DNA from: Rhodobacter sp. SGA-6-6
GTDB lineage: Bacteria > Pseudomonadota > Alphaproteobacteria > Rhodobacterales > Rhodobacteraceae
Direction of reading: 5' to 3'
Assembly (NCBI RefSeq): GCF_011043545.1
Contig: NZ_JAAKGP010000007.1
Location: 124,001-188,000, forward strand
Length of the DNA stretch: 64,000 nucleotides
The position numbers and the translations under genes were made by a program. Each line of letters opens with the position of its first letter. The stretch's first letter is position 1. This document shows positions 1 to 64,000 of this stretch, in pieces. Below the pieces are notes generated by a model. The model had not been told where the DNA came from and searched no databases. It saw nothing but the letters and a program-made list of their open reading frames with translations.

Positions 1-727
1 GGTGAGGATCGGGCAGGAGGAAAGCCGCCACCGCCGCGCGGTGAAGGTCTGGGACCGGCGCGAGTTTCGCAACCTCGACGACCGGGTGGAGATCGGCACC
101 CGCAACATCAAGGTCGCGCTCCGGGCGCTCCGCCGGTGGGCCCGCGACGGCGCGGCGGAGGAGCTGGACCTCGACGGCACCATCCGCGCCACCGCCGAGC
201 ACGGCTGGCTGGACGTGCAGACCCGGCCCGAGCGGCGCAATGCGGTGAAGGTTCTCCTGTTCCTCGACGTCGGCGGCAGCATGGACCCGCATGTCAGGGT
301 GATGGAGGAGCTGTTCTCGGCGGCGAAATCCGAATTCCGCCATCTGCAGCCGTTCTACTTCCACAACTGCCTCTATGAGGGGGTCTGGCGCGACAACGCC
401 CGGCGGTGGAGCGCGCAGGTTCCGACCTGGGACGTGCTGCGCAGCCATGGCCCGGACTGGAAGGCGATCTTCGTCGGCGACGCGGCGATGAGCCCTTACG
501 AGATCACCCATCCCGGCGGGGCCAACGAGCACTGGAACAAGGAGGCCGGGCAGGTCTGGCTCACGCGCGCCGCGGAGCAATGGCCCGGACATCTCTGGAT
601 CAACCCGGTGCCGGAGAGCGGCTGGGGCTACAGTCCATCCACCGCGATGATCGCGCGCCTCTTCGGCGGCCGGATGGTGCCGATGACGGTGGAAGGGATC
701 GCGCGCGGGGTGAAGCTGCTGCGGTGA
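1..727 (+). CDS. VWA-domain (CoxE-like) protein, 5' end outside window
   Basis: This is the C-terminal ~240 residues of a von Willebrand factor A-type protein of the COG3552/CoxE-like group. Such proteins are usually near 390 residues, so about 150 residues should lie upstream of base 1; the GTG at base 2 is internal, not a start. The metal-binding loop appears as FLDVGGSMD, a variant of the MIDAS motif DxSxS with Gly at the third position. The family often sits beside a MoxR-type AAA+ ATPase and is thought to help cofactor or metal insertion into a partner enzyme, but no partner is visible here, so the role is inference. The stop is TGA at 725-727. Confidence 0.85.
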   Translation, partial: VRIGQEESRHRRAVKVWDRREFRNLDDRVEIGTRNIKVALRALRRWARDGAAEELDLDGTIRATAEHGWLDVQTRPERRNAVKVLLFLDVGGSMDPHVRVMEELFSAAKSEFRHLQPFYFHNCLYEGVWRDNARRWSAQVPTWDVLRSHGPDWKAIFVGDAAMSPYEITHPGGANEHWNKEAGQVWLTRAAEQWPGHLWINPVPESGWGYSPSTAMIARLFGGRMVPMTVEGIARGVKLLR

Positions 728-772
728 GGGGGTGCCCTTGGCCGTGGCATCGGGATTCTCCGCGGCCTGTTC

Positions 773-981
773 GGGCGGGAGAAGGCGAGGCACTGCCTCG
801 CCCCCGCCCGTGCGGATGGGCTCACCCGGAGACGGCAGTCACGAGAACCCCGAGAGGCCAGCGCCCGACCCGGCGGGCGAGAAGCGCCCGCCGAGGGCGG
901 GGCGGGCGCTGGCCGGGCCATTGAGGCCCGGCCGGTCTGGTTGCAACCGTTGCATCGTGGCGAAGGCGATGGCCTTCGCCA
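773..981 (+). repeat. Intergenic structured repeat A, copy 1
   Basis: First of five ~208-base copies. It folds into ordered stems: GGCGAGGC/GCCTCGCC (784-791 with 795-802), CCAGCGCCCG/CGGGCGCTGG (858-867 with 903-912) enclosing GGCGGGCG/CGCCCGCC (872-879 with 885-892), GGCCGGGCC/GGCCCGGCC (911-919 with 925-933), and CGAAGGC/GCCTTCG (961-967 with 972-978). It lies between two plus-strand genes. Nothing else nameable is visible in the 424-base gap 728-1151. Function unknown; it carries no credible gene. Confidence 0.9.
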
Positions 982-1151
982 GGGAGACCGGGGAACGGTG
1001 GGATGAACCCCACCCTACGGCAGAGATGGCCTCGCCGTAGGGCGGGGGTCACCCCGCCGTCTGTCCCCCGGCAGTCTCCCGCGCAACACCCCTTGCCGAA
1101 GCCTCCCTCACAGCCCTGTTCCCCGCCCCCCGCGCATCCTATATCCGGCGC

Positions 1152-1835
1152 ATGGCACTCTGGCTTCCCCTCCTCCTCGCCGTCCTCTGGGCCGTCGTCT
1201 CGATGCGCTTCTCGGTCTGGCGGACGCAGAAGATGCTGGACGCGCAGTCCCGCCCGCTGCGCGACCCGGATCTGGAGCGGCTGACGGCGCGGATGGCCGC
1301 CGCGCTGGACATCCCCGAGATCCGCGTCCATGTCTTCGACGTGGAGCCGGTGAACGGCCTCGCCGCCCCCGACGGCCGCATCTTCCTGACCGAGGGCTTC
1401 CTGAAGAAATACCGGCAAGGCCTTGTCACCGATGAGGAACTGGCCTCGGTCATCGCCCATGAACTCGGCCATGTCAGCATGGGCCACGCCCGCCGGCGGA
1501 TGATCGACGTGACCGGGCAGAACGCGGTGTTCTTCCTGCTGACGGCCTTCCTGTCCCGCTTCGTGCCGATCATCGGGGTCTGGATCGCCAACATGATCTC
1601 CACCGCGGTGATGGCCCGGCTGTCGCGGCGCGACGAGTTCGAGGCGGATGCCTATGCCTCGGCGCTGCTGATCAAGTCCGGCATCGGCACCGCGCCGCAG
1701 AAGTCGCTGTTCCGCAAGCTGGGTGCGCTGACCCGCACCAGAACCGAGGGCATCCCGGCCTGGCTCCTCAGCCACCCCGCCGCCGAGGAGCGCATCAGCG
1801 CCATCGAGGCGAACGAGGCGCGCTGGCTGGGGTAG
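1152..1835 (+). CDS. M48-family membrane zinc metalloprotease
   Basis: A 227-residue M48 (HtpX/Ste24-like) zinc protease. The N-terminal ~20 residues form a hydrophobic anchor. The zinc site HELGH is at 103-107, with the probable third ligand Glu162 in the block DEFEADAY. A hydrophobic stretch at about 127-155 lies between the two. The C-terminal motif SHPAAEERI is typical of the family. It is expected to sit at the inner membrane and act on misfolded or regulatory membrane proteins, but the substrate cannot be read from sequence. It is monocistronic in appearance, faces a convergent PIN gene three bases after its stop, and follows repeat A copy 1. Confidence 0.85.
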   Translation: MALWLPLLLAVLWAVVSMRFSVWRTQKMLDAQSRPLRDPDLERLTARMAAALDIPEIRVHVFDVEPVNGLAAPDGRIFLTEGFLKKYRQGLVTDEELASVIAHELGHVSMGHARRRMIDVTGQNAVFFLLTAFLSRFVPIIGVWIANMISTAVMARLSRRDEFEADAYASALLIKSGIGTAPQKSLFRKLGALTRTRTEGIPAWLLSHPAAEERISAIEANEARWLG

Positions 1836-1838
1836 CCC

Positions 1839-2381
1839 CTATCCCGACAGCGCCTTCGCCAGCCGGAACAGCCGCACCCGTTTCAGCAGGGGCTTCAACT
1901 CCACCTTCTGCCCGGAAATCCGCTCCGCCTTGGCGCGGACCTCCTCCACCACCCGCGCCATCGTCTCGGGGTGGCGGGACAGCATCTCCCACAGGAAGCC
2001 GTCCGGGTCGCGGCGGCGGAGGCCCTCCTCGGCCAGCACATGGCCGGGGAAATCGCCGGCGTTGAAGGTGACGATCTCGTCCGCCCCGGCCGCGATGGCG
2101 GTGGCCAGCACATGCAGGTCGTTCGGGTCGGGCAGATGCAGCCGGGCCTCGATCTCCGGCCGTTCGCGGGTCAGCCCGCGGGGGAAGGCCGCGCGCAAGA
2201 GCGCCGCCTCGCCCTCGGCCACCGCCTGCGCCCCGGGGCCGAGCTTCGCCGCGGCAAGGGTCCATTCGCGCAGGATGCGGTCGGAGAACACCGGCTGGTA
2301 AAGCCCCGCCGCCGCCGCGCCCTGAAGGATTTCCCGCAGCACCGTGGGGTAAAGGACGCAGGCGTCGAGGACGGCCTTCAT
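1839..2381 (-). CDS. PIN-domain protein coupled to rlmI
   Basis: A 180-residue PIN-like protein. Asp6 in MKAVLDACVLYP, Glu39, Asp88 in LPDPNDLH and Asp110 in FNAGDFP match the acidic cluster of PIN ribonucleases. Its ATG overlaps the stop of the upstream rlmI by four bases (ATGA), so the two are probably translated together. Most PIN proteins of this size are VapC-type toxins with a small antitoxin gene directly upstream. No antitoxin is present; the upstream partner is an rRNA methyltransferase. An RNase role in rRNA or tRNA metabolism is possible but is inference. The C-terminal ~40 residues are basic. Confidence 0.8.
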   Translation of the reverse strand: MKAVLDACVLYPTVLREILQGAAAAGLYQPVFSDRILREWTLAAAKLGPGAQAVAEGEAALLRAAFPRGLTRERPEIEARLHLPDPNDLHVLATAIAAGADEIVTFNAGDFPGHVLAEEGLRRRDPDGFLWEMLSRHPETMARVVEEVRAKAERISGQKVELKPLLKRVRLFRLAKALSG

Positions 2382-3592
2382 CCGTCCAGCCGGAAGGCCA
2401 GCGCCTTGAGGTAGGAGGATTCGGCCAGCTGCGGCAGCACCGGATGGTCCGGCCCGGCGAAGCCGGTGTGCAGGATCTGCCCGCGGCGCCCGCCCCGGCC
2501 GATGCCGCGGGCGCAGGCGTTGCGGAAGCTGGACAGGTCGGCAGCGTGGGAACAGGAGCAGAGCACCAGGTATCCCCCCGGCGCCACCAGCGGCGCGGCC
2601 AGCCGGGCGATCCGCTCATAGGCCCGCAACCCCGCCTCCAGCGCGGGCTTCGCCGGGGCGAAGGCGGGCGGGTCGCAGATCACCAGGTCGAAGCGAGCGG
2701 CTTCGGTGCCCAAAGCCTCCAGCACCGCGAAGGCGTCGCCCTGCCGGGTCTCGAACCCGGCGAAGCCCGAAGCCCGCGCCCCCGCTTCGGCTAGCGCCAG
2801 CGCCGGGGCCGAGGCATCCACCGCCAGCGCCGCCTCAGCGCCGCCCGCAAGGGCCGCCAGGGCAAACCCGCCGACATGGGTGAAGACATCCAGCACCCGC
2901 GCGCCCCGCGCCAGCCTTGCGGCGAAGGCGTGGTTCTCGCGCTGGTCGTAGAAGAGCCCGGTCTTCTGCCCGCCCATCAGGTCGGCCATGTAGGTGGCGC
3001 CGTTCATCGGCACCGGCAGCGGTCCCGAAGGCGCCGCACCATGGACCACCGCCGTCTCTTCGGCCAGCCCCTCCAGCCCGCGCGCCCGGCCCGAGCCGTT
3101 CTTGATCACCGTGGCGACGCCGGTCACCGCGACGAGTGCCGCGACCAGCGGCCCGAGGAGCGTCTCGGCCCAAGCGGCGTTCGGCTGCACCACCGCCACC
3201 TCGCCGAAACGGTCGATCACCACGCCGGGCAACCCGTCGGATTCGGCATGGACCAGCCGGTAGAACGGCCCGGGATAAAGCCGCGCCCGCAGGGCCAGCG
3301 CGCGGGCCAGCCGCGCCTCGAACCAGGCCTGATCGACCTGCGCCTCCGGGTCGCGGTCCAGCATCCGCGCCACGATCTTCGAGGCGGGGTTGACCGTGAC
3401 CAGCCCCAGGGGCCGCCGCTCGGCATCCTCCAGCACCGCCAAGGTGCCGGCGGCCAGGGCATTGGTGCGGCGGTCCAGCACCAGTTCGTCGGCATAGACC
3501 CAGGGGAAACCATGGCGGATCGCCCGGGCCTCGGCCTTGGGGCGGAGGCGGACGACGGGACGGGCGGGGGAATGGGAAAGGGAGGGCTCCAT
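2378..3592 (-). CDS. rlmI: 23S rRNA m5C methyltransferase, RlmI family
   Basis: A 404-residue class I SAM-dependent methyltransferase of the RlmI/YccW type (E. coli RlmI, 396 residues, methylates C1962 of 23S rRNA). An N-terminal PUA-like RNA-binding region (about 15-95, including the block HGFPWVYADE) precedes an EEHD-type middle domain and the Rossmann fold. The SAM site reads VLDVFTHVGGFAL; CDPPAF and CSCSH carry the m5C motifs including the cysteines expected in catalysis and release. The last four bases overlap the PIN gene. Some family members are annotated only as class I rRNA methyltransferases, so the exact target nucleotide is inferred from the family. Confidence 0.85.
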   Translation of the reverse strand: MEPSLSHSPARPVVRLRPKAEARAIRHGFPWVYADELVLDRRTNALAAGTLAVLEDAERRPLGLVTVNPASKIVARMLDRDPEAQVDQAWFEARLARALALRARLYPGPFYRLVHAESDGLPGVVIDRFGEVAVVQPNAAWAETLLGPLVAALVAVTGVATVIKNGSGRARGLEGLAEETAVVHGAAPSGPLPVPMNGATYMADLMGGQKTGLFYDQRENHAFAARLARGARVLDVFTHVGGFALAALAGGAEAALAVDASAPALALAEAGARASGFAGFETRQGDAFAVLEALGTEAARFDLVICDPPAFAPAKPALEAGLRAYERIARLAAPLVAPGGYLVLCSCSHAADLSSFRNACARGIGRGGRRGQILHTGFAGPDHPVLPQLAESSYLKALAFRLDG

Positions 3593-3659
3593 GCCCTCCC
3601 CCTTAGCGGTTTCCGGAAAGCGGCGGAAGCGGTCAATCCGCCATCCGCCGCGCAGGCGG

Positions 3660-4349
3660 TCAGTTCATGGCGGAGAGCACCAGCGTGCCCGGCCGGCTGT
3701 CCGAGGACGACAGCACCAGCCCGAACCGCGACGGGTCGGCGGTCAGCGTGTCCAACTCGTCGTGCAGCACCTGCGCCAGCCGTTCCACTACCACAACCCG
3801 CTGGGTGCGGCCGGCGTAATCCTCGGCGATGGCCTTGGCCCCGCCCGCGGCCTTCACGTCGGCGTTCACCAGCCGCGGCCCGTCCAGCACCGCGCCGGTG
3901 GCGGCGTCGCGGATCGTCAGCTTGAAGTGCAGCGCATGGGTGCCGCCGATGGTGTTGCGGGTCTTCTCGGTGACGCAGTGGAAGCGCACCACCTCGACCT
4001 CGGCCACCACGGCCACGCCGGAGTTCAGCCCGGCCGTGCCCTTCGCCGCCGCCTCGTCGAAGATCGACTTCACCTGCAACAGCCGGTTGCCGCGCGGCTC
4101 GCCGCGCCAGACCACGTCGGCGATGGGATACCAGGTGTCGGCCTCGCTGACCCGCAGCGCGGCGGGGACCTTCACCACCACCTGCGTCACGTTCAGCGGG
4201 ATGGCGACCGCCCTTTCCTTCACCGCCAGCGGGGCATCCTTGGTCGCCAGCGACACCGTCCCGGGGGCCGAGCGGGTGGCCTCGGGCTGGACACAGGCGG
4301 AAAGACCGAGAACCAGGCCGAGAGACAGCAGGGTCTTGAACGCTTTCAT
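3660..4349 (-). CDS. Putative lipoprotein, DUF6778-like
   Basis: A 229-residue secreted protein. The ATG at 4349 is chosen because AAGGAGG precedes it at good spacing and because it gives a lipoprotein signal: MKAFKTLLSLGLVLGLSAC, with the lipobox LSAC placing the lipidated cysteine at residue 19. The mature part has a beta-rich pattern but no motif that I can tie to a reaction. It resembles a lipoprotein family restricted largely to Rhodobacterales (probably DUF6778; recalled, not searched). It is transcribed away from edd, so the gap 4350-4621 is a divergent control region. Function unknown. Confidence 0.75.
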   Translation of the reverse strand: MKAFKTLLSLGLVLGLSACVQPEATRSAPGTVSLATKDAPLAVKERAVAIPLNVTQVVVKVPAALRVSEADTWYPIADVVWRGEPRGNRLLQVKSIFDEAAAKGTAGLNSGVAVVAEVEVVRFHCVTEKTRNTIGGTHALHFKLTIRDAATGAVLDGPRLVNADVKAAGGAKAIAEDYAGRTQRVVVVERLAQVLHDELDTLTADPSRFGLVLSSSDSRPGTLVLSAMN

Positions 4350-4548
4350 CTTCGCATCCTCCTTGGCGGGCTTTCCCGATGGGGCGAGGCCCGGATCGAA
4401 AGGAAGAATGCCGTTCAAATGCGGCGGATTTGGGCTGACACCTTGGCGCGGCAAGGGAGTTATTGCGGCGATCCCCCTGCCCCCCATGGGATTTCCTGTT
4501 ATGCTTCGCCGGCCGTCCAGACCGGCCCCACAACCGGCCCCGCAGCCT

Positions 4549-4562
4549 TGTTAGCGCTAACG
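4549..4562. promoter_or_regulatory. LacI/GntR-type operator upstream of edd
   Basis: TGTTAGCGCTAACG contains the perfect 12-base palindrome GTTAGCGCTAAC at 4550-4561. This is the classical half-site arrangement of LacI-family repressors that control sugar and gluconate genes. It lies about 60 bases before the edd start and is the only such site seen in the 272-base gap between the divergent lipoprotein and edd. The cognate repressor is not in this window. Confidence 0.7.
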
Positions 4563-4621
4563 CAAGCTGCTACAAGGGCGCGAGGCCGAAGCCAGACGAC
4601 CAGAACCAGGACCCGAAAGCC

Positions 4622-6427
4622 ATGCCGCTGAACGCCACCGTCGCCCGCGTCACCGACCGCATCCGCGCCCGCTCGGAAGCGCCGCGCGCCGCCTATCTCG
4701 ACCGCATCGGCCGCGCCGCCGCCGCGGGGCCGGCGCGCGCGCACCTGTCCTGCGGCAACCAGGCCCATGCCTATGCCGCCATGGGCGCCGACAAGCCGGC
4801 GCTGGCCGCCGCCCGCGCCCCGAACATCGGCATCGTCACCGCCTACAACGACATGCTCTCGGCCCACCAGCCCTATGAGTCCTACCCCGCGCTGATCCGC
4901 GAGGCCGCCCGCCGCGCCGGCGCCACCGCGCAGGTGGCGGGCGGCGTGCCGGCGATGTGCGACGGGGTGACCCAAGGCCAGGCGGGGATGGAGCTGTCGC
5001 TGTTCTCCCGCGACGTGATCGCGCTGGCGGCCGGGGTGGCGCTGTCGCACAACACCTTCGACGCGGCGCTCTTCCTCGGCGTCTGCGACAAGATCGTCCC
5101 CGGGCTGGTGATCGCCGCCGCCACCTTCGGCCATGTGCCGGCGGTCTTCGTCCCCGCCGGGCCGATGACCTCGGGCATCACCAACGACGAGAAATCGCGG
5201 GTCCGCAACGCCTTCGCCGAGGGCAAGGCCACGCGCGAGGAACTGATGGCGGCCGAGATGGCCAGCTACCACGGCCCCGGCACCTGCACCTTCTACGGCA
5301 CCGCCAACACCAACCAGATGCTGATGGAGATCATGGGCCTGCACCTGCCCGGCGCCAGCTTCGTCAACCCGAACACGCCCTTGCGCGCGGCGCTGACCGA
5401 GGCCGCGGCGACCCGGGCGGCGCAGATCACCGCGCTCGGCAACGACTTCCGGCCGGTGGGGGAGATCCTCGACGAACGCGCCTATGTGAACGGCATCGTC
5501 GGGCTGATGGCGACGGGCGGGTCCACCAATCTGGTGCTGCACCTGCCGGCGATGGCGCGGGCCTCGGGCGTGATGCTGGACCTGCAGGACTTCGCCGATC
5601 TATCCGACGCGGTGCCGCTGATGGCCAAGGTCTACCCGAACGGGCTGGCGGACGTGAACCATTTCCACGCCGCCGGCGGCCTTCAATTCCTGATCGGGCA
5701 GCTGCTGGACGCGGGCCTGCTGCACCCCGACGCGAAGACCGTGGCCGGCGAGGGGCTGGAGCCCTACCGGCAGGAGGCGGTGCTGGAGGACGGCCGGCTC
5801 GGCTGGCGGCCTGGCCCCACGGCCAGCCTGAACGACAAGATCCTGCGGCCCGCCAACGATGCCTTCGCCCCGGTCGGCGGGCTGAAGCAGCTGTCCGGCA
5901 ACCTCGGCCGCGGGGTGATCAAGGTCTCCGCCGTCGCGCCCGAGCGGCATGTGATCGAGGCCCCGGCGCGGGTGTTCCACACGCAGGAGGCGGTGAAGGC
6001 CGCCTTCAAGGCCGGCGCGTTCACCTCCGACACCGTGGTGGTGGTCCGCTTCCAGGGCCCGCAGGCCAACGGGATGCCGGAACTGCACTCGCTGACCCCC
6101 ACGCTGTCGGTCCTGCAGGACCGCGGGCTGCGGGTGGCGCTGGTGACCGACGGGCGGATGTCTGGCGCCTCCGGCAAGGTGCCGGCTGCCATCCATGTCT
6201 CGCCCGAGGCCGCCGCCGGCGGGCCGCTGGCCCGGCTGCGCGACGGCGACCTGGTGCGGCTGGACGCCGATGCCGGCACGCTGGAAGTCCTGGCCCCCGG
6301 CTTCGAGGACCGCCCGCCCGTCCCCGCCGACCTTTCCGCCAATGCCCATGGCATCGGGCGGGAACTGTTCGAGGCCTTCCGCCGCAATGTCGGCCCTGCC
6401 GTGACCGGCGCCGCCGTGGTGGTCTGA
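4622..6427 (+). CDS. edd: 6-phosphogluconate dehydratase
   Basis: A 601-residue dehydratase of the IlvD/Edd family that converts 6-phosphogluconate to 2-keto-3-deoxy-6-phosphogluconate, the first committed step of the Entner-Doudoroff pathway. Three cysteines expected to hold the iron-sulfur cluster are visible in [15 protein letters not shown] and GVCDKIVPG. The length and the motifs [12 protein letters not shown] and [15 protein letters not shown] fit Edd rather than IlvD. The ATG at 4622 begins [14 protein letters not shown], which matches family N-termini; an in-frame extension to 4463 runs through the operator region and is rejected. The gene eda follows 148 bases downstream on the same strand. 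Confidence 0.95.
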
Positions 6428-6450
6428 CGGCGCGCCCTGCATCGACCTGC

Positions 6451-6534
6451 GCCTCCGGCGGGAGTATTTTTGCCAAGATGAAGACCGCAGCGGGAAGCCC
6501 CTTCATCTTGGTCCCAAATACTCCCGCCGGAGGC
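6451..6534. repeat. Modular hairpin repeat (GGATATTT family) between edd and eda
   Basis: The arms 6451-6483 and 6501-6534 are complementary almost throughout: GCCTCCGGCGGGAGTATTT at the base pairs with its complement, and the inner arm reads GCCAAGATGAAG against CTTCATCTTGG. The loop is ~17 bases. It sits inside the edd-eda unit, where it could terminate, attenuate or stabilise mRNA; no T-tract follows. Confidence 0.85.
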
Positions 6535-6575
6535 TCCAACGCCGCCCCATCCGCTCCGCCCGAAGGAAAATCCCC

Positions 6576-7217
6576 ATGACCCCCGCCGAACAATCCGCCA
6601 AGGCCCTTCAGGTCTGCCGCCTCGCCCCGGTCGTGCCGGTGCTGGTGATCGAGGACCTGTCCCATGCCAGGCCGCTGGCCGAGGCATTGGTGGCCGGCGG
6701 CCTGCCGGCGCTGGAGGTCACCCTGCGCACCCCTTGCGCGCTGGACGCCATCCGCGCCATGGCCGGGGTGCCGGGCGGCGTGGTCGGCGCGGGAACGCTC
6801 CTGACCCCCGCCGACGTCAAGGCCGCCAAGGCCGCCGGCGCCGCCTTCGGCGTCTCGCCCGGCGCCACCGACCGGCTGATCGCCGCCTGCGAGGACGAGG
6901 GGCTGCCGCTTTTGCCCGGCGCCGTCACCGCCTCCGAGATCATGGCGCTCCTGGAACGCGGCTATACGGTGCAGAAGTTCTTCCCGGCCGAGCAATCCGG
7001 CGGGGCGGCCTTCCTGAAATCCATCGGCTCCCCGATCCCGCAGGTCAGCTTCTGCCCCACCGGCGGCATCGGCCCGAAGAACGCGCCCGACTATCTGGCG
7101 CTGAAGAATATCCTCTGCGTCGGCGGCAGCTGGGTGGCGCCGAAGGAGGCGATGCTCCGCGGCGACTGGGCCGGGATCACCCGCCTTGCGGCCGAAGCCC
7201 GCGGCCTGCGGGGCTGA
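6576..7217 (+). CDS. eda: KDPG/KHG aldolase
   Basis: A 213-residue 2-keto-3-deoxy-6-phosphogluconate aldolase that splits KDPG into pyruvate and glyceraldehyde-3-phosphate, completing the Entner-Doudoroff pathway begun by edd. The Schiff-base lysine is Lys134 in TVQKFFPAE; the catalytic Glu47 and phosphate-contacting Arg51 lie in EVTLRT. The glycine-rich phosphate loop is FCPTGGIG. Length is standard. AAGGAAAA precedes the ATG at moderate spacing. Probably cotranscribed with edd through the intervening hairpin. Confidence 0.95.
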
Positions 7218-7223
7218 CCGGGG

Positions 7224-7514
7224 TCAGCCGCCCTCGCGCATCCGCGCCATCCGGCCGCCGCGGCGGCCGGTCTGACCCGGCGCTTCCAGCCCGGCCTCCA
7301 GCACCCCGCTCATCGGATGCTCGGGCCGCGGCAGCCCGTAATGCGCGATCAGGGTGCGCAGGGCATCGGCCACCGGCGCGCCGACCGGCAGGCTCAGCGC
7401 CCAGTCCATGAAGATCGACCGGCATTCGCCAAGGCTGATGCCCTCGATGTTGTAGCTTTCCCGCACGAGCCCCTTCGGGTCGGCCTCTTCCAAGCGCACG
7501 GCGCGTCTCCCCAT
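7224..7514 (-). CDS. Conserved small protein coupled to glnE
   Basis: A 96-residue soluble protein beginning MGRRAVRLEEADPKG. Its ATG shares one base with the glnE stop (TGATG), a strong sign of translational coupling. The middle contains SLGECRSIFMDWALSLP and LRTLIAHYG and ends in a basic tail. I do not recognise a characterised domain; it looks like a conserved hypothetical protein of Rhodobacteraceae lying after glnE. Coupling to the glutamine synthetase adenylyltransferase hints at a nitrogen-linked role, but that is inference from position only. It ends six bases from the convergent eda. Confidence 0.75.
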   Translation of the reverse strand: MGRRAVRLEEADPKGLVRESYNIEGISLGECRSIFMDWALSLPVGAPVADALRTLIAHYGLPRPEHPMSGVLEAGLEAPGQTGRRGGRMARMREGG

Positions 7515-10285
7515 CAAGCTGCATCCTTGGTGCCGAATTTCCCGGCAATCGCCTTGCCTGCAAGCGACACCGCACGGTCCAGCCGCGCCGAAAGCGCCTC
7601 GACGCCCGCCTCTCCGGTCTCGCGCAGCAGGAAAGCCCGGCCACCCTCGCCAAGCGCTTCCGGCTCCAGCGCCCGCTCGGTCAGGAGCCGCGCGCCGCAG
7701 TGCAGCCGCCAGAGCAGCCGATAGGCATCCAGCAGCACCGCCTGTTCCTCGGCCGACAGCACCCCCTTCGAGGCCAGCTGCCGCTCCACGCCTCGGGCCG
7801 GGTTGGCGGCGACCAGCGCCGCCCATTCGGCGCAAAGCTCGATGTCCATCAGCCTTCCGGGGCCGTCCTTGGTCTCCCAGGCGCCTTTCGCCGGCTTCGC
7901 CTCCGCCAGCCGCGCCCGCATGGCGGCCACATCGGCCAGGACGCCCGCGCCCTGCCCCTTTTCGGCCAGCATCCGCCGCCGCCAGTCCTCCACCTCCGCC
8001 GCCGGCCCGGGCGCGCCGGCGATCACCCGGGCGCGGGTCAGCGCCAGATGCTCCCAGGTCCAGGCCTCGCCCTGCTGGTAGTCCTTCCAGGACTGGATCG
8101 AGGTCGCCACCGCCCCCGCCCGGCCAGAGGGACGCAGCCGCACGTCCACCTCGTAGAGCCGCCCCTCCGCCGTCTGCGCCGACAGCGCCGTCACCATCGC
8201 CTGCGTCAGCCGGGCGTAATAGGTGCGGGTCGGCAGCGGCCGGCGGCCCTCGGAGGCCTCCACCCCCTCGGCATCGTAGATCAGGATCAGGTCGAGGTCC
8301 GAGCCCGCGTTCAGCCGCCCTGCCCCAAGGGACCCCATCCCCAGCAGCACCGCCCCCCGCCCGGGTGCCGCGCCGTGCTTGGCCGCGAAATCCGCCTGCA
8401 CCACCGGCCAGAGCGCCTGCACCACCGCCTCGGCCAGGTCGGCATAGCTCTTCCCGGCCTCGAAGGCGTCGATCAGCCCGCGCAGGTGGTGGACGCCGAC
8501 GCGGAAATGCCATTCCTTCATCCAGCGGCGGGCCAGGTCCAGCGCCGCCTCGTAGTCGCGCGCCTCGGCCAGCCGGGCCGCCAGTTCCGCCCGCAGCCCC
8601 GCCGCCCCCGGCCAGGCCGACCAGAAGCTGCCGCCGATCACCGCATCCAGCACCGCGGCATTGCGGCTGAGATAGCGCGCCAGCGCCGGCGAGGTGCCGG
8701 CGATGTCGACGATCAGTTCCACCAGCGCCGGGTTCTGCTCGAACAGCGCGAAGACCTGCACTCCGGCGGGCAGGCCGGCGAGGAAACCGTCCAGCGCCAC
8801 CAGCGCCTCCTCGGGGTGGGCGGCGCGGGACAAGTCCTTCAGGATGCGCGGCCGCAGGCGGCGGAAGATCGCCTGCGCCCGGTCGGATTTCAGGCAGGGA
8901 TAGCCCTGCCAGCCGGCGACGATGGCCTTGGCCTGGTCGGACAGTTCCGGCCCCTCCTCGGCCTCGGCGGGAGCGAAGAAGCCTTCGGTCAGCCGGTCGG
9001 TGCGGTGAAGGCGGTCGAGCAGGCCGGCGCGGAACGCCGCCGCCTCCTCGCCGCAGAAGGCGGCGATCCGGGCCACGCCCTCGGGCGTCGCCGGCAGGGA
9101 ATGGGTCTGGGCATCGTTCACCATCTGCAGCCGGTGCTCCAGCTGCCGGTGCGCCCGGTAAAGCGCGGCCAGTTCCTCCGCCGTGGCCTGCGGCACCCAG
9201 CCCTTCGCCGCCAGCGCCGCCAGCCCGCCCAGCGTGGTGCGGTCGCGCAAGGCGGGGTCGCGGCCGCCGGCGATCAGCTGGCGGGTCTGGGTGAAGAACT
9301 CGATCTCGCGGATGCCGCCGGCGCCCAGCTTCATGTTGTGCCCCTCCACCGCCACCGGCCCGTGCAGGCCGCGGTGGTCGCGGATGCGCAGCCGCATGTC
9401 ATGGGCGTCCTGGATCGCGGCGAAGTCGAGGTGCTTGCGCCAGACGAAGGGGGTCAGCGCCTTCAGGAACCGCTCCCCCGCCGCGATGTCACCGCCGCAG
9501 GGGCGGGCCTTGATATAGGCCGCGCGCTCCCAGGTCCGGCCCTCGGCCTCGTAATAGGCTTCCGCCGCGGCCATCGACAGGCAGACCGGGGTGACGGAGG
9601 CATCGGGCCGCAGCCGCAGGTCGAGGCGGAAGACATAGCCGTCCTCGGTCACGTCGCTGAGGAGCGCCGTCATCCGGCGGGTGACGCGGATGAAGGCGGC
9701 GCGGGCCTCGGCGGCCTCGGCGCCGTAGCGGTCCTGATCGAAGAGGCAGATCAGGTCGATGTCGGAGGAATAGTTCAGCTCGTGCGCGCCCATCTTGCCC
9801 ATGGCCAGCGCCACCATGCCGCCCGCGTCGGCGGCATCCTCCGGCCCCTGCCCCGGCAGCTTGCCGCGGCGGATCTCCTCGGCGACGAGACGTTGCAGGC
9901 AGAGGTCCACCGCCCGGTCGGCCAATTGCGTCAAGGCGCCGGTCACCATCTCCAGCGGCCAGACCCCGCCGAGGTCGCAGAGCCCCGCCAGCAGCGCCAC
10001 CCGCCGCTTCGCCTGCCGCAGCGCCGGACCGAGCCGGTCGGTCGCCGCTTCCCCGGGCGCCGCCAGCGCCGCGTCCAGCGCCGCCTCCGGCGCCTGCCCG
10101 GCGATCTCGCGCAGCCACTCCGCCTCGCGCAGCATCAGCCCCTTGAGATAGGGCGAGCAGCCCGCGGTGGCGGCCATCAATTCGCGCAACTCCCCCGGAA
10201 GATCGGGGAACCCTGCGGCCAGGTCGGCGGCGGCCTCGGGATCGAAGGGGATGGGGCTGCGGGAAATGCGGGAGGTCAGGCTCAT
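7514..10285 (-). CDS. glnE: Bifunctional glutamine synthetase adenylyltransferase/adenylyl-removing enzyme
   Basis: A 923-residue GlnE, close to the family's usual ~945. It attaches and removes AMP on glutamine synthetase in response to PII and glutamine, turning the enzyme off in nitrogen excess. Two nucleotidyltransferase modules are visible: NYSSDIDLICLFD in the N-terminal half (removal) and NAGSDLDLILIYD in the C-terminal half (addition), each with the paired aspartates. The ATG at 10285 (MSLTSRISRSPIPFD) is preceded by AGGA at about 10 bases; long extensions upstream run through repeat B and are rejected. A small gene is coupled to its stop. Confidence 0.95.
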   Translation of the reverse strand: MSLTSRISRSPIPFDPEAAADLAAGFPDLPGELRELMAATAGCSPYLKGLMLREAEWLREIAGQAPEAALDAALAAPGEAATDRLGPALRQAKRRVALLAGLCDLGGVWPLEMVTGALTQLADRAVDLCLQRLVAEEIRRGKLPGQGPEDAADAGGMVALAMGKMGAHELNYSSDIDLICLFDQDRYGAEAAEARAAFIRVTRRMTALLSDVTEDGYVFRLDLRLRPDASVTPVCLSMAAAEAYYEAEGRTWERAAYIKARPCGGDIAAGERFLKALTPFVWRKHLDFAAIQDAHDMRLRIRDHRGLHGPVAVEGHNMKLGAGGIREIEFFTQTRQLIAGGRDPALRDRTTLGGLAALAAKGWVPQATAEELAALYRAHRQLEHRLQMVNDAQTHSLPATPEGVARIAAFCGEEAAAFRAGLLDRLHRTDRLTEGFFAPAEAEEGPELSDQAKAIVAGWQGYPCLKSDRAQAIFRRLRPRILKDLSRAAHPEEALVALDGFLAGLPAGVQVFALFEQNPALVELIVDIAGTSPALARYLSRNAAVLDAVIGGSFWSAWPGAAGLRAELAARLAEARDYEAALDLARRWMKEWHFRVGVHHLRGLIDAFEAGKSYADLAEAVVQALWPVVQADFAAKHGAAPGRGAVLLGMGSLGAGRLNAGSDLDLILIYDAEGVEASEGRRPLPTRTYYARLTQAMVTALSAQTAEGRLYEVDVRLRPSGRAGAVATSIQSWKDYQQGEAWTWEHLALTRARVIAGAPGPAAEVEDWRRRMLAEKGQGAGVLADVAAMRARLAEAKPAKGAWETKDGPGRLMDIELCAEWAALVAANPARGVERQLASKGVLSAEEQAVLLDAYRLLWRLHCGARLLTERALEPEALGEGGRAFLLRETGEAGVEALSARLDRAVSLAGKAIAGKFGTKDAA

Positions 10286-10325
10286 GGCGCGCATCCTGCG
10301 GCGGCGGCGGCGGGGAGGCAAGGGT

Positions 10326-10532
10326 GCCGCTGCCGCGGCATTCCATATCGTTGCGGCGGGCGGAGCCGCTTGGGGCTGCTGTCGGCTGATGGGGGTATTC
10401 TGCCCCCCAATGCCATCGGTTTCTCGAACCGATGGCGAAACCGCTGGCATACCCCTGAGGATATTTGGAGCAGGTGAATTTGAAGAAGACCTCTTCTCCA
10501 TTTCACCTGCCCCAAATATCCCCGCCGGAGGC
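10326..10532 (+). repeat. Intergenic structured repeat B, copy 1
   Basis: First of two ~205-base copies. It begins GCCGCTGCCGCGGCATTCC, contains the hairpin CCATCGGTT-TCTCG-AACCGATGG (10413-10435), a second downstream copy of the same 3' arm (with one change), and ends with a GGATATTT hairpin whose arms are 10459-10478 and 10502-10522. It fills most of the 379-base gap between divergent glnE and the YbaK-type gene. I see no coding sequence in the gap; promoters for both genes should lie here but I cannot pick them out. Confidence 0.88.
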
Positions 10533-10664
10533 AGATCCGAGCCGGTTGCGCGGAACGCGCAGAGGCGAGAGGAAAGGCTTGCGGCGAAGCCGCGCAATAT
10601 CGCCACCGCTTCCCCCCTTGACCGGCCCGCCGTTCCGCCCTTCCCTGCGCGGCAGGAGGAGCCC

Positions 10665-11132
10665 ATGTCGAAATCCCTTGCCCGTGTCAAAACCGCCCTG
10701 CACGACGCCGGGCTCGCGGCCCAGCCGGTGGAGATGGCCGCCGAGACCCGCACCGCGGAGCAGGCGGCGGAAGCCGCGGGCTGTGCGCTGGACCAGATCG
10801 TCAAGTCGATCCTGTTCCAGGGGGAAAGCGGGCGGCTCTACCTGTTCCTGACGGCCGGCGGCAACCGGGTCGATGCCGCCCGCGCCTCGGCGCTGGCCGG
10901 AGAGCCGCTCGGCCGCGCCGACGGCCAGACCGTGCGCGAGGTCACCGGCTTCGCCATCGGCGGGGTGGCGCCGCTCGGCCACCTGACGCCGCTGCCGGTC
11001 TGGATCGACCCGCGGCTGCTGGAGTTCCCGCTGGTCTGGGCCGCCGCCGGCACCCCGCGCCACATCTTCCCCGCCGCGCCGGACGACCTGGCCCGCGCCG
11101 CCAAGGCCACCGCGGCCGCCTTCACCGGATAG
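10665..11132 (+). CDS. YbaK/EbsC-type aminoacyl-tRNA deacylase
   Basis: A 155-residue YbaK/ProX-like protein. The family hydrolyses mischarged aminoacyl-tRNAs, typically Cys-tRNA(Pro) or Ala-tRNA(Pro), and protects translation accuracy. The fold signature is seen in DQIVKSILFQ, GNRVDAARASAL and TGFAIGGVAPLGH; the invariant lysine of the family is in QIVKSILF. Length matches stand-alone editing proteins. AGGAGG at 10654-10659 sets the ATG at 10665. Which tRNA is edited cannot be decided from sequence. Confidence 0.85.
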   Translation: MSKSLARVKTALHDAGLAAQPVEMAAETRTAEQAAEAAGCALDQIVKSILFQGESGRLYLFLTAGGNRVDAARASALAGEPLGRADGQTVREVTGFAIGGVAPLGHLTPLPVWIDPRLLEFPLVWAAAGTPRHIFPAAPDDLARAAKATAAAFTG

Positions 11133-11156
11133 GCCCGGGGCGGTCGGCCGCCGGTG

Positions 11157-11235
11157 CATGTAAATAATCTTCACATACCTCTTGCGCGACTCAGCCGCCT
11201 GCCCCACATTGCCACATGTGAAAGGTATTCACATG
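11157..11235. promoter_or_regulatory. Two tandem 21-base operator-like inverted repeats
   Basis: The second copy, 11215-11235, is the perfect inverted repeat CATGTGAA-AGGTA-TTCACATG. The first, 11157-11177, is CATGTAAA-TAATC-TTCACATA, with the same 8-5-8 layout and two departures. Their centres are 58 bases apart. Both lie in the 123-base gap before the DUF2852 gene. The spacing of TGTGA to TCACA is seven bases, not the six of CRP. A dimeric repressor of unknown identity is the likely reader. Confidence 0.7.
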
Positions 11236-11255
11236 GATCAACCGGGAGTTCGCCG

Positions 11256-11765
11256 ATGAACACGACCACCGCCTACCCTTCGTCCGGTCCGGGCCGCTGG
11301 CTCCGGCGCGCCGAGGACTGGCTCGATCAGCGGGGCAAGGCAGCGTGGATCGCCGCCATGGTCCTGGGCTTCATCATCTTCTGGCCGCTGGGGCTGGCGC
11401 TCCTGGCCTACATGATCTGGGGAAAACGCATGTTCGGAAAATCCTGCCGCCACCGCCACCACTTCGGTCATGACCGCCACGACCGCCGGGCCTGGGCCGA
11501 GAACTGGGAGCGGATGGGCCGCGCCGCCCGTCCCTCGGGCAACGCCGCCTTCGACGCCTACAAGGCCGACATGCTGCGCCGGCTGGAAGAGGAACAGGAA
11601 GCCTTCGAGACCTTCCTCCAGCGCCTGCGCGAGGCCAAGGACAAGACCGAATTCGACAGCTTCATGGAAGACCGCGCCCGCAAGGCGCAGGAGACCCCGG
11701 CCGCCGACCCGGCCAGCGGCGGCGCCCCGGCGGGCGACCCCACCGCGCGGCGCGGCGAATACTGA
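11256..11765 (+). CDS. DUF2852 membrane protein
   Basis: A 169-residue protein of the DUF2852 family (function unknown). One long hydrophobic segment at about 30-55 (WIAAMVLGFIIFWPLGLALL) anchors it in the inner membrane. It is followed by a His/Arg-rich stretch (CRHRHHFGHDRHDRR) and an acidic, probably coiled-coil helix (MLRRLEEEQEAFETFLQRL). The tail is Pro/Ala-rich. The His-rich stretch could bind metal, but that is speculation. It is preceded by two operator-like repeats and followed by an intrinsic terminator, so it is a single-gene, separately regulated unit. Confidence 0.85.
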   Translation: MNTTTAYPSSGPGRWLRRAEDWLDQRGKAAWIAAMVLGFIIFWPLGLALLAYMIWGKRMFGKSCRHRHHFGHDRHDRRAWAENWERMGRAARPSGNAAFDAYKADMLRRLEEEQEAFETFLQRLREAKDKTEFDSFMEDRARKAQETPAADPASGGAPAGDPTARRGEY

Positions 11766-11772
11766 TCCCCCT

Positions 11773-11804
11773 CCCCCGCCCGGTCCTGCCCGGGCGGGGG
11801 TTTT
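11773..11804 (+). terminator. Intrinsic terminator after DUF2852 gene
   Basis: Stem CCCCCGCCCGG (11773-11783) pairs perfectly with CCGGGCGGGGG (11790-11800), with a six-base loop, followed by TTTT. It starts seven bases after the stop codon. Confidence 0.85.
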
Positions 11805-11885
11805 CCGTTCCGATCAAAGCGGCTTGGCGCGGGGCTGCGGCCTTGCTAGGCTGCGGCCCGGAGACCCCCGGACCTTTCGCGGACA

Positions 11886-12722
11886 ATGCGCCACACCCTT
11901 CCCATCGCGCCGCAGTTCTATGTGACGGCCCCGCAGCCCTGCCCCTATCTCGACGGGCGGATGGAGCGGAAGCTGTTCACCGCGCTGCAGGGGGAACATG
12001 CGCAGCGCCTGAACGACACCCTGTCGAAACAGGGCTTCCGCCGCAGCCAGAACGTGCTCTACCGCCCCTCCTGCGCCGAATGCTCGGCCTGCCTCTCGGC
12101 CCGCATCCGGGTGGCGGACTTCCGGCCCAACCGCAGCCAGCGCCGCATCCTGAAGCGCAACGCCGACCTGCGCCGCAACGCCACCAGCCCCTGGGCGACC
12201 GAGGACCAGTTCCAGCTGTTCCGCCGCTATCTCGACAGCCGCCACGCCGACGGCGGCATGGCCGACATGGACATCTTCGAATTCGCCGCGATGATCGAGG
12301 AGACGCCGATCAAGTCGCGCGTCATCGAATACACCCGCCCGGCGGCCGAGGGCGAGCGCGGCCGCCCGCTGGCCGCCGTCTGCCTGACCGACGTCTTCGA
12401 CGACGGGCTGAGCATGGTCTACAGCTTCTACGACCCCGACCTGCAGGTGCAGTCGCTGGGCACCCATGTCATCCTCGACCACATCGCCATCGCGCGCGAG
12501 GCGGGGCTGCCCTTCGTCTACCTGGGCTACTGGGTGCCGGGCAGCCGCAAGATGGGCTACAAGGCCGGCTTCGACGCGCTGGAAATCTACAAGGCCGGGC
12601 GCTGGCAACCCATCGGCGACCCGGCCTCGCATGGGGCGGAGCTGCATCCGCTGTCGGTCGACCCGATCGCCGAGCAGGTCGCCCGCATCTCGCTGCCCGA
12701 GGCGCGGCTGTCGCGCGACTGA
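11886..12722 (+). CDS. bpt: Aspartate/glutamate leucyltransferase (arginyltransferase family)
   Basis: A 278-residue aminoacyl-tRNA-protein transferase of the Bpt/ATE1-like family. In bacteria Bpt moves leucine from Leu-tRNA to N-terminal Asp or Glu, marking proteins for ClpS-ClpAP under the N-end rule. The N-terminal cysteine region reads [15 protein letters not shown], with conserved [13 protein letters not shown] before it; the C-terminal GNAT-like domain contains [19 protein letters not shown]. Length fits Bpt (~250-280) rather than eukaryotic ATE1. Older annotation calls the same family arginyltransferase. Confidence 0.9.
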
Positions 12723-12810
12723 CGCTGCGTCATCCGCAGACTGCCCGAAATCCGTGCAACCCTGCCTAGCATTTGCGCTGGACCGGCGGCGATTTCCCCT
12801 ACAGATTGGG

Positions 12811-12828
12811 CCTGCCGCGACCGGCAGG
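12811..12828. other. Perfect hairpin upstream of dctQ
   Basis: CCTGCCG-CGAC-CGGCAGG lies about 67 bases before the dctQ start, in the 172-base gap after bpt. No T-tract follows on either strand. It may be a 5' leader structure or an operator; nothing else is recognisable in the gap. Confidence 0.5.
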
Positions 12829-12894
12829 ACCATATCGGGCGCCAGGCATCCAGGAAGCCCCGCACAGAGGGCCACTGCAACAGGGGGGAAACCG

Positions 12895-13500
12895 ATGCAA
12901 CCGCTTCTGGCGCTGGCGCGCCTGATCGACCGCATCTCCGCCGCCATCGGGCGCGGCGTGATGTGGCTGATCCTCGCCTCGATCCTGATCTCGGCCGCCA
13001 ACGCCATCCTGCGCAAGGTCGCGCCGCAACTGGCCTCCAACGCCTGGCTGGAGCTGCAATGGTATCTGTTCGGCGCCGCCTTCATGGGCGCCGCCGCCTA
13101 TACGCTGCAGCAGAACGAGCATATCCGCATCGACATCTTCTACGGCACCCGCACGCGCCGGACGCAGCACTGGATCGACCTCTTCGGCCATGTGTTCTTC
13201 GCCCTGCCCTTCTGCATCATCATGAGCTGGCTCCTGGTGCCCTACACGCTGAACGCCTGGCGGATCGGCCAGGTCTCCACCAATGCCGGCGGCCTGCTGA
13301 TCTGGCCCGCCCGCGCCATCCTCGCCGCGGGCTTCATCCTGCTGACGGCGCAGGTCCTGGCCGAGATCGTCAAGAAGATCGCGGTGATGACCGGCCGGAT
13401 GGAGGACCCGCATCCCTTCGTCTCCGCCCATCACGCCGCCGAGCTGGAAGGCGCGCAACTGGCCGACACCGTGGCCCGGCTGAACGAGGAGAAGCGCTGA
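12895..13500 (+). CDS. dctQ: TRAP transporter small permease
   Basis: A 201-residue DctQ-type subunit with four predicted transmembrane segments (about 15-35, 45-70, 90-115 and 135-160) and the block ELQWYLFGAAFMGAAAYTL typical of the family. TRAP transporters import organic acids with sodium symport, using a periplasmic binding protein. AGGGGGGAA precedes the ATG. It overlaps dctM by one base (TGATG). The convergent dctP gene at 15530-16636 supplies the likely binding protein. Confidence 0.92.
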   Translation: MQPLLALARLIDRISAAIGRGVMWLILASILISAANAILRKVAPQLASNAWLELQWYLFGAAFMGAAAYTLQQNEHIRIDIFYGTRTRRTQHWIDLFGHVFFALPFCIIMSWLLVPYTLNAWRIGQVSTNAGGLLIWPARAILAAGFILLTAQVLAEIVKKIAVMTGRMEDPHPFVSAHHAAELEGAQLADTVARLNEEKR

Positions 13501-15203
13501 TGCTGGAGTTCATCGCCGTCAACATGGCGCCGATCATGTTCGCCTCGCTGGTGGTCTTCCTGCTGCTCGGCTATTCGGTCGCCTTCTCGCTGGCCGCCAA
13601 CGGGCTGCTGTTCTTCGCCATCGGGGTCTGGCTGGCGCCCTATTCGCAGCACACCATCACGCTCGACTGGGCGCTTCTGGGCACCATGCCGCAAAGGCTG
13701 TGGGGCACGATGTCGAACGAGACCATGCTGGCGATCCCGTTCTTCACCTTCATGGGCATCATCCTGGAACGATCGGGCATGGCCGAGGACCTCTTGGACA
13801 CGGTGGGCCAGCTGTTCGGCCCGGTGCGCGGCGGGCTGGCCTATGCGGTGATCATCGTCGGCGCGCTTCTCGCCGCCACCACCGGGGTGGTCGCCGCCTC
13901 GGTCATCGCCATGGGGCTGATCTCGCTGCCGATCATGATGCGCTTCGGCTACGACCGCCGCGTCGCCAGCGGGGTGATCGCCGCCTCGGGCACATTGGCG
14001 CAGATCATCCCGCCCAGCCTGGTGCTGATCGTGCTGGCCGACCAGCTGGGCAAGTCGGTGGGCGACATGTATAAAGGCGCGCTGATCCCCGGGCTGGTGC
14101 TGACCGGGTTCTACATGGCCTATGTCTTCACCATCTCGATCCTGCGGCCGCATTGGGTGCCCGCCCTGCCGCCCGAGGCGCGGACGCTGGGCCATGGCGT
14201 GCTGTCGCTTCTGGTCGCCGTCGCGCTGGCCATCGCCATCGGCTACGGCGCGCATCTCTGGCTCTACCCGACGCAGGGTGCCAATGCCGACATCCTCGGC
14301 GGCTCGGTGGGCGTGATCGCGATCTACCTCTGGGCGCTGGCCGACAAGGCCCTGGGGATGAACCTGCTGTCCAACCTGGCGCGGCAGGTGATCATCGTGC
14401 TGATCCCGCCGTTGGCGCTGATCTTCCTGGTGCTCGGCACCATCTTCCTGGGCATCGCCACCCCGACCGAAGGGGGCGCGATGGGGGCCGTGGGCGCCAT
14501 GGTGCTGGCCGCGATGAAAGGGCGGCTGACCATGCCGGTGATCACCCAGGCGCTGGCCTCGACCACCAGGCTGTCGGCCTTCGTGATGTTCATCCTGGTC
14601 GGCGCGCGGATGTTCAGCCTGGCCTTCTACGGGGTGAACGGGCAGATCTGGGTCGAGCACCTGCTGGTCGGCCTGCCCGGCGGGCAGACCGGGTTCCTGA
14701 TCTTCGTCTCGGTGCTGGTGTTCCTGCTGGCCTTCTTCCTGGACTTCTTCGAGCTGGCCTTCATCATCGTGCCCCTGCTGGTGGCGCCGGCCACCGCGCT
14801 CGGCATCGACCTGATCTGGTTCGGGGTGATCCTGGGGGTGAACATGCAGACCTCGTTCATGCACCCGCCCTTCGGATTCGCGCTGTTCTACCTGCGCTCG
14901 GTCGCGCCGCGGGGGGCCTATACCGACAAGGTGACCGGCAAGCGGCTGGACGGGGTGACGACCGGGCAGATCTATTGGGGCGCGGTGCCCTTCGTGGTGA
15001 TCCAGGTGGTGATGATCGGGGTGGTGATCGCCTTCCCCTCGCTGGTGATGCACTACCAGGGCGTGATCGTCGATCCCTCCACCATCGAGATCAAGGTCCC
15101 CACCCTGCAGCCGATGGCCCCGCTGGGCGGCGCCACCACGGCGCCCGCGCCGGGCGGCCTGCCGGGCCTGCCGACGCTGGGGCAGCCCACGGTGACGCCG
15201 TAG
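13500..15203 (+). CDS. dctM: TRAP transporter large permease
   Basis: A 567-residue DctM-type permease, longer than the ~430 of the classical C4-dicarboxylate DctM; the longer form goes with TakP/FcbT3-like TRAP systems for 2-oxo acids, lactate and aromatics. About a dozen or more hydrophobic segments are visible, with extra ones in the middle (about residues 225-300). Conserved loops include LGTMPQRLWGTMSNETMLAI and NMQTSFMHPPFGFALFYL. The C-terminus after about 530 is Pro/Gly-rich and cytoplasmic or periplasmic. Starts inside the dctQ stop, and ends with an 18-base duplication that carries the stop codon. Confidence 0.92.
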   Translation: MLEFIAVNMAPIMFASLVVFLLLGYSVAFSLAANGLLFFAIGVWLAPYSQHTITLDWALLGTMPQRLWGTMSNETMLAIPFFTFMGIILERSGMAEDLLDTVGQLFGPVRGGLAYAVIIVGALLAATTGVVAASVIAMGLISLPIMMRFGYDRRVASGVIAASGTLAQIIPPSLVLIVLADQLGKSVGDMYKGALIPGLVLTGFYMAYVFTISILRPHWVPALPPEARTLGHGVLSLLVAVALAIAIGYGAHLWLYPTQGANADILGGSVGVIAIYLWALADKALGMNLLSNLARQVIIVLIPPLALIFLVLGTIFLGIATPTEGGAMGAVGAMVLAAMKGRLTMPVITQALASTTRLSAFVMFILVGARMFSLAFYGVNGQIWVEHLLVGLPGGQTGFLIFVSVLVFLLAFFLDFFELAFIIVPLLVAPATALGIDLIWFGVILGVNMQTSFMHPPFGFALFYLRSVAPRGAYTDKVTGKRLDGVTTGQIYWGAVPFVVIQVVMIGVVIAFPSLVMHYQGVIVDPSTIEIKVPTLQPMAPLGGATTAPAPGGLPGLPTLGQPTVTP

Positions 15204-15229
15204 GGGAAGCCGACGCCGTAGGGGAAGCC
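15194..15229 (+). repeat. Tandem 18-base duplication across the dctM stop
   Basis: Two perfect copies of GACGCCGTAGGGGAAGCC (15194-15211 and 15212-15229). The dctM stop TAG lies in the first copy; the second copy is untranslated. It looks like recent slippage. Confidence 0.9.
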
Positions 15230-15244
15230 CACATCCGACAACAG

Positions 15245-15271
15245 AAGGCCCCGGAAAAACCGGGGCCTTTT
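15245..15271 (+). terminator. Intrinsic terminator after dctM
   Basis: AAGGCCCCGG (15245-15254), loop AAAAA, CCGGGGCCTT (15260-15269), then two more T. On the other strand the arm also ends in a short T run, so it may serve both directions. It lies between dctM and repeat A copy 2. Confidence 0.85.
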
Positions 15272-15302
15272 CATTTCATCTGTCGGGGCCGAGATCGGGA
15301 GC

Positions 15303-15510
15303 GGGCGGGAGAAGGCGAGGCACTGCCTCGCCCCCGCCCGTGCGCAGCGGTTGCACCCGGAAACATTGGTCACACGAAACCCGAGAGGCCAGCGCCCGAC
15401 CCGGCGGGCGAGAAGCGCCCGCCGAGGGCGGGGCGGGCGCTGGCCGGGCCTGAAGGCCCGGCCGGGATGGTTGAAGCGGCATCGCGTGGCGAAGGCGACG
15501 GCCTTCGCCA
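15303..15510 (+). repeat. Intergenic structured repeat A, copy 2
   Basis: All four stems of the family are present; the loop of the GGCCGGGCC/GGCCCGGCC hairpin is TGAA here. It lies between the convergent dctM and dctP, 32 bases after the dctM terminator and 20 bases from the dctP stop. With the terminator it accounts for nearly all of the 326-base gap. Confidence 0.9.
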
Positions 15511-15529
15511 TGGCGGCCCGGACTGGCCC

Positions 15530-16651
<1,122 letters not shown>

Positions 16652-16784
16652 TCATTGGGGCACACGGGCCCGGAACGTGGAGGAAGCCTAGCCGCGGCTT
16701 TCGCCGATGCAAACGGTTTTCTGGCGGTTGGCGGCCCGCGGCCGGATCGCCCGCCGGGGGTGCCGCAACGTCAGGCAGAAGGGC

Positions 16785-17387
16785 TCAGCCCTGCCCCTCG
16801 GCCTTCAGTGCCGCCTGCACCGCCGGGCGGGCGGCGATGCGGGCGCGCAGCCGCTCGATCCGCGGGAATTTCGACAGGTCGTGGCCGAGCGGCTTCGACC
16901 AGTTGGTCACCGTGAAGAGATAGCCGTCGGCCGGGCTGTAGTCGCCGCCCGCCAGCCAGTCGCGGCCGTCGGCCAGCCTCTCCTCGACCAGCGCGAGGCG
17001 GCTGTCGAGAAGCTGCTGCTGCGCCTCGCGCGCCGCGCCCTCCAGCCCGCGGAAGAAGGGGGAATAGGTCTTGTGGACCTCGGTCGCCACGAAGTTCAGC
17101 GCCTCCTGCAGCCGCGCCCGCGCCAGGGTGCCCGGCGCCGGCAGGGTGCCCGGCTTCGCGCTGTCCATCACATATTGCATGATGGCGACGCCCTCGGTCA
17201 GCACCTCGCCGCCGTCCAGCTCCAGCACCGGCACCGCGCCGCGCGGGCTGACCTTGCGGAAGTCGGCGCCGGTCTCGGTCACCTTCGCCTTCAGGTCCAC
17301 CTTCTCGGCGCCGTAGGCGACGCCCGCCTCTTCCAGCGCGATATGCGAGGCCAGCGAACAGGCCCCCGGCGAATAGTAAAGCTTCAT
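16785..17387 (-). CDS. Beta-class glutathione S-transferase
   Basis: A 200-residue GST. The start MKLYYSPGACSLASHIAL places Cys10 in the beta-class motif; this cysteine can form a mixed disulfide with glutathione. The thioredoxin-fold domain (1-80, with AVPVLELDGG and the cis-proline) is followed by a helical domain ending near SKFPRIERLRARIAARP. The ATG at 17387 is set by GGGAGAGACGGG upstream and by family length. It acts in the cytosol in conjugation or peroxide detoxification; the physiological substrate is unknown. The gap 16637-16784 shows nothing beyond a short GGGCT/AGCCC pair. Confidence 0.9.
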   Translation of the reverse strand: MKLYYSPGACSLASHIALEEAGVAYGAEKVDLKAKVTETGADFRKVSPRGAVPVLELDGGEVLTEGVAIMQYVMDSAKPGTLPAPGTLARARLQEALNFVATEVHKTYSPFFRGLEGAAREAQQQLLDSRLALVEERLADGRDWLAGGDYSPADGYLFTVTNWSKPLGHDLSKFPRIERLRARIAARPAVQAALKAEGQG

Positions 17388-17500
17388 CCCGTCTCTCCCG
17401 ACCCGCGACCGCCGCGGCACGGCCCTTCCTACCCCTGCCGCGCGCCGGGGCAAAGGGCCGGCGCCGACTCACGGCGCACAGCTGCCGACGGATCGGTGCG

Positions 17501-17588
17501 GATTTGCGGAAGTTGCGCAATCCACCTAACCATCGCAAGAATAGTTCAAGATTTGCGCGCCCTGCGACACTTTAGATGCAGATTTGCG
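17501..17588 (+). promoter_or_regulatory. Three direct GATTTGCG repeats upstream of ilvB promoter
   Basis: GATTTGCG occurs at 17501-17508, 17550-17557 and 17581-17588; the last ends one base before the putative -35 box. Spacings are 49 and 31 bases. A regulator such as Lrp or a LysR-type protein could bind here; identity unknown. Confidence 0.45.
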
Positions 17589-17589
17589 G

Positions 17590-17618
17590 TTGACGCCCCG
17601 TTTCGCCCGCCCTAGTGT
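17590..17618 (+). promoter_or_regulatory. Putative sigma-70 promoter of ilvB
   Basis: TTGACG (17590-17595), a 17-base spacer, and TAGTGT (17613-17618). Transcription would start near 17625, about 20 bases before the leader peptide. Confidence 0.55.
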
Positions 17619-17646
17619 CCGCCGCGAAAGCCAAAGAGGGGCGGCA

Positions 17647-17694
17647 ATGCTGCACATTCTCGTAGTTGGGGGGCAAAGGCGCATGGGCCGGTGA
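17647..17694 (+). CDS. ilvB leader peptide
   Basis: ATG CTG CAC ATT CTC GTA GTT... encodes MLHILVVGGQRRMGR and stops at 17692-17694. Five of the first seven residues are Leu, Ile or Val, the products of the pathway. GAGGGG lies just upstream as a ribosome site. The last codons overlap the 5' arm of the antiterminator, as expected for a leader that senses charged tRNA by ribosome stalling. It is too short for ordinary gene calling. The 403-base gap 17388-17790 is explained by the direct repeats, promoter, leader and attenuator. Confidence 0.75.
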   Translation: MLHILVVGGQRRMGR

Positions 17695-17748
17695 CGGCAG
17701 CCATATCAGGCACCCATGCGCCCTCGGGACCCCACCCCGGGGGCTTTT
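17678..17748 (+). promoter_or_regulatory. Transcription attenuator of ilvB
   Basis: GGCGCATGGG (17678-17687) pairs perfectly with CCCATGCGCC (17713-17722), the antiterminator. GCCCTCGGG (17720-17728) pairs with CCCGGGGGC (17736-17744) using one G-U pair and is followed by TTTT (17745-17748), the terminator. The two structures share 17720-17722, so they compete. A ribosome stalled on the Leu/Ile/Val codons leaves 17678-17687 free and favours read-through. Confidence 0.72.
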
Positions 17749-17790
17749 CATTGGCGAAGAACGGCGACGCAGAACGGCAAGGATGAAGCG

Positions 17791-19536
17791 ATGACAAGGT
17801 CGATGACCGGCGCGAGGATGGTGGTTCAGGCGCTGAAGGATCAGGGGGTCGAAGTGGTCTTCGGCTACCCCGGCGGCGCCGTGCTGCCGATCTATGACGA
17901 GATCTTCCAGCAGAACGACATCCGCCACATCCTCGTGCGCCACGAACAGGGCGCCGTCCACATGGCGGAAGGCTACGCCCGCTCCACCGGCAAGCCGGGG
18001 GTGGCGCTGGTGACCTCGGGCCCCGGGGCGACCAATGCCGTCACCGGCCTGACCGACGCGCTGATGGATTCGATCCCGATCGTCGTGCTGACCGGCCAGG
18101 TCCCCACCTTCATGATCGGCACCGACGGCTTCCAGGAGGCCGATACGGTGGGCATCACCCGGCCCTGCACCAAGATGAACTGGCTGGTGAAGGACACCGC
18201 GAAACTGGCGGAAACCATCCACCAGGCCTTCCATGTCGCCACCCACGGCCGCCCCGGCCCGGTGCTGATCGACATCCCGAAGGACGTGCAATTCGCCAAT
18301 GCCGAATACACCCCGCCGCAGAAGGCGAAGGTGGATCACTACCAGCCGCGGGTGAAGGGCGACATCGAGGCCATCACCCGGCTGGTCGAGATGCTGGAAG
18401 TGGCGGAACGCCCGATCCTCTACACCGGCGGCGGCGTCATCAACTCCGGCAAGGCCGCGAGCCAGCTCTTGCGCGAGCTGGCCGATGCCACCGGCATTCC
18501 CGTCACCTCCACCCTGATGGGGCTGGGGGCCTATCCGGCCAGCGGCAAGGGCTGGATCGGGATGCTGGGGATGCACGGCCTCTACGAGGCCAACCTGGCG
18601 ATGCACGGCTGCGACCTGATGATCAACATCGGCGCCCGCTTCGACGACCGCATCACCGGCCGGATCACCGATTTCTCGCCGAAGTCGAAGAAGGTGCACA
18701 TCGACATCGACCCCTCCTCGATCAACAAGGTCATCCGCGTCGACGTGCCGATCATCGGCGATGTCGGCCATGTGCTGGAGGACGTGCTGAAGGTCTGGAA
18801 GGCCCGCGGCCGCAAGGTCAACAAGGCCGGGCTGGCCAAGTGGTGGGCGCAGATCGAGGACTGGAAGCGGGTCAACTGCCTGGCCTATGCCCCGGGCGAG
18901 AAGACCATCAAGCCGCAATACGCCCTGCAACGGCTGGAGGCGCTGACCCGCGGCCGCGACCGCTACATCGCCACCGAGGTCGGCCAGCACCAGATGTGGG
19001 CCGCCCAGTTCCTGAGCTTCGACGAGCCGAACCGCTGGATGACCTCGGGCGGCTTGGGAACCATGGGCTACGGCCTGCCGGCCAGCATCGGCGTGCAGAT
19101 CGCCCATCCCGAGGCGCTGGTGATCAACGTCGCCGGCGAGGCCAGCTGGTTGATGAACATGCAGGAGATGGGCACGGCGATGCAGTTCCGCGCCCCGGTC
19201 AAGCAGTTCATCCTGAACAACGAACGGCTGGGGATGGTGCGGCAATGGCAGGAGCTGCTGCACGGCGAGCGCTATTCCTCGTCCTGGTCGGAAAGCCTGC
19301 CCGATTTCGTCAAGCTGGCCGAGGCCTTCGGCTGCAAGGGCATCAAGGTCTCCGACCCGAAGGACCTGGACGACGCGATCAACGAGATGCTGGCCTATGA
19401 CGGCCCGGTGATCTTCGACTGCCTGGTCGAGAAGCACGAGAACTGCTTCCCGATGATCCCCTCCGGCAAGCCGCACAACGAGATGCTGCTGTCGGCGGAT
19501 GCCGATGCTTTCAAGTCGGGCGCGGTGCTGGTGTGA
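17791..19536 (+). CDS. ilvB: Acetolactate synthase, large subunit
   Basis: A 581-residue thiamine-diphosphate enzyme that joins two pyruvates, or pyruvate and 2-oxobutyrate, in the first common step of valine, leucine and isoleucine synthesis. Catalytic Glu52 is in VRHEQGAVHMAEG. The cofactor-metal motif, usually starting GDG or GDA, reads GEAS here with Glu450 in the Asp position, followed by the expected NN in FILNNERLG. The ATG at 17791 follows AAGGA. Upstream leader and attenuator imply control by branched-chain aminoacyl-tRNA. The regulatory subunit gene ilvH follows after a 69-base gap. Confidence 0.96.
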   Translation: MTRSMTGARMVVQALKDQGVEVVFGYPGGAVLPIYDEIFQQNDIRHILVRHEQGAVHMAEGYARSTGKPGVALVTSGPGATNAVTGLTDALMDSIPIVVLTGQVPTFMIGTDGFQEADTVGITRPCTKMNWLVKDTAKLAETIHQAFHVATHGRPGPVLIDIPKDVQFANAEYTPPQKAKVDHYQPRVKGDIEAITRLVEMLEVAERPILYTGGGVINSGKAASQLLRELADATGIPVTSTLMGLGAYPASGKGWIGMLGMHGLYEANLAMHGCDLMINIGARFDDRITGRITDFSPKSKKVHIDIDPSSINKVIRVDVPIIGDVGHVLEDVLKVWKARGRKVNKAGLAKWWAQIEDWKRVNCLAYAPGEKTIKPQYALQRLEALTRGRDRYIATEVGQHQMWAAQFLSFDEPNRWMTSGGLGTMGYGLPASIGVQIAHPEALVINVAGEASWLMNMQEMGTAMQFRAPVKQFILNNERLGMVRQWQELLHGERYSSSWSESLPDFVKLAEAFGCKGIKVSDPKDLDDAINEMLAYDGPVIFDCLVEKHENCFPMIPSGKPHNEMLLSADADAFKSGAVLV

Positions 19537-19570
19537 GATGTCGCGGTGGGGGCTTCGCGCCCCCACACCC

Positions 19571-19600
19571 CCGCGGGATATTTATGGACAGATGAAAGGG
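19571..19600 (+). repeat. Half copy of GGATATTT hairpin repeat
   Basis: CGGGATATTTATGGACAGATGAAAG resembles one arm of the modular hairpin family seen at 25809-25911. It lies in the ilvB-ilvH gap and ends just before the ilvH start; no complementary arm is present. Confidence 0.7.
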
Positions 19601-19605
19601 CAGAG

Positions 19606-20166
19606 ATGTCTGCGCTGAATATCAAAAAGGGCTCGACCAGCCATTCCGCCTATGACCTTCGGGACAGCCATTCCCAGGCCGAGGAAAGCCATACCCTTGC
19701 GGTGATCGTCGAGAACGAGCCGGGGGTGCTGGCCCGCGTGATCGGCCTGTTCTCGGGCCGCGGCTACAACATCGACAGCCTGACCGTGGCCGAGGTGGAC
19801 CATACCGGCCACCGCTCGCGCATCACCGTCGTCACCCGCGGCACCCCTTCGGTGATCGACCAGATCGAGGCGCAGCTGAGCCGGATGGTGCCGGTCCATG
19901 CCGTCCACGACCTGACCGCCGAGGGGCCGAGCGTCCAGCGCGAGCTGGCGCTGATCAAGGTGGCCGGCAAGGGCGACGCAAGGATCGAGGCGCTGCGGCT
20001 CTGCGAGATCTTCCGCGCCAAGGTGGTGGATTCGACGCTGGAGAGCTTCGTCTTCGAGATGACCGGCCCGCCGGAGAAGATCGACGCCTTCGCCGACCTG
20101 ATGCGCCCCTTGGGGCTGAAGGAGATCGCCCGCACCGGCGTGGCGGCGCTGTCGCGGGGGGCTTAG
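19606..20166 (+). CDS. ilvH: Acetolactate synthase, small regulatory subunit
   Basis: A 186-residue regulatory subunit. The N-terminal ACT domain (about 30-105: HTLAVIVENEPGVLARVIGLFSGRGYNIDSL) binds valine and gives feedback inhibition; the C-terminal domain (about 115-180) contacts the large subunit. The ~28-residue extension before the ACT domain is common in Rhodobacterales. The ATG at 19606 is chosen because AGAGATG gives the conserved N-terminus MSALNIKKG; a GATGAA upstream belongs to a half repeat. Same transcript as ilvB. Confidence 0.95.
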   Translation: MSALNIKKGSTSHSAYDLRDSHSQAEESHTLAVIVENEPGVLARVIGLFSGRGYNIDSLTVAEVDHTGHRSRITVVTRGTPSVIDQIEAQLSRMVPVHAVHDLTAEGPSVQRELALIKVAGKGDARIEALRLCEIFRAKVVDSTLESFVFEMTGPPEKIDAFADLMRPLGLKEIARTGVAALSRGA

Positions 20167-20201
20167 GGCAGACTGTCCCAGACTTTCCACAGGATGAATT
20201 C

Positions 20202-20410
20202 GGGCAGGAGAAGGCAAGGCACTGCCTCGCCCCGCCCGTGCGCGGCAGGTCACCCGGAGACCTGTCGGCACGAAAACCCCGAGAGGCCAGCGCCCGACCC
20301 GGCGGGCGTGTAAGCGCCCGCCGGGGGCGGGGCGGGCGCTGGCCGGGCCTTTGGGGCCCGGCCGGTCCTGTTGCAGCCGGTGTGCTATGGCGAAGGCGAT
20401 GGCCTTCGCC
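20202..20410 (+). repeat. Intergenic structured repeat A, copy 3
   Basis: The most diverged copy in its loops: the central hairpin loop is TGTAAG instead of AGAAG while its stem is intact. The first stem carries one uncompensated change (GGCAAGGC against GCCTCGCC). It lies between the convergent ilvH and a membrane-protein gene. Confidence 0.9.
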
Positions 20411-20453
20411 TAGGAGGCCGGGGATCGGGTCCGGCGAAAGCCCCTCACCACCG

Positions 20454-21140
20454 TCACCGCGGCCGGGTCAGCCGCTCCTCCACCCGGCCCTTGACCAGCC
20501 AGGCCACCGCGAAGGCCCAGATCGCCACCGCCTCGAACCACAGCACCAGCATCCAGTCGTTGACGATCCGCTGTGGGCCCTCGGGGCCGCGGATCTTGAA
20601 CCAGCTGGCGACGATCACCAGCACCGTCATCGCCAGGATGGTCCAGCCGCAGGCCCGGTAGATCCGTCGCCGCATCGGCTTGGCGGTGCGGGCGAATTTC
20701 CGCAGGCACAGCGCGGCCAGCGCCGAGAGGAACAGCACCGCGCTGAAATAATGCGCCGCCGCCGCCACCTTGTAGCCGAGCGCCTGCTGGGTGATCGAGC
20801 CCAGCAGGTTGGCCTGCATCCTGGTCTCGTTGGGGAAATAGGCCACGCCGAAGGCGGCGATGCCGGCGACGGTGGTGATCAGGTCGTCCGAGACATGCTC
20901 GCCCCGGCCGGGGTTGTGGCCGGGATAGGCGATCAGGAACAGGCCGATGGCGGTCAGCGTGCCGACGAAGGCGTCGCGCATCAGCGTGTGGTAATAGTCC
21001 GAGATCGAGGGCTCCACCGTCTGCTGGCTCAGCCAGCCGCCGAGGATCAGCAGCACCGGCAGCGCCAGCCCCAGCCAGCCCAGCATCTTGCGGATGCGGT
21101 AGTAGGAACGGACGACATCGTCGCGGTTCGGCTGGTCCAT
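20454..21140 (-). CDS. Six-helix integral membrane protein of unknown function
   Basis: A 228-residue membrane protein. Hydrophobic segments are at about 19-37, 55-73, 84-101, 122-143, 160-178 and 193-212. The conserved-looking loop EPSISDYYHTLMRDAFVG after the first helix and the acidic loop SDDLITTVAG are its most distinctive parts. The ATG at 21140 (MDQPNRDD) is 16 bases after the stop of the upstream enoyl-CoA hydratase, so the two are probably cotranscribed. No family can be named with confidence; a sensor-like or lipid-interacting protein is possible. Confidence 0.75.
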   Translation of the reverse strand: MDQPNRDDVVRSYYRIRKMLGWLGLALPVLLILGGWLSQQTVEPSISDYYHTLMRDAFVGTLTAIGLFLIAYPGHNPGRGEHVSDDLITTVAGIAAFGVAYFPNETRMQANLLGSITQQALGYKVAAAAHYFSAVLFLSALAALCLRKFARTAKPMRRRIYRACGWTILAMTVLVIVASWFKIRGPEGPQRIVNDWMLVLWFEAVAIWAFAVAWLVKGRVEERLTRPR

Positions 21141-21156
21141 CCGCCCTGCGGCCCCC

Positions 21157-21933
21157 TCAGGCCCCGCGGAACCGGGGCGTGCGTTTTTCAAGGAAGGCGG
21201 CGACGCCTTCGCGGAAATCCTCGGTGGCGCCGCAGCGGCCCTGAAGCCCGGCCTCCAGCGCCAGGGCCTGGGAGAGGTCGAGATCGAAGGAGGCCCGCAG
21301 CGCCTGTCTCACGGCTTGATAGGCGATGGTCGGGCCCTTGGCCAGATGTCCCGCCCGCGCGGCGGTCACCGCGGCGAACTCGGCATCCGGCACCGCCTCC
21401 CAGATCATGCCCCAGTCGGCGGCCTGGCAGGCGGTGATCTTCTCGGCGAAGAGCGCCGCCCCCATGGCGCGGGCAAGGCCGATCTGCCGCGGCAGCCAAT
21501 GGGTGCCGCCGGCGTCGGGGATCAGGCCGATGCGGGTGAAGGCCTGGATGAAGTTGGCCGACTCGGCGGCGATCACCACGTCGCAGGCCAGCGCCAGATT
21601 GGCCCCTGCCCCGGCCGCGGCGCCGTTGACGGCGGCGATGGTCGGCACCGGGCTTTCGGTGATCAGCCGCAGGAGCGGCACGTATTCCTCGTTCAGGATG
21701 CGGGTGAAATCGACGGCGGCGATGTTCCCGGCGTCCTGGAGGTCCTGGCCCGAGCAGAAGGCGCGCCCCGTCCCGGTGATCACGATGCAGCGGGCGGTAT
21801 TGTGCAGGACGCTCAGCGCCTCCGCCATCTCCAGCCGTAACTGGCGGGAAAGCGCGTTCATCACCTCCGGCCGGTTCAGCGCGACGGTGCCGATGCCGTC
21901 TTTTTCGGTGACAAGGATCGTCTGGTAGCTCAT
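21157..21933 (-). CDS. Enoyl-CoA hydratase/isomerase, PaaG-like
   Basis: A 258-residue crotonase-fold protein. The oxyanion-hole blocks GRAFCSGQDL and NGAAAGAGANLALACD and the acidic IGLIPDAGGT fit the PaaG branch, which isomerises epoxyphenylacetyl-CoA to oxepin-CoA, rather than classical hydratases with two glutamates. Other paa genes are absent here, so the substrate may differ. It lies upstream of the membrane-protein gene and downstream of ccmFH on the same strand, with a nested hairpin between. Family placement is firm; precise reaction is inferred. Confidence 0.82.
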   Translation of the reverse strand: MSYQTILVTEKDGIGTVALNRPEVMNALSRQLRLEMAEALSVLHNTARCIVITGTGRAFCSGQDLQDAGNIAAVDFTRILNEEYVPLLRLITESPVPTIAAVNGAAAGAGANLALACDVVIAAESANFIQAFTRIGLIPDAGGTHWLPRQIGLARAMGAALFAEKITACQAADWGMIWEAVPDAEFAAVTAARAGHLAKGPTIAYQAVRQALRASFDLDLSQALALEAGLQGRCGATEDFREGVAAFLEKRTPRFRGA

Positions 21934-22005
21934 CGCGGCCCTCCCTCTGGACCGCGAGGATGGCGCGGGCGGCGGGAAAACCCAAGCGGAACGCGGCGTC
22001 AGGGC

Positions 22006-22069
22006 CTCGTCGGGAACTTCGTTCCTCCTCGGAAGGTTCCGCGAGGAGAAGCCGAAGGCGAACGACGAG
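22006..22069. other. Nested inverted repeat between paaG-like gene and ccmH
   Basis: Outer arms CTCGTCG (22006-22012) and CGACGAG (22063-22069) enclose CTCCTCG (22025-22031) and CGAGGAG (22042-22048), whose loop GAAGGTTCCG is itself self-complementary. No T-tract. It may separate ccmH from the downstream gene as a transcript-end structure. Confidence 0.5.
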
Positions 22070-22075
22070 CCCGCC

Positions 22076-22531
22076 TCAGCGCTTCAGGATTTCCTCCAGC
22101 CGCGCCTGTTCCTCCGCCGTCAGCCCCTCTTCCGGCACCTTGCCGCGGCGGCGGAAGGCGGCGAAGGCGATGCCGCCGCCCAAGAGCAGCACCGCCGGGC
22201 CGGCCAGCCAGAGGATCAGGTTCGCGCCCGATTTCGGCGGGTCGAACAGCACGAATTCGCCGTAGCGGGCGACGAGGAAATCCAGCACCTGCTGGTCCGT
22301 ATCCCCCGCCACCAGCCTTTCGCGGATGATGATCCGCAGGTCGCGGCTGATGCGGGCATTGCTATCGTCGATGCTTTCGCCCTGGCAGACCGGGCAGCGC
22401 ACCGAGCGGCTGATCTCCCGCGCCCGCGCCTCCAGCGCCGGATCGGCCAGCATCTCGTCCGGCTGCACCGCGAAGACCGGCACCGCCGACAGCGCCAGAG
22501 CCAGCGCCCATGCCTTGGCCCGACCGCTCAT
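22076..22531 (-). CDS. ccmH: Cytochrome c maturation protein CcmH
   Basis: A 151-residue CcmH. A signal peptide (about 1-21) is followed by a periplasmic helical domain with the redox motif RCPVCQ (Cys46 and Cys49), which reduces apocytochrome CxxCH disulfides before heme attachment. One membrane helix at about 103-123 (ANLILWLAGPAVLLLGG) and a charged tail follow. Its ATG overlaps the ccmF stop by four bases. The CcmI-type TPR domain is not fused here and is not in the window. Confidence 0.93.
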   Translation of the reverse strand: MSGRAKAWALALALSAVPVFAVQPDEMLADPALEARAREISRSVRCPVCQGESIDDSNARISRDLRIIIRERLVAGDTDQQVLDFLVARYGEFVLFDPPKSGANLILWLAGPAVLLLGGGIAFAAFRRRGKVPEEGLTAEEQARLEEILKR

Positions 22532-24492
22532 TCCGCCGGCACTCCCGCCGGAACCCGGCGCGCGCCCGCCGCCACCCGGTAGCGCCGGTCGGTCAGGCTC
22601 AGGAGCCCGCCGAGCGCCATCAGCAGCGCACCGCCCCAGAGCCAGTTGGCGAAGGGCTTGACGTAGCCGCGCACCGCCCAGCCGCCGCCCTGCTGCGGAT
22701 CGCCGATCACCAGGTAGAGGTCGCGCAGGAACCCGTAGTCGATGGCGGCCTCGGTCGTCGGCATCGCCTGCACTGGATAGACCCGCTTCTCCGGGTGCAG
22801 CACCGCGACCTGCGCCCCCCCTCGCGTCACCACCATCTCGGCGGTGGTGGAGGTGTAGTTCGGCCCCGGCTCCTCGCGCACCTCTTTCAGCGTCACCTCG
22901 TAGCGGCCCAGCGGGAAGGTCTCGCCCAGTTGCGCCACGCGGATGTCCTCGACCGCCCAGGCGTTCATCGCCGCCACGGCGAAGACCACCACGCCCAGGC
23001 CGCAATGCGCCGTGGCCTTGCCCCAGTCGGCCCGCGGCAGCCGCAGCAGCCGGCCGAGCCGGTCTCCCGACCGCCCGGTGCGGGCCCAGAGGTCGCGCAG
23101 CGCGCCGAAGACCACCCAGGCCCCCAGCATCGCCCCCACCGGGCCGAGCGCCGAGCGTCCGGTCTGCAAGGCGAAGGCGAGGCCGCCGAGCGCCACCGCC
23201 AGCACCGCCACCGGCGCCAGGCTGCGCAGGGCGCGCGGCAGGTCGCCGCGCTTCCAGGCCAGCATCGCGCCCGGCGGCAGGATCACCGCCAGCGCCACGA
23301 AGAAGGGCGTGAAGGCGGCGTTGAAGAAGGGCTCGCCCACCGAGATGCTGCGGCCGGAGGTGATCTCGGCCACCAGCGGCCAGATCGTGCCGATGAAGAC
23401 CACGAAGGCGGCGACGGCCAGCAGGATGTTGTTCGCCACCAGCGCGCTTTCCCGGCTGACCATGGCGAAAAGTCCCTTCGCCTCCATCGCCCCGGCGCGG
23501 GCGGCGTAGAGCACCAGCGCGCCGCCGGTGAAGAAGGCGAGGATGGCGAGGATGAACACCCCCCGCTCGGGGTCGGAGGCGAAGGAATGGACGCTGGTGA
23601 TGACGCCGGACCGCACGATGAAGGTGCCGATCAGCGAGAAGCCGAAGGCCATGATCGCCAGCAGGATGGTCCAGCTTTTCAGCGACTCGCGCTTTTCCAC
23701 CACGATGGCGGAATGCAAGAGCGCGGCGGCCAGCAGCCAGGGCATGAAGCTGGCGTTCTCCACCGGGTCCCAGAACCAGAACCCGCCCCAGCCGAGCTCG
23801 TAATAGGCCCACCAGGAGCCGAGGGCGATGCCGATGGTCAGGAAGATCCAGGCCGCCAGCGTCCAGGGCCGCACCCAGCGGGCCCAGGCGGCGTCCACCC
23901 GGCCCTCGATCAGCGCGGCGACGGCGAAGCTGAAGGCCATGGAGAGGCCCACGTAGCCGAGGTAGAGGAAGGGCGGATGGAAGGCGAGGCCCGGGTCCTG
24001 CAGCAGCGGGTTCAGGTCCTGTCCGTCCAGGGGGGGCACCTGCAGCCGCCAGAACGGGTTGGAGGTGAAGATCAGGAAGGCGAGGAAGGCCGCGCCGATC
24101 ATCCCCTGCACCGCGATGACGCGGGCCTTCAGCGCCGCGGGCAGGTTCTGGCCGAACCAGGCGGCGGAGGCGCCGAACAGCGCCAGGATCAGCACCCAAA
24201 GGAGCAGCGAGCCCTCGTGGTTGCCCCAGACGCCGCTGATCTTGTAGAGCATCGGCTTCAGGGTGTGGGAATTGGCGGTGACCACGGCCAGCGAGAAATC
24301 CGACACCACGAAGGCCCAGGTCAGCACCCCGAAGGCGGCGGCGACCAGCAGGAACTGCGCCACCGCGGCGGGCGCGGCCAAGCCCATCAAGGCGCCGTTG
24401 CGGGTCTGCGCGCCCCAGAGCGGCAGCACGGCCTGCACCGCGGCCACCATCAGCGCCAGGATCAGCGCGAAATGCCCAAGCTCGACGATCAT
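22528..24492 (-). CDS. ccmF: Heme lyase CcmF
   Basis: A 654-residue multi-pass protein of the system I cytochrome c maturation pathway, joining heme from CcmE to apocytochrome c. The tryptophan-rich periplasmic WWD-type loop is clear in GGFWFWDPVENASFMPWL, flanked by conserved histidines; about 14-15 membrane segments are visible. The ATG at 24492 (MIVELGHFALIL) follows GGGGAGAA. Upstream extensions run through repeat B and are rejected. It forms a unit with ccmH. Confidence 0.96.
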   Translation of the reverse strand: MIVELGHFALILALMVAAVQAVLPLWGAQTRNGALMGLAAPAAVAQFLLVAAAFGVLTWAFVVSDFSLAVVTANSHTLKPMLYKISGVWGNHEGSLLLWVLILALFGASAAWFGQNLPAALKARVIAVQGMIGAAFLAFLIFTSNPFWRLQVPPLDGQDLNPLLQDPGLAFHPPFLYLGYVGLSMAFSFAVAALIEGRVDAAWARWVRPWTLAAWIFLTIGIALGSWWAYYELGWGGFWFWDPVENASFMPWLLAAALLHSAIVVEKRESLKSWTILLAIMAFGFSLIGTFIVRSGVITSVHSFASDPERGVFILAILAFFTGGALVLYAARAGAMEAKGLFAMVSRESALVANNILLAVAAFVVFIGTIWPLVAEITSGRSISVGEPFFNAAFTPFFVALAVILPPGAMLAWKRGDLPRALRSLAPVAVLAVALGGLAFALQTGRSALGPVGAMLGAWVVFGALRDLWARTGRSGDRLGRLLRLPRADWGKATAHCGLGVVVFAVAAMNAWAVEDIRVAQLGETFPLGRYEVTLKEVREEPGPNYTSTTAEMVVTRGGAQVAVLHPEKRVYPVQAMPTTEAAIDYGFLRDLYLVIGDPQQGGGWAVRGYVKPFANWLWGGALLMALGGLLSLTDRRYRVAAGARRVPAGVPAE

Positions 24493-24590
24493 CCGGTTCT
24501 CCCCAAGGTGGCCCATCCTACCCCCGCGCCCGGCCGCTTCCAATGCCCTGCGCGCATGGGTCGCAATCCTGTCATCGGTGACCCGGCGGC

Positions 24591-24792
24591 GCCGCTGCCG
24601 CGGCATTCCTTTGGTTGCGGCCGGTGGAGTCTCCTGCGGCTGCTGTCGGCTGATGGGGGCATTCTGCCCCCCATGCCATCGGTTTCTCGAACCGATGGCG
24701 AAACCGATGGCATACCCCTGAGGATATTTAAGTCCAGAAAGAGGAGAAAGCCTCTGCCCTCTTTCTGGACTTAAATATCCCCGCCGGAGGCA
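24591..24792 (+). repeat. Intergenic structured repeat B, copy 2
   Basis: Nearly the same outer sequence as copy 1. TGCCATCGGTTTC (24674-24686) can pair with AACCGATGG (24690-24698, 9 pairs) or with GAAACCGATGGCA (24700-24712, 13 pairs). The terminal hairpin is perfect over 22 pairs (24722-24743 with 24759-24780) but its inner sequence is unlike copy 1. It occupies the 385-base gap between divergent ccmF and the arginase gene; no gene is visible there. Confidence 0.9.
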
Positions 24793-24877
24793 TCCGCCGC
24801 TTTCCACCCGGAGACCGGCCGACCATATGGCAAGACCGTGCCCTTCCGTGTATCCCTTCCCTCAACCGGAGGACCCC

Positions 24878-25801
24878 ATGCCCAGAACCATCCTGATCGG
24901 CGCCCCCATCGACTCGGGGCAGAAGCGGCCCGGCTGCCTGATGGGCCCTGCCGCCTACCGCGTGGCCGGCATCGCCCGCGAGATCGCCGCCGAGGGCCAC
25001 GGGGTCGAGGACTGGGGCGACCTGGCGCTGCCGGACCTGCCGCAGGTCTCCTGCCCCAATCCGGCGGTGCATCTGCTGGCCGAGACGGTGGGCTGGACCA
25101 CGGCGCTGGCCGACCGGGTGGACGACGCGCTGTCGCAGGGCGGCTTCCCCATCGTCATGGGCGGCGACCATTCGCTGGCGCTCGGCTCCGCGGCCGGGGC
25201 GGCGGCCTTCGCCGAACGGCAGGGGCGGCCGCTCTACCTGCTGTGGCTGGACGCGCATTCCGACTTCCACACGCCCTTGACCACCACCTCGGGCAACCTG
25301 CACGGCACGCCGCTCGCCTATATCGCCGGCCGCGACGGTTTCGACGCCTTCCCGCCCTTCCCCGCCCCGGTCCCGGCGCATCGCATCTGCATGTTCGGCA
25401 TCCGCTCGGTCGACCCGGCCGAACAGGCGGCGATGCAGGAATGCGACATCGCCATCAACGACATGCGGGTGATCGACGAGCGCGGCATCGTCGCCCCCCT
25501 GCGCGAGTTCCTGACCCGCTGCCGCGAGGAAGGCGGGATGCTGCACGTCAGCCTGGACGTGGACTTCCTCGACCCCTCCATCGCCCCGGCGGTCGGCACC
25601 ACCGTCCCCGGCGGCGCCACCTTCCGCGAGGCGCATCTGGTGATGGAGCTGCTGCACGAGAGCGGCCTCGTGACTTCGCTCGACCTGGTGGAGCTGAACC
25701 CCTTCCTCGACGACCGCGGCATGACGGCGCGGCTGATGGTGGACCTGGTGGGCAGCCTGATGGGCAAGAAGGTCTTCGACCGGCCGACGCGGTCCAAGTG
25801 A
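24878..25801 (+). CDS. rocF: Arginase
   Basis: A 307-residue arginase that hydrolyses arginine to ornithine and urea. The binuclear manganese ligands are all present: His98 in GGDHS, Asp125, His127 and Asp129 in DAHSD, and Asp227 and Asp229 in SLDVDFLDP. SGNLHGTPLA is the guanidinium-side loop typical of arginase rather than agmatinase. CGGAGG precedes the ATG at 24878. It ends in a compound hairpin shared with the convergent radical SAM gene. Confidence 0.94.
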   Translation: MPRTILIGAPIDSGQKRPGCLMGPAAYRVAGIAREIAAEGHGVEDWGDLALPDLPQVSCPNPAVHLLAETVGWTTALADRVDDALSQGGFPIVMGGDHSLALGSAAGAAAFAERQGRPLYLLWLDAHSDFHTPLTTTSGNLHGTPLAYIAGRDGFDAFPPFPAPVPAHRICMFGIRSVDPAEQAAMQECDIAINDMRVIDERGIVAPLREFLTRCREEGGMLHVSLDVDFLDPSIAPAVGTTVPGGATFREAHLVMELLHESGLVTSLDLVELNPFLDDRGMTARLMVDLVGSLMGKKVFDRPTRSK

Positions 25802-25808
25802 CCGCCCG

Positions 25809-25911
25809 CCGGGGGCCAGCCCCCGGACCCCCGGGATATTTGGAGACAGATGAAATCCATCGGGCTTTTCATCTGTCCGTAAATATCCTGGGGTCCGGGG
25901 CAAAGCCCCGG
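25809..25911. terminator. Compound bidirectional hairpin, GGATATTT family
   Basis: CCGGGGGC-CA-GCCCCCGG (25809-25826) is followed by a long imperfect stem whose arms GGATATTTGGAGACAGATGAAA (from 25834) and its complement (25867-25888) flank a 12-base loop, and then by CCGGGGC-AAA-GCCCCGG (25895-25911). It lies exactly between two convergent genes, so bidirectional termination is likely even without T-tracts. Confidence 0.75.
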
Positions 25912-25921
25912 GGCTTGCCGC

Positions 25922-26971
25922 CTAGAGATCGCGGTAGGAATGCCGGCGCCCCTGCGGGTCGGTGACGGTCCAGCTGCCGTCCTCCTGCGGCTCCAGATGC
26001 CCCGGCCCGATGGGAACCTTGCCGTAACCTCCCGGGATGTCGAGGATATAGGTCGGCAGCGCGGTGCCGGAGAGGCGGCCGCGCAGGGCCGCCATGATCC
26101 GCTGGCCCTCGGCGATCGGCAGGCGGAAATGCGCGGTGCCTTTGGCCAGGTCGGGGTGGTGCAGGTAGTAGGGCTTCACCCGGTTGCGGATCAGGGCGCG
26201 GAACAGCGCCTCCAGCGTGTCGGGGTCGGCGTTCACCCCCTTCAGCAGCACCGTCTGCGACAGGAGCGGCACCCCGGCCCGGACGAGGCGCGACAAGGCG
26301 GCCTCGGCCCCGGGGGTGATCTCGTCGGCATGGTTGGTGTGGACCACCACCCAGACCGCCGGGCGGATGTCCAATGCCGCGACCAACGCCGGGGTTATCT
26401 TCTCCGGCGCCACGACGGGCACGCGGGTGTGGAAGCGGATCACCTGCACCGAGGGAATCTCCGCCAGCCGGTCCAGCATGTCCTTCAGCCGCCGGGCCGA
26501 GAGCACCATCGGATCGCCGCCGGTCAGGATCACCTCCCAGACCTGCGGATGGTCGCGCAGGTAGTCCAGCACCTGCACGAATTCCGCCTCGGCCAGCGCG
26601 CCGGCCTCGCCCACCGCCTCGCGGCGGAAGCAGAAGCGGCAATAGACCTCGCAGGTTTGCGTCGCGTGCAGGATCACCCGGTCGGGATAGCGGTGGGTCA
26701 GGCCGCGCACCGGGCGGTGCGCGTCGTCGCCGATCGGGTCGGCCAGTTCCTCGGGCCGCACTTCCAGCTCCGCCGCCTGCGGCAGGAACTGCGCCCGCAC
26801 CCCCTGCCCCGGCAGCGCCGCCATCGCCGGGCTGACCCGGATGCGGAAGCCCTCGGCCACCCGCTCTAGAACGTCGCGATCCTCCGGCGCGGCCAGACCC
26901 TCGCGGATCAGGTCGTCCGGCCCGGTCAGGGCGCGTCTGCGGGCGCGGATGGGAGGGTCGAGGCGGCTCAT
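25922..26971 (-). CDS. Radical SAM lysine-2,3-aminomutase-like protein (EpmB/KamA family)
   Basis: A 349-residue radical SAM enzyme. The cluster motif CEVYCRFCFRR places Cys107, Cys111 and Cys114 on the [4Fe-4S] cluster; GGDP and the PLP-lysine region near LDIPGGYGK are typical of lysine 2,3-aminomutases. The length matches EpmB (YjeK, ~342), which makes beta-lysine for modification of elongation factor P, more than clostridial KamA (~416 with a C-terminal extension). Neither efp nor epmA is in the window, so the EF-P role is inferred. Confidence 0.85.
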   Translation of the reverse strand: MSRLDPPIRARRRALTGPDDLIREGLAAPEDRDVLERVAEGFRIRVSPAMAALPGQGVRAQFLPQAAELEVRPEELADPIGDDAHRPVRGLTHRYPDRVILHATQTCEVYCRFCFRREAVGEAGALAEAEFVQVLDYLRDHPQVWEVILTGGDPMVLSARRLKDMLDRLAEIPSVQVIRFHTRVPVVAPEKITPALVAALDIRPAVWVVVHTNHADEITPGAEAALSRLVRAGVPLLSQTVLLKGVNADPDTLEALFRALIRNRVKPYYLHHPDLAKGTAHFRLPIAEGQRIMAALRGRLSGTALPTYILDIPGGYGKVPIGPGHLEPQEDGSWTVTDPQGRRHSYRDL

Positions 26972-27008
26972 CCCGCGCCCTTACGCAGGCCGACCGGCCT
27001 GCGCAAGA

Positions 27009-27278
27009 TCAATGCAGCCGGAACTCTCCCACCACGTTGCGCCATTCCGCGGGCGCGATCAGCTTCCTGTGGGTGAAGCGCACCGAATGCAGCGGCCCCT
27101 CGATGTTCTCCTGCCAGAACTCGATGAAGCGGAACAGCCCGGGATAGTCCGGCGCCAGATCGTAGTCCTGCCAGACGAAGGTGTTGAGAACATTGCGGTA
27201 ATCCGGCATCCGGTAGAAAAGTTCGGCCGTGGTCAGGCCGTATCCTTTCAGCATCAGCTCTGTCTCTTGTGCCTGCAT
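27009..27278 (-). CDS. Usg-family protein
   Basis: An 89-residue protein of the Usg family, of unknown biochemical role and confined largely to alphaproteobacteria. It begins MQAQETELMLKGYGLTTAEL; a perfect AGGAGG seven bases upstream fixes the ATG at 27278. Aromatic-rich blocks LFYRMPDY and LFRFIEFW are characteristic. Transcribed divergently from gyrA; the 193-base gap between them holds no other recognisable element. Confidence 0.88.
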   Translation of the reverse strand: MQAQETELMLKGYGLTTAELFYRMPDYRNVLNTFVWQDYDLAPDYPGLFRFIEFWQENIEGPLHSVRFTHRKLIAPAEWRNVVGEFRLH

Positions 27279-27471
27279 GGGGTGTCCTCCTTTGGTCTCC
27301 CCCATCTGAATCATGCCACAGATGAATTCTTTATCAACGATTTCAATCTGTTGTCAGTCACCCCCGGCGGCTGCCAGCGCCCTGCACCCCCTGCCATTGC
27401 ACCCCACCTGCGGTATGGTGTAACCTGCCGCCAACCAAATCTTGGGCCCGAGGGGCCAGCAAGGGCAGACC

Positions 27472-30175
<2,704 letters not shown>

Positions 30176-30189
<14 letters not shown>

Positions 30190-30472
30190 ATCCCGCCTCG
30201 CCGCCCTGGCGGCGGCGGGGGAAACCATCGCCTACGGCGCGCTGGCGCGAGAGCTCGGCCTGCGGATGGGCGAGCTGACCGCCGCGCTGGAGGCGCTGAT
30301 GGAGGCGGATGCGCGGGCGGGGCTTCCCCTGCGCGCCGCGCTTTGCGAGGGGCGCTTCGCCGGCGGCCTGCCGGCCCGCGGCTTCTTCGACAAGGCGGCG
30401 GACCTGGGCTTCGACACCTCCGACCCGCAGGCCCTGACCGCGCAGCACCGCGCCGCGCTTTTCGCCAAGTGA
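30176..30472 (+). CDS. Small winged-helix-like protein overlapping gyrA
   Basis: A 98-residue protein whose ATG lies 14 bases inside the end of gyrA, in another frame. The first part ([34 protein letters not shown]) looks like the winged helix of O6-methylguanine methyltransferase-like proteins, but the reactive PCHR motif is absent. The second part ([10 protein letters not shown]...[15 protein letters not shown]) resembles a motif seen at the end of several uncharacterised proteins. Probably cotranscribed with gyrA. Function unknown. Confidence 0.7.
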
Positions 30473-30570
30473 CTCCTCGGCAACGCCTGCCGGAAAACCG
30501 CCTCGCGCCGATTCACTCTCCCCGCCGCGGCCCCTAACCTGCGCGCCAGAAAAGAGTGAAAGGATTCACC

Positions 30571-31266
30571 ATGAAACGGGCAGTCTTCTCCATCCTCCTC
30601 CTCGCCGCCACCCCGGCGCAGGCGTTCGAGATCACCGGCGGCTCGGTCGAACTCGGCTATTCCGGCTTCACCGACAACCTGCTGAAGAAGGTCGACAAGA
30701 CCACGCTGGCCGGGCAGATCGAGGTCGGCTTCTCGCCCGCCTTCTCGATGCAGGCCGACCTCGGCTTCATGAACTTCGGGTTCAGCGACGAGGAAGCGCA
30801 CAACATCGGCCTGCACAGCATCTACCACGCCAGCGACATCACCTCGCTGGGGATGTATTTCGGCCAGGACCGGCTGGACGGCGGCAACCTCTCCATCACC
30901 GGGGTCGAGGTCGGTCACCAGACCGGCGCTCTGGGGCTGGAGGGCTACCTGACCTATGCCAAGGACAGCGCCGAGGACGGCTTCGTCTTCGGCGCCCGTG
31001 CCGACTGGGACCTCTCCGACATCGCCGGCATCGGGCTGCGCTACGACAACGCCGACATCGGCGGCACCGATTTCTCGCGGCTGTCGCTGACCGGGCAATA
31101 CACGCTGGCCAGCGGGCTGGCGCTGACCGGCGAACTCGGCTCCGCCGACATCGGCGCGGCCGGGTCCGAACCCTTCTTCGGCATCGGCGCGAAGATGACC
31201 TTCGGGGCCGAGCGCGGCGCCACCTTCAACGACCGCTCGGTGCTGAATCTGCTGCCGGGCCTCTGA
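30571..31266 (+). CDS. Secreted outer-membrane beta-barrel protein
   Basis: A 231-residue protein with a clear signal peptide (MKRAVFSILLLAATPAQA) and alternating polar/hydrophobic strands through the mature part, many ending in aromatic residues, as in small porin-like barrels. About 8-12 strands can be drawn. The C-terminal residue is Leu, not the Phe usual for BamA recognition. AAAGGA precedes the ATG at 30571. It may be YfaZ-like, but I cannot place it securely. A perfect 9-pair hairpin follows the stop. Confidence 0.75.
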   Translation: MKRAVFSILLLAATPAQAFEITGGSVELGYSGFTDNLLKKVDKTTLAGQIEVGFSPAFSMQADLGFMNFGFSDEEAHNIGLHSIYHASDITSLGMYFGQDRLDGGNLSITGVEVGHQTGALGLEGYLTYAKDSAEDGFVFGARADWDLSDIAGIGLRYDNADIGGTDFSRLSLTGQYTLASGLALTGELGSADIGAAGSEPFFGIGAKMTFGAERGATFNDRSVLNLLPGL

Positions 31267-31274
31267 CCCGGCCC

Positions 31275-31295
31275 GGGGGCGGGTCGCCCGCCCCC
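31275..31295. terminator. Hairpin after beta-barrel gene
   Basis: GGGGGCGGG-TCG-CCCGCCCCC, nine perfect pairs, eight bases after the stop codon and 43 before trmFO. No T-tract, so it may instead be an mRNA 3'-end stabiliser. Confidence 0.55.
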
Positions 31296-31338
31296 TCCTC
31301 CATTGCGCCGCGCCGCCCGCGGGGCTATCTACCCCCGC

Positions 31339-32673
31339 ATGACGGAACCTCTTCACATCATCGGCGGCGGCATGGCCGGGTCCGAGGCCGCTTGGGCCGC
31401 GGCCAACATGGGCGTGCCCGTGGTGCTGCACGAGATGCGGCCCAAGGTCGCCACCTTCGCCCACCGCACCGGCCACTTCGCCGAGATGGTCTGCTCCAAC
31501 TCCTTCCGCTCCGACGACCACGAGCGCAATGCCGTCGGGCTGCTGCACTGGGAGATGCGGGCGGCCGGCGGGCTGGTGATGGCGATGGCCGAACGGCACC
31601 GGCTGCCCGCCGGCGGCGCGCTGGCGGTGGACCGCGATCCCTTCGCCGCCGCGGTGACGGAACGCCTCCGCGCCCACCCCCTGATTTTCGTCGAAAATCA
31701 GGAAGTCGACGCCCTGCCTTCGTCCGGGAACTGGATCGTCGCCACCGGCCCGCTGACCAGCCCGGCGCTGGCGGAGAGCATCCGGCAGGCGACCGGCGCC
31801 GAGGCGCTGGCCTTCTTCGACGCCATCGCCCCCATCGTCTATGCCGAGACCATCGACATGTCGGTGGCCTGGCGCCAGTCGCGCTACGACAAGGGCGAGA
31901 CCGAGGAGGAACAGCGCGCCTATATCAACTGCCCGATGGACAAGGCCCAGTATGAGACCTTCATCGACGCCCTGCTGGCCGCCGAGAAGACCGAGTTCCG
32001 CGAGGGCGAGACCGCCGGCTACTTCGACGGCTGCCTGCCCATCGAGGTGATGGCCGAACGCGGCCGCGAGACCCTGCGCCACGGCCCGATGAAGCCGGTC
32101 GGCCTGACCAACGCCCATCGGCCGGAGGTGAAGCCCCATGCCGTGGTGCAGCTGCGCCGGGACAATGCGCTCGGCACGCTCTACAACATCGTCGGCTTCC
32201 AGACCAAGATGAAGTATGGCGCGCAAACCTCTGTCTTCAAACTGATTCCCGGGCTGGAGGATGCCAGTTTCGCCCGGCTCGGCGGCATCCACCGCAACAC
32301 CTTCATCAACTCGCCCACGCTGCTGGACAGCCAGATGCGGCTGAAATCCCGCCCGCACATCCGCTTCGCCGGCCAGATCACCGGGGTGGAGGGCTATGTC
32401 GAATCCGCCGCCATGGGGCTTCTGGCCGGACGGATGGCCGCGGCGGAAATCCTCGGGCGGATGGTGTCGCCGCCGCCTCCGGAAACCGCCATGGGCGCGC
32501 TGGTCACCCATATCACCGGCGGGGCGGAGGCGAAGAGCTTCCAGCCGATGAACGTCAACTTCGGCCTCTTCCCCCCGATCGACGCCAAGGGCGGCCGCAA
32601 GGGGCGCAAGGACCGCTACAAGGCCTATACCGACCGGGCGAAACAGGCATTCACCGCATGGCTGGCAGGCTGA
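31339..32673 (+). CDS. trmFO: Folate-dependent tRNA (uracil-54-C5) methyltransferase
   Basis: A 444-residue flavoprotein of the TrmFO family that makes ribothymidine at position 54 of tRNA from methylene-tetrahydrofolate and FADH2. The FAD loop GGGMAG is at 9-14. The cysteine block [10 protein letters not shown] and the later [12 protein letters not shown] match the family; the C-terminal G-T-S region contains [26 protein letters not shown]. Some alphaproteobacterial homologues may act on rRNA. A 23-base palindrome is embedded in its coding sequence at 31680. Confidence 0.93.
31680..31702. repeat. In-gene palindrome of GATTTTCGNCGAAAATC type
   Basis: CCTGATTTTC-GTC-GAAAATCAGG lies inside trmFO and encodes PLIFVENQE. 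The same core occurs at 43079 (lpxB start) and 63540 (intergenic). Confidence 0.7.
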
Positions 32674-32690
32674 GCGATCCCCGGGGAAAA

Positions 32691-32775
32691 CCCCGCCCCG
32701 GGCTTGACCCGGGGCCTCGCTTTCAACCCATGCACCCGGCGACCATGGAGGTCCCGGGTCAAGCCCGGGACGGGG
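32691..32775. repeat. Inverted pair of CCCGGGCTTGACCCGGG elements
   Basis: 32691-32718 and 32748-32775 are complementary over 28 pairs with two G-U pairs and a 29-base loop. Each arm holds the palindrome-like unit CCCGGGCTTGACCCGGG or its complement, a string common in alphaproteobacterial intergenic DNA. The hairpin spans the trmFO-gluQ junction and includes the only usable ATGs close to the gluQ catalytic domain. Confidence 0.8.
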
Positions 32776-33617
32776 ACACCACCTTCACCACCCGCTTCGC
32801 GCCCTCGCCCACCGGGCCCCTGCACCTCGGCCATGCCTATTCCGCGATCCTCGCCCATGACATGGCCCGCGCCGCCGGCGGCCGGTTCCTGCTGCGGATG
32901 GAGGACACCGATCTGGACCGCTGCCGCCCGGATTACGAGGCCGGGATCGTCGAGGACCTGACTTGGCTGGGGTTGAGCTGGGACGGCCCGATCCATCGCC
33001 AGTCCGAGCATATCGCCGGCTACAACGCCCGGCTGGAGCCGCTGGCGACGCGCGGGCTGCTCTACCCCTGCTCCTGCACCCGCTCCGACATCCGCGCCGC
33101 GCTGTCGGCGCCGCAGGAGGGCGTGCAGCACAACGTCTACCCCGGCATCTGCCGGGGCCGCCCGATGGAGACCCGCCTGCCCGGCGATGCGCTGCGGCTG
33201 GACCTCGCCGCCGCGCTGGAGGCGCTGGCGGGCGCGGACCTGGGCTTCACCGAAACCGGCCCCGCCCATCAGGGGCGGCACCGGGTGGAGCCGGACACCG
33301 CGATGCGCGACATCGGCGACGTGGTGCTGTCGCGCAAGGGCGAGGATATCGTGGCCTATTTCCTCGCCTCGGCCTTCGACGACGCCGACCAGCGCATCAG
33401 CCATGTCATCCGCGGCGAGGACCTGTTCGCCTTCACCCCCGTGCAGGTGATCCTGCAACACCTGCTCGGCCTGCCGACGCCGGTCTACCACCACCACCGG
33501 CTGATCCGCGACGAGGCCGGCAAGCGGCTGGCGAAACGCGACGACGCCCGCGCGCTGGCGAAGTTCCGCGCCGAGGGCGCCAGCCCGCAGGACATCCGCC
33601 GGATGGTGGGCCTCTAG
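32745..33617 (+). CDS. gluQ: Glutamyl-Q tRNA(Asp) synthetase
   Basis: A paralogue of glutamyl-tRNA synthetase lacking the anticodon domain; it attaches glutamate to queuosine-34 of tRNA(Asp). The catalytic core starts at TRFAPSPTGPLHLGHAYSAI (HIGH-type HLGH) and the KMSKS-type loop is KRLAKRDDA. Cysteines in YPCSCTR and PGICRGR form the zinc site. The start is uncertain: in-frame ATGs lie at 32658, 32730 and 32745, none with a clear ribosome site, and all fall in or before a hairpin repeat. From 32745 the protein has 290 residues. Its stop is shared with hisI in the tetramer CTAG. Confidence 0.88.
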   Translation: MEVPGQARDGDTTFTTRFAPSPTGPLHLGHAYSAILAHDMARAAGGRFLLRMEDTDLDRCRPDYEAGIVEDLTWLGLSWDGPIHRQSEHIAGYNARLEPLATRGLLYPCSCTRSDIRAALSAPQEGVQHNVYPGICRGRPMETRLPGDALRLDLAAALEALAGADLGFTETGPAHQGRHRVEPDTAMRDIGDVVLSRKGEDIVAYFLASAFDDADQRISHVIRGEDLFAFTPVQVILQHLLGLPTPVYHHHRLIRDEAGKRLAKRDDARALAKFRAEGASPQDIRRMVGL

Positions 33618-33973
33618 GCCATCGGCTCGGTGAGGATGACCTCCTCGCCGCCCCTGACCGCGGTGTAGAAGCAGGACTGTCGCCCGGTGTGGCAGGCCGG
33701 CCCTTCCTGCGTGACCAGCGCCAGCAGGCAATCGCGGTCGCAGTCCAGCCGCAGGTCCACCAGCCGCTGGTGGTGGCCCGAGGTCTCGCCCTTCACCCAG
33801 AACGCCCCGCGCGACCGGCTCCAGTAGGTCACTCGGCCGGTCTCCAGCGTCCGTGCCACCGACGCCGCGTTCATCCAGGCCAGCATCAGCACTTCGCCCG
33901 AAGCATGGTCCTGCGCGATGCAGGGGATCAGCCCGGCGGCGTCGAATTTCAGCGTGGCGGGATCGAAGGCCAT
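33614..33973 (-). CDS. hisI: Phosphoribosyl-AMP cyclohydrolase
   Basis: A 119-residue HisI that opens the purine ring of phosphoribosyl-AMP, the third step of histidine synthesis. Zinc and magnesium ligands are seen in RLDCDRDCLLALV and GPACHTGRQSCF; the magnesium motif usually written DxDxD reads DCDRD. It is stand-alone, not fused to HisE, and no other his gene is nearby. Its stop overlaps that of the convergent gluQ. Confidence 0.95.
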   Translation of the reverse strand: MAFDPATLKFDAAGLIPCIAQDHASGEVLMLAWMNAASVARTLETGRVTYWSRSRGAFWVKGETSGHHQRLVDLRLDCDRDCLLALVTQEGPACHTGRQSCFYTAVRGGEEVILTEPMA

Positions 33974-34033
33974 GGTCTTCTCCTTGGCGGGGCGGGTCCC
34001 CCGGATTACATAAGGCCGGGCGGAGGGCAAGCG

Positions 34034-34474
34034 ATGAGCGATATGGATCTGGTCAGGCTCTATTCCGGGCGCATCCTGGCGCTGGCGGCGGCGATCCCGC
34101 ATCTCGGCCGCCTGCCCGCGCCGCAGGGCAGCGCGCGGAAACGCTCGCCGCTCTGCGGGTCCGTGCTGACGGCGGATGTGGTGCTGAAGGACGGGCGGGT
34201 GGCCGAATTCGCGCAGGAGGTGCGGGCCTGTGCCCTGGGGCAGGCCTCGGCCGCCATCGCCGGCGGGGCGATGATCGGTCGCAATCTTGAGGAGTTGCGG
34301 GCCGCCCGCGATGCGCTGGCCGCGATGCTGAAGGAAAACGGCCCGGTGCCGCCCGCCCCCTTCGACGGCTACGAGGTGCTGCTGCCGGCGCGCGACTACC
34401 GCAACCGCCATGCCTCGATCCTGCTGGCGCTGGAGGCGGCGGTGGAGGCGGCGGAACAGGCCGCGGGGGCATGA
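34034..34474 (+). CDS. NifU/IscU-like iron-sulfur scaffold homologue
   Basis: A 146-residue protein of the NifU N-terminal (IscU-like) fold. Two of the three cluster cysteines of true scaffolds are present, Cys41 in SPLCGS and Cys66 in RACALGQ, but the third position, normally HC, reads RHAS with Ala127. This variant group is common in alphaproteobacteria and has no settled role. CGGAGGG precedes the ATG. Divergent from hisI; the stop abuts a minus-strand terminator. Confidence 0.85.
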   Translation: MSDMDLVRLYSGRILALAAAIPHLGRLPAPQGSARKRSPLCGSVLTADVVLKDGRVAEFAQEVRACALGQASAAIAGGAMIGRNLEELRAARDALAAMLKENGPVPPAPFDGYEVLLPARDYRNRHASILLALEAAVEAAEQAAGA

Positions 34475-34506
34475 AAAAACCGCCGTCACGGGATGCGTGA
34501 CGGCGG
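34474..34506 (-). terminator. Intrinsic terminator of the small minus-strand gene
   Basis: CCGCCGTCACG (34480-34490) pairs perfectly with CGTGACGGCGG (34496-34506) around a five-base loop. Six A at 34474-34479 become a T-tract on the minus strand, so it ends transcripts coming from 34601-34717. Confidence 0.85.
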
Positions 34507-34600
34507 CAGTGGCGTGTCTGGAGCGCGCAGGACAGAGGCGTCGGGTCTCGGGACAGAGGGACGCGGGCGCGCCGGGGGAACAGACCGCAGGCAGAAAGGA

Positions 34601-34717
34601 TCAGGCGGCGCCCGGCAGGGCGAGCGCGGCGTAAAGCATCAGGAACAGCGCGGCGATGCCGCAGAGGTCGCCGGCCAGCGAGGGTTCGGTGGTCAGGGCT
34701 TTGAGTCGGGCGATCAT
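34601..34717 (-). CDS. Small membrane protein, 38 residues
   Basis: MIARLKALTTEPSLAGDL followed by the hydrophobic helix CGIAALFLMLYAALALPG and a stop. CAGGAGACC lies just upstream of the ATG at good spacing, and a perfect intrinsic terminator lies ~95 bases past the stop on the same strand. The ribosome site, single transmembrane helix and dedicated terminator together support a real gene although it is below usual size cut-offs. Function unknown. The first ~18 residues are cytoplasmic and basic. Confidence 0.7.
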   Translation of the reverse strand: MIARLKALTTEPSLAGDLCGIAALFLMLYAALALPGAA

Positions 34718-34882
34718 CGCAGGTCTCCTGTTCCTTGTTGCCTGATTGTTCTCACATCCGGGACCGACTGTAAAGAACTTTTTAAGAACATTAAGGAACG
34801 GGAGCGGAACATCCTGCGGCTCCTCGCCGGTCTTCGTCCGCTCGTCGCTGTCGAGGAGCGGTTGAAGACCACCGACGAGACC

Positions 34883-39426
<4,544 letters not shown>

Positions 39427-40143
39427 TCAGGCGCTGGCGGCCAGCCGCGGTGCGGGCGCGGCCTCCGCCGCCGGGTCGCGCAGCACATAGCCGCGGCCCC
39501 AGACCGTCTCGATGTAATTGTCGCCCCCCGTCGCCTCGGCCAGCTTCTTGCGCAGCTTGCAGATGAAGACGTCGATGATCTTCAGTTCCGGCTCGTCCAT
39601 GCCGCCGTAGAGGTGGTTGAGGAACATCTCCTTCGTAAGGGTCGTCCCTTTCCGCAGCGAAAGCAGCTCCAGCATCTGGTATTCCTTGCCGGTCAGGTGG
39701 ACCGGCTTTCCCTCCGCCTCCACCGTCTTGGCGTCGAGGTTCACGTTCACCTTGCCGGTGCGGATCATCGACTGGCTGTGCCCCTTGGACCGGCGGATGA
39801 TGGCGTGGATGCGGGCGACCAGTTCCTCGCGGTGGAAGGGCTTGGTCAGGTAGTCATCGGCGCCGAAACCGAAGCCCTTCAGCTTCGATTCGGTGTCGTC
39901 GGAGCCCGACAGGATCAGGATCGGCGTCGACACCCGCGCCAGGCGGATCTGGCGCAGCACCTCGTGCCCCGGGATGTCGGGCAGGTTGAGGTCCAGCAGG
40001 ATCAGGTCGTAGTCGTAGAGCTTTGCCAGGTCGATGCCGTCCTCGCCCATGTCGGTGCAGTAGACGTTGAGATTCGCGTGGGTCAGCATCAGTTCGATGC
40101 TGCGCGAGGTGGTGGGATCGTCTTCCACGAGGAGGATGCGCAT
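39427..40143 (-). CDS. ctrA: Cell-cycle response regulator CtrA
   Basis: A 238-residue OmpR-type response regulator. The receiver has Asp51 in [10 protein letters not shown] as the phosphate acceptor; the winged helix occupies about 140-225 and matches CtrA closely ([21 protein letters not shown]). In Caulobacter CtrA silences the origin and drives cell-cycle genes; in Rhodobacteraceae it is usually non-essential and controls motility, gene transfer agents and quorum-linked traits. The ATG at 40143 gives [10 protein letters not shown] near-consensus CtrA box lies 70 bases upstream, suggesting self-regulation. Confidence 0.96.
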
Positions 40144-40212
40144 TCGGGGGAAACTCCGCTTGGTCTGCCGGGGCTTGGGGTCATTTTCCTTAACGACACT
40201 GGCGGCCAATGG

Positions 40213-40227
40213 TTAATACGGCGTTAC
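40213..40227. promoter_or_regulatory. CtrA-box-like site upstream of ctrA
   Basis: TTAATACGGCGTTAC fits TTAA-N7-TTAA with one mismatch. TTAA is rare in DNA this GC-rich. Confidence 0.5.
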
Positions 40228-40249
40228 TATGCCCGGGCGGAATCCGGAA

Positions 40250-40264
40250 ACAACTTAAAGTTGT
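40250..40264. other. Inverted repeat at the sciP stop
   Basis: ACAACTT-A-AAGTTGT is perfect over seven pairs and includes the sciP stop codon. On the minus strand it is followed by TTTCC, so it may act as a weak transcript-end structure between sciP and ctrA. Confidence 0.45.
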
Positions 40265-40542
40265 CTGTATTTCTGGATCGCGGTGACCTTCAGCCCCTTC
40301 ACCCCGTGTCTTTCCACCGCGCGGCGCCAGAGATCGAACTCTTCCTCCGACAGGGCATAGCGCTCCAGCGCCTCGGCCTGGGTCATCAGGCCGTGGACCA
40401 CCGCGTTGACGACAATCGCCTTTCGGCTGGCAACCCAGCGGCGGGTGTCGGCGGGCGGCAGGTCGGCCCGGCTGAGGATCGACCCGTCCGGCAAGGTGAC
40501 CTGGCGCGGCCCGTCGACGCGCTTGAGATACATCGGCATCAT
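40255..40542 (-). CDS. sciP: CtrA inhibitor SciP (DUF1153)
   Basis: A 95-residue DUF1153 protein with a helix-turn-helix fold. In Caulobacter SciP binds CtrA and blocks activation of CtrA-dependent promoters. Family blocks are [26 protein letters not shown], seen here as LTLPDGSI-like and [17 protein letters not shown], and [17 protein letters not shown]. Three possible ATGs (40542, 40539, 40533) lie close together; GGACGGGG precedes them and does not decide. It lies directly upstream of ctrA on the same strand, 111 bases away. Confidence 0.9.
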
Positions 40543-40584
40543 CCCCGTCCGTTCTTCCGTCCGGGGCAGAGTGACGCAACGGGC

Positions 40585-40599
40585 TTAAGCAAAGCTGAA
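40585..40599. promoter_or_regulatory. CtrA-box-like site between sciP and mnmA
   Basis: TTAAGCAAAGCTGAA fits TTAA-N7-TTAA with one mismatch and lies 43 bases before the first sciP ATG. Confidence 0.4.
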
Positions 40600-40618
40600 G
40601 CGTTGCGGGCGACAGGGG

Positions 40619-40646
40619 TTGAGAGTGCGGTGCATTTTCCTATATT
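40619..40646 (+). promoter_or_regulatory. Putative sigma-70 promoter of mnmA
   Basis: TTGAGA (40619-40624), a 16-base spacer, and TATATT (40641-40646); the start codon is 50 bases downstream. Confidence 0.5.
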
Positions 40647-40695
40647 GCCGCGCAACCCCCTCCTGCGGCCCCTGCCGCCCCCGGACCCAAGCCCC

Positions 40696-41838
40696 ATGCC
40701 GCGCGACCTGCCCCTGAACTCCCTCGGCCTGCCCAAGCCCCCCGCCGAGACGCGGGTGGTGGTGGCGATGTCGGGCGGCGTCGATTCCTCGGTGGTGGCG
40801 GCGCTGCTGAAGGACCAGGGCTATGACGTGGTGGGGGTGACGCTGCAGCTTTACGACCATGGCGCGGCGCTGGCGAAGAAGGGGGCCTGCTGCGCCGGCC
40901 GCGACATCCACGATGCCCGCCGGGTGGCCGAGGCGATGGGTTTCCCGCATTACGTGCTGGATTACGAGAACACCTTCCGCGAGGCGGTGATCGAGGAATT
41001 CGCCGATGCCTATCTGGCCGGCGCCACCCCGGTGCCCTGCATCCGCTGCAACGAGCGGGTGAAGTTCAAGGACCTGCTGGCGACGGCGAAGGACCTCGAC
41101 GCCGACTGCATGGCGACCGGGCATTACATCCAGCGGAAATTGGGCGCCGCGGGGGCGGAGTTGCACCGGGCGGCGGATCCGGCGCGCGACCAGTCCTATT
41201 TCCTGTTCTCCACCGCGCAGGAGCAACTGGACTACCTGCGGTTTCCTCTGGGCCATCTGGCCTCGAAGGCCGAGACCCGGGCGCTGGCGGCGAAATACGG
41301 GCTGCCGGTGGCGGACAAGCCGGACAGCCAGGACATCTGCTTCGTGCCGAACGGCAACTACGCCGCGGTGATCGAGAAGCTGCGCCCCGGCGCCGCCGAT
41401 CCGGGCGAGATCGTCGACCTGTCGGGCCGGGTGCTGGGGCAGCACCGCGGGGTGATCCACTACACCATCGGCCAGCGCAAGGGCCTCGGCATCGGCGGCC
41501 TCGGCGATCCGCTTTATGTGGTGAAACTGGACGCCGAGACGCGGCGGGTGATCGTCGGCCCGAAGGAGGCGCTGTCCACCCGGGTGGTGCCGGTGCGCGA
41601 GATCAACTGGCTGGGCGACACCCCCTTCGACTCGCGCCCCGAATGGGAGCTGGAGGTGCGGGTCCGCTCCACCCGCGCGCCGCGCCCGGCGCTGGTGCGG
41701 CCCTTGGGGCCGGCCGAGGCCGAGGTCACGCTGTTCGAGGCCGAGGACGGGGTCTCCCCGGGCCAGGCCTGCGTGTTCCATGAAGCCGGTGGCGGGTCCC
41801 GCGTCTTCGGCGGCGGCTGGATCTGGCGCGGGCGGTAA
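40696..41838 (+). CDS. mnmA: tRNA 2-thiouridylase
   Basis: A 380-residue MnmA (TrmU) that thiolates U34 of tRNAs for Lys, Glu and Gln using sulfur relayed from cysteine desulfurase. The PP-loop SGGVDSS is at 26-32. The catalytic cysteine pair lies in [12 protein letters not shown] and [11 protein letters not shown]. The beta-barrel C-terminal domain follows. The 20-residue N-terminal extension before the PP-loop is normal for alphaproteobacteria. Transcribed divergently from sciP-ctrA. Confidence 0.95.
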
Positions 41839-41842
41839 GCAA

Positions 41843-41915
41843 GGGGGCGCTGCCCCCGTCTTCGCAAGCGAAGACTCCCCCGGGATATTTGCCGTCCAGA
41901 AAGAGGACGGATTCC
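41843..41915. repeat. Tandem hairpins and half GGATATTT repeat between convergent mnmA and lpxB
   Basis: GGGGGC-GCT-GCCCCC (41843-41857) and GTCTTCGC-AA-GCGAAGAC (41858-41875) are both perfect. They are followed by CCCCCGGGATATTTG and by CCGTCC...GGACGG (41892-41910), whose loop AGAAAGA recalls the inner arm of repeat B copy 2. The cluster probably separates the convergent transcripts. Confidence 0.7.
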
Positions 41916-41919
41916 TTTC

Positions 41920-43104
41920 CTAGAGGTGATCCAGCACCGATCTTGCCGCGCGCAGACCGGGCGGCTCCTGCCCGCGGCCGAGGCGCTGCATGGTGACTTC
42001 CATCGCCTCGGCCTGCGGACCGGGGCCGTTCTGCAAGAGCGCCAGCAGCGCCGGGGCGATCCTTTCGGCGCGGCAATCGGGGCCGATGAATTCCGGCACC
42101 GTGCGGGTCTCGGAGACCAGGTTGACCAGCGTCACCGTGTCGATCCGCGCCATCCGCCGCATCAGCCACAGCGTCGGCGCCGCCATGTCGTAGGCGATCA
42201 CCATCGGGCAGGACTGCGCCGCCAGTTCCAGGGAGACCGTGCCCGAGGCCGCAAGGGCGGCATCGGCGGCGGCGAAGGCGGCGGTGCGGGCGGCAAGGTC
42301 GGGAGCGGGCAGGATCACCGGATTGCCGGGCCAGTCCTTCGTGGCCTCGGCGACGGTATCGGCCAGGTGCCGCGGCGTGGGCAGGACCACCCGCAGGGCG
42401 GGCAGGCGCGCGGCGACGAGGCGCAGCGTCCCGCCGAACGGCGGAAGCAGGCGCGAGACCTCTCCCCGCCGCGAGCCCGGCAGGGCGACGACCAGCGGCG
42501 CGTCAGGGGCGATGCCATGGGCTTCGCGGAAGGCCCGCGCCTGTTCGGGGCCTGCCACGGGTTCCGAGACGACCGGGTGGCCGACGAAATCGCAGCTCAT
42601 GCCGGCGGCGGTCATCCAGGGCGGCTCGAAGGGCAGCAGCGCCAGCACATGGTCGATATGCCGCGCCATCTTCGCCGCCCGACCGGGGCGCCAGGCCCAG
42701 ACCGAGGGCGCGACGTAATGGATGGTGCGCAGCCCGGGACGCGCCGACTTCGCCAGCGCGGCCACACGCAGGCAGAAGTCCGGGCTGTCGATGGTGACCA
42801 GCGCGGCGGGGTTCGCGGCAAGGGCGGCCTCGGCGGCCTGACGGATGCGGCGCTTCAGGTGGAAATACTTCGGCAGGACCTCCACCAGCCCCATGACGGA
42901 CAGCTCTTCCATCGGGAACAGGCTTTCCATCCCCTCGGCCTGCATGGCGGGGCCGCCGATGCCGGAGAAGGCGACGCCCGGGGCCAAAGCCTTCAGCCCG
43001 GCCATCAGCGCGGCGCCGAGGCGGTCGCCCGAGGGCTCTCCGGCGATCAGGAAGACATGGAGCGGGGAAGCGGGGGCACGATTTTTCGGCGAAAAATCGG
43101 TCAT
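41920..43104 (-). CDS. lpxB: Lipid-A-disaccharide synthase
   Basis: A 394-residue glycosyltransferase (family 19) that joins UDP-diacylglucosamine and lipid X into the lipid A disaccharide at the inner membrane. The N-terminal block FLIAGEPSGDRLGA, VTIDSPDFCLRVA, HYVAPSVWAWRPGR and LPGSRRGEV are all diagnostic. Its ATG overlaps the lpxI stop by four bases. The first ten codons (MTDFSPKNRA) coincide with a palindromic repeat, so the extreme N-terminus may be recently acquired. Confidence 0.95.
   Translation of the reverse strand: MTDFSPKNRAPASPLHVFLIAGEPSGDRLGAALMAGLKALAPGVAFSGIGGPAMQAEGMESLFPMEELSVMGLVEVLPKYFHLKRRIRQAAEAALAANPAALVTIDSPDFCLRVAALAKSARPGLRTIHYVAPSVWAWRPGRAAKMARHIDHVLALLPFEPPWMTAAGMSCDFVGHPVVSEPVAGPEQARAFREAHGIAPDAPLVVALPGSRRGEVSRLLPPFGGTLRLVAARLPALRVVLPTPRHLADTVAEATKDWPGNPVILPAPDLAARTAAFAAADAALAASGTVSLELAAQSCPMVIAYDMAAPTLWLMRRMARIDTVTLVNLVSETRTVPEFIGPDCRAERIAPALLALLQNGPGPQAEAMEVTMQRLGRGQEPPGLRAARSVLDHL
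43079..43099. repeat. Palindrome in the lpxB N-terminal codons
   Basis: CGATTTTTC-GGC-GAAAAATCG, nine perfect pairs, encodes TDFSPKNR on the minus strand. Same family as 31680 and 63540. Confidence 0.7.
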
Positions 43105-43919
43105 GCCCGGGCGGGTCCGCGGGCCCAGAGGAAGAGGCCGTGCCGTGCCGCCGCCTCCTGCATCGCCGGCAGGTCGAGGGCCAGCACCCCGCCCGCCTCC
43201 CAGGCGATGCCGGCGAGGCCGGCTTGCGCCGCCGCCTCCACCGTGGCGGGGCCAAGCGCCGGCAGGTCGATGCGGCGGTCCTGCAGCGGCTTCGGCGCCT
43301 TGTAGAGCAGGCCCCTGCCCGCCTGCGGCGCCGGGCGCAGCGCCTGCGGCAGAGCGGCGACCTGGGCCAGCATGGCGTCGGTGCCGGCGATGGTTTCGGC
43401 GGCGAGGCAGATGCCTTGCGCCACCACGCAGCCCTGCCCCACGTCCACCCGGCCGAGCGCCTCGGTGATCGCCGCGGCGCGGGCGGCATCCTGCTGGTCG
43501 CGGGGGGTCAGCGCCCCGGCATGGAGCCCTTCGGGCGGCACCAGCGACGGCGCGATCTCGGCGGCGCCGGTGATGGCGAATCCCTCTTCCTCGAACAGCG
43601 CCAGCACCTCGCGCAGGGTGGCGTCGTCGCCCTGTGCCAGCGTGTGCATCAGCCGCGGCACGATCTGCGCCGTCTGCGCGTCGAACAGCGCCGGGTCCAG
43701 CCGCGGGCGGCGGACGGCGCCGGCGAAGGCCACCCGGGTGACGCCGGCCTGATGCAGCGCGGCGAAGAAGGGATAGAGCCGCTCGATGCGGAAGGTCAGG
43801 TCCGGGGCCAGCTTCTCGGGCGGGAAGCCCTCAAGTGCCGCGACGAAGGGGCGCTGCGGCAGGGCCTTCACCAGGGCGGCGGGCAGCGCCCCCGCCCCGG
43901 CGATCAGCGCCAGCGTCAT
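43101..43919 (-). CDS. lpxI: UDP-2,3-diacylglucosamine pyrophosphatase LpxI
   Basis: A 272-residue LpxI (DUF1009), the alphaproteobacterial replacement of LpxH; it cleaves UDP-diacylglucosamine to lipid X and UMP, the substrate step before LpxB. Family blocks are LIAGAGALP at the N-terminus, GKAFAGAVRRP-like VAFAGAVRRPRL, and GRVDVGQGCVVAQG. It overlaps both neighbours (lpxA, lpxB) by four bases, giving a tightly coupled lipid A unit. Confidence 0.93.
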   Translation of the reverse strand: MTLALIAGAGALPAALVKALPQRPFVAALEGFPPEKLAPDLTFRIERLYPFFAALHQAGVTRVAFAGAVRRPRLDPALFDAQTAQIVPRLMHTLAQGDDATLREVLALFEEEGFAITGAAEIAPSLVPPEGLHAGALTPRDQQDAARAAAITEALGRVDVGQGCVVAQGICLAAETIAGTDAMLAQVAALPQALRPAPQAGRGLLYKAPKPLQDRRIDLPALGPATVEAAAQAGLAGIAWEAGGVLALDLPAMQEAAARHGLFLWARGPARA

Positions 43920-44722
43920 TTCGGGCCTTTCGGCGTCAGGAAGCTGCGGTCGCTGTCCGAGAGGATGAACTCGGCGATCTCCTGCACCAGCGGGCTGTCG
44001 AAATCGCCGCTCAGCCGGGCGGCGCGTTCGTGGAAGGTGCCCTCGCCCTGCGCCAGCATCTGGTAGGCGGCGCGCAGCTGGGTGATGCCGGCGCGGTCCA
44101 CCCCGCGGCGCTTCAACCCGACGAGGTTCAGCCCGTCCAGCTCTCCGCGCGGAGCCTGCACCAGGCCGTAGGGGATCACGTCGTTCGTCACCATGGTCAC
44201 GGCGCCGATGATGGCGCCCTGGCCGATGCGGACGAACTGGTGCACGCCGGAGAGGCCGCCGACGATCACGTCGTCGCCGAGGTGGACATGGCCGGCGATG
44301 GCGACATGGTTGACCAGGATCACCCGGTCGCCGACCTGGGCGTCATGGCCGACATGGGCGCCGGTCATGATCAGGCAGTCCTCGCCGACCCGCGTCACCC
44401 CGCCGCCGCCTTCCGTCCCGGTGTTCAGCGTCGCACCCTCGCGGATGCGGGTGCGGGCGCCGACCTCCAGCCGCGTGCGCTCGCCCTTGAACTTCAGGTC
44501 CTGCGGCACCTCGCCGACGCAGGCGAAGGGCCAGATCGTGCAGTCGTCGCCGATCGCGGTCCAGCCGGTGACGACGGCATGGGACTTCACGGTGACGCGG
44601 GCGCCCAGGGTGACCTCGGGTCCGATCACCGCAAAGGGGCCGATGTGGCAATCCTCGCCGATGCTGGCGCCTTCCTCGACGAAGGCGGAAGGATGGATGA
44701 CGGCGGTGCCGTGGATACCCAT
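43916..44722 (-). CDS. lpxA: UDP-N-acetylglucosamine acyltransferase
   Basis: A 268-residue left-handed beta-helix acyltransferase that starts lipid A synthesis by adding 3-hydroxyacyl to UDP-GlcNAc. Hexapeptide repeats run from residue 3 to about 180 and include the catalytic-histidine block MTGAHVGHDAQVGD. The C-terminal helical domain (about 190-268) forms the trimer cap. The ATG at 44722 (MGIHGTAVIHP) lies four bases after the fabZ stop. Confidence 0.95.
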   Translation of the reverse strand: MGIHGTAVIHPSAFVEEGASIGEDCHIGPFAVIGPEVTLGARVTVKSHAVVTGWTAIGDDCTIWPFACVGEVPQDLKFKGERTRLEVGARTRIREGATLNTGTEGGGGVTRVGEDCLIMTGAHVGHDAQVGDRVILVNHVAIAGHVHLGDDVIVGGLSGVHQFVRIGQGAIIGAVTMVTNDVIPYGLVQAPRGELDGLNLVGLKRRGVDRAGITQLRAAYQMLAQGEGTFHERAARLSGDFDSPLVQEIAEFILSDSDRSFLTPKGPK

Positions 44723-44726
44723 GCGA

Positions 44727-45197
44727 TCAGGCCCTGGGCAGGTCGAACATGGCGGTGAAGGTGGCCTCGCAGGCCAGTTCCCCCTCCACCCGCGCCTCGC
44801 CGGAGAATTTCCACACCTTGCCGCCGCCGCGCAGCGCCTTGACATGCAGCTCCATCACGTCGCCGGGCACGACCTTGCGGCGGAACTTCACCCCGTCGAC
44901 GCCCATGAAGAAGACCTTGGCGTTCTTGTCCACCAGGTCCATCGACAGGCCGACCAGCACGCCGGAGGTCTGCGCCATCGCCTCGACGATCATCACGCCG
45001 GGGAAGATCGGCATCCCGGGGAAATGGCCGGTGAACTGCGGCTCGTTGTAGGTGATGCACTTGATCCCGACGCAGCTTTCGTTCGGCACGATGTCGCGCA
45101 CCTTGTCGATCAGCAGGAAGGGATAGCGGTGGGGGATGATCCGCTGGATCAGGTCGAGATCGGCGGTGGTCGGGGCGGCGGTTGCATCCACGGGCAT
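44727..45197 (-). CDS. fabZ: 3-hydroxyacyl-ACP dehydratase FabZ
   Basis: A 156-residue hot-dog-fold dehydratase of fatty-acid elongation. His58 in [12 protein letters not shown] and Glu72 in IVEAMAQ form the active site. Its product pool competes with LpxA for 3-hydroxyacyl-ACP, which explains the shared operon. The ATG at 45197 ([15 protein letters not shown]) agrees with family length; an upstream extension is Arg-rich and unlikely. Confidence 0.95.
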
Positions 45198-45323
45198 GGT
45201 CTCCTGCGCCGTCCTTCGCGGGCGGCCTCGTCTTTGGTCTTGGGCCTCGGCCGGGGGCCGGCCTCTGCCCGTGCTAGCAAGTCGCCGCGGAGGTGACAAG
45301 TTCCCAAGGCGGCGAAACCGGGA

Positions 45324-45920
45324 TCAGGGGGCGGGCGTATCGGGGGTTTCGGCGGGAGATTCGGGGGCTTCGGGCGGCAGGCCGGGATGGGCCGCGTCCA
45401 TGTGGCGGACGGCGGTGGCGGTGATGTCGGTGGCCTCGGTCGCCAGGATCACCGCGCCCCCGGCAAGGATGGCCGAGGCGCCGCTGTCCTCCAGCAGCGT
45501 CTCCAGCACCGGGCGGGCGGCGGCGAAGAACGCCGTCTGCTCGGCCTCCAGCTTGCCGACGATGGCGCGGCTCTTGGCCTCCTGCGCGTCGCGGATGCCT
45601 TCGACGCGGGTGTCGAAATCGGCGGCGAGACGGGTGAAGTCCTCGGCCGGGACTGCGGCGCGGCGGTCGGTGAGCGATTGCTCCTCCTGCTGCAGCGCCT
45701 CTTCGATGCGGCGATTCTCGGCGGTCAGTTCGGCGCCCTCGGCCTCGGCCCGGGCGATGGCGGCGCGGCCCCAGGCGCTGTCGCGGAAGAAGCGGTCCTG
45801 GTCGAGGGTCAGCACCACCGGGGCGGGGCGCGTCACTTCGGCAGGCGCCTCCTGCGCCGGGACGCCCTGTCCCGGCAGGGCCAGGGCAAGCGCAAGCAGG
45901 GCCGGGCGCAGGGCGGACAT
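45324..45920 (-). CDS. skp: Periplasmic chaperone, Skp/OmpH family
   Basis: A 198-residue OmpH-like chaperone that carries unfolded outer-membrane proteins to BamA. A signal peptide (about 1-22, cleaving near VPAQ) is followed by a short strand, VVLTLDQDRFFRDSAWG, and a long antiparallel coiled coil (about 55-145, AEAEGAELTAENRRIEEALQ onward) that forms the trimer tentacles. The tail is Pro/Glu-rich. It begins seven bases after the bamA stop, the usual order. Confidence 0.88.
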   Translation of the reverse strand: MSALRPALLALALALPGQGVPAQEAPAEVTRPAPVVLTLDQDRFFRDSAWGRAAIARAEAEGAELTAENRRIEEALQQEEQSLTDRRAAVPAEDFTRLAADFDTRVEGIRDAQEAKSRAIVGKLEAEQTAFFAAARPVLETLLEDSGASAILAGGAVILATEATDITATAVRHMDAAHPGLPPEAPESPAETPDTPAP

Positions 45921-45927
45921 GCCCGGC

Positions 45928-48306
45928 TCAGAACCTCGTGGAGACCGTGAGGTCGAAGTTCTGTTCCCTGTCATAGTCTTCCTTGACCAGCGCCCGCGAG
46001 AAGTTGAAGCGCAGCGGCCCCATCGGCGTGTTCCACAGCAGCGACAGACCCACGGCGACGCGGGGCTTGAAGCTGTCGTCGACCTCGCCGGCAAGACCGG
46101 CAGTATCGTCCAGACTCCAGACCGAGCCCACGTCGAGGAAGGCGCCGCCGGTGATGCCGTACTCTTCCGGCAGGCCGAGCGGGAAGTCGGCCTCGAAGCG
46201 GGCCACGGCGAAGGCGTTGCCGCCGAGCGCGTCCTCCAGATCGGTGCCGTCGCGCGGGCCGATCCCCTTAGGCTCGAAGCCGCGAATCTTGCCACCGGCG
46301 AAGAAACGGTCGGTGACGCGGGTGGTCTGGCCGCTGAGTCCGTGGATATAGCCGCCCTCGACGGCCACCCGCAGGGTGACTTCCTCGTTCAGCACCTTGG
46401 TCTCGGCCACCGCCAGCGCGGTGGTGGTCAGGAACTTGGTGTCGCCGCCCAGGCCGCCGATCTCCTGCCCGAAGCGGAAGATGTAGCTGGAGGTCGGGTT
46501 GAGGCCGGTGATGCGGTTGTCGAACTGGTAGCTGTAGCCGATGGCGCTGGTGATCAACTCTCCCTGCGCCTCTTCACGGCGCAGGATGGGCGAGCGGATG
46601 CTGACCGTTTCGACCTCCGGCGTCAGAGGGTCATCGCCAAGCACATCGTCTTGCAGGTCGAATATCTTGTCGGCCGACACCCGGTAGGTCAGGTTCAGCC
46701 GCGATTGCTCGCCCACCGGGAAGCCGATGCCGAAGCCGAATCCGAGGCTGCGGGTGTTGTAGAGCGCGAACTCCTGGTCCGAGGTCCGGTAATAGCCGTT
46801 GACGTTGAACGACAGGTCGCGCCCCAGCACCGAAGGCTCGGTGAAGGAGAAGGACGAGTTCTGGGTGTCCGAGGTGTTCGCCAGGCTGAGCGACAGCGAC
46901 TGCCCGCGGCCGAGGAAGTTCGACTCCGAGAAGGAGATGTTGAAGCCGGTGCCGCTGGAAACCGAATAGCTGAGGCCGAAGTTCAGCGATCCGGTCGGCT
47001 GTTCCTCGACATCGACGTTGACCACCACCTGGTCGGGGCCGGAGCCCTGCTGGGCATTGACCTGCGCGTCCGAGAAGAAGCCGAGCGCGCGGATGCGTTC
47101 GGCCGACTGGCGGATCTCGCGCGGGTTGAAGGGGTCGCCTTCCACGGTGCGGAACTGGCGGCGCACCACCTGGTCCAGCGTGGTGGCGTTGCCCTCGATG
47201 TCGATGCGCTCGACGAAGACGCGCTGGCCCCGGACGATGGCGAATTCGATGTCCACCGCCTGGCCGCGGTCGTCGCGGGTGATGCGCGGATCGACGCGGA
47301 TGAAGTTCAGCCCCTTCTTCAGGGCCAGGTTCTCCATCCTTGCGATGTTGTTCTCGATCACCGCCGGGTTGAAGGTCTGGCCCTTGCGGATCTTCTGCAC
47401 CGCGATGAACTCGGCGGCGTCGATGCCCTCGACCTCGGAGACGGTGGTGACCTTGCCGATGGTATAGGGCAGCCCCTCGTGCACGGTGAAGGTGACGAAG
47501 CTGGCGTCGCGTTCGCGCGTGGTCTCGGCGGTGGCGTCGGTCACCTCGAAGTCGATGTAGCCGCGCGAGCGGTAGAAGTCGGTCAGCATCTGCTTGTCGA
47601 CCTCGATCCGCTCGGCCACGAAGCTGTCGCGCTGGATGATGGCGCGCAGGAAGCCGGCCTGCTTGGTCTCCAGCACCTGCCGCAGGCGGCGGTCGCTGAA
47701 GGCGCGGTTGCCGACGAAGGACAGCCGCTCGATCTCCACCACCTTGCCCTCGGTGATCTCGAAGACCAGGTCGACGCGGTTGCCGTCGCGGCGGATCACC
47801 TTGGGGGTGACGGTGGCGGCGAGGCGGCCCTTAACGCGGTAGATCTCGGCGATGGCGGCGGCGTCGGCCTCGGCCACCGAGGGCGAGAAGGCGCGGCGCG
47901 ACTGCGACTTGATCGCCTGGGCCAGGTCCTCGTCCTTGAGGATCTTGTTGCCCTCGAAGTTGATCAGGTTGACGAAGGGGTATTCGGTGACCTTGATCAG
48001 CAGGGTCCCGCCCTGCGGCACCAGTTCCACCGTCTCGAACAGGCCCGAGCGCGACAGCCGCTGATAGGCGTCGTTCAGGTCGCCGGCCGAGACCTCTCCC
48101 CCGCGGGCGATTCCGGCATAGGACAGGATGGTGGCATCGTCGACGCGGCTGTTTCCTTCGATCCTGACGTTGGAGAAGGAGAAGACCTGCGCGAAGGCGG
48201 GGCTCAGGAATGGCGCCGAAGCGCTTGCGGCGCCAAGGAAAACGGCTGCGGCCAGCAGGCGGGCCCGGGAATGGGGACGCGAGGTCCTGCCGGAAGTGTC
48301 TGCCAT
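45928..48306 (-). CDS. bamA: Outer-membrane protein assembly factor BamA
   Basis: A 792-residue Omp85 protein that inserts beta-barrels into the outer membrane. A signal peptide ends near SPAFA (about 39). Five POTRA domains (about 42-430) lead into a 16-strand barrel; the lid-loop motif KIRGFEPKG and the terminal Phe (VSTRF) are present. The ATG at 48306 follows AAGGGG; an upstream TTG at 48336 lies at the expected transcription start of the promoter 48342-48370, so it is rejected. The downstream genes are skp, fabZ, lpxA, lpxI and lpxB. Confidence 0.96.
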   Translation of the reverse strand: MADTSGRTSRPHSRARLLAAAVFLGAASASAPFLSPAFAQVFSFSNVRIEGNSRVDDATILSYAGIARGGEVSAGDLNDAYQRLSRSGLFETVELVPQGGTLLIKVTEYPFVNLINFEGNKILKDEDLAQAIKSQSRRAFSPSVAEADAAAIAEIYRVKGRLAATVTPKVIRRDGNRVDLVFEITEGKVVEIERLSFVGNRAFSDRRLRQVLETKQAGFLRAIIQRDSFVAERIEVDKQMLTDFYRSRGYIDFEVTDATAETTRERDASFVTFTVHEGLPYTIGKVTTVSEVEGIDAAEFIAVQKIRKGQTFNPAVIENNIARMENLALKKGLNFIRVDPRITRDDRGQAVDIEFAIVRGQRVFVERIDIEGNATTLDQVVRRQFRTVEGDPFNPREIRQSAERIRALGFFSDAQVNAQQGSGPDQVVVNVDVEEQPTGSLNFGLSYSVSSGTGFNISFSESNFLGRGQSLSLSLANTSDTQNSSFSFTEPSVLGRDLSFNVNGYYRTSDQEFALYNTRSLGFGFGIGFPVGEQSRLNLTYRVSADKIFDLQDDVLGDDPLTPEVETVSIRSPILRREEAQGELITSAIGYSYQFDNRITGLNPTSSYIFRFGQEIGGLGGDTKFLTTTALAVAETKVLNEEVTLRVAVEGGYIHGLSGQTTRVTDRFFAGGKIRGFEPKGIGPRDGTDLEDALGGNAFAVARFEADFPLGLPEEYGITGGAFLDVGSVWSLDDTAGLAGEVDDSFKPRVAVGLSLLWNTPMGPLRFNFSRALVKEDYDREQNFDLTVSTRF

Positions 48307-48341
48307 CGCCAAGCCCCTTGCATTCTGGACGTTCAACGCAG

Positions 48342-48370
48342 GGGATAGCGGGAAAGCCGGGCCTTGTCAA
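48342..48370 (-). promoter_or_regulatory. Putative sigma-70 promoter of bamA
   Basis: Read on the minus strand: perfect TTGACA (48365-48370), a 17-base spacer, and TATCCC (48342-48347). Transcription would begin near 48335, leaving a ~30-base leader. It is the strongest promoter match seen in the window. Confidence 0.65.
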
Positions 48371-48384
48371 AAGGCTGCGGTTGC

Positions 48385-48393
48385 TGTGGATAA
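48385..48393. promoter_or_regulatory. Perfect DnaA box upstream of bamA promoter
   Basis: TGTGGATAA, the complement of TTATCCACA, lies 14 bases upstream of the -35 box. Confidence 0.5.
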
Positions 48394-48442
48394 CTTTGCC
48401 AGATATGGTATTCCCGACAGCTGCGGGACGGGCGCCGGCCGA

Positions 48443-48580
48443 TCAGTTCCCGAGCAGGATCTGGCCGAGGAAGCCCCCCGCCAGCAGGCCGGCCAGGATG
48501 GCGCCGATGGTGAACAGCCGGTCGAGATTCAGGTTCACCAGAAGGCTGAGGCCCGGAAGGGTTCGCTGGACAAGCTGCAT
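48443..48580 (-). CDS. Small membrane protein, 45 residues
   Basis: MQLVQRTLPGLSLLVNLNLDRLF followed by the glycine-rich hydrophobic helix TIGAILAGLLAGGFLGQILL. GGAG lies six bases before the ATG at 48580. A longer in-frame reading into repeat A is rejected because it would be repeat-derived. It lies between rseP and bamA on the same strand, an interval that is usually short in this cluster, so cotranscription with the envelope genes is possible. Function unknown; the Gly-zipper-like helix suggests self-association. Confidence 0.65.
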   Translation of the reverse strand: MQLVQRTLPGLSLLVNLNLDRLFTIGAILAGLLAGGFLGQILLGN

Positions 48581-48695
48581 GACAGGCTCCGTTGGCTGTG
48601 ACCCGGGTCTAGCAGCGGATTGGGGCAGGACTTGGGCGGGATCGGGGCGCACCGCGGGCGGGGATGACGGGGCATCCCGCCGCTCCGGTTGCCCC

Positions 48696-48905
48696 GGGCG
48701 GGAAAAGGCGAGGCACTGCCTCGCCCCGCCCGCGCTTAACGGCGTCACCCGGAAACGGCAGCGGTTCCAAACCCCGGGAGGTCAGCGCCCGACCCGGCGG
48801 GCGAGAAGCGCCCGCCGCGGGCGGGGCGGGCGCTGGCCGGGCCATTGGGGCCCGGCCGGGACAAGGGGAAGCGTTGCACTGTGGCGAAGGCACGCGCCTT
48901 CGCCA
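48696..48905 (+). repeat. Intergenic structured repeat A, copy 4
   Basis: All stems are present; the last hairpin is CGAAGGC-ACGC-GCCTTCG with a loop unlike the GATG of other copies. It lies between rseP and the 45-residue gene, both on the minus strand, so here it is antisense to the flanking transcript. It fills most of the 366-base gap 48581-48946; the rest shows nothing recognisable. Confidence 0.9.
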
Positions 48906-48946
48906 TGGAAGCGGAGGGAGCGGCGGGGTTCACCCCGCCCTCCCCC

Positions 48947-50290
48947 TCACACGCAGGTCACGTCCTGCAGCAGCGCGAAGATCATCACCGACAGCAGCAC
49001 CGTCAGCCCGATCGACATCAGCACCCGCAGCGCGCGGTCCGAGGGCGGGCGGCCGGTCGCCGCCTCCCAGGCGTGGAAGACCAGATGGCCGCCGTCCAGC
49101 ACCGGAATCGGGAACAGGTTCAGGATGCCCACCCCGAAGGAGATGATGGCGAAGAGGGTGAAGAAGGTCTCCGGCCCCGCCTTCGCGGCATCGCCGAGCG
49201 CATCGGCCATGCCGATCACCCCCGACATGTTGCAGGCCGAGATATTGCCCGCGACCATGTGCCAGAGGCCCGAGAAGGTGCTGGTGGTGATCCCCCACAT
49301 CGCCGAGAGCGAGCCGGTCAGCGACTCGGCCAGTCCGGCCGGGCGGGTGCCGGGGTCGAAGATCTGGCCCTGCTCGATCCCCATCAGCCATTCGGTGCGG
49401 AAGCCGCCCTCCGGGTCGGGGATGTCGCGCTTGCGCGGGGTCAGCACCATGTCGGTGGTGGTGCCGTTCCGCCAGACCGTCAGCGCCACCGGCTGGCCGC
49501 CCGATCCGGTGACGATCTCGCGCAGCTGCAGGAAGGTGACGATCTCCTGCCCGCCGGCGCGGGTGATGACGTCGCCGGCCCGAAGCCCGGCATCCACCGC
49601 CGCCGACTTCACCTGCACCCCGCCGACCATGGCCGGGGCGGGATGCGGGCCGGTGAAGGTGACGGTCTGGCCATCGCGCTCCACAGTCCATTCGATGGAA
49701 GGGGTCTGCGGCAGGCTGTCGTTGGCCAGCTTGCCGAGGTCGGAATAGCTGGCCACCGGCGTGCCGTTCAGCGCCAGCACGATGTCGCCGGGCCGCAGCA
49801 TCTCGCCCGCCCAGGGCAGCGCCCGGGCACGCTCCACCCGCGGCTGGCCGTCGGCGATGCCGAGCGTCAGGCCCATGACGACGAGGACGGCGAAGGTCAG
49901 CAGGAAATTGGCGAAGGGACCGGCCGCCACCGTGGCCGCCCGCGCCCAGAGGGGGGCGCCGGCCATGGTGTGGCGGCGCTCGGCGGCGGAAAGGCCGGCG
50001 GTCCCGGCGCTGCGGACCGAGGCCGCGTCGGCGTCGCCGAGGAATTTCACGTAGCCGCCGAAGGGGATGGCGGCGATCTGCCATTTCGTGCCGCGCCGGT
50101 CGGTGCGGCTGGCCAGCACCTTGCCGAAGCCGATGGAGAAGACCTCGGCATGAATGCCGCACCAGCGGCCGACGATGTAATGGCCGTATTCGTGGACCGC
50201 CACGATCACCGACAGCGCGACGACGAAGAAGAAGGCGGCCCAGATCACGGCCCAGGCCGAGCCGCCCATGGCGGCGATGAGGTCGGTCAT
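48947..50290 (-). CDS. rseP: Site-2 protease RseP
   Basis: A 447-residue intramembrane zinc metalloprotease (M50). The HEXXH motif is HEYGH at 33-37 in the first helix, and the second half-site is LDGG in PIPVLDGGHLVF near the C-terminus. A periplasmic region (about 120-330) carries one or two PDZ domains (VASYSDLGKL; VKSAAVDAGLRAGD). It releases envelope-stress sigma factors by cutting anti-sigma proteins and clears signal-peptide remnants. It overlaps the dxr stop by four bases. Confidence 0.95.
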   Translation of the reverse strand: MTDLIAAMGGSAWAVIWAAFFFVVALSVIVAVHEYGHYIVGRWCGIHAEVFSIGFGKVLASRTDRRGTKWQIAAIPFGGYVKFLGDADAASVRSAGTAGLSAAERRHTMAGAPLWARAATVAAGPFANFLLTFAVLVVMGLTLGIADGQPRVERARALPWAGEMLRPGDIVLALNGTPVASYSDLGKLANDSLPQTPSIEWTVERDGQTVTFTGPHPAPAMVGGVQVKSAAVDAGLRAGDVITRAGGQEIVTFLQLREIVTGSGGQPVALTVWRNGTTTDMVLTPRKRDIPDPEGGFRTEWLMGIEQGQIFDPGTRPAGLAESLTGSLSAMWGITTSTFSGLWHMVAGNISACNMSGVIGMADALGDAAKAGPETFFTLFAIISFGVGILNLFPIPVLDGGHLVFHAWEAATGRPPSDRALRVLMSIGLTVLLSVMIFALLQDVTCV

Positions 50291-51471
50291 GCGGTCCTTC
50301 CCGTCGTGCTGATGGCCTCGGCGGCCCTTACCCGTGCCAGATGGTCCATGGCCAGCACATCCTCAAGCCCCATCGCGTCTTTTCCAAGGCCCTCGCCGGC
50401 CGAAAGCCGGTCGAGCACGGTCTCGACCACCCCGGCCATGTCCATGAAGCCGATCCGGCCATCCAGGAAGCCGTCCAGCGCCACCTCCTTGGCGGCGTTG
50501 AAGGCGGCCCCGGCCAGGCCGCGGATCGCCATCACCTCGCGCGCCAGCCGCAGCGCGGGATAGCGGGCCAGGTCGGGCGCGCGGAAGGTCAGGGTGGACA
50601 ATTGCGCGAGATCGAGCCGCGCCACCGGCAGCGGCGCGCGGGTCGGCCAGTTCAGCGCATAGCCGATGGGATGGCGCATGTCGGGGCTGCCGAGATGGGC
50701 CATGATGGCGCCGTCGCGGAAGCCGACCATCGAATGCACGATCGATTCGGGATGGACGATGACCTCGATCCTTTCGGGGTCGATACCGAAATATTCGCGC
50801 GTTTCAATGACTTCCAGCGCCTTGTTGAACATGCTGGCCGAGTCGATGGTGATCCTTTGCCCCATCGCCCAGTTCGGATGCGCCAGCGCGTCCTTCACCG
50901 TAGCTGTCGCCAGCGCCTCCATCGGCCAGTCGCGCAGCGCGCCGCCGCTTGCGGTCAGGATGATGCGGTCGACCGCCGCCATGTCCTCGCCGATCAGGGC
51001 CTGGAAGATCGCCGAATGCTCGCTGTCCACCGGCAGGATGCGGGCGCCGCGGGATTCGGCGGTGGAGACCAGCAGCTGCCCGGCGGTGACGAGGCTTTCC
51101 TTGTTCGCCAGCGCCAGCGTGGCGCCGTGGCTCAGCGCCCGCAGGCCGGGGACCAGCCCGGCGGCGCCGACGATGGCGCTCATCACCCAGTCGGCGGGCA
51201 GGTCGGCAGCACCGGCGATGGCCTCTGCCCCGGCGGCGGCCCCGGTCGCGGTGCCGGCCAGCGCCTCGCGCAGGGCGGGCAGGTCGGCGGGATCGGCGCA
51301 GACCGCCAGTTCGGCCCGCAGGGCCCGGGCCTGTTCGGCAAGGCGCGCGATGTTGCGGCCGCCGGTCAGGGCGACGGTATGATAAACCTCCGGCCCGCCG
51401 GCGCGCAGGACCAGTTCCACGGTCTGTTCGCCGACCGAGCCGGTGGCGCCGAAGATCGAGATGCGGCGCAT
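50287..51471 (-). CDS. dxr: 1-deoxy-D-xylulose-5-phosphate reductoisomerase
   Basis: A 394-residue Dxr (IspC), the second enzyme of the MEP isoprenoid pathway and the target of fosmidomycin. The NADPH motif is GATGSVGEQT; the metal-binding block PVDSEHSAIFQ and the flexible-loop region HPNWAMGQRITIDSASMFNKALEVIE are diagnostic. Isoprenoid made here feeds UppS, encoded upstream in the same unit. The gene starts four bases after the cdsA stop. Confidence 0.96.
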   Translation of the reverse strand: MRRISIFGATGSVGEQTVELVLRAGGPEVYHTVALTGGRNIARLAEQARALRAELAVCADPADLPALREALAGTATGAAAGAEAIAGAADLPADWVMSAIVGAAGLVPGLRALSHGATLALANKESLVTAGQLLVSTAESRGARILPVDSEHSAIFQALIGEDMAAVDRIILTASGGALRDWPMEALATATVKDALAHPNWAMGQRITIDSASMFNKALEVIETREYFGIDPERIEVIVHPESIVHSMVGFRDGAIMAHLGSPDMRHPIGYALNWPTRAPLPVARLDLAQLSTLTFRAPDLARYPALRLAREVMAIRGLAGAAFNAAKEVALDGFLDGRIGFMDMAGVVETVLDRLSAGEGLGKDAMGLEDVLAMDHLARVRAAEAISTTGRTA

Positions 51472-51475
51472 CGGC

Positions 51476-52267
51476 TCAGCCCTTCGGGAACAGGTTCAGC
51501 GCGGGCAGCAGCACGGCGGTCAGGATGGCGGCGAAGGCCAGCGCGTCGAAACGGTCCAGGAGCCCGCCATGGCCGGGGATCAGGGCCGAGCTGTCCTTCA
51601 CCCCCGCCCGCCGCTTGATAGCGCTTTCCGCGATGTCGCCCATCTGCCCGGCGAAGGCGACCAGCGGCGAGACCCAGACCAGTGCCGCCGTTCCCTGCCC
51701 CGCCGACCAGAACGCCGCGCCGACCAGCGCCGCGCCGATCCAGCCGGCGACGGTGCCGCTCCAGGTCTTCTTCGGGCTGACCTTCGGCCAGAACTTCGGC
51801 CCGCCGAGGATGCGGCCGGCGAAATAGCCCGCCACGTCGGAGGCCACCACCACCGCCAGCAGCCAGAGCACCGGCGCCAGCCCCGCGCCCTGCCGCAGCG
51901 CCACCAGCGCCCAGCCGGTGGCGAGGATCACCAGCGCATACCCCGCGAAGACCGCGGTGTCGCGGCGCGGGGCGATGACGCCGACCAGCGGCGGCAGCAG
52001 CAGCAGCGGGATCACGAAAGGTTGCGGCACGAAGAGGTTCAGCGCCAGCACCCCGGCGGCCAGGAGGCCGAGCAGGACCGAGGCGTCCTGCCCCTCGCCG
52101 CGGGTCATCCGCGCCAGTTCCCACATCATCAGGCCGGAGCAGACCACCGCCAGCAGCGCGAAGACCGTGCCGCCCAGCCAGATCGCCCCGCCGCCGACCG
52201 CCAGCAGGACCACGGCCGACAGGATGCGGGGGGCGAGATCGCCCCATCTGCCGGAGGAAGCGGTCAT
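51476..52267 (-). CDS. cdsA: Phosphatidate cytidylyltransferase
   Basis: A 263-residue CDP-diacylglycerol synthase, the branch point of phospholipid synthesis. About seven to eight membrane segments are visible. The C-terminal signature is strong: SDVAGYFAGR, SPKKTWSG, GDIAESAIKRRAGVKD and PGHGGLLDRFDAL. GGAGGTCCCG precedes the ATG at 52267. Repeat A copy 5 separates it from uppS upstream. Confidence 0.95.
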   Translation of the reverse strand: MTASSGRWGDLAPRILSAVVLLAVGGGAIWLGGTVFALLAVVCSGLMMWELARMTRGEGQDASVLLGLLAAGVLALNLFVPQPFVIPLLLLPPLVGVIAPRRDTAVFAGYALVILATGWALVALRQGAGLAPVLWLLAVVVASDVAGYFAGRILGGPKFWPKVSPKKTWSGTVAGWIGAALVGAAFWSAGQGTAALVWVSPLVAFAGQMGDIAESAIKRRAGVKDSSALIPGHGGLLDRFDALAFAAILTAVLLPALNLFPKG

Positions 52268-52290
52268 CGGGACCTCCGAAAGCCTGCCGC

Positions 52291-52498
52291 GGGCGGGACA
52301 GGGAAACGCAGTGCGGTTCCCCCGCCCGTGCACAGCATATCAGCCGGAAACGGTGCGGCACGAGACCCCGAGAGGCCAGCGCCCGACCCGGCGGGCGAGA
52401 AGCGCCCGCCGAGGGCGGGGCGGGCGCTGGCCGGGCCTCGAAGGCCCGGCCGGTCCGGTTGAGATGGTGCGCTGTGGCGAAGGCGATGGCCTTCGCCA
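52291..52498 (+). repeat. Intergenic structured repeat A, copy 5 (altered first stem)
   Basis: In place of GGCGAGGC/GCCTCGCC the first hairpin reads GGGAAACGC (52301-52309) and GCGGTTCCC (52313-52321), a different sequence that still pairs at eight of nine positions. The other three stems are conserved. It lies between cdsA and uppS, both on the minus strand. Confidence 0.9.
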
Positions 52499-52550
52499 TG
52501 GACAGGAAGAAGTGCTCCCTGCCGATCCCCGCTGCCTTGCCCTGCCCCGC

Positions 52551-53270
52551 TCATGCCTTGACGCCCCCGAAGCGGCGGTCGCGGTTGCCGAAGCGGGCCA
52601 GGATGCCGGCCAGCTCGGCCGGGGTGAAGTCGGGCCAGAGCGTCTCGGTGAATTCGTATTCGGCATAGGCCGCCTGCCAGGGCAGGAAGTTGGAGGTCCG
52701 GGTCTCGCCGGAGGTGCGGATCACCAGATCGGGGTCCGGCAGGCCGCCGGTGTCCAGCCGGGCGGAAAACGCCGCCTCGGTCAGCGCGGCGGGGTCGAAG
52801 CGGCCCTCCGCCGCCTCCACCGCCAGCGCCCGGGCGGCGCGCAGCACCTCGTCGCGGCCGCCGTAGTTGATGGCGACGGTCAGGTTCAGCCGCGACAGAT
52901 GCGCGGTCTTCGCCTCGATCCCCGACATCAGCCGTTGCAGCTTGGGGTCCAGCCGCGAGCGGTCGCCGATGAAGCGCATCCTGACGCCCTCGGCCGCCAT
53001 GGCATCGGCCTCGCGCTGGATGTAGCGGGCGAAGATCGCCATCAACCCCAGCACCTCTTCGGTGCTGCGCTTCCAGTTCTCGGTCGAGAAGGCATAGAGC
53101 GTCAGCCATTCGATGCCGATGTCGGGGGAGGCGCGGACGATCTCCTTCACCCGCTCGGCGCCCTTGCGGTGCCCGACCAGCCGCGGCCAGCCCTTCTGGG
53201 TGGCCCAACGGCCGTTGCCGTCCATGATGATGGCGACATGGGTAGCGGATCGGGGGGAAGCGGGCGGCAT
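52551..53270 (-). CDS. uppS: Undecaprenyl diphosphate synthase
   Basis: A 239-residue cis-prenyltransferase that makes the lipid carrier for peptidoglycan and O-antigen. Asp17 in [10 protein letters not shown] is the catalytic residue; [18 protein letters not shown] and [23 protein letters not shown] (in parts) are family blocks. Length is standard. It starts 11 bases after the frr stop. Confidence 0.95.
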
Positions 53271-53281
53271 CGCGCGGCGGC

Positions 53282-53845
53282 CTAGACCTGCATGATCTCG
53301 TGCTGCTTGGTGTCCAGCGCCTGGTCGACCAGCTTGATGTAACGGTCGGTCATCTCCTGCACCGCGCTCTCCCAGAACTTGGCGTCGTCCTCGGACAGGT
53401 GGTTGGCCTTGGCCTTCTTGATCCGGTCCATGCCGTCGCGGCGCAGGTTGCGGATGGCGACGCGGGCATGTTCGGCATATTGCGCCGCGACCTTGGTCAA
53501 CTCCTTCCGGCGCTGCTCGTTCAGCTCGGGGATCGGCAGCATGATGATGGTGCCGTTCAGCTGCGGGTTGATGCCGAGGCCGGATTCGCGGATCGCCTTT
53601 TCCACCTTGCCGACCATGCCCTTGTCCCAGACGTTGATGGTGACCATCCGCGGCTCCGGCACGTTGACGGTGCCGAGCTGGTTGATCGGCGTCATCTGGC
53701 CATAGGCCTCGACATGGATCGGCTCCAGCATGGTGCCCGAGGCGCGGCCCGTCCGCAGCGAGGCGAATTCGGTGCGCAGCGCGGCAAGCGCGCCCTCCAT
53801 GCGGCGGGTCAGGTCGTCGGTGTCGAGTTCGAATTCGTCGGACAT
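53282..53845 (-). CDS. frr: Ribosome recycling factor
   Basis: A 187-residue tRNA-shaped two-domain protein that splits post-termination ribosomes with EF-G. Family blocks include [28 protein letters not shown] and the conserved helix [23 protein letters not shown]. Length is standard (185). It follows pyrH, the common bacterial pairing, with three small hairpins between. Confidence 0.96.
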
Positions 53846-53937
53846 CGGGGTCTTCCCTCTCAGGCTTTGCCGCCCCTTCTAGCGGGGGCAGCGGGGAAAA
53901 TCAAAGCGGCTTGGACGGGGACGGGCCGGGACGGCGC

Positions 53938-53998
53938 TTTCTTCGCAGAAATCGCGGCGGAGCCTTCAAAGGCTCCGTCCCGGAATTCGCGCGAATTC
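53938..53998. other. Three tandem small hairpins between pyrH and frr
   Basis: TTTCT-TCGC-AGAAA (53938-53951), GGAGCCTT-CA-AAGGCTCC (53959-53976) and the 16-base palindrome GAATTCGCGCGAATTC (53983-53998) lie directly after the pyrH stop on its strand. They may partially terminate or stabilise the pyrH message. Confidence 0.6.
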
Positions 53999-54007
53999 AG
54001 GGCCGCC

Positions 54008-54739
54008 TCAGTCCGAGACGCGGGTATAGGTGCCCTTGCCGGAGAGGATGCCGCGGAAGCCGCCGGGTTCGTCGAGCGAGAAGACGATGATCGGCAGCCG
54101 GTTGTCGCGGGCCAGCGCGATGGCGGTGGCGTCCATCACGCCCAGGTGCTTTTCAAGCGTCTCGTCGTAGCTGACCTGGTCGTAGCGCTTGGCATCGGCG
54201 TGTTTCTTCGGGTCCTTGTCGTAGACGCCGTCGACCTTGGTGCCCTTGAACACCGCCTCGCAGCCCATCTCGCTGGCGCGCAGGGTGGCGGCGGTGTCGG
54301 TGGTGAAATAGGGGTTCCCCGTCCCGGCGGCGAAGATGCAGACCCGCTTCTTCTCCAGGTGGCGGACGGCGCGGCGGCGGATGTAGGGCTCGCAGACCTG
54401 GTCCATCGGGATGGCGCTGATGACGCGGGTGAACACCCCCAGCTGCTCCAGCGCCGACTGCATGGCCAGGGCGTTCATCACCGTCGCCAGCATCCCCATG
54501 TAATCGGCGGTCGTCCGCTCCATCCCCTGCGCGGACCCCGCCAGCCCGCGGAAGATGTTGCCGCCGCCGATCACCATGCAGACCTCGACGCCGAGGTCGC
54601 GGACCGATTTCACCTCTTCGGCGATGCGGGCCACGGTGGGCGGGTGCAGCCCGTAGCCCTGGTCGCCCATCAGCGCCTCGCCGGAGATTTTGAGCATGAC
54701 TCGGCTGTATTTGACGCCCGTGGCGGCGGCTGTGGACAT
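54008..54739 (-). CDS. pyrH: Uridylate kinase
   Basis: A 243-residue hexameric UMP kinase of the amino-acid-kinase fold. Blocks [42 protein letters not shown] and the ATP-side [15 protein letters not shown] are diagnostic. The ATG at 54739 gives [17 protein letters not shown]. It heads the long minus-strand envelope/translation series and is divergent from miaA. Confidence 0.95.
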
Positions 54740-54824
54740 GGAAGACCCCGGATGTGGTTGTGTGCTTGGACTGGTGCGCAAAATGTCGGAAAATGGCGGC
54801 GGGTTCAACCTGTGAAAGGGCGAA

Positions 54825-54870
54825 CCGGGGGCCAGCCCCCGGACCCCCGGAGTATTTCTGCCAAGATGAA
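54825..54870 (+). repeat. Half GGATATTT repeat overlapping the miaA start
   Basis: CCGGGGGCCAGCCCCCGG is followed by ACCCCCGGAGTATTTCTG and CCAAGATGAAG. The same composite occurs at 25809 and, reversed, at 61378. The ATG in AAGATGAAG is the miaA start codon. Confidence 0.8.
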
Positions 54871-55741
54871 GGGCAAGGGGCTGCTGTCTTCGATCTCGCG
54901 CGAGGCGCCGGTGCTGATCGCCGGGCCGACGGCCAGCGGCAAGTCGGCGCTGGCGATGGAGCTGGCGGCGCGGGACGGGCGGGTGATCGTCAATGCCGAT
55001 GCGCTGCAGGTCTATTCCTGCTGGCGGGTGCTGACGGCGCGGCCCTCCGCGGCGGAGGAGGCGGTGCTGCCGCATGCGCTCTACGGCCATGTCGGGCGGG
55101 ACCAGCCCTATTCGGCGGGCCACTGGCTGCGCGAGGCGGTGGCGCTGCTGGACCGGCCGGTGGTGATCGTCGGCGGCACCGGGCTTTACTTCATGGCGCT
55201 GGTCGAGGGGCTGGCGGAGATCCCGCCGATCCCGCCGGAGGTGCGGGCGGAGGCGGATGCGCTGCGGGCGGCGGATTTCCCGGCGATGGTCGCGGGGCTG
55301 GACCCGGCCACCGCGGCGCGGATCGACCTGGCGAATCCCGCCCGGGTCCAGCGCGCCTGGGAGGTGCTGCGGGCCACCGGCCGCGGGCTGGCCGACTGGC
55401 AGGCCGCGACCGGCGCCCCTGCCCTGCCGCTGTCGCGGGCCGAGGCGCTGGTGGTCCGGCCCGAGGTCGACTGGCTGAACGCCCGCATCGACGCCCGCTT
55501 CGACGCGATGATGGCGGCCGGCGCGCTGGAGGAGGTGCGGGCGGAACTGCCGTTCTGGGATCCGGCCCGTCCCTCCTCCCGCGCCATCGGGGCGCCGGAA
55601 CTGGTGGCGCATCTGCGCGGTCAGCTGCCGCTGGCCGAGGCCGCCGCCGCCGCCAGGCTGGCCAGCCGGCAATATGCCAAGCGGCAGCGGACCTGGTTCC
55701 GCGCCCGGATGGGCGGCTGGCGCGGAATCGCCCTGCCCTGA
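54866..55741 (+). CDS. miaA: tRNA dimethylallyltransferase
   Basis: A 291-residue MiaA that adds dimethylallyl to A37 of tRNAs reading UNN codons. The P-loop GPTASGKS is at 20-27; [19 protein letters not shown] and the DxxD-type Asp in the P-loop region are present. The start is uncertain: the only in-frame ATG is supplied by a dispersed repeat, no Shine-Dalgarno sequence precedes it (GGAG is 16 bases away), and the next candidate, GTG at residue 16, would leave only four residues before the P-loop. Confidence 0.92.
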
Positions 55742-55778
55742 GCGCCGGTCCCCCGGCGCGGGCATTCCATGCACAGAG

Positions 55779-55811
55779 TTATGCACAGCTTTCCGTGCCC
55801 CCTGTGGATAA
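55779..55811. promoter_or_regulatory. Inverted pair of DnaA-box-like sites
   Basis: TTATGCACA (55779-55787, one mismatch from TTATCCACA) and TGTGGATAA (55803-55811, perfect complement of the box) lie 15 bases apart in the 224-base gap between miaA and the AraC-type gene. No AT-rich unwinding region is adjacent, so an origin is unlikely. Confidence 0.45.
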
Positions 55812-55965
55812 CTTCGGCCCTCCGCCATCTTTTTGCTTTGGTTGCCCTGTCTGGCTTGGCTAACCTCGGCCCTGCGCCGAGGCCGCCGTCCTTTTGCCCC
55901 CTGTTGCAGTCACCTTGCCCTGTCGCCCGTGGCCGAACCGACCCTCGAACCGGATACCGTCCAAG

Positions 55966-56763
55966 ATGCAAGACACCTCCTCCGTCTCCAACCTGCGGTT
56001 GACCGCCATCTCCCGCCTGGCCGCGGCCGGGCGCTGGCGGGTGGAGGCGATGCGGTCGCTGTCCGAACCCTGCCTGCTGTGGTTCACCAAGGGCCAGGGC
56101 CGGATCACCATCGCCGGGCTGACCCGCGGCTATACCGCCCACAACGCCGTCTTCATCCCGCCGGGGGTGATGCACGGGTTCGAGGCCGGGCCTGCGGTCT
56201 TCGGCACCGCGGTCTTCTTCGGCCGCGACTGCGACGTGACCCTGCCCAAGCAGCCGCTGCACCTGCGCATCCGCGAGGTCCATGCCCAGCAGGAACTGAA
56301 CGTGCTGCTGGACAGCGTGCTGCGCGAGATGGATGCCGACACCCCGGCGCATGAGCGGGCGACGCGGCATTACCTCGGCCTGATCGGCGTCTGGCTGGAG
56401 CGGCAGGCCCGCAAGGCCGAGGCCGAGATGCCGAAGCCCGATGCCACAAGGCGGCTGGTGGCGCGCTACACCGCGCTCTTGGAGCGGGACTTCCGCTCGG
56501 GCATGGGGGTGGCGGATTTCGCCGCCGCGCTCGGCGTGACGCCGACCCACCTGACCCGCTGCTGCAACGCCGCCTGCGGCCGGCCGGCCAGCGCCCTGCT
56601 GCAGGACCGCCGCATCTTCGAGGCCCGCAAGCTTCTGGCCGAGACGCGGATGCCGGTCGGGCGGATCGCGCTGGACCTGGGCTTCAACTCGGCGGCCTAT
56701 TTCACCCGCGCCTTCCAGCACCTGACCGGCAAGTCGCCCACCGCCTTCCGCCGCGCACCCTGA
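55966..56763 (+). CDS. AraC-family transcriptional regulator
   Basis: A 265-residue regulator. The N-terminal cupin-like sensor (about 20-140) has the pattern PPGVMHGFEAGP; the C-terminal AraC/XylS double helix-turn-helix covers about 165-262 and ends with IALDLGFNSAAYFTRAFQHLTGKSPTAF (family signature, shown in part). The ATG at 55966 gives MQDTSSVSNLRL; upstream in-frame codons are unlike the family. It is 316 bases upstream of, and codirectional with, the peptide-importer genes, so it may respond to their substrate. Confidence 0.88.
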   Translation: MQDTSSVSNLRLTAISRLAAAGRWRVEAMRSLSEPCLLWFTKGQGRITIAGLTRGYTAHNAVFIPPGVMHGFEAGPAVFGTAVFFGRDCDVTLPKQPLHLRIREVHAQQELNVLLDSVLREMDADTPAHERATRHYLGLIGVWLERQARKAEAEMPKPDATRRLVARYTALLERDFRSGMGVADFAAALGVTPTHLTRCCNAACGRPASALLQDRRIFEARKLLAETRMPVGRIALDLGFNSAAYFTRAFQHLTGKSPTAFRRAP

Positions 56764-56902
56764 CGCAGCGGAAACCCGCCCCTGCGTATCCCCTCGCCCC
56801 CGGTTCCCGGGCGGTGCGGGATGGCCCTGACCCATTGGTCAAAAACGACATGCTGGCGTCGTCTTTCCACCAGGAATGTCGCATTCGTGCGCAAGATCGT
56901 CT

Positions 56903-56917
56903 GTCAATGACATTGAC
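56903..56917. promoter_or_regulatory. Palindromic operator candidate before the peptide importer
   Basis: GTCAATG-A-CATTGAC, seven perfect pairs, lies 163 bases before the binding-protein gene. The rest of the 316-base gap 56764-57079 has no gene and no promoter that I can defend; the ribosome site GGGAGACTGAGG is at its end. Confidence 0.5.
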
Positions 56918-57079
56918 GGAGTGGCGGAAACCATGCGCAAATGGCGCAATCGGGGACAGGCAGGTTCGGCGACAGACCGGGCCCGGCTGCGCAGTCTGCG
57001 CAACGGTATGCTCACCGCCTTCCCCGCGCCGAACGGCCGCCAAGACCGCAACCGGAAGACCTGACAGGGAGACTGAGGA

Positions 57080-58723
57080 ATGAAAGACACCATCACCGGC
57101 CTGCACCCCGCAGCGCTGATGTATGCCGAGGAAGTCAAGGCCGGCACGCTGAGCCGCCGCGAGTTCCTGACGCGCAGCACCGCGCTCGGCGTTTCGGCCG
57201 CCGCGGCCTATGGCCTGATCGGCCTGGCCGCCCCCACCCCGGCGAAGGCGCAGGAGATCCAGCCCGGCGGCACGCTGCGGATGAACATGATGACCCGGGC
57301 CCTGAAGGACCCGCGCACCGCGGACTGGAGCGAGATCGCCAACTTCGCCCGCGGCTGGCTGGAATACCTGGTCGAATACAACAACGACGGCTCGATCCGC
57401 GGGATGCTGCTGGACAGCTGGGAAACCAACGACGACGCCACCGAATACACCCTGAAGGTGCGCCCGGGGATCAAGTGGTCGAACGGCGACGACTTCACCG
57501 CCGAGGACGTGGCCCACAACTTCACCCGCTGGGCCGACGGCAATGTCGAGGGCAACTCGATGTCCGCCCGCATGGCCGGCATCCAGGATCCGGCGACCAA
57601 GGCCGCCCGCCCCGAGGCCTTCGAGGTGGTCGACCCGCTGACGCTGAAGATCAAGCTCAGCCAACCCGACATCGCCCTGATCGCCAGCGCCGCCGACTAT
57701 CCGGCCATGATCGTCCACCAGAGCTATGACAACAGCGACCCCTCGGTGAACCCGATCGGCACCGGCCCCTACATGCCGGAATCGAACGAGGTCGGCGTCA
57801 AGCAGGTGCTGGTCCGCCGCGAGGAGCCCTGGTGGGGCACCGAAATCTTCGGCGGCCCCTATCTGGACCGGATCGAATACATCGACCTCGGCACCGATCC
57901 CTCGGCCTGGGTGGCCGCGGCCGGCTCGGGCGAGATCGACGCCACCTACCAGTCGCAGGGCGAGTTCATCTCGGTGCTGGACGGGCTCGGCTGGACCAAG
58001 ACCGAGGCGACCACCGCGGCGACGCTGGCGGTGCGCTTCAACCAGCTGGCCGAGGAATACAAGGACGTGAACGTCCGCAAGGCGCTGCAACTCGCCGTGG
58101 ACAACAACATCGTGCTGGAACTGGGCTATGCCGGCCTGGGCAAGCCGGCGGAAAACCACCACGTCTGCCCGATCCACCCGGAATATGCCGAGCTGCCGCC
58201 GCTGACGGTGGACCCGGCCGGGGCAAAGGCCGCCATCGAAGCCGCCGGCAAGGCCGACTTCGAGTTCGAGCTGATCTCGCTGGACGACGACTGGCAGTCG
58301 GCGACCTGCGATGCCGTCGCCGCCCAGATCCGCGACGCCGGCATCAAGATCAAGCGCACGGTGATGCCGGGATCGACCTTCTGGAACGACTGGACGAAAT
58401 ATCCGTTCAGCGCCACGGAATGGAACATGCGCCCGCTGGGGGTGCAGGTGCTGGCGACGGCCTACAAGTCGGGCGAGGCCTGGAACGAGACCGCCTTCTC
58501 GAACGAGGAGTTCGACGCCAAGCTGGCCGAGGCGCTGTCGATCGCCGATGCCGACAAGCGGCGCGAGGTGATGAAGCGGCTGGAAGAGATCATGCAGGAG
58601 CAGGGCGTGCTGATCCAGCCCTACTGGCGCTCGCTCTTCCGCCACACCGATCCGAAGGTGGGCGGCTGCGACATGCATGCGACGCTCGAGCATCACCACT
58701 ACAAGTGGCACTGGACCGCCTGA
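57080..58723 (+). CDS. Peptide/nickel-type ABC transporter substrate-binding protein
   Basis: A 547-residue SBP_bac_5 protein. The N-terminus includes a twin-arginine motif SRREFLTRS at 25-33, 24 residues in, followed by a hydrophobic segment and cleavage near PAKAQE, so export by Tat is likely. Domain blocks [27 protein letters not shown] and [10 protein letters not shown] are typical. The ligand (peptide, opine, or other) cannot be read. It is the first gene of a four-component importer with the next three genes; a strong hairpin follows it, as is common where the binding protein is made in excess. Confidence 0.92.
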
Positions 58724-58731
58724 GGTTCAAA

Positions 58732-58764
58732 GCCCCGCCCGCTCCCGCAAGGGGCGGGCGGGGC
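58732..58764 (+). other. mRNA-stabilising hairpin after the binding-protein gene
   Basis: GCCCCGCCCGC (58732-58742) pairs with GCGGGCGGGGC (58754-58764) over 11 perfect pairs. No T-tract. Its place between binding-protein and permease genes fits partial termination or 3' protection of the upstream message. Confidence 0.7.
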
Positions 58765-58834
58765 CTCCTTCCGCACAGCCGTCGTCCGGGGCCCCCGATG
58801 TCCCGCCTGCCCTGCCCATCGGGAAGGATGAGCC

Positions 58835-59920
58835 ATGCTTCTTTTTGTGCTGCGCCGCATCGGCGTGATGATCCTGACAGCCCTTGCGCTGACATTCGTG
58901 GTCTTCTACCTGACCAACCTGCCGCCCAACCTTGAAAAGCTTGCCAAATCCGAGGCCTCGGCCCGGATGACCGACGAGCAGGTCGACAGCTGGCTGGCCT
59001 CGAACGGCTTCGCGCAGCCGGTGCTGACGCGCTACGCCGAATGGCTGGGGGTGCTGCCGGGCTGGACCGGCACCTCCTCCGACGGCAAGCCGATGGGGCG
59101 CTGCCTGAACCGCATCCCCGCCGGCGAGACCCCGCCCGCCTACTGCGGCATCCTGCAAGGCAACTGGGGCTGGTCCACCGTCTTCAAGCAGCCGGTGTCC
59201 GAGGTGCTGGGGCGTTCCTTGGGCCATACCGGCTGGCTGATGCTCTGGGTAATGATCGTCATGGTGCCGACCTCGCTGATCCTCGGCGTGCTGTCGGGGA
59301 TGCGCGAAGGCAGCCGCACCGACCGGGTGCTGTCCACCTTCGCCATCGCCACCACCGCCACCCCCGAATATGTCTCGGGCGTCATCTTCATCGCGCTTTT
59401 CGCCTCCGCCACCGCGGGCATCTCGCCCTGGCTGGCCGAGATGGGCTGGATCGAGGGCAAGACCCTGTTCCAGGGCACCGCCACCAGCGCGATGGACGGC
59501 CTCACCTTCTGGAACTTCGGCCTGCCGGTGCTGACCATCGCGCTTTACGGCATCGGCTACATCGCCCGGATGACCCGCGCCTCGATGACCGAGGTGATGA
59601 CCCAGCAATACATCCGCACCGCCCGGCTGAAGGGGGTTTCCTTCCGTGAGGTGGTGATGAAGCACGCGCTGCGGAACGCGCTGATCGCCCCCTTCACGGT
59701 GATCATGCTGCAGTTCCCCTGGCTGCTGAACGGCGTGGTGATCGTCGAGACGCTCTTCAACTACAAGGGCTTCGGCTGGACGCTGGTGCAGGCCGCCGGC
59801 AACAACGACATCAACATGCTGCTGGCCTGTTCGGTGGTGGCCGTCTTCGTGGTGCTGGTGACGCAGTTGATCTCGGACATCGGCTATGTCTTCCTGAACC
59901 CGCGCATCCGTCTGGCCTGA
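58835..59920 (+). CDS. Peptide-type ABC transporter permease, DppB-like
   Basis: A 361-residue inner-membrane permease with six membrane segments and the EAA loop in QQYIRTARLKGVSFREVVMKHALRNAL. A large periplasmic segment between helices 1 and 2 (about 30-125, with cysteines in GRCLNRIP and PAYCGILQ that could form a disulfide) is longer than in E. coli DppB. It pairs with the DppC-like permease 13 bases downstream. Confidence 0.92.
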   Translation: MLLFVLRRIGVMILTALALTFVVFYLTNLPPNLEKLAKSEASARMTDEQVDSWLASNGFAQPVLTRYAEWLGVLPGWTGTSSDGKPMGRCLNRIPAGETPPAYCGILQGNWGWSTVFKQPVSEVLGRSLGHTGWLMLWVMIVMVPTSLILGVLSGMREGSRTDRVLSTFAIATTATPEYVSGVIFIALFASATAGISPWLAEMGWIEGKTLFQGTATSAMDGLTFWNFGLPVLTIALYGIGYIARMTRASMTEVMTQQYIRTARLKGVSFREVVMKHALRNALIAPFTVIMLQFPWLLNGVVIVETLFNYKGFGWTLVQAAGNNDINMLLACSVVAVFVVLVTQLISDIGYVFLNPRIRLA

Positions 59921-59933
59921 GGAGGAAAACACC

Positions 59934-61361
59934 ATGGAAGACCTCAGCTGGACCGGCGCCCTTGGCCCCTTCCTCGTCCCCGTGATCAACATGGCGGCCA
60001 TCGTGCTGGCCATCGCCGTCATCGCCCGCATCCTGGTCTCGCTGGCCGACTGGGCCCGCGGGGCGGATGCGGTCGCCGTGGGCGGCCCGGTGCTGGCGGC
60101 CCGCCGCCGCGGCCTCGGCGGCACGCTCGACCTGGCGGCGCAGGTGACCATCGGACTGATCCTGCTTTGCATCCTGCTGATCGGGCTGGGAGGCTTCGTG
60201 CTGCCCGGCGCCTCGAAGGGCATCCTCGGCTGGGCCGCCCTGCGGTTCTGGCCGGTCTGGGTGGCGCTGGTCGTCACCCTCGGCCTGTCGATCCGCTTCA
60301 AGCGCCGGCTCGGGCTCTACGGCAAGCTGATGGACAGCCCGGTCGGGCTGGTCGGCCTGGCTCTGGTGCTGTTCTGGGTGTTCACCGCGATCTTCGCCGA
60401 TGCGATCATCACCCAGGACCCGCTGGGGCAGCTGTCGGGGATGAAGAACATCGTCCCCGGCGCGGCGGTGAAGAACCCCTCCGAGGGGGACTTCGCCTGG
60501 TATCTCTTCGGCGGCGATCACCTCGCGCGCGACGTGTTCAGCCGCATGGTGATGGGGGCGCAGCGCGTCCTTCAGATCGCGCCCGCCGCCACCGTCTTCG
60601 CCTTCATGGTCGGGGTGACGCTCGGCCTGCCCGCCGGCTATTTCGGCGGCAAGCTGGACACGCTCTTGTCCTTCCTCGCCAACCTCGTCCTCGCCTTCCC
60701 CGTCATCCTGCTCTTCTACCTGCTGGTCACGCCCGAGATCGTCCAGACCGGCATCCCGATGTATTTCGCCGCCGTCCTGTTCCTGTTCCCGGTGATCTTC
60801 TTCGCGGTGCTGTTCAACTCGCGCTACAAGACCAACCCGCCGCGGCGGAACCTCTATGTCGGCGTGACGCTGGTCCTCGGCCTCTGGGCCTACCTGGGCC
60901 TCGCCTTCAACGCCGATCCGCTCGGGGTCTGGTCGATGGACCCGAACATGCTGAACGTCTTCGTCTCGGTGGTGTTCGTGAACTCGCCCGGCGTCTTCCG
61001 CATCGTCCGCGGCCTGGTAATGGACATCAAGGCGCGCGACTATGTGGCCGCCGGCCAGACCCGCGGCGAGAGCCCCTGGTATATCATGCTGTGGGAAATC
61101 CTGCCCAATGCCCGCGGCCCGCTGATCGTCGATTTCTGCCTGCGGATCGGCTACACCACCATCCTCTTGGGCACGCTCGGCTTCTTCGGCCTCGGCGTCA
61201 GCCCGGAAAGCCCGGACTGGGGATCAACCATCAACGCCGGCCGCAAGCTCTTGTCGATCTTCCCCCATCCCGCCATCGTCCCCGCCGTGGCGCTGATGAG
61301 CCTGGTGCTCGGCCTGAACCTGCTGGCCGATGGCCTGCGCGAAGAAAGCCTCAAGGACTGA
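59934..61361 (+). CDS. Peptide-type ABC transporter permease, DppC-like, enlarged
   Basis: A 475-residue permease, against ~300 for E. coli DppC. An extra N-terminal membrane region (about 1-125, three hydrophobic segments) precedes the usual core, and a second addition at about 255-335 (two more segments and a basic loop NSRYKTNPPRRN) splits the permease domain. The EAA loop is KARDYVAAGQTRGESPWYIMLWEILPNA (in part). AGGAGG precedes the ATG. The enlargement goes with this importer subfamily in Rhodobacterales. Confidence 0.9.
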   Translation: MEDLSWTGALGPFLVPVINMAAIVLAIAVIARILVSLADWARGADAVAVGGPVLAARRRGLGGTLDLAAQVTIGLILLCILLIGLGGFVLPGASKGILGWAALRFWPVWVALVVTLGLSIRFKRRLGLYGKLMDSPVGLVGLALVLFWVFTAIFADAIITQDPLGQLSGMKNIVPGAAVKNPSEGDFAWYLFGGDHLARDVFSRMVMGAQRVLQIAPAATVFAFMVGVTLGLPAGYFGGKLDTLLSFLANLVLAFPVILLFYLLVTPEIVQTGIPMYFAAVLFLFPVIFFAVLFNSRYKTNPPRRNLYVGVTLVLGLWAYLGLAFNADPLGVWSMDPNMLNVFVSVVFVNSPGVFRIVRGLVMDIKARDYVAAGQTRGESPWYIMLWEILPNARGPLIVDFCLRIGYTTILLGTLGFFGLGVSPESPDWGSTINAGRKLLSIFPHPAIVPAVALMSLVLGLNLLADGLREESLKD

Positions 61362-61377
61362 TGCGCCGCGCCCCGGC

Positions 61378-61424
61378 TTTCATCTGTCTCTAAATATCCC
61401 GGGGGTCCGGGGGCTGGCCCCCGG
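61378..61424 (-). repeat. Half GGATATTT repeat, reverse orientation
   Basis: Read on the minus strand it is CCGGGGGCCAGCCCCCGG, ACCCCCGGGATATTTAGAG and ACAGATGAAAG, matching 25809-25854. It lies in the gap between the DppC-like gene and the fused ATPase gene, inside the operon. Confidence 0.8.
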
Positions 61425-61451
61425 TCCCGACCCTTCCGAAAGGAGCCGACC

Positions 61452-63530
61452 ATGGCAGACTGGGACCCGTCCAAACCGATCCTCGAGATCGAGAACCTCT
61501 CGATCTCCTTCTTCACCCGCGCCCGGGAAATCCCCGCGGTGATGGATTTCTCCTGCAGCGTGATGCCGGGCGAGGCGATGGGGCTGGTCGGCGAATCCGG
61601 CTGCGGCAAGTCCACCGTGGCGCTGGCCGTCATGCGCGACCTCGGCAAGACCGGCCGCATCGTCGCCGGCAGCATCCGCTTCAAGGGCCGCGACCTGACC
61701 ACGATGACGGAAGCCGAGCTGCAGAAGATCCGCGGCTCGGAAATGGCGATGATCTATCAGGAGCCGATGGCCTCGCTGAACCCGGCGATGAAGATCGGCG
61801 CGCAGCTGGCCGAGGTGCCGGTGATCCACGAGGGCATGTCGAAATCCGACGCCTGGGCGCTGGCCCGCCAGATCGTCGCCGATGTCCGCCTGCCCGACCC
61901 GGACCGCATCCTGAACGCCTATCCGCATCAGCTGTCGGGCGGCCAGCAGCAGCGCATCGTCATCGCCATGGCGCTGATGTCGAAGCCGGCGCTGCTGATC
62001 CTCGACGAGCCCACCACCGCGCTGGACGTGACGGTGGAGGCCGGGATCGTCGATCTGGTCAAGGCCTTGGGCGAGAAATACGGCACCTCGATGCTGTTCA
62101 TCTCGCACAACCTCGGCCTCGTTCTCGATGTCTGCGACCGCATCTGCGTGATGTATTCCGGCGAGGCGGTGGAGACCGGCAATGTCGAACAGGTCTTCAC
62201 TGAGATGCGCCACCCCTATACCCAGGCGCTGTTCCGCTCGATCCCGCTGCCCGGGGCGGACAAGAACGCGCGGCCGCTGATCTCGATCCCCGGCAACTTC
62301 CCCCTGCCGCACGAACGGCCGCCGGGCTGCAACTTCGGCCCGCGCTGCGACTATTTCCAGGCCGGCCGCTGCGACGCTGCCGAGATCCCGATGTTCCCGG
62401 TGCCGGGCGACCGCCACGCCAGCCGCTGCCTGCGGTGGGACGAGATCGACTGGACCGCCCCGCCCGCGAAACGGGTGGCGAAGGAGAAGCTGCCGGTCGG
62501 CGAGGTGGTCCTGAAGATGGAGGACCTGAAGAAATACTACAGCGTCTCCACCGGCGCCTTCGGCGGCGGCGCGACAAAGGTGGTCAAGGCCAACGAGACC
62601 CTCAGCTTCGAGGCCCGCGAGGGCGAGACCCTGGCCATCGTCGGCGAATCCGGCTGCGGCAAGTCCACCTTCGCCAAGGTGCTGATGGGACTGGAGACCG
62701 CCACCGACGGCCAGATCATGCTCTTCGATGAAAACGTCCAGTCCACCCCGATCCAGAAGCGCGGTGCCGACACCATCTCCCAGGTGCAGATGGTGTTCCA
62801 GAACCCGTTCGACACGCTGAACCCCTCGATGACCGTCGGCCGCCAGATCATCCGCGCGCTGGAGATCTTCGGCGTCGGCGATTCGGATGCCGACCGCGAG
62901 CGGCGGATGCTGGAACTCCTCGACCTGGTGAAGCTGCCCCGCGCCTTCGCCGAGCGGATGCCGCGGCAACTCTCCGGCGGCCAGAAGCAGCGCGTCGGCA
63001 TCGCCCGGGCCTTCGCCGGCGGCGCCAAGGTGGTGGTGGCGGACGAGCCGGTCTCGGCGCTGGACGTGTCGGTTCAGGCCGCGGTGACGGACCTGCTGAT
63101 GGACATCCAGCGCCAGAACCGCACCACGCTGCTGTTCATCAGCCACGACCTGTCGATCGTCCGCTATCTCTCCGACCGGGTGATGGTGATGTATCTCGGC
63201 CATGTGGTCGAGATGGGCACGACGGATCAGGTCTTCGCCCCGCCCTACCACCCCTATACCGAGGCGCTGCTCTCCGCCGTCCCCATCGCCGACCCGCATG
63301 TGGAAAAGAAGCGCATCGTGCTTGAGGGCGAGATCCCCTCGGCGGTGAACCCGCCGCCGGGCTGCCCGTTCCAGACCCGCTGCCGCTGGAAGTCGCAGGT
63401 CCCCGGCAACCTCTGCGAGGTGGAAGTGCCGCCGGTGCAGGTGCTGGAGGGCGGCCACCAGATCAAGTGCCACCTCTCCGCCGAAGTGCTGGCGAAGATG
63501 GAGCCGGTGATCAAGATCGCCGCGGAGTGA
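61452..63530 (+). CDS. Fused double ATPase of the peptide-type importer (DppD-DppF-like)
   Basis: A 692-residue protein with two complete ABC domains. The first has Walker A GESGCGKST at 47-55, signature LSGGQQQR, Walker B ILDEPTTALD and the oligopeptide C-terminal block PPGCNFGPRCDYF. The second has Walker A at 398-406, LSGGQKQR, VADEPVSALD and PPGCPFQTRCRW. Each block's cysteines could hold an iron-sulfur cluster as in DppD. The fusion replaces separate DppD and DppF subunits. AAAGGAG precedes the ATG. Confidence 0.93.
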   Translation: MADWDPSKPILEIENLSISFFTRAREIPAVMDFSCSVMPGEAMGLVGESGCGKSTVALAVMRDLGKTGRIVAGSIRFKGRDLTTMTEAELQKIRGSEMAMIYQEPMASLNPAMKIGAQLAEVPVIHEGMSKSDAWALARQIVADVRLPDPDRILNAYPHQLSGGQQQRIVIAMALMSKPALLILDEPTTALDVTVEAGIVDLVKALGEKYGTSMLFISHNLGLVLDVCDRICVMYSGEAVETGNVEQVFTEMRHPYTQALFRSIPLPGADKNARPLISIPGNFPLPHERPPGCNFGPRCDYFQAGRCDAAEIPMFPVPGDRHASRCLRWDEIDWTAPPAKRVAKEKLPVGEVVLKMEDLKKYYSVSTGAFGGGATKVVKANETLSFEAREGETLAIVGESGCGKSTFAKVLMGLETATDGQIMLFDENVQSTPIQKRGADTISQVQMVFQNPFDTLNPSMTVGRQIIRALEIFGVGDSDADRERRMLELLDLVKLPRAFAERMPRQLSGGQKQRVGIARAFAGGAKVVVADEPVSALDVSVQAAVTDLLMDIQRQNRTTLLFISHDLSIVRYLSDRVMVMYLGHVVEMGTTDQVFAPPYHPYTEALLSAVPIADPHVEKKRIVLEGEIPSAVNPPPGCPFQTRCRWKSQVPGNLCEVEVPPVQVLEGGHQIKCHLSAEVLAKMEPVIKIAAE

Positions 63531-63539
63531 GGGAAGGAC

Positions 63540-63564
63540 CCCGGATTTTCGCCGAAAATCCGGG
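63540..63564. terminator. Hairpin between convergent importer and transglycosylase genes
   Basis: CCCGGATTTTC-GCC-GAAAATCCGGG, 11 perfect pairs, lies 9 bases after the ATPase stop and 3 bases from the convergent stop. It belongs to the palindrome family seen inside trmFO and lpxB, and probably ends both transcripts. Confidence 0.7.
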
Positions 63565-63567
63565 CGC

Positions 63568-64000
63568 TTACCCGAGGATCGCCTTCACGTAGGCCTTGGT
63601 CTCGGCATAGGGCGGGATGCCGCCGTGTTTTTCCACTGCGCCCGGGCCGGCGTTGTAGGCGGCCAGCGCCAGCTTCCAGCTGCCGAACTTGTCGTACATC
63701 ATCCGCAGGTAGCGCGCGCCGCCTTCCAGGTTCTGGTGCGGATCGCTGATGTCGACGCCCAGCTTCTTCGCCGTGCCCGGCATCAGCTGCGCCAGCCCGG
63801 TCGCGCCCTTGTGGCTGACCGCGCCGGGGTTCCAGCCGCTTTCGCGCTGCACCAGCCGCAGGAACAGGTCCTCCGGGATGCCGTGCTTCTTCGCCGCCGC
63901 CTTGGCGACCTCCAGATACTTGCCCTTGTAGGCGCCGCGGAACTTCGGCACCGCCTCGGTGCCCTCGCCGCCGGCGATCTTGCCGGCCTTGTAGTCCGGC
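63568..64000 (-). CDS. Lytic transglycosylase (SLT domain), 5' end outside window
   Basis: The C-terminal ~143 residues of an SLT-type lysozyme-like enzyme that cuts peptidoglycan. The catalytic Glu is in [26 protein letters not shown] and [13 protein letters not shown] are diagnostic. A GTG at 63951 could be mistaken for a start, but the frame stays open to the window edge with plausible protein sequence ([14 protein letters not shown]), so the true start is probably beyond 64000. A signal peptide, if any, is not visible. Confidence 0.88.

What the first reader, a model, noticed from the sequence alone, without database searches (positions are those of the whole stretch)
773..981. Five-copy ~208-base intergenic element with four conserved stem-loops
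Copies at 773-981, 15303-15510, 20202-20410, 48696-48905 and 52291-52498 share length, order of stems and plus-strand orientation, while loops vary (ATTGA, TGAA, TTTGG, ATTGG, TCGAA in the third hairpin). Stems are kept better than loops, which points to selection on RNA or DNA structure, not merely to copying. All five are between genes; none carries a gene or obvious terminal repeats. I do not recognise it as a named family.
Basis: seen in the sequence. Interest (0 to 1): 0.75.

Follow-up and report, generated by a model that had tools for sequence, protein, structure and literature searches.

The report
Four-hairpin repeat scattered across a genome
About two hundred similar non-coding copies of a four-hairpin sequence sit between genes of this bacterium, mostly just behind them; they spread within its lineage, related genera keep the same folds by compensating mutations, a simpler two-hairpin version occurs in many related genera, and what copies them is unknown.

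Summary
The five ~208-nt copies belong to a family of about 200 in this 4.29 Mb genome (208 core matches, 3 in the control). Of twelve congeners, one holds three copies and eleven only background; two window sites are empty in congeners, so the family spread in this lineage. No target duplication was detected, and no Y1 or IS91-type transposase in this genome.
The hairpins are real. Among 98 copies, paired bases differ from consensus in about 1.7% of cells, unpaired in about 20%. A 36-sequence cross-genus alignment has 105 two-sided compensating cells, 36.8 when shuffled.
Hairpins 2+3 form a core matched in 107 of 244 genomes sampled from the order (57 of 101 genera; 64 with two or more matches), also with covariation, and found between ruvA and ruvB in two genera. 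Hairpins 1 and 4 mark the high-copy form.
Best reading: a non-autonomous dispersed repeat whose core works in mRNA 3' ends or between cistrons. It resembles REP/BIME in placement but fails REP tests. No Rfam match. Mover and function are unproven.

The parts
772..991 (+). copy 1 of the element (stated 773-981); right end set by analogy with close pairs elsewhere in the genome
772..810 (+). copy 1, hairpin H1 (GC-rich outer stem CGGGCGGG/CCCGCCCG, inner stem that covaries across genera)
856..914 (+). copy 1, hairpin H2, the nearly invariant 59-nt core with a nested hairpin and an asymmetric internal loop
915..929 (+). copy 1, hairpin H3 (directly after H2; loop ATTGA)
958..981 (+). copy 1, hairpin H4
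15303..15510 (+). copy 2, between a + gene (stop at 15203) and a - gene (3' end at 15530); element absent at this site in congeners L175 and L176
20202..20410 (+). copy 3, between convergent genes ending at 20166 and 20454; site empty in congeners L175, L176, L181
48696..48905 (+). copy 4, 41 nt from the 3' end of the - gene 48947-50290
52291..52498 (+). copy 5; its H1 inner stem carries the GGAAACGC-type sequence seen in other genera

Best explanation
A non-autonomous, non-coding dispersed repeat. Step 1 (shown): a two-hairpin core (H2+H3), found in many genera, lies mostly close behind stop codons, sometimes between genes of one operon, with its fold kept by compensating changes. Step 2 (shown by distribution): in some genomes the core carries two further hairpins (H1, H4), and this ~220-nt four-hairpin form has been copied to tens or hundreds of sites; in this genome to ~200, in a lineage-specific spread, without detectable target duplication. 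Step 3 (inferred): insertions survive where they do no harm, behind stop codons and chiefly between convergent genes. Step 4 (inferred): there the GC-rich hairpins act mainly in RNA, at mRNA 3' ends or between cistrons, slowing 3'-to-5' decay and separating neighbouring transcripts, as has been proposed for REP/BIME sequences; H2, read from the strand shown, is the working part. The enzyme that copies the element is unknown; the usual suspects are not shared by the copy-rich genomes.
For: Copy number 208 v 3 control. In the genus: 208 here, 3 in G365 (all three real elements), 0-11 in eleven others with control counts 0-9. Empty sites at copies 15303 and 20202. Occupied gaps in the sampled own sequence: 42 of 128 convergent, 51 of 546 tandem, 7 of 123 divergent; 98 of 140 distances to a facing stop are 50 nt or less, 59 of 65 distances to a facing start exceed 75 nt. 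Stem v spacer pairwise identity .85-.96 v .61-.71. Covariation score and two-sided cells reached by 0 of 500 shuffles in A2 and in A4. Core model matches 107 of 244 genomes. Core at the same site in two genera between ruvA and ruvB, and between rfbB and rfbD in Phaeobacter and Leisingera. G-T versus A-C cells in H2: 15 v 2, core set 15 v 1; own-genome single changes in H2 C>T 20 v G>A 3.
Against: No expression data were available. H4 shows the opposite wobble sign (G-T 1 v A-C 6); the other stems give 4 v 2, 1 v 2 and 5 v 1. Rhodobacter-type copies have 29 C>T v 30 G>A in H2, and over 197 copies the distinct columns are 18 v 19, so the working strand is not settled. No conserved U-tract borders the element, so simple termination is not indicated. 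Stem conservation could also come from selection for mobility. Two of the five covariation measures are weak or neutral in A2 (pairs with two-sided change 14 of 500, pair types 278 of 500) and one in A4 (pair types 102 of 500). The strand polarity in this genome is not predicted by a pure 3'-UTR role.
Confidence: 0.5

Rival explanations
1. Purely selfish mobile DNA: the stems are recognition sites of an unknown recombinase or transposase acting in trans, nearly all copies are intact because they are young or still active, and the host gains nothing; placement reflects only where insertion is harmless.
For: Lineage-specific spread and empty sites; 105 of 107 profile hits in sampled own sequence score over 90 bits; head-to-tail arrays in Rhodobacter-type contigs; neighbouring copies are no more alike than distant ones.843 v .847; avoidance of divergent gaps and of most tandem gaps fits harmless insertion.
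Against: No PF01797 (Y1) match in 17 of 18 genomes including this one, no PF04986 (Y2) in 13 of 15 including this one, no PF00078 (reverse transcriptase) in the copy-rich G274, G205 and G195. The core persists at the same operon site in two genera. Spacers are 61-71% identical while stems are 85-96%, which a young burst from one master copy would not give.
Confidence: 0.3
2. A DNA-level polar element: oriented copies mark the replication direction of the chromosome, or were laid down by an enzyme that uses single-stranded template at the replication fork.
For: 79 of 105 copies on the locally C-rich strand (p 2e-7), 31 of 42 in convergent gaps where gene direction is neutral (p 0.003); 35 strand switches in 127 neighbouring pairs v 62.6 +- 5.6 shuffled, 0 of 2000 as low; DNA fold z -7.9.
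Against: In G205 the sign is opposite: 25 of 32 on the G-rich strand, or 25 of 31 without a palindromic shadow hit in L209, although the atp genes lie on the strand that is G-rich in neighbouring sampled loci in both genomes. G247 shows 8 of 13 on the C-rich strand. Eleven of twelve congeners lack the element, so it is not a needed chromosome signal.
Confidence: 0.12
3. A bidirectional transcription terminator module.
For: Densest in convergent gaps, 42 of 128 against 7 of 123 divergent; median distance to a facing stop 35 nt.
Against: No conserved U-tract on either side; the core sits between ruvA and ruvB, 21 nt before the ruvB start, where full termination would be harmful.
Confidence: 0.08

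Closest known systems
REP / BIME sequences (GTAG- and CGTC-tagged palindromes; RAYT transposases)
   Same: High-copy intergenic hairpins, predominantly between unidirectional and convergent genes and downstream of coding regions (PMC3733652, start of abstract and passages).
   Different: ~220 nt with four hairpins instead of 20-40 bp; no conserved tetranucleotide at the borders; no Y1 transposase match in the genome; head-to-tail where clustered.
bcr1 and other stem-loop repeat families (PMC2267715, passages only)
   Same: Dispersed repeats of ~150-170 nt with a common predicted secondary structure.
   Different: Other phylum; no sequence comparison was made; here a core recurs in many genera with compensating changes and persists in an operon.
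H2-H3 core of the Roseobacter group (this report; Leisingera, Phaeobacter, Tritonibacter, Pseudosulfitobacter plasmids)
   Same: Same nested core hairpin followed directly by a second hairpin.
   Different: No H1 or H4 seen by eye in the loci fetched; 1-17 matches per genome where scored (only 19 candidates scored per genome).
IS200/IS605 elements
   Same: Subterminal hairpins and replication-strand bias (start of abstract of PMC6006769); no target duplication (recalled).
   Different: No Y1 transposase match in this genome, and bias of opposite sign in two genomes.

Membership tests
REP (RAYT-associated) | 20-40 bp single palindrome | tested here: not met
   208-220 nt, four hairpins
REP (RAYT-associated) | GTAG or CGTC tetranucleotide at the foot of the hairpin | tested here: not met
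   no conserved tetranucleotide in the borders of 98 aligned copies
REP (RAYT-associated) | RAYT/Y1 transposase in the genome | tested here: not met
   PF01797: no match in G000 nor in 16 of the 17 other genomes; one weak match in G247; the family rings in 6 of 14 control genomes
REP (RAYT-associated) | over 100 copies, intergenic, behind genes | tested here: met
MITE | target-site duplication | tested here: not met
   shared words across the borders of 98 copies no longer than in shuffled pairs; duplications of about 3 nt or less could be missed
MITE | terminal inverted repeats | tested here: inconclusive
   none seen by eye in the aligned ends; no dedicated inverted-repeat search was run
IS200/IS605-derived element | Y1 transposase present | tested here: not met
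IS200/IS605-derived element | consistent bias to one replication strand | tested here: inconclusive
   79 of 105 on the C-rich strand here, opposite sign in G205, 25 of 32
IS91/ISCR-derived element | Y2 transposase present | tested here: not met
   PF04986 not found in G000, G274, G205, G195; found in G394 and G247, 2 of 15 genomes; it rings in none of the 14 controls, so sensitivity rests on those two
Retron / group II intron derivative | reverse transcriptase in copy-rich genomes | tested here: not met
   PF00078 in G000 (1) and G247 (2) but not in G274, G205 or G195
Any Rfam 15 family | score above gathering threshold on the element | tested here: not met

The most novel reading that the evidence does not exclude
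An undescribed structured RNA element found across many Rhodobacterales genera (the H2-H3 core, kept in operons such as ruvAB) has turned, in several genera, into a high-copy four-hairpin mobile element that is copied by a machinery none of whose usual candidates (Y1, Y2, reverse transcriptase) is shared by the copy-rich genomes, and that is laid down with chromosome-arm polarity.
Probability: 0.3. Interest if true: 0.72.

Novelty: new variant of a known kind. Interest (0 to 1): 0.52.

Why it matters
Structured high-copy repeats are often explained by REP plus its RAYT transposase. Here the repeat reaches ~200 copies in a genome where no such enzyme was found, keeps its fold by compensating changes across genera, has a simpler form inside operons of other genera, and shows strand polarity over whole contigs. 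That makes both the mover and the role of such repeats testable in named relatives such as Frigidibacter albus, Leisingera and Phaeobacter.

Tried and rejected
Outer stem joining both flanks: rejected, flank pairs no better than shuffled. Target duplication: not found. Local spread: rejected, neighbours no more alike than distant copies. Link of tandem arrays to one gene: not seen in nine arrays with 15 flanking genes, judged only from called genes and the first residues of their proteins, no family scan. Hammerhead-like core in the G205 insert: considered from memory, not supported by Rfam. Leisingera and other relatives in Rfam: none at E 0.1 in seven loci. Phages: no match to the element; plasmids: two Leisingera records, partial. 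Strand of action from wobble pairs: favours + for H2 but not by distinct columns over 197 copies, 18 v 19. Within-genome covariation alone: few supported pairs. Orthology of one G365 copy (L179) with the copy at C23:174430-174641: suggestive only, G365 has extra called genes on both sides. First gene caller gave antisense shadow genes and was replaced. Literature: ten searches showed no description of this repeat; the library holds open-licence PubMed Central papers only. Five papers were looked at with the find function (for PMC2817692 it found none of the terms), PMC6006769 only as the start of its abstract; none was read whole.

Rows dropped or capped: one search kept 98 of 107 own hits (score over 90, full length, 60-nt flanks in hand); searches used 105 of 107 (score over 90). 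One search listed only its first 100 places; one search removed the overlapping palindromic pair at C1:97677/97703 and worked with 143 of about 208 places. One search kept all 32 merged copies, one of them a palindromic shadow (L209). One search scored 19 candidates per genome; 43 of its 107 genomes have a single match, and all 107 bear the window's family label f1. Alignment A2 used 36 of about 197 copies in hand; A4 used 17 core copies (L163, L189, L190, L240, L242, L248, L249 left out for indels, L244-L246 as four-hairpin forms).

Full report
WHAT WAS CHECKED. Each lies between genes called by my own caller. Copy 1 folds far better than shuffled sequence as + strand RNA and as - strand DNA. 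No Rfam family reaches its threshold on the window copies; the one gathering hit in the window, Cis52_sRNA, lies elsewhere.

COPY NUMBER. The window is part of a 4.29 Mb, 67-contig genome of an unnamed species (G000). BLAST of copy 1 scored 40 of 439 candidates; all 40 were copies of 203-212 nt, itself and 39 others at 87-91% identity, and a further match was a 29-nt fragment. The 21-nt core of hairpin 2 with up to three mismatches occurs 208 times (116 forward, 92 reverse); the reversed control occurs three times. In 851 kb of sampled own sequence (window plus 40 stretches chosen around copies), a profile of the five copies gave 107 hits, 105 of them over 90 bits. In the same 851 kb the core model gave 102 matches at E 1e-4.

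ANATOMY. Close pairs start to agree at the base of H1 and stop 9-10 nt past H4. Mean pairwise identity among 98 copies: H1 .933, H2 .955, H3 .853, H4 .896, spacers .71 and .61, flanks .32 and .37 against .30 for far flanks. Of 5317 paired cells, 106 have one changed base and 35 two (29 of these still pair), so about 1.7% of paired bases differ from consensus; about 20% of unpaired ones do. In 36 copies from this genome, one congener, Frigidibacter, Pseudorhodobacter and Rhodobacter-type contigs, 96.6% of cells pair (shuffled 91.3), 105 cells carry changes on both sides (shuffled 36.8, sd 4.2) and the covariation score is .161 against .070; none of 500 shuffles reaches these three. Pairs with two-sided change are 11 v 9.3 (14 of 500) and pair types 28 v 27.7 (278 of 500), so those two measures are weak or neutral. 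H1-inner, H3 and H4 covary; H2 is almost invariant there; structures slid by 1-3 columns pair 37-52% of cells.

THE CORE. A covariance model of H2-H3 matches, at E 1e-4, 107 of 244 genomes drawn from the order, 57 of 101 genera; 64 genomes have two or more matches and 43 have one, some of these near the threshold of a roughly calibrated model. Only 19 candidates were scored per genome with strict filters, so copy numbers are lower bounds, and all 107 genomes bear the window's family label f1. Named relatives are plasmids of Leisingera, Phaeobacter, Tritonibacter and Pseudosulfitobacter: 196 of 72,556 plasmid records match a Leisingera core, 61 of them over at least 80% of it. In 17 core copies (16 distinct) 98.2% of cells pair and 23 cells change on both sides against 5.3; pairs with two-sided change are 7 v 3.7 (1 of 500), pair types 14 v 12.3 (102 of 500). 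Of 20 loci fetched, 14 have the core within 30 nt of a called stop facing it; L244-L246 (G519) are four-hairpin forms by eye. At L247 (G075) and L248 (G502), of different genera, the core lies between ruvA and ruvB (Pfam), 14 nt behind one and 21 nt before the other; stems are almost unchanged, and L248 has an extra 27-nt insert. Extra hairpins inserted at the same internal loop recur: seven split matches in G205, five of them printed, L240, L248 and L249, L190 and two loci of G003.

MOBILITY. Among 13 genomes of the genus this one has 208 core matches, G365 three (control 2), the others 0-11 with control counts 0-9. The three in G365 are full elements with changed but still pairing stems. At copy 20202 the aligned flanks are 11, 27 and 68 nt apart in three congeners instead of nearly 300; at copy 15303 two congeners have shorter gaps without the element. 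Of 394 family genomes (drawn evenly), 89 have at least one match at two mismatches, mostly one or two; seven or more occur in six: G274 229, G000 190, G247 47, G195 33, G205 32, G003 7. Contig lengths identify G205 as Frigidibacter albus SP32 and G247 as Pseudorhodobacter sp. PARRP1. In Rhodobacter MAG contigs and some unnamed loci, copies form head-to-tail arrays; 15 of 47 neighbouring pairs are spaced 236-242 bp, and many of the rest involve partial copies. No target duplication was detected. PF01797 is not found in 17 of 18 genomes, PF04986 in 13 of 15, PF00078 in 11 of 15, including G274, G205 and G195.

PLACEMENT AND POLARITY. Convergent gaps are occupied in 42 of 128 cases, tandem in 51 of 546, divergent in 7 of 123. 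Of 140 distances to a facing stop, 98 are 50 nt or less (median 35); of 65 to a facing start, 59 exceed 75 nt. One of 105 copies overlaps a called gene end, by 11 nt. 79 of 105 lie on the locally C-rich strand, 31 of 42 in convergent gaps; strand switches between neighbours are 35 of 127 against 62.6 shuffled. G205 shows the opposite sign, 25 of 32 on the G-rich strand. The atp genes lie on the strand that is G-rich in the neighbouring sampled loci in both genomes. G247 gives 8 of 13 on the C-rich strand. So the polarity is real here but its rule is not general.

WORKING STRAND. In H2, cells that are G-T on the strand shown outnumber A-C cells 15 to 2 and 15 to 1 in the core set; own-genome single changes are C>T 20, G>A 3. 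Against this, Rhodobacter-type copies have 29 and 30, distinct columns over 197 copies are 18 and 19, and H4 leans the other way, 1 to 6. This favours RNA (or single-stranded DNA) of the shown strand for H2, weakly.

CONCLUSION. Shown: a real, high-copy, structure-constrained element that spread in this lineage and is built on a core found in many genera. Inferred: function in RNA at gene ends, and copying by an unidentified machinery. It resembles REP/BIME in placement but fails three defining REP tests, so it is not filed there. In the ten literature searches made no description of it was seen; four papers were seen as passages and a fifth was searched without a match, others as listings only.

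Noticed in passing
window 1037-1058 (+): A second, shorter GTAG-tagged palindrome (GTAGGGCGGGG..CCCCGCC), 38 strict matches in 851,479 sampled own bases counted on both strands; a looser form lies within 150 nt of 25 of 105 element copies. It looks like a GTAG REP, yet no Y1 transposase match was found in the genome.
   Followed up: partly
window 59499-59675 (-): Rfam RF02647 Cis52_sRNA at 106 bits, antisense to a called gene 58847-59920.
   Followed up: no
L206:3027-3315, L216:8093-8380, L218:8632-8922, L219:8538-8825, L200:18078-18379 (G205): A subfamily with a ~70-nt insert in the H2 internal loop; by eye the insert has hairpins of its own with compensating changes between paralogues.
   Followed up: partly
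L154, L090, L139, L113, L079 and other loci: Head-to-tail arrays with linkers of mostly 17-20 nt, often at contig ends, so the repeat seems to break these assemblies.
   Followed up: partly
L247:222-2012, L248:163-2028: The core hairpin sits between ruvA and ruvB in two genera.
   Followed up: partly
genome G101: 12 matches to the reversed control pattern and none to the pattern itself, perhaps an unrelated GC-rich repeat.
   Followed up: no
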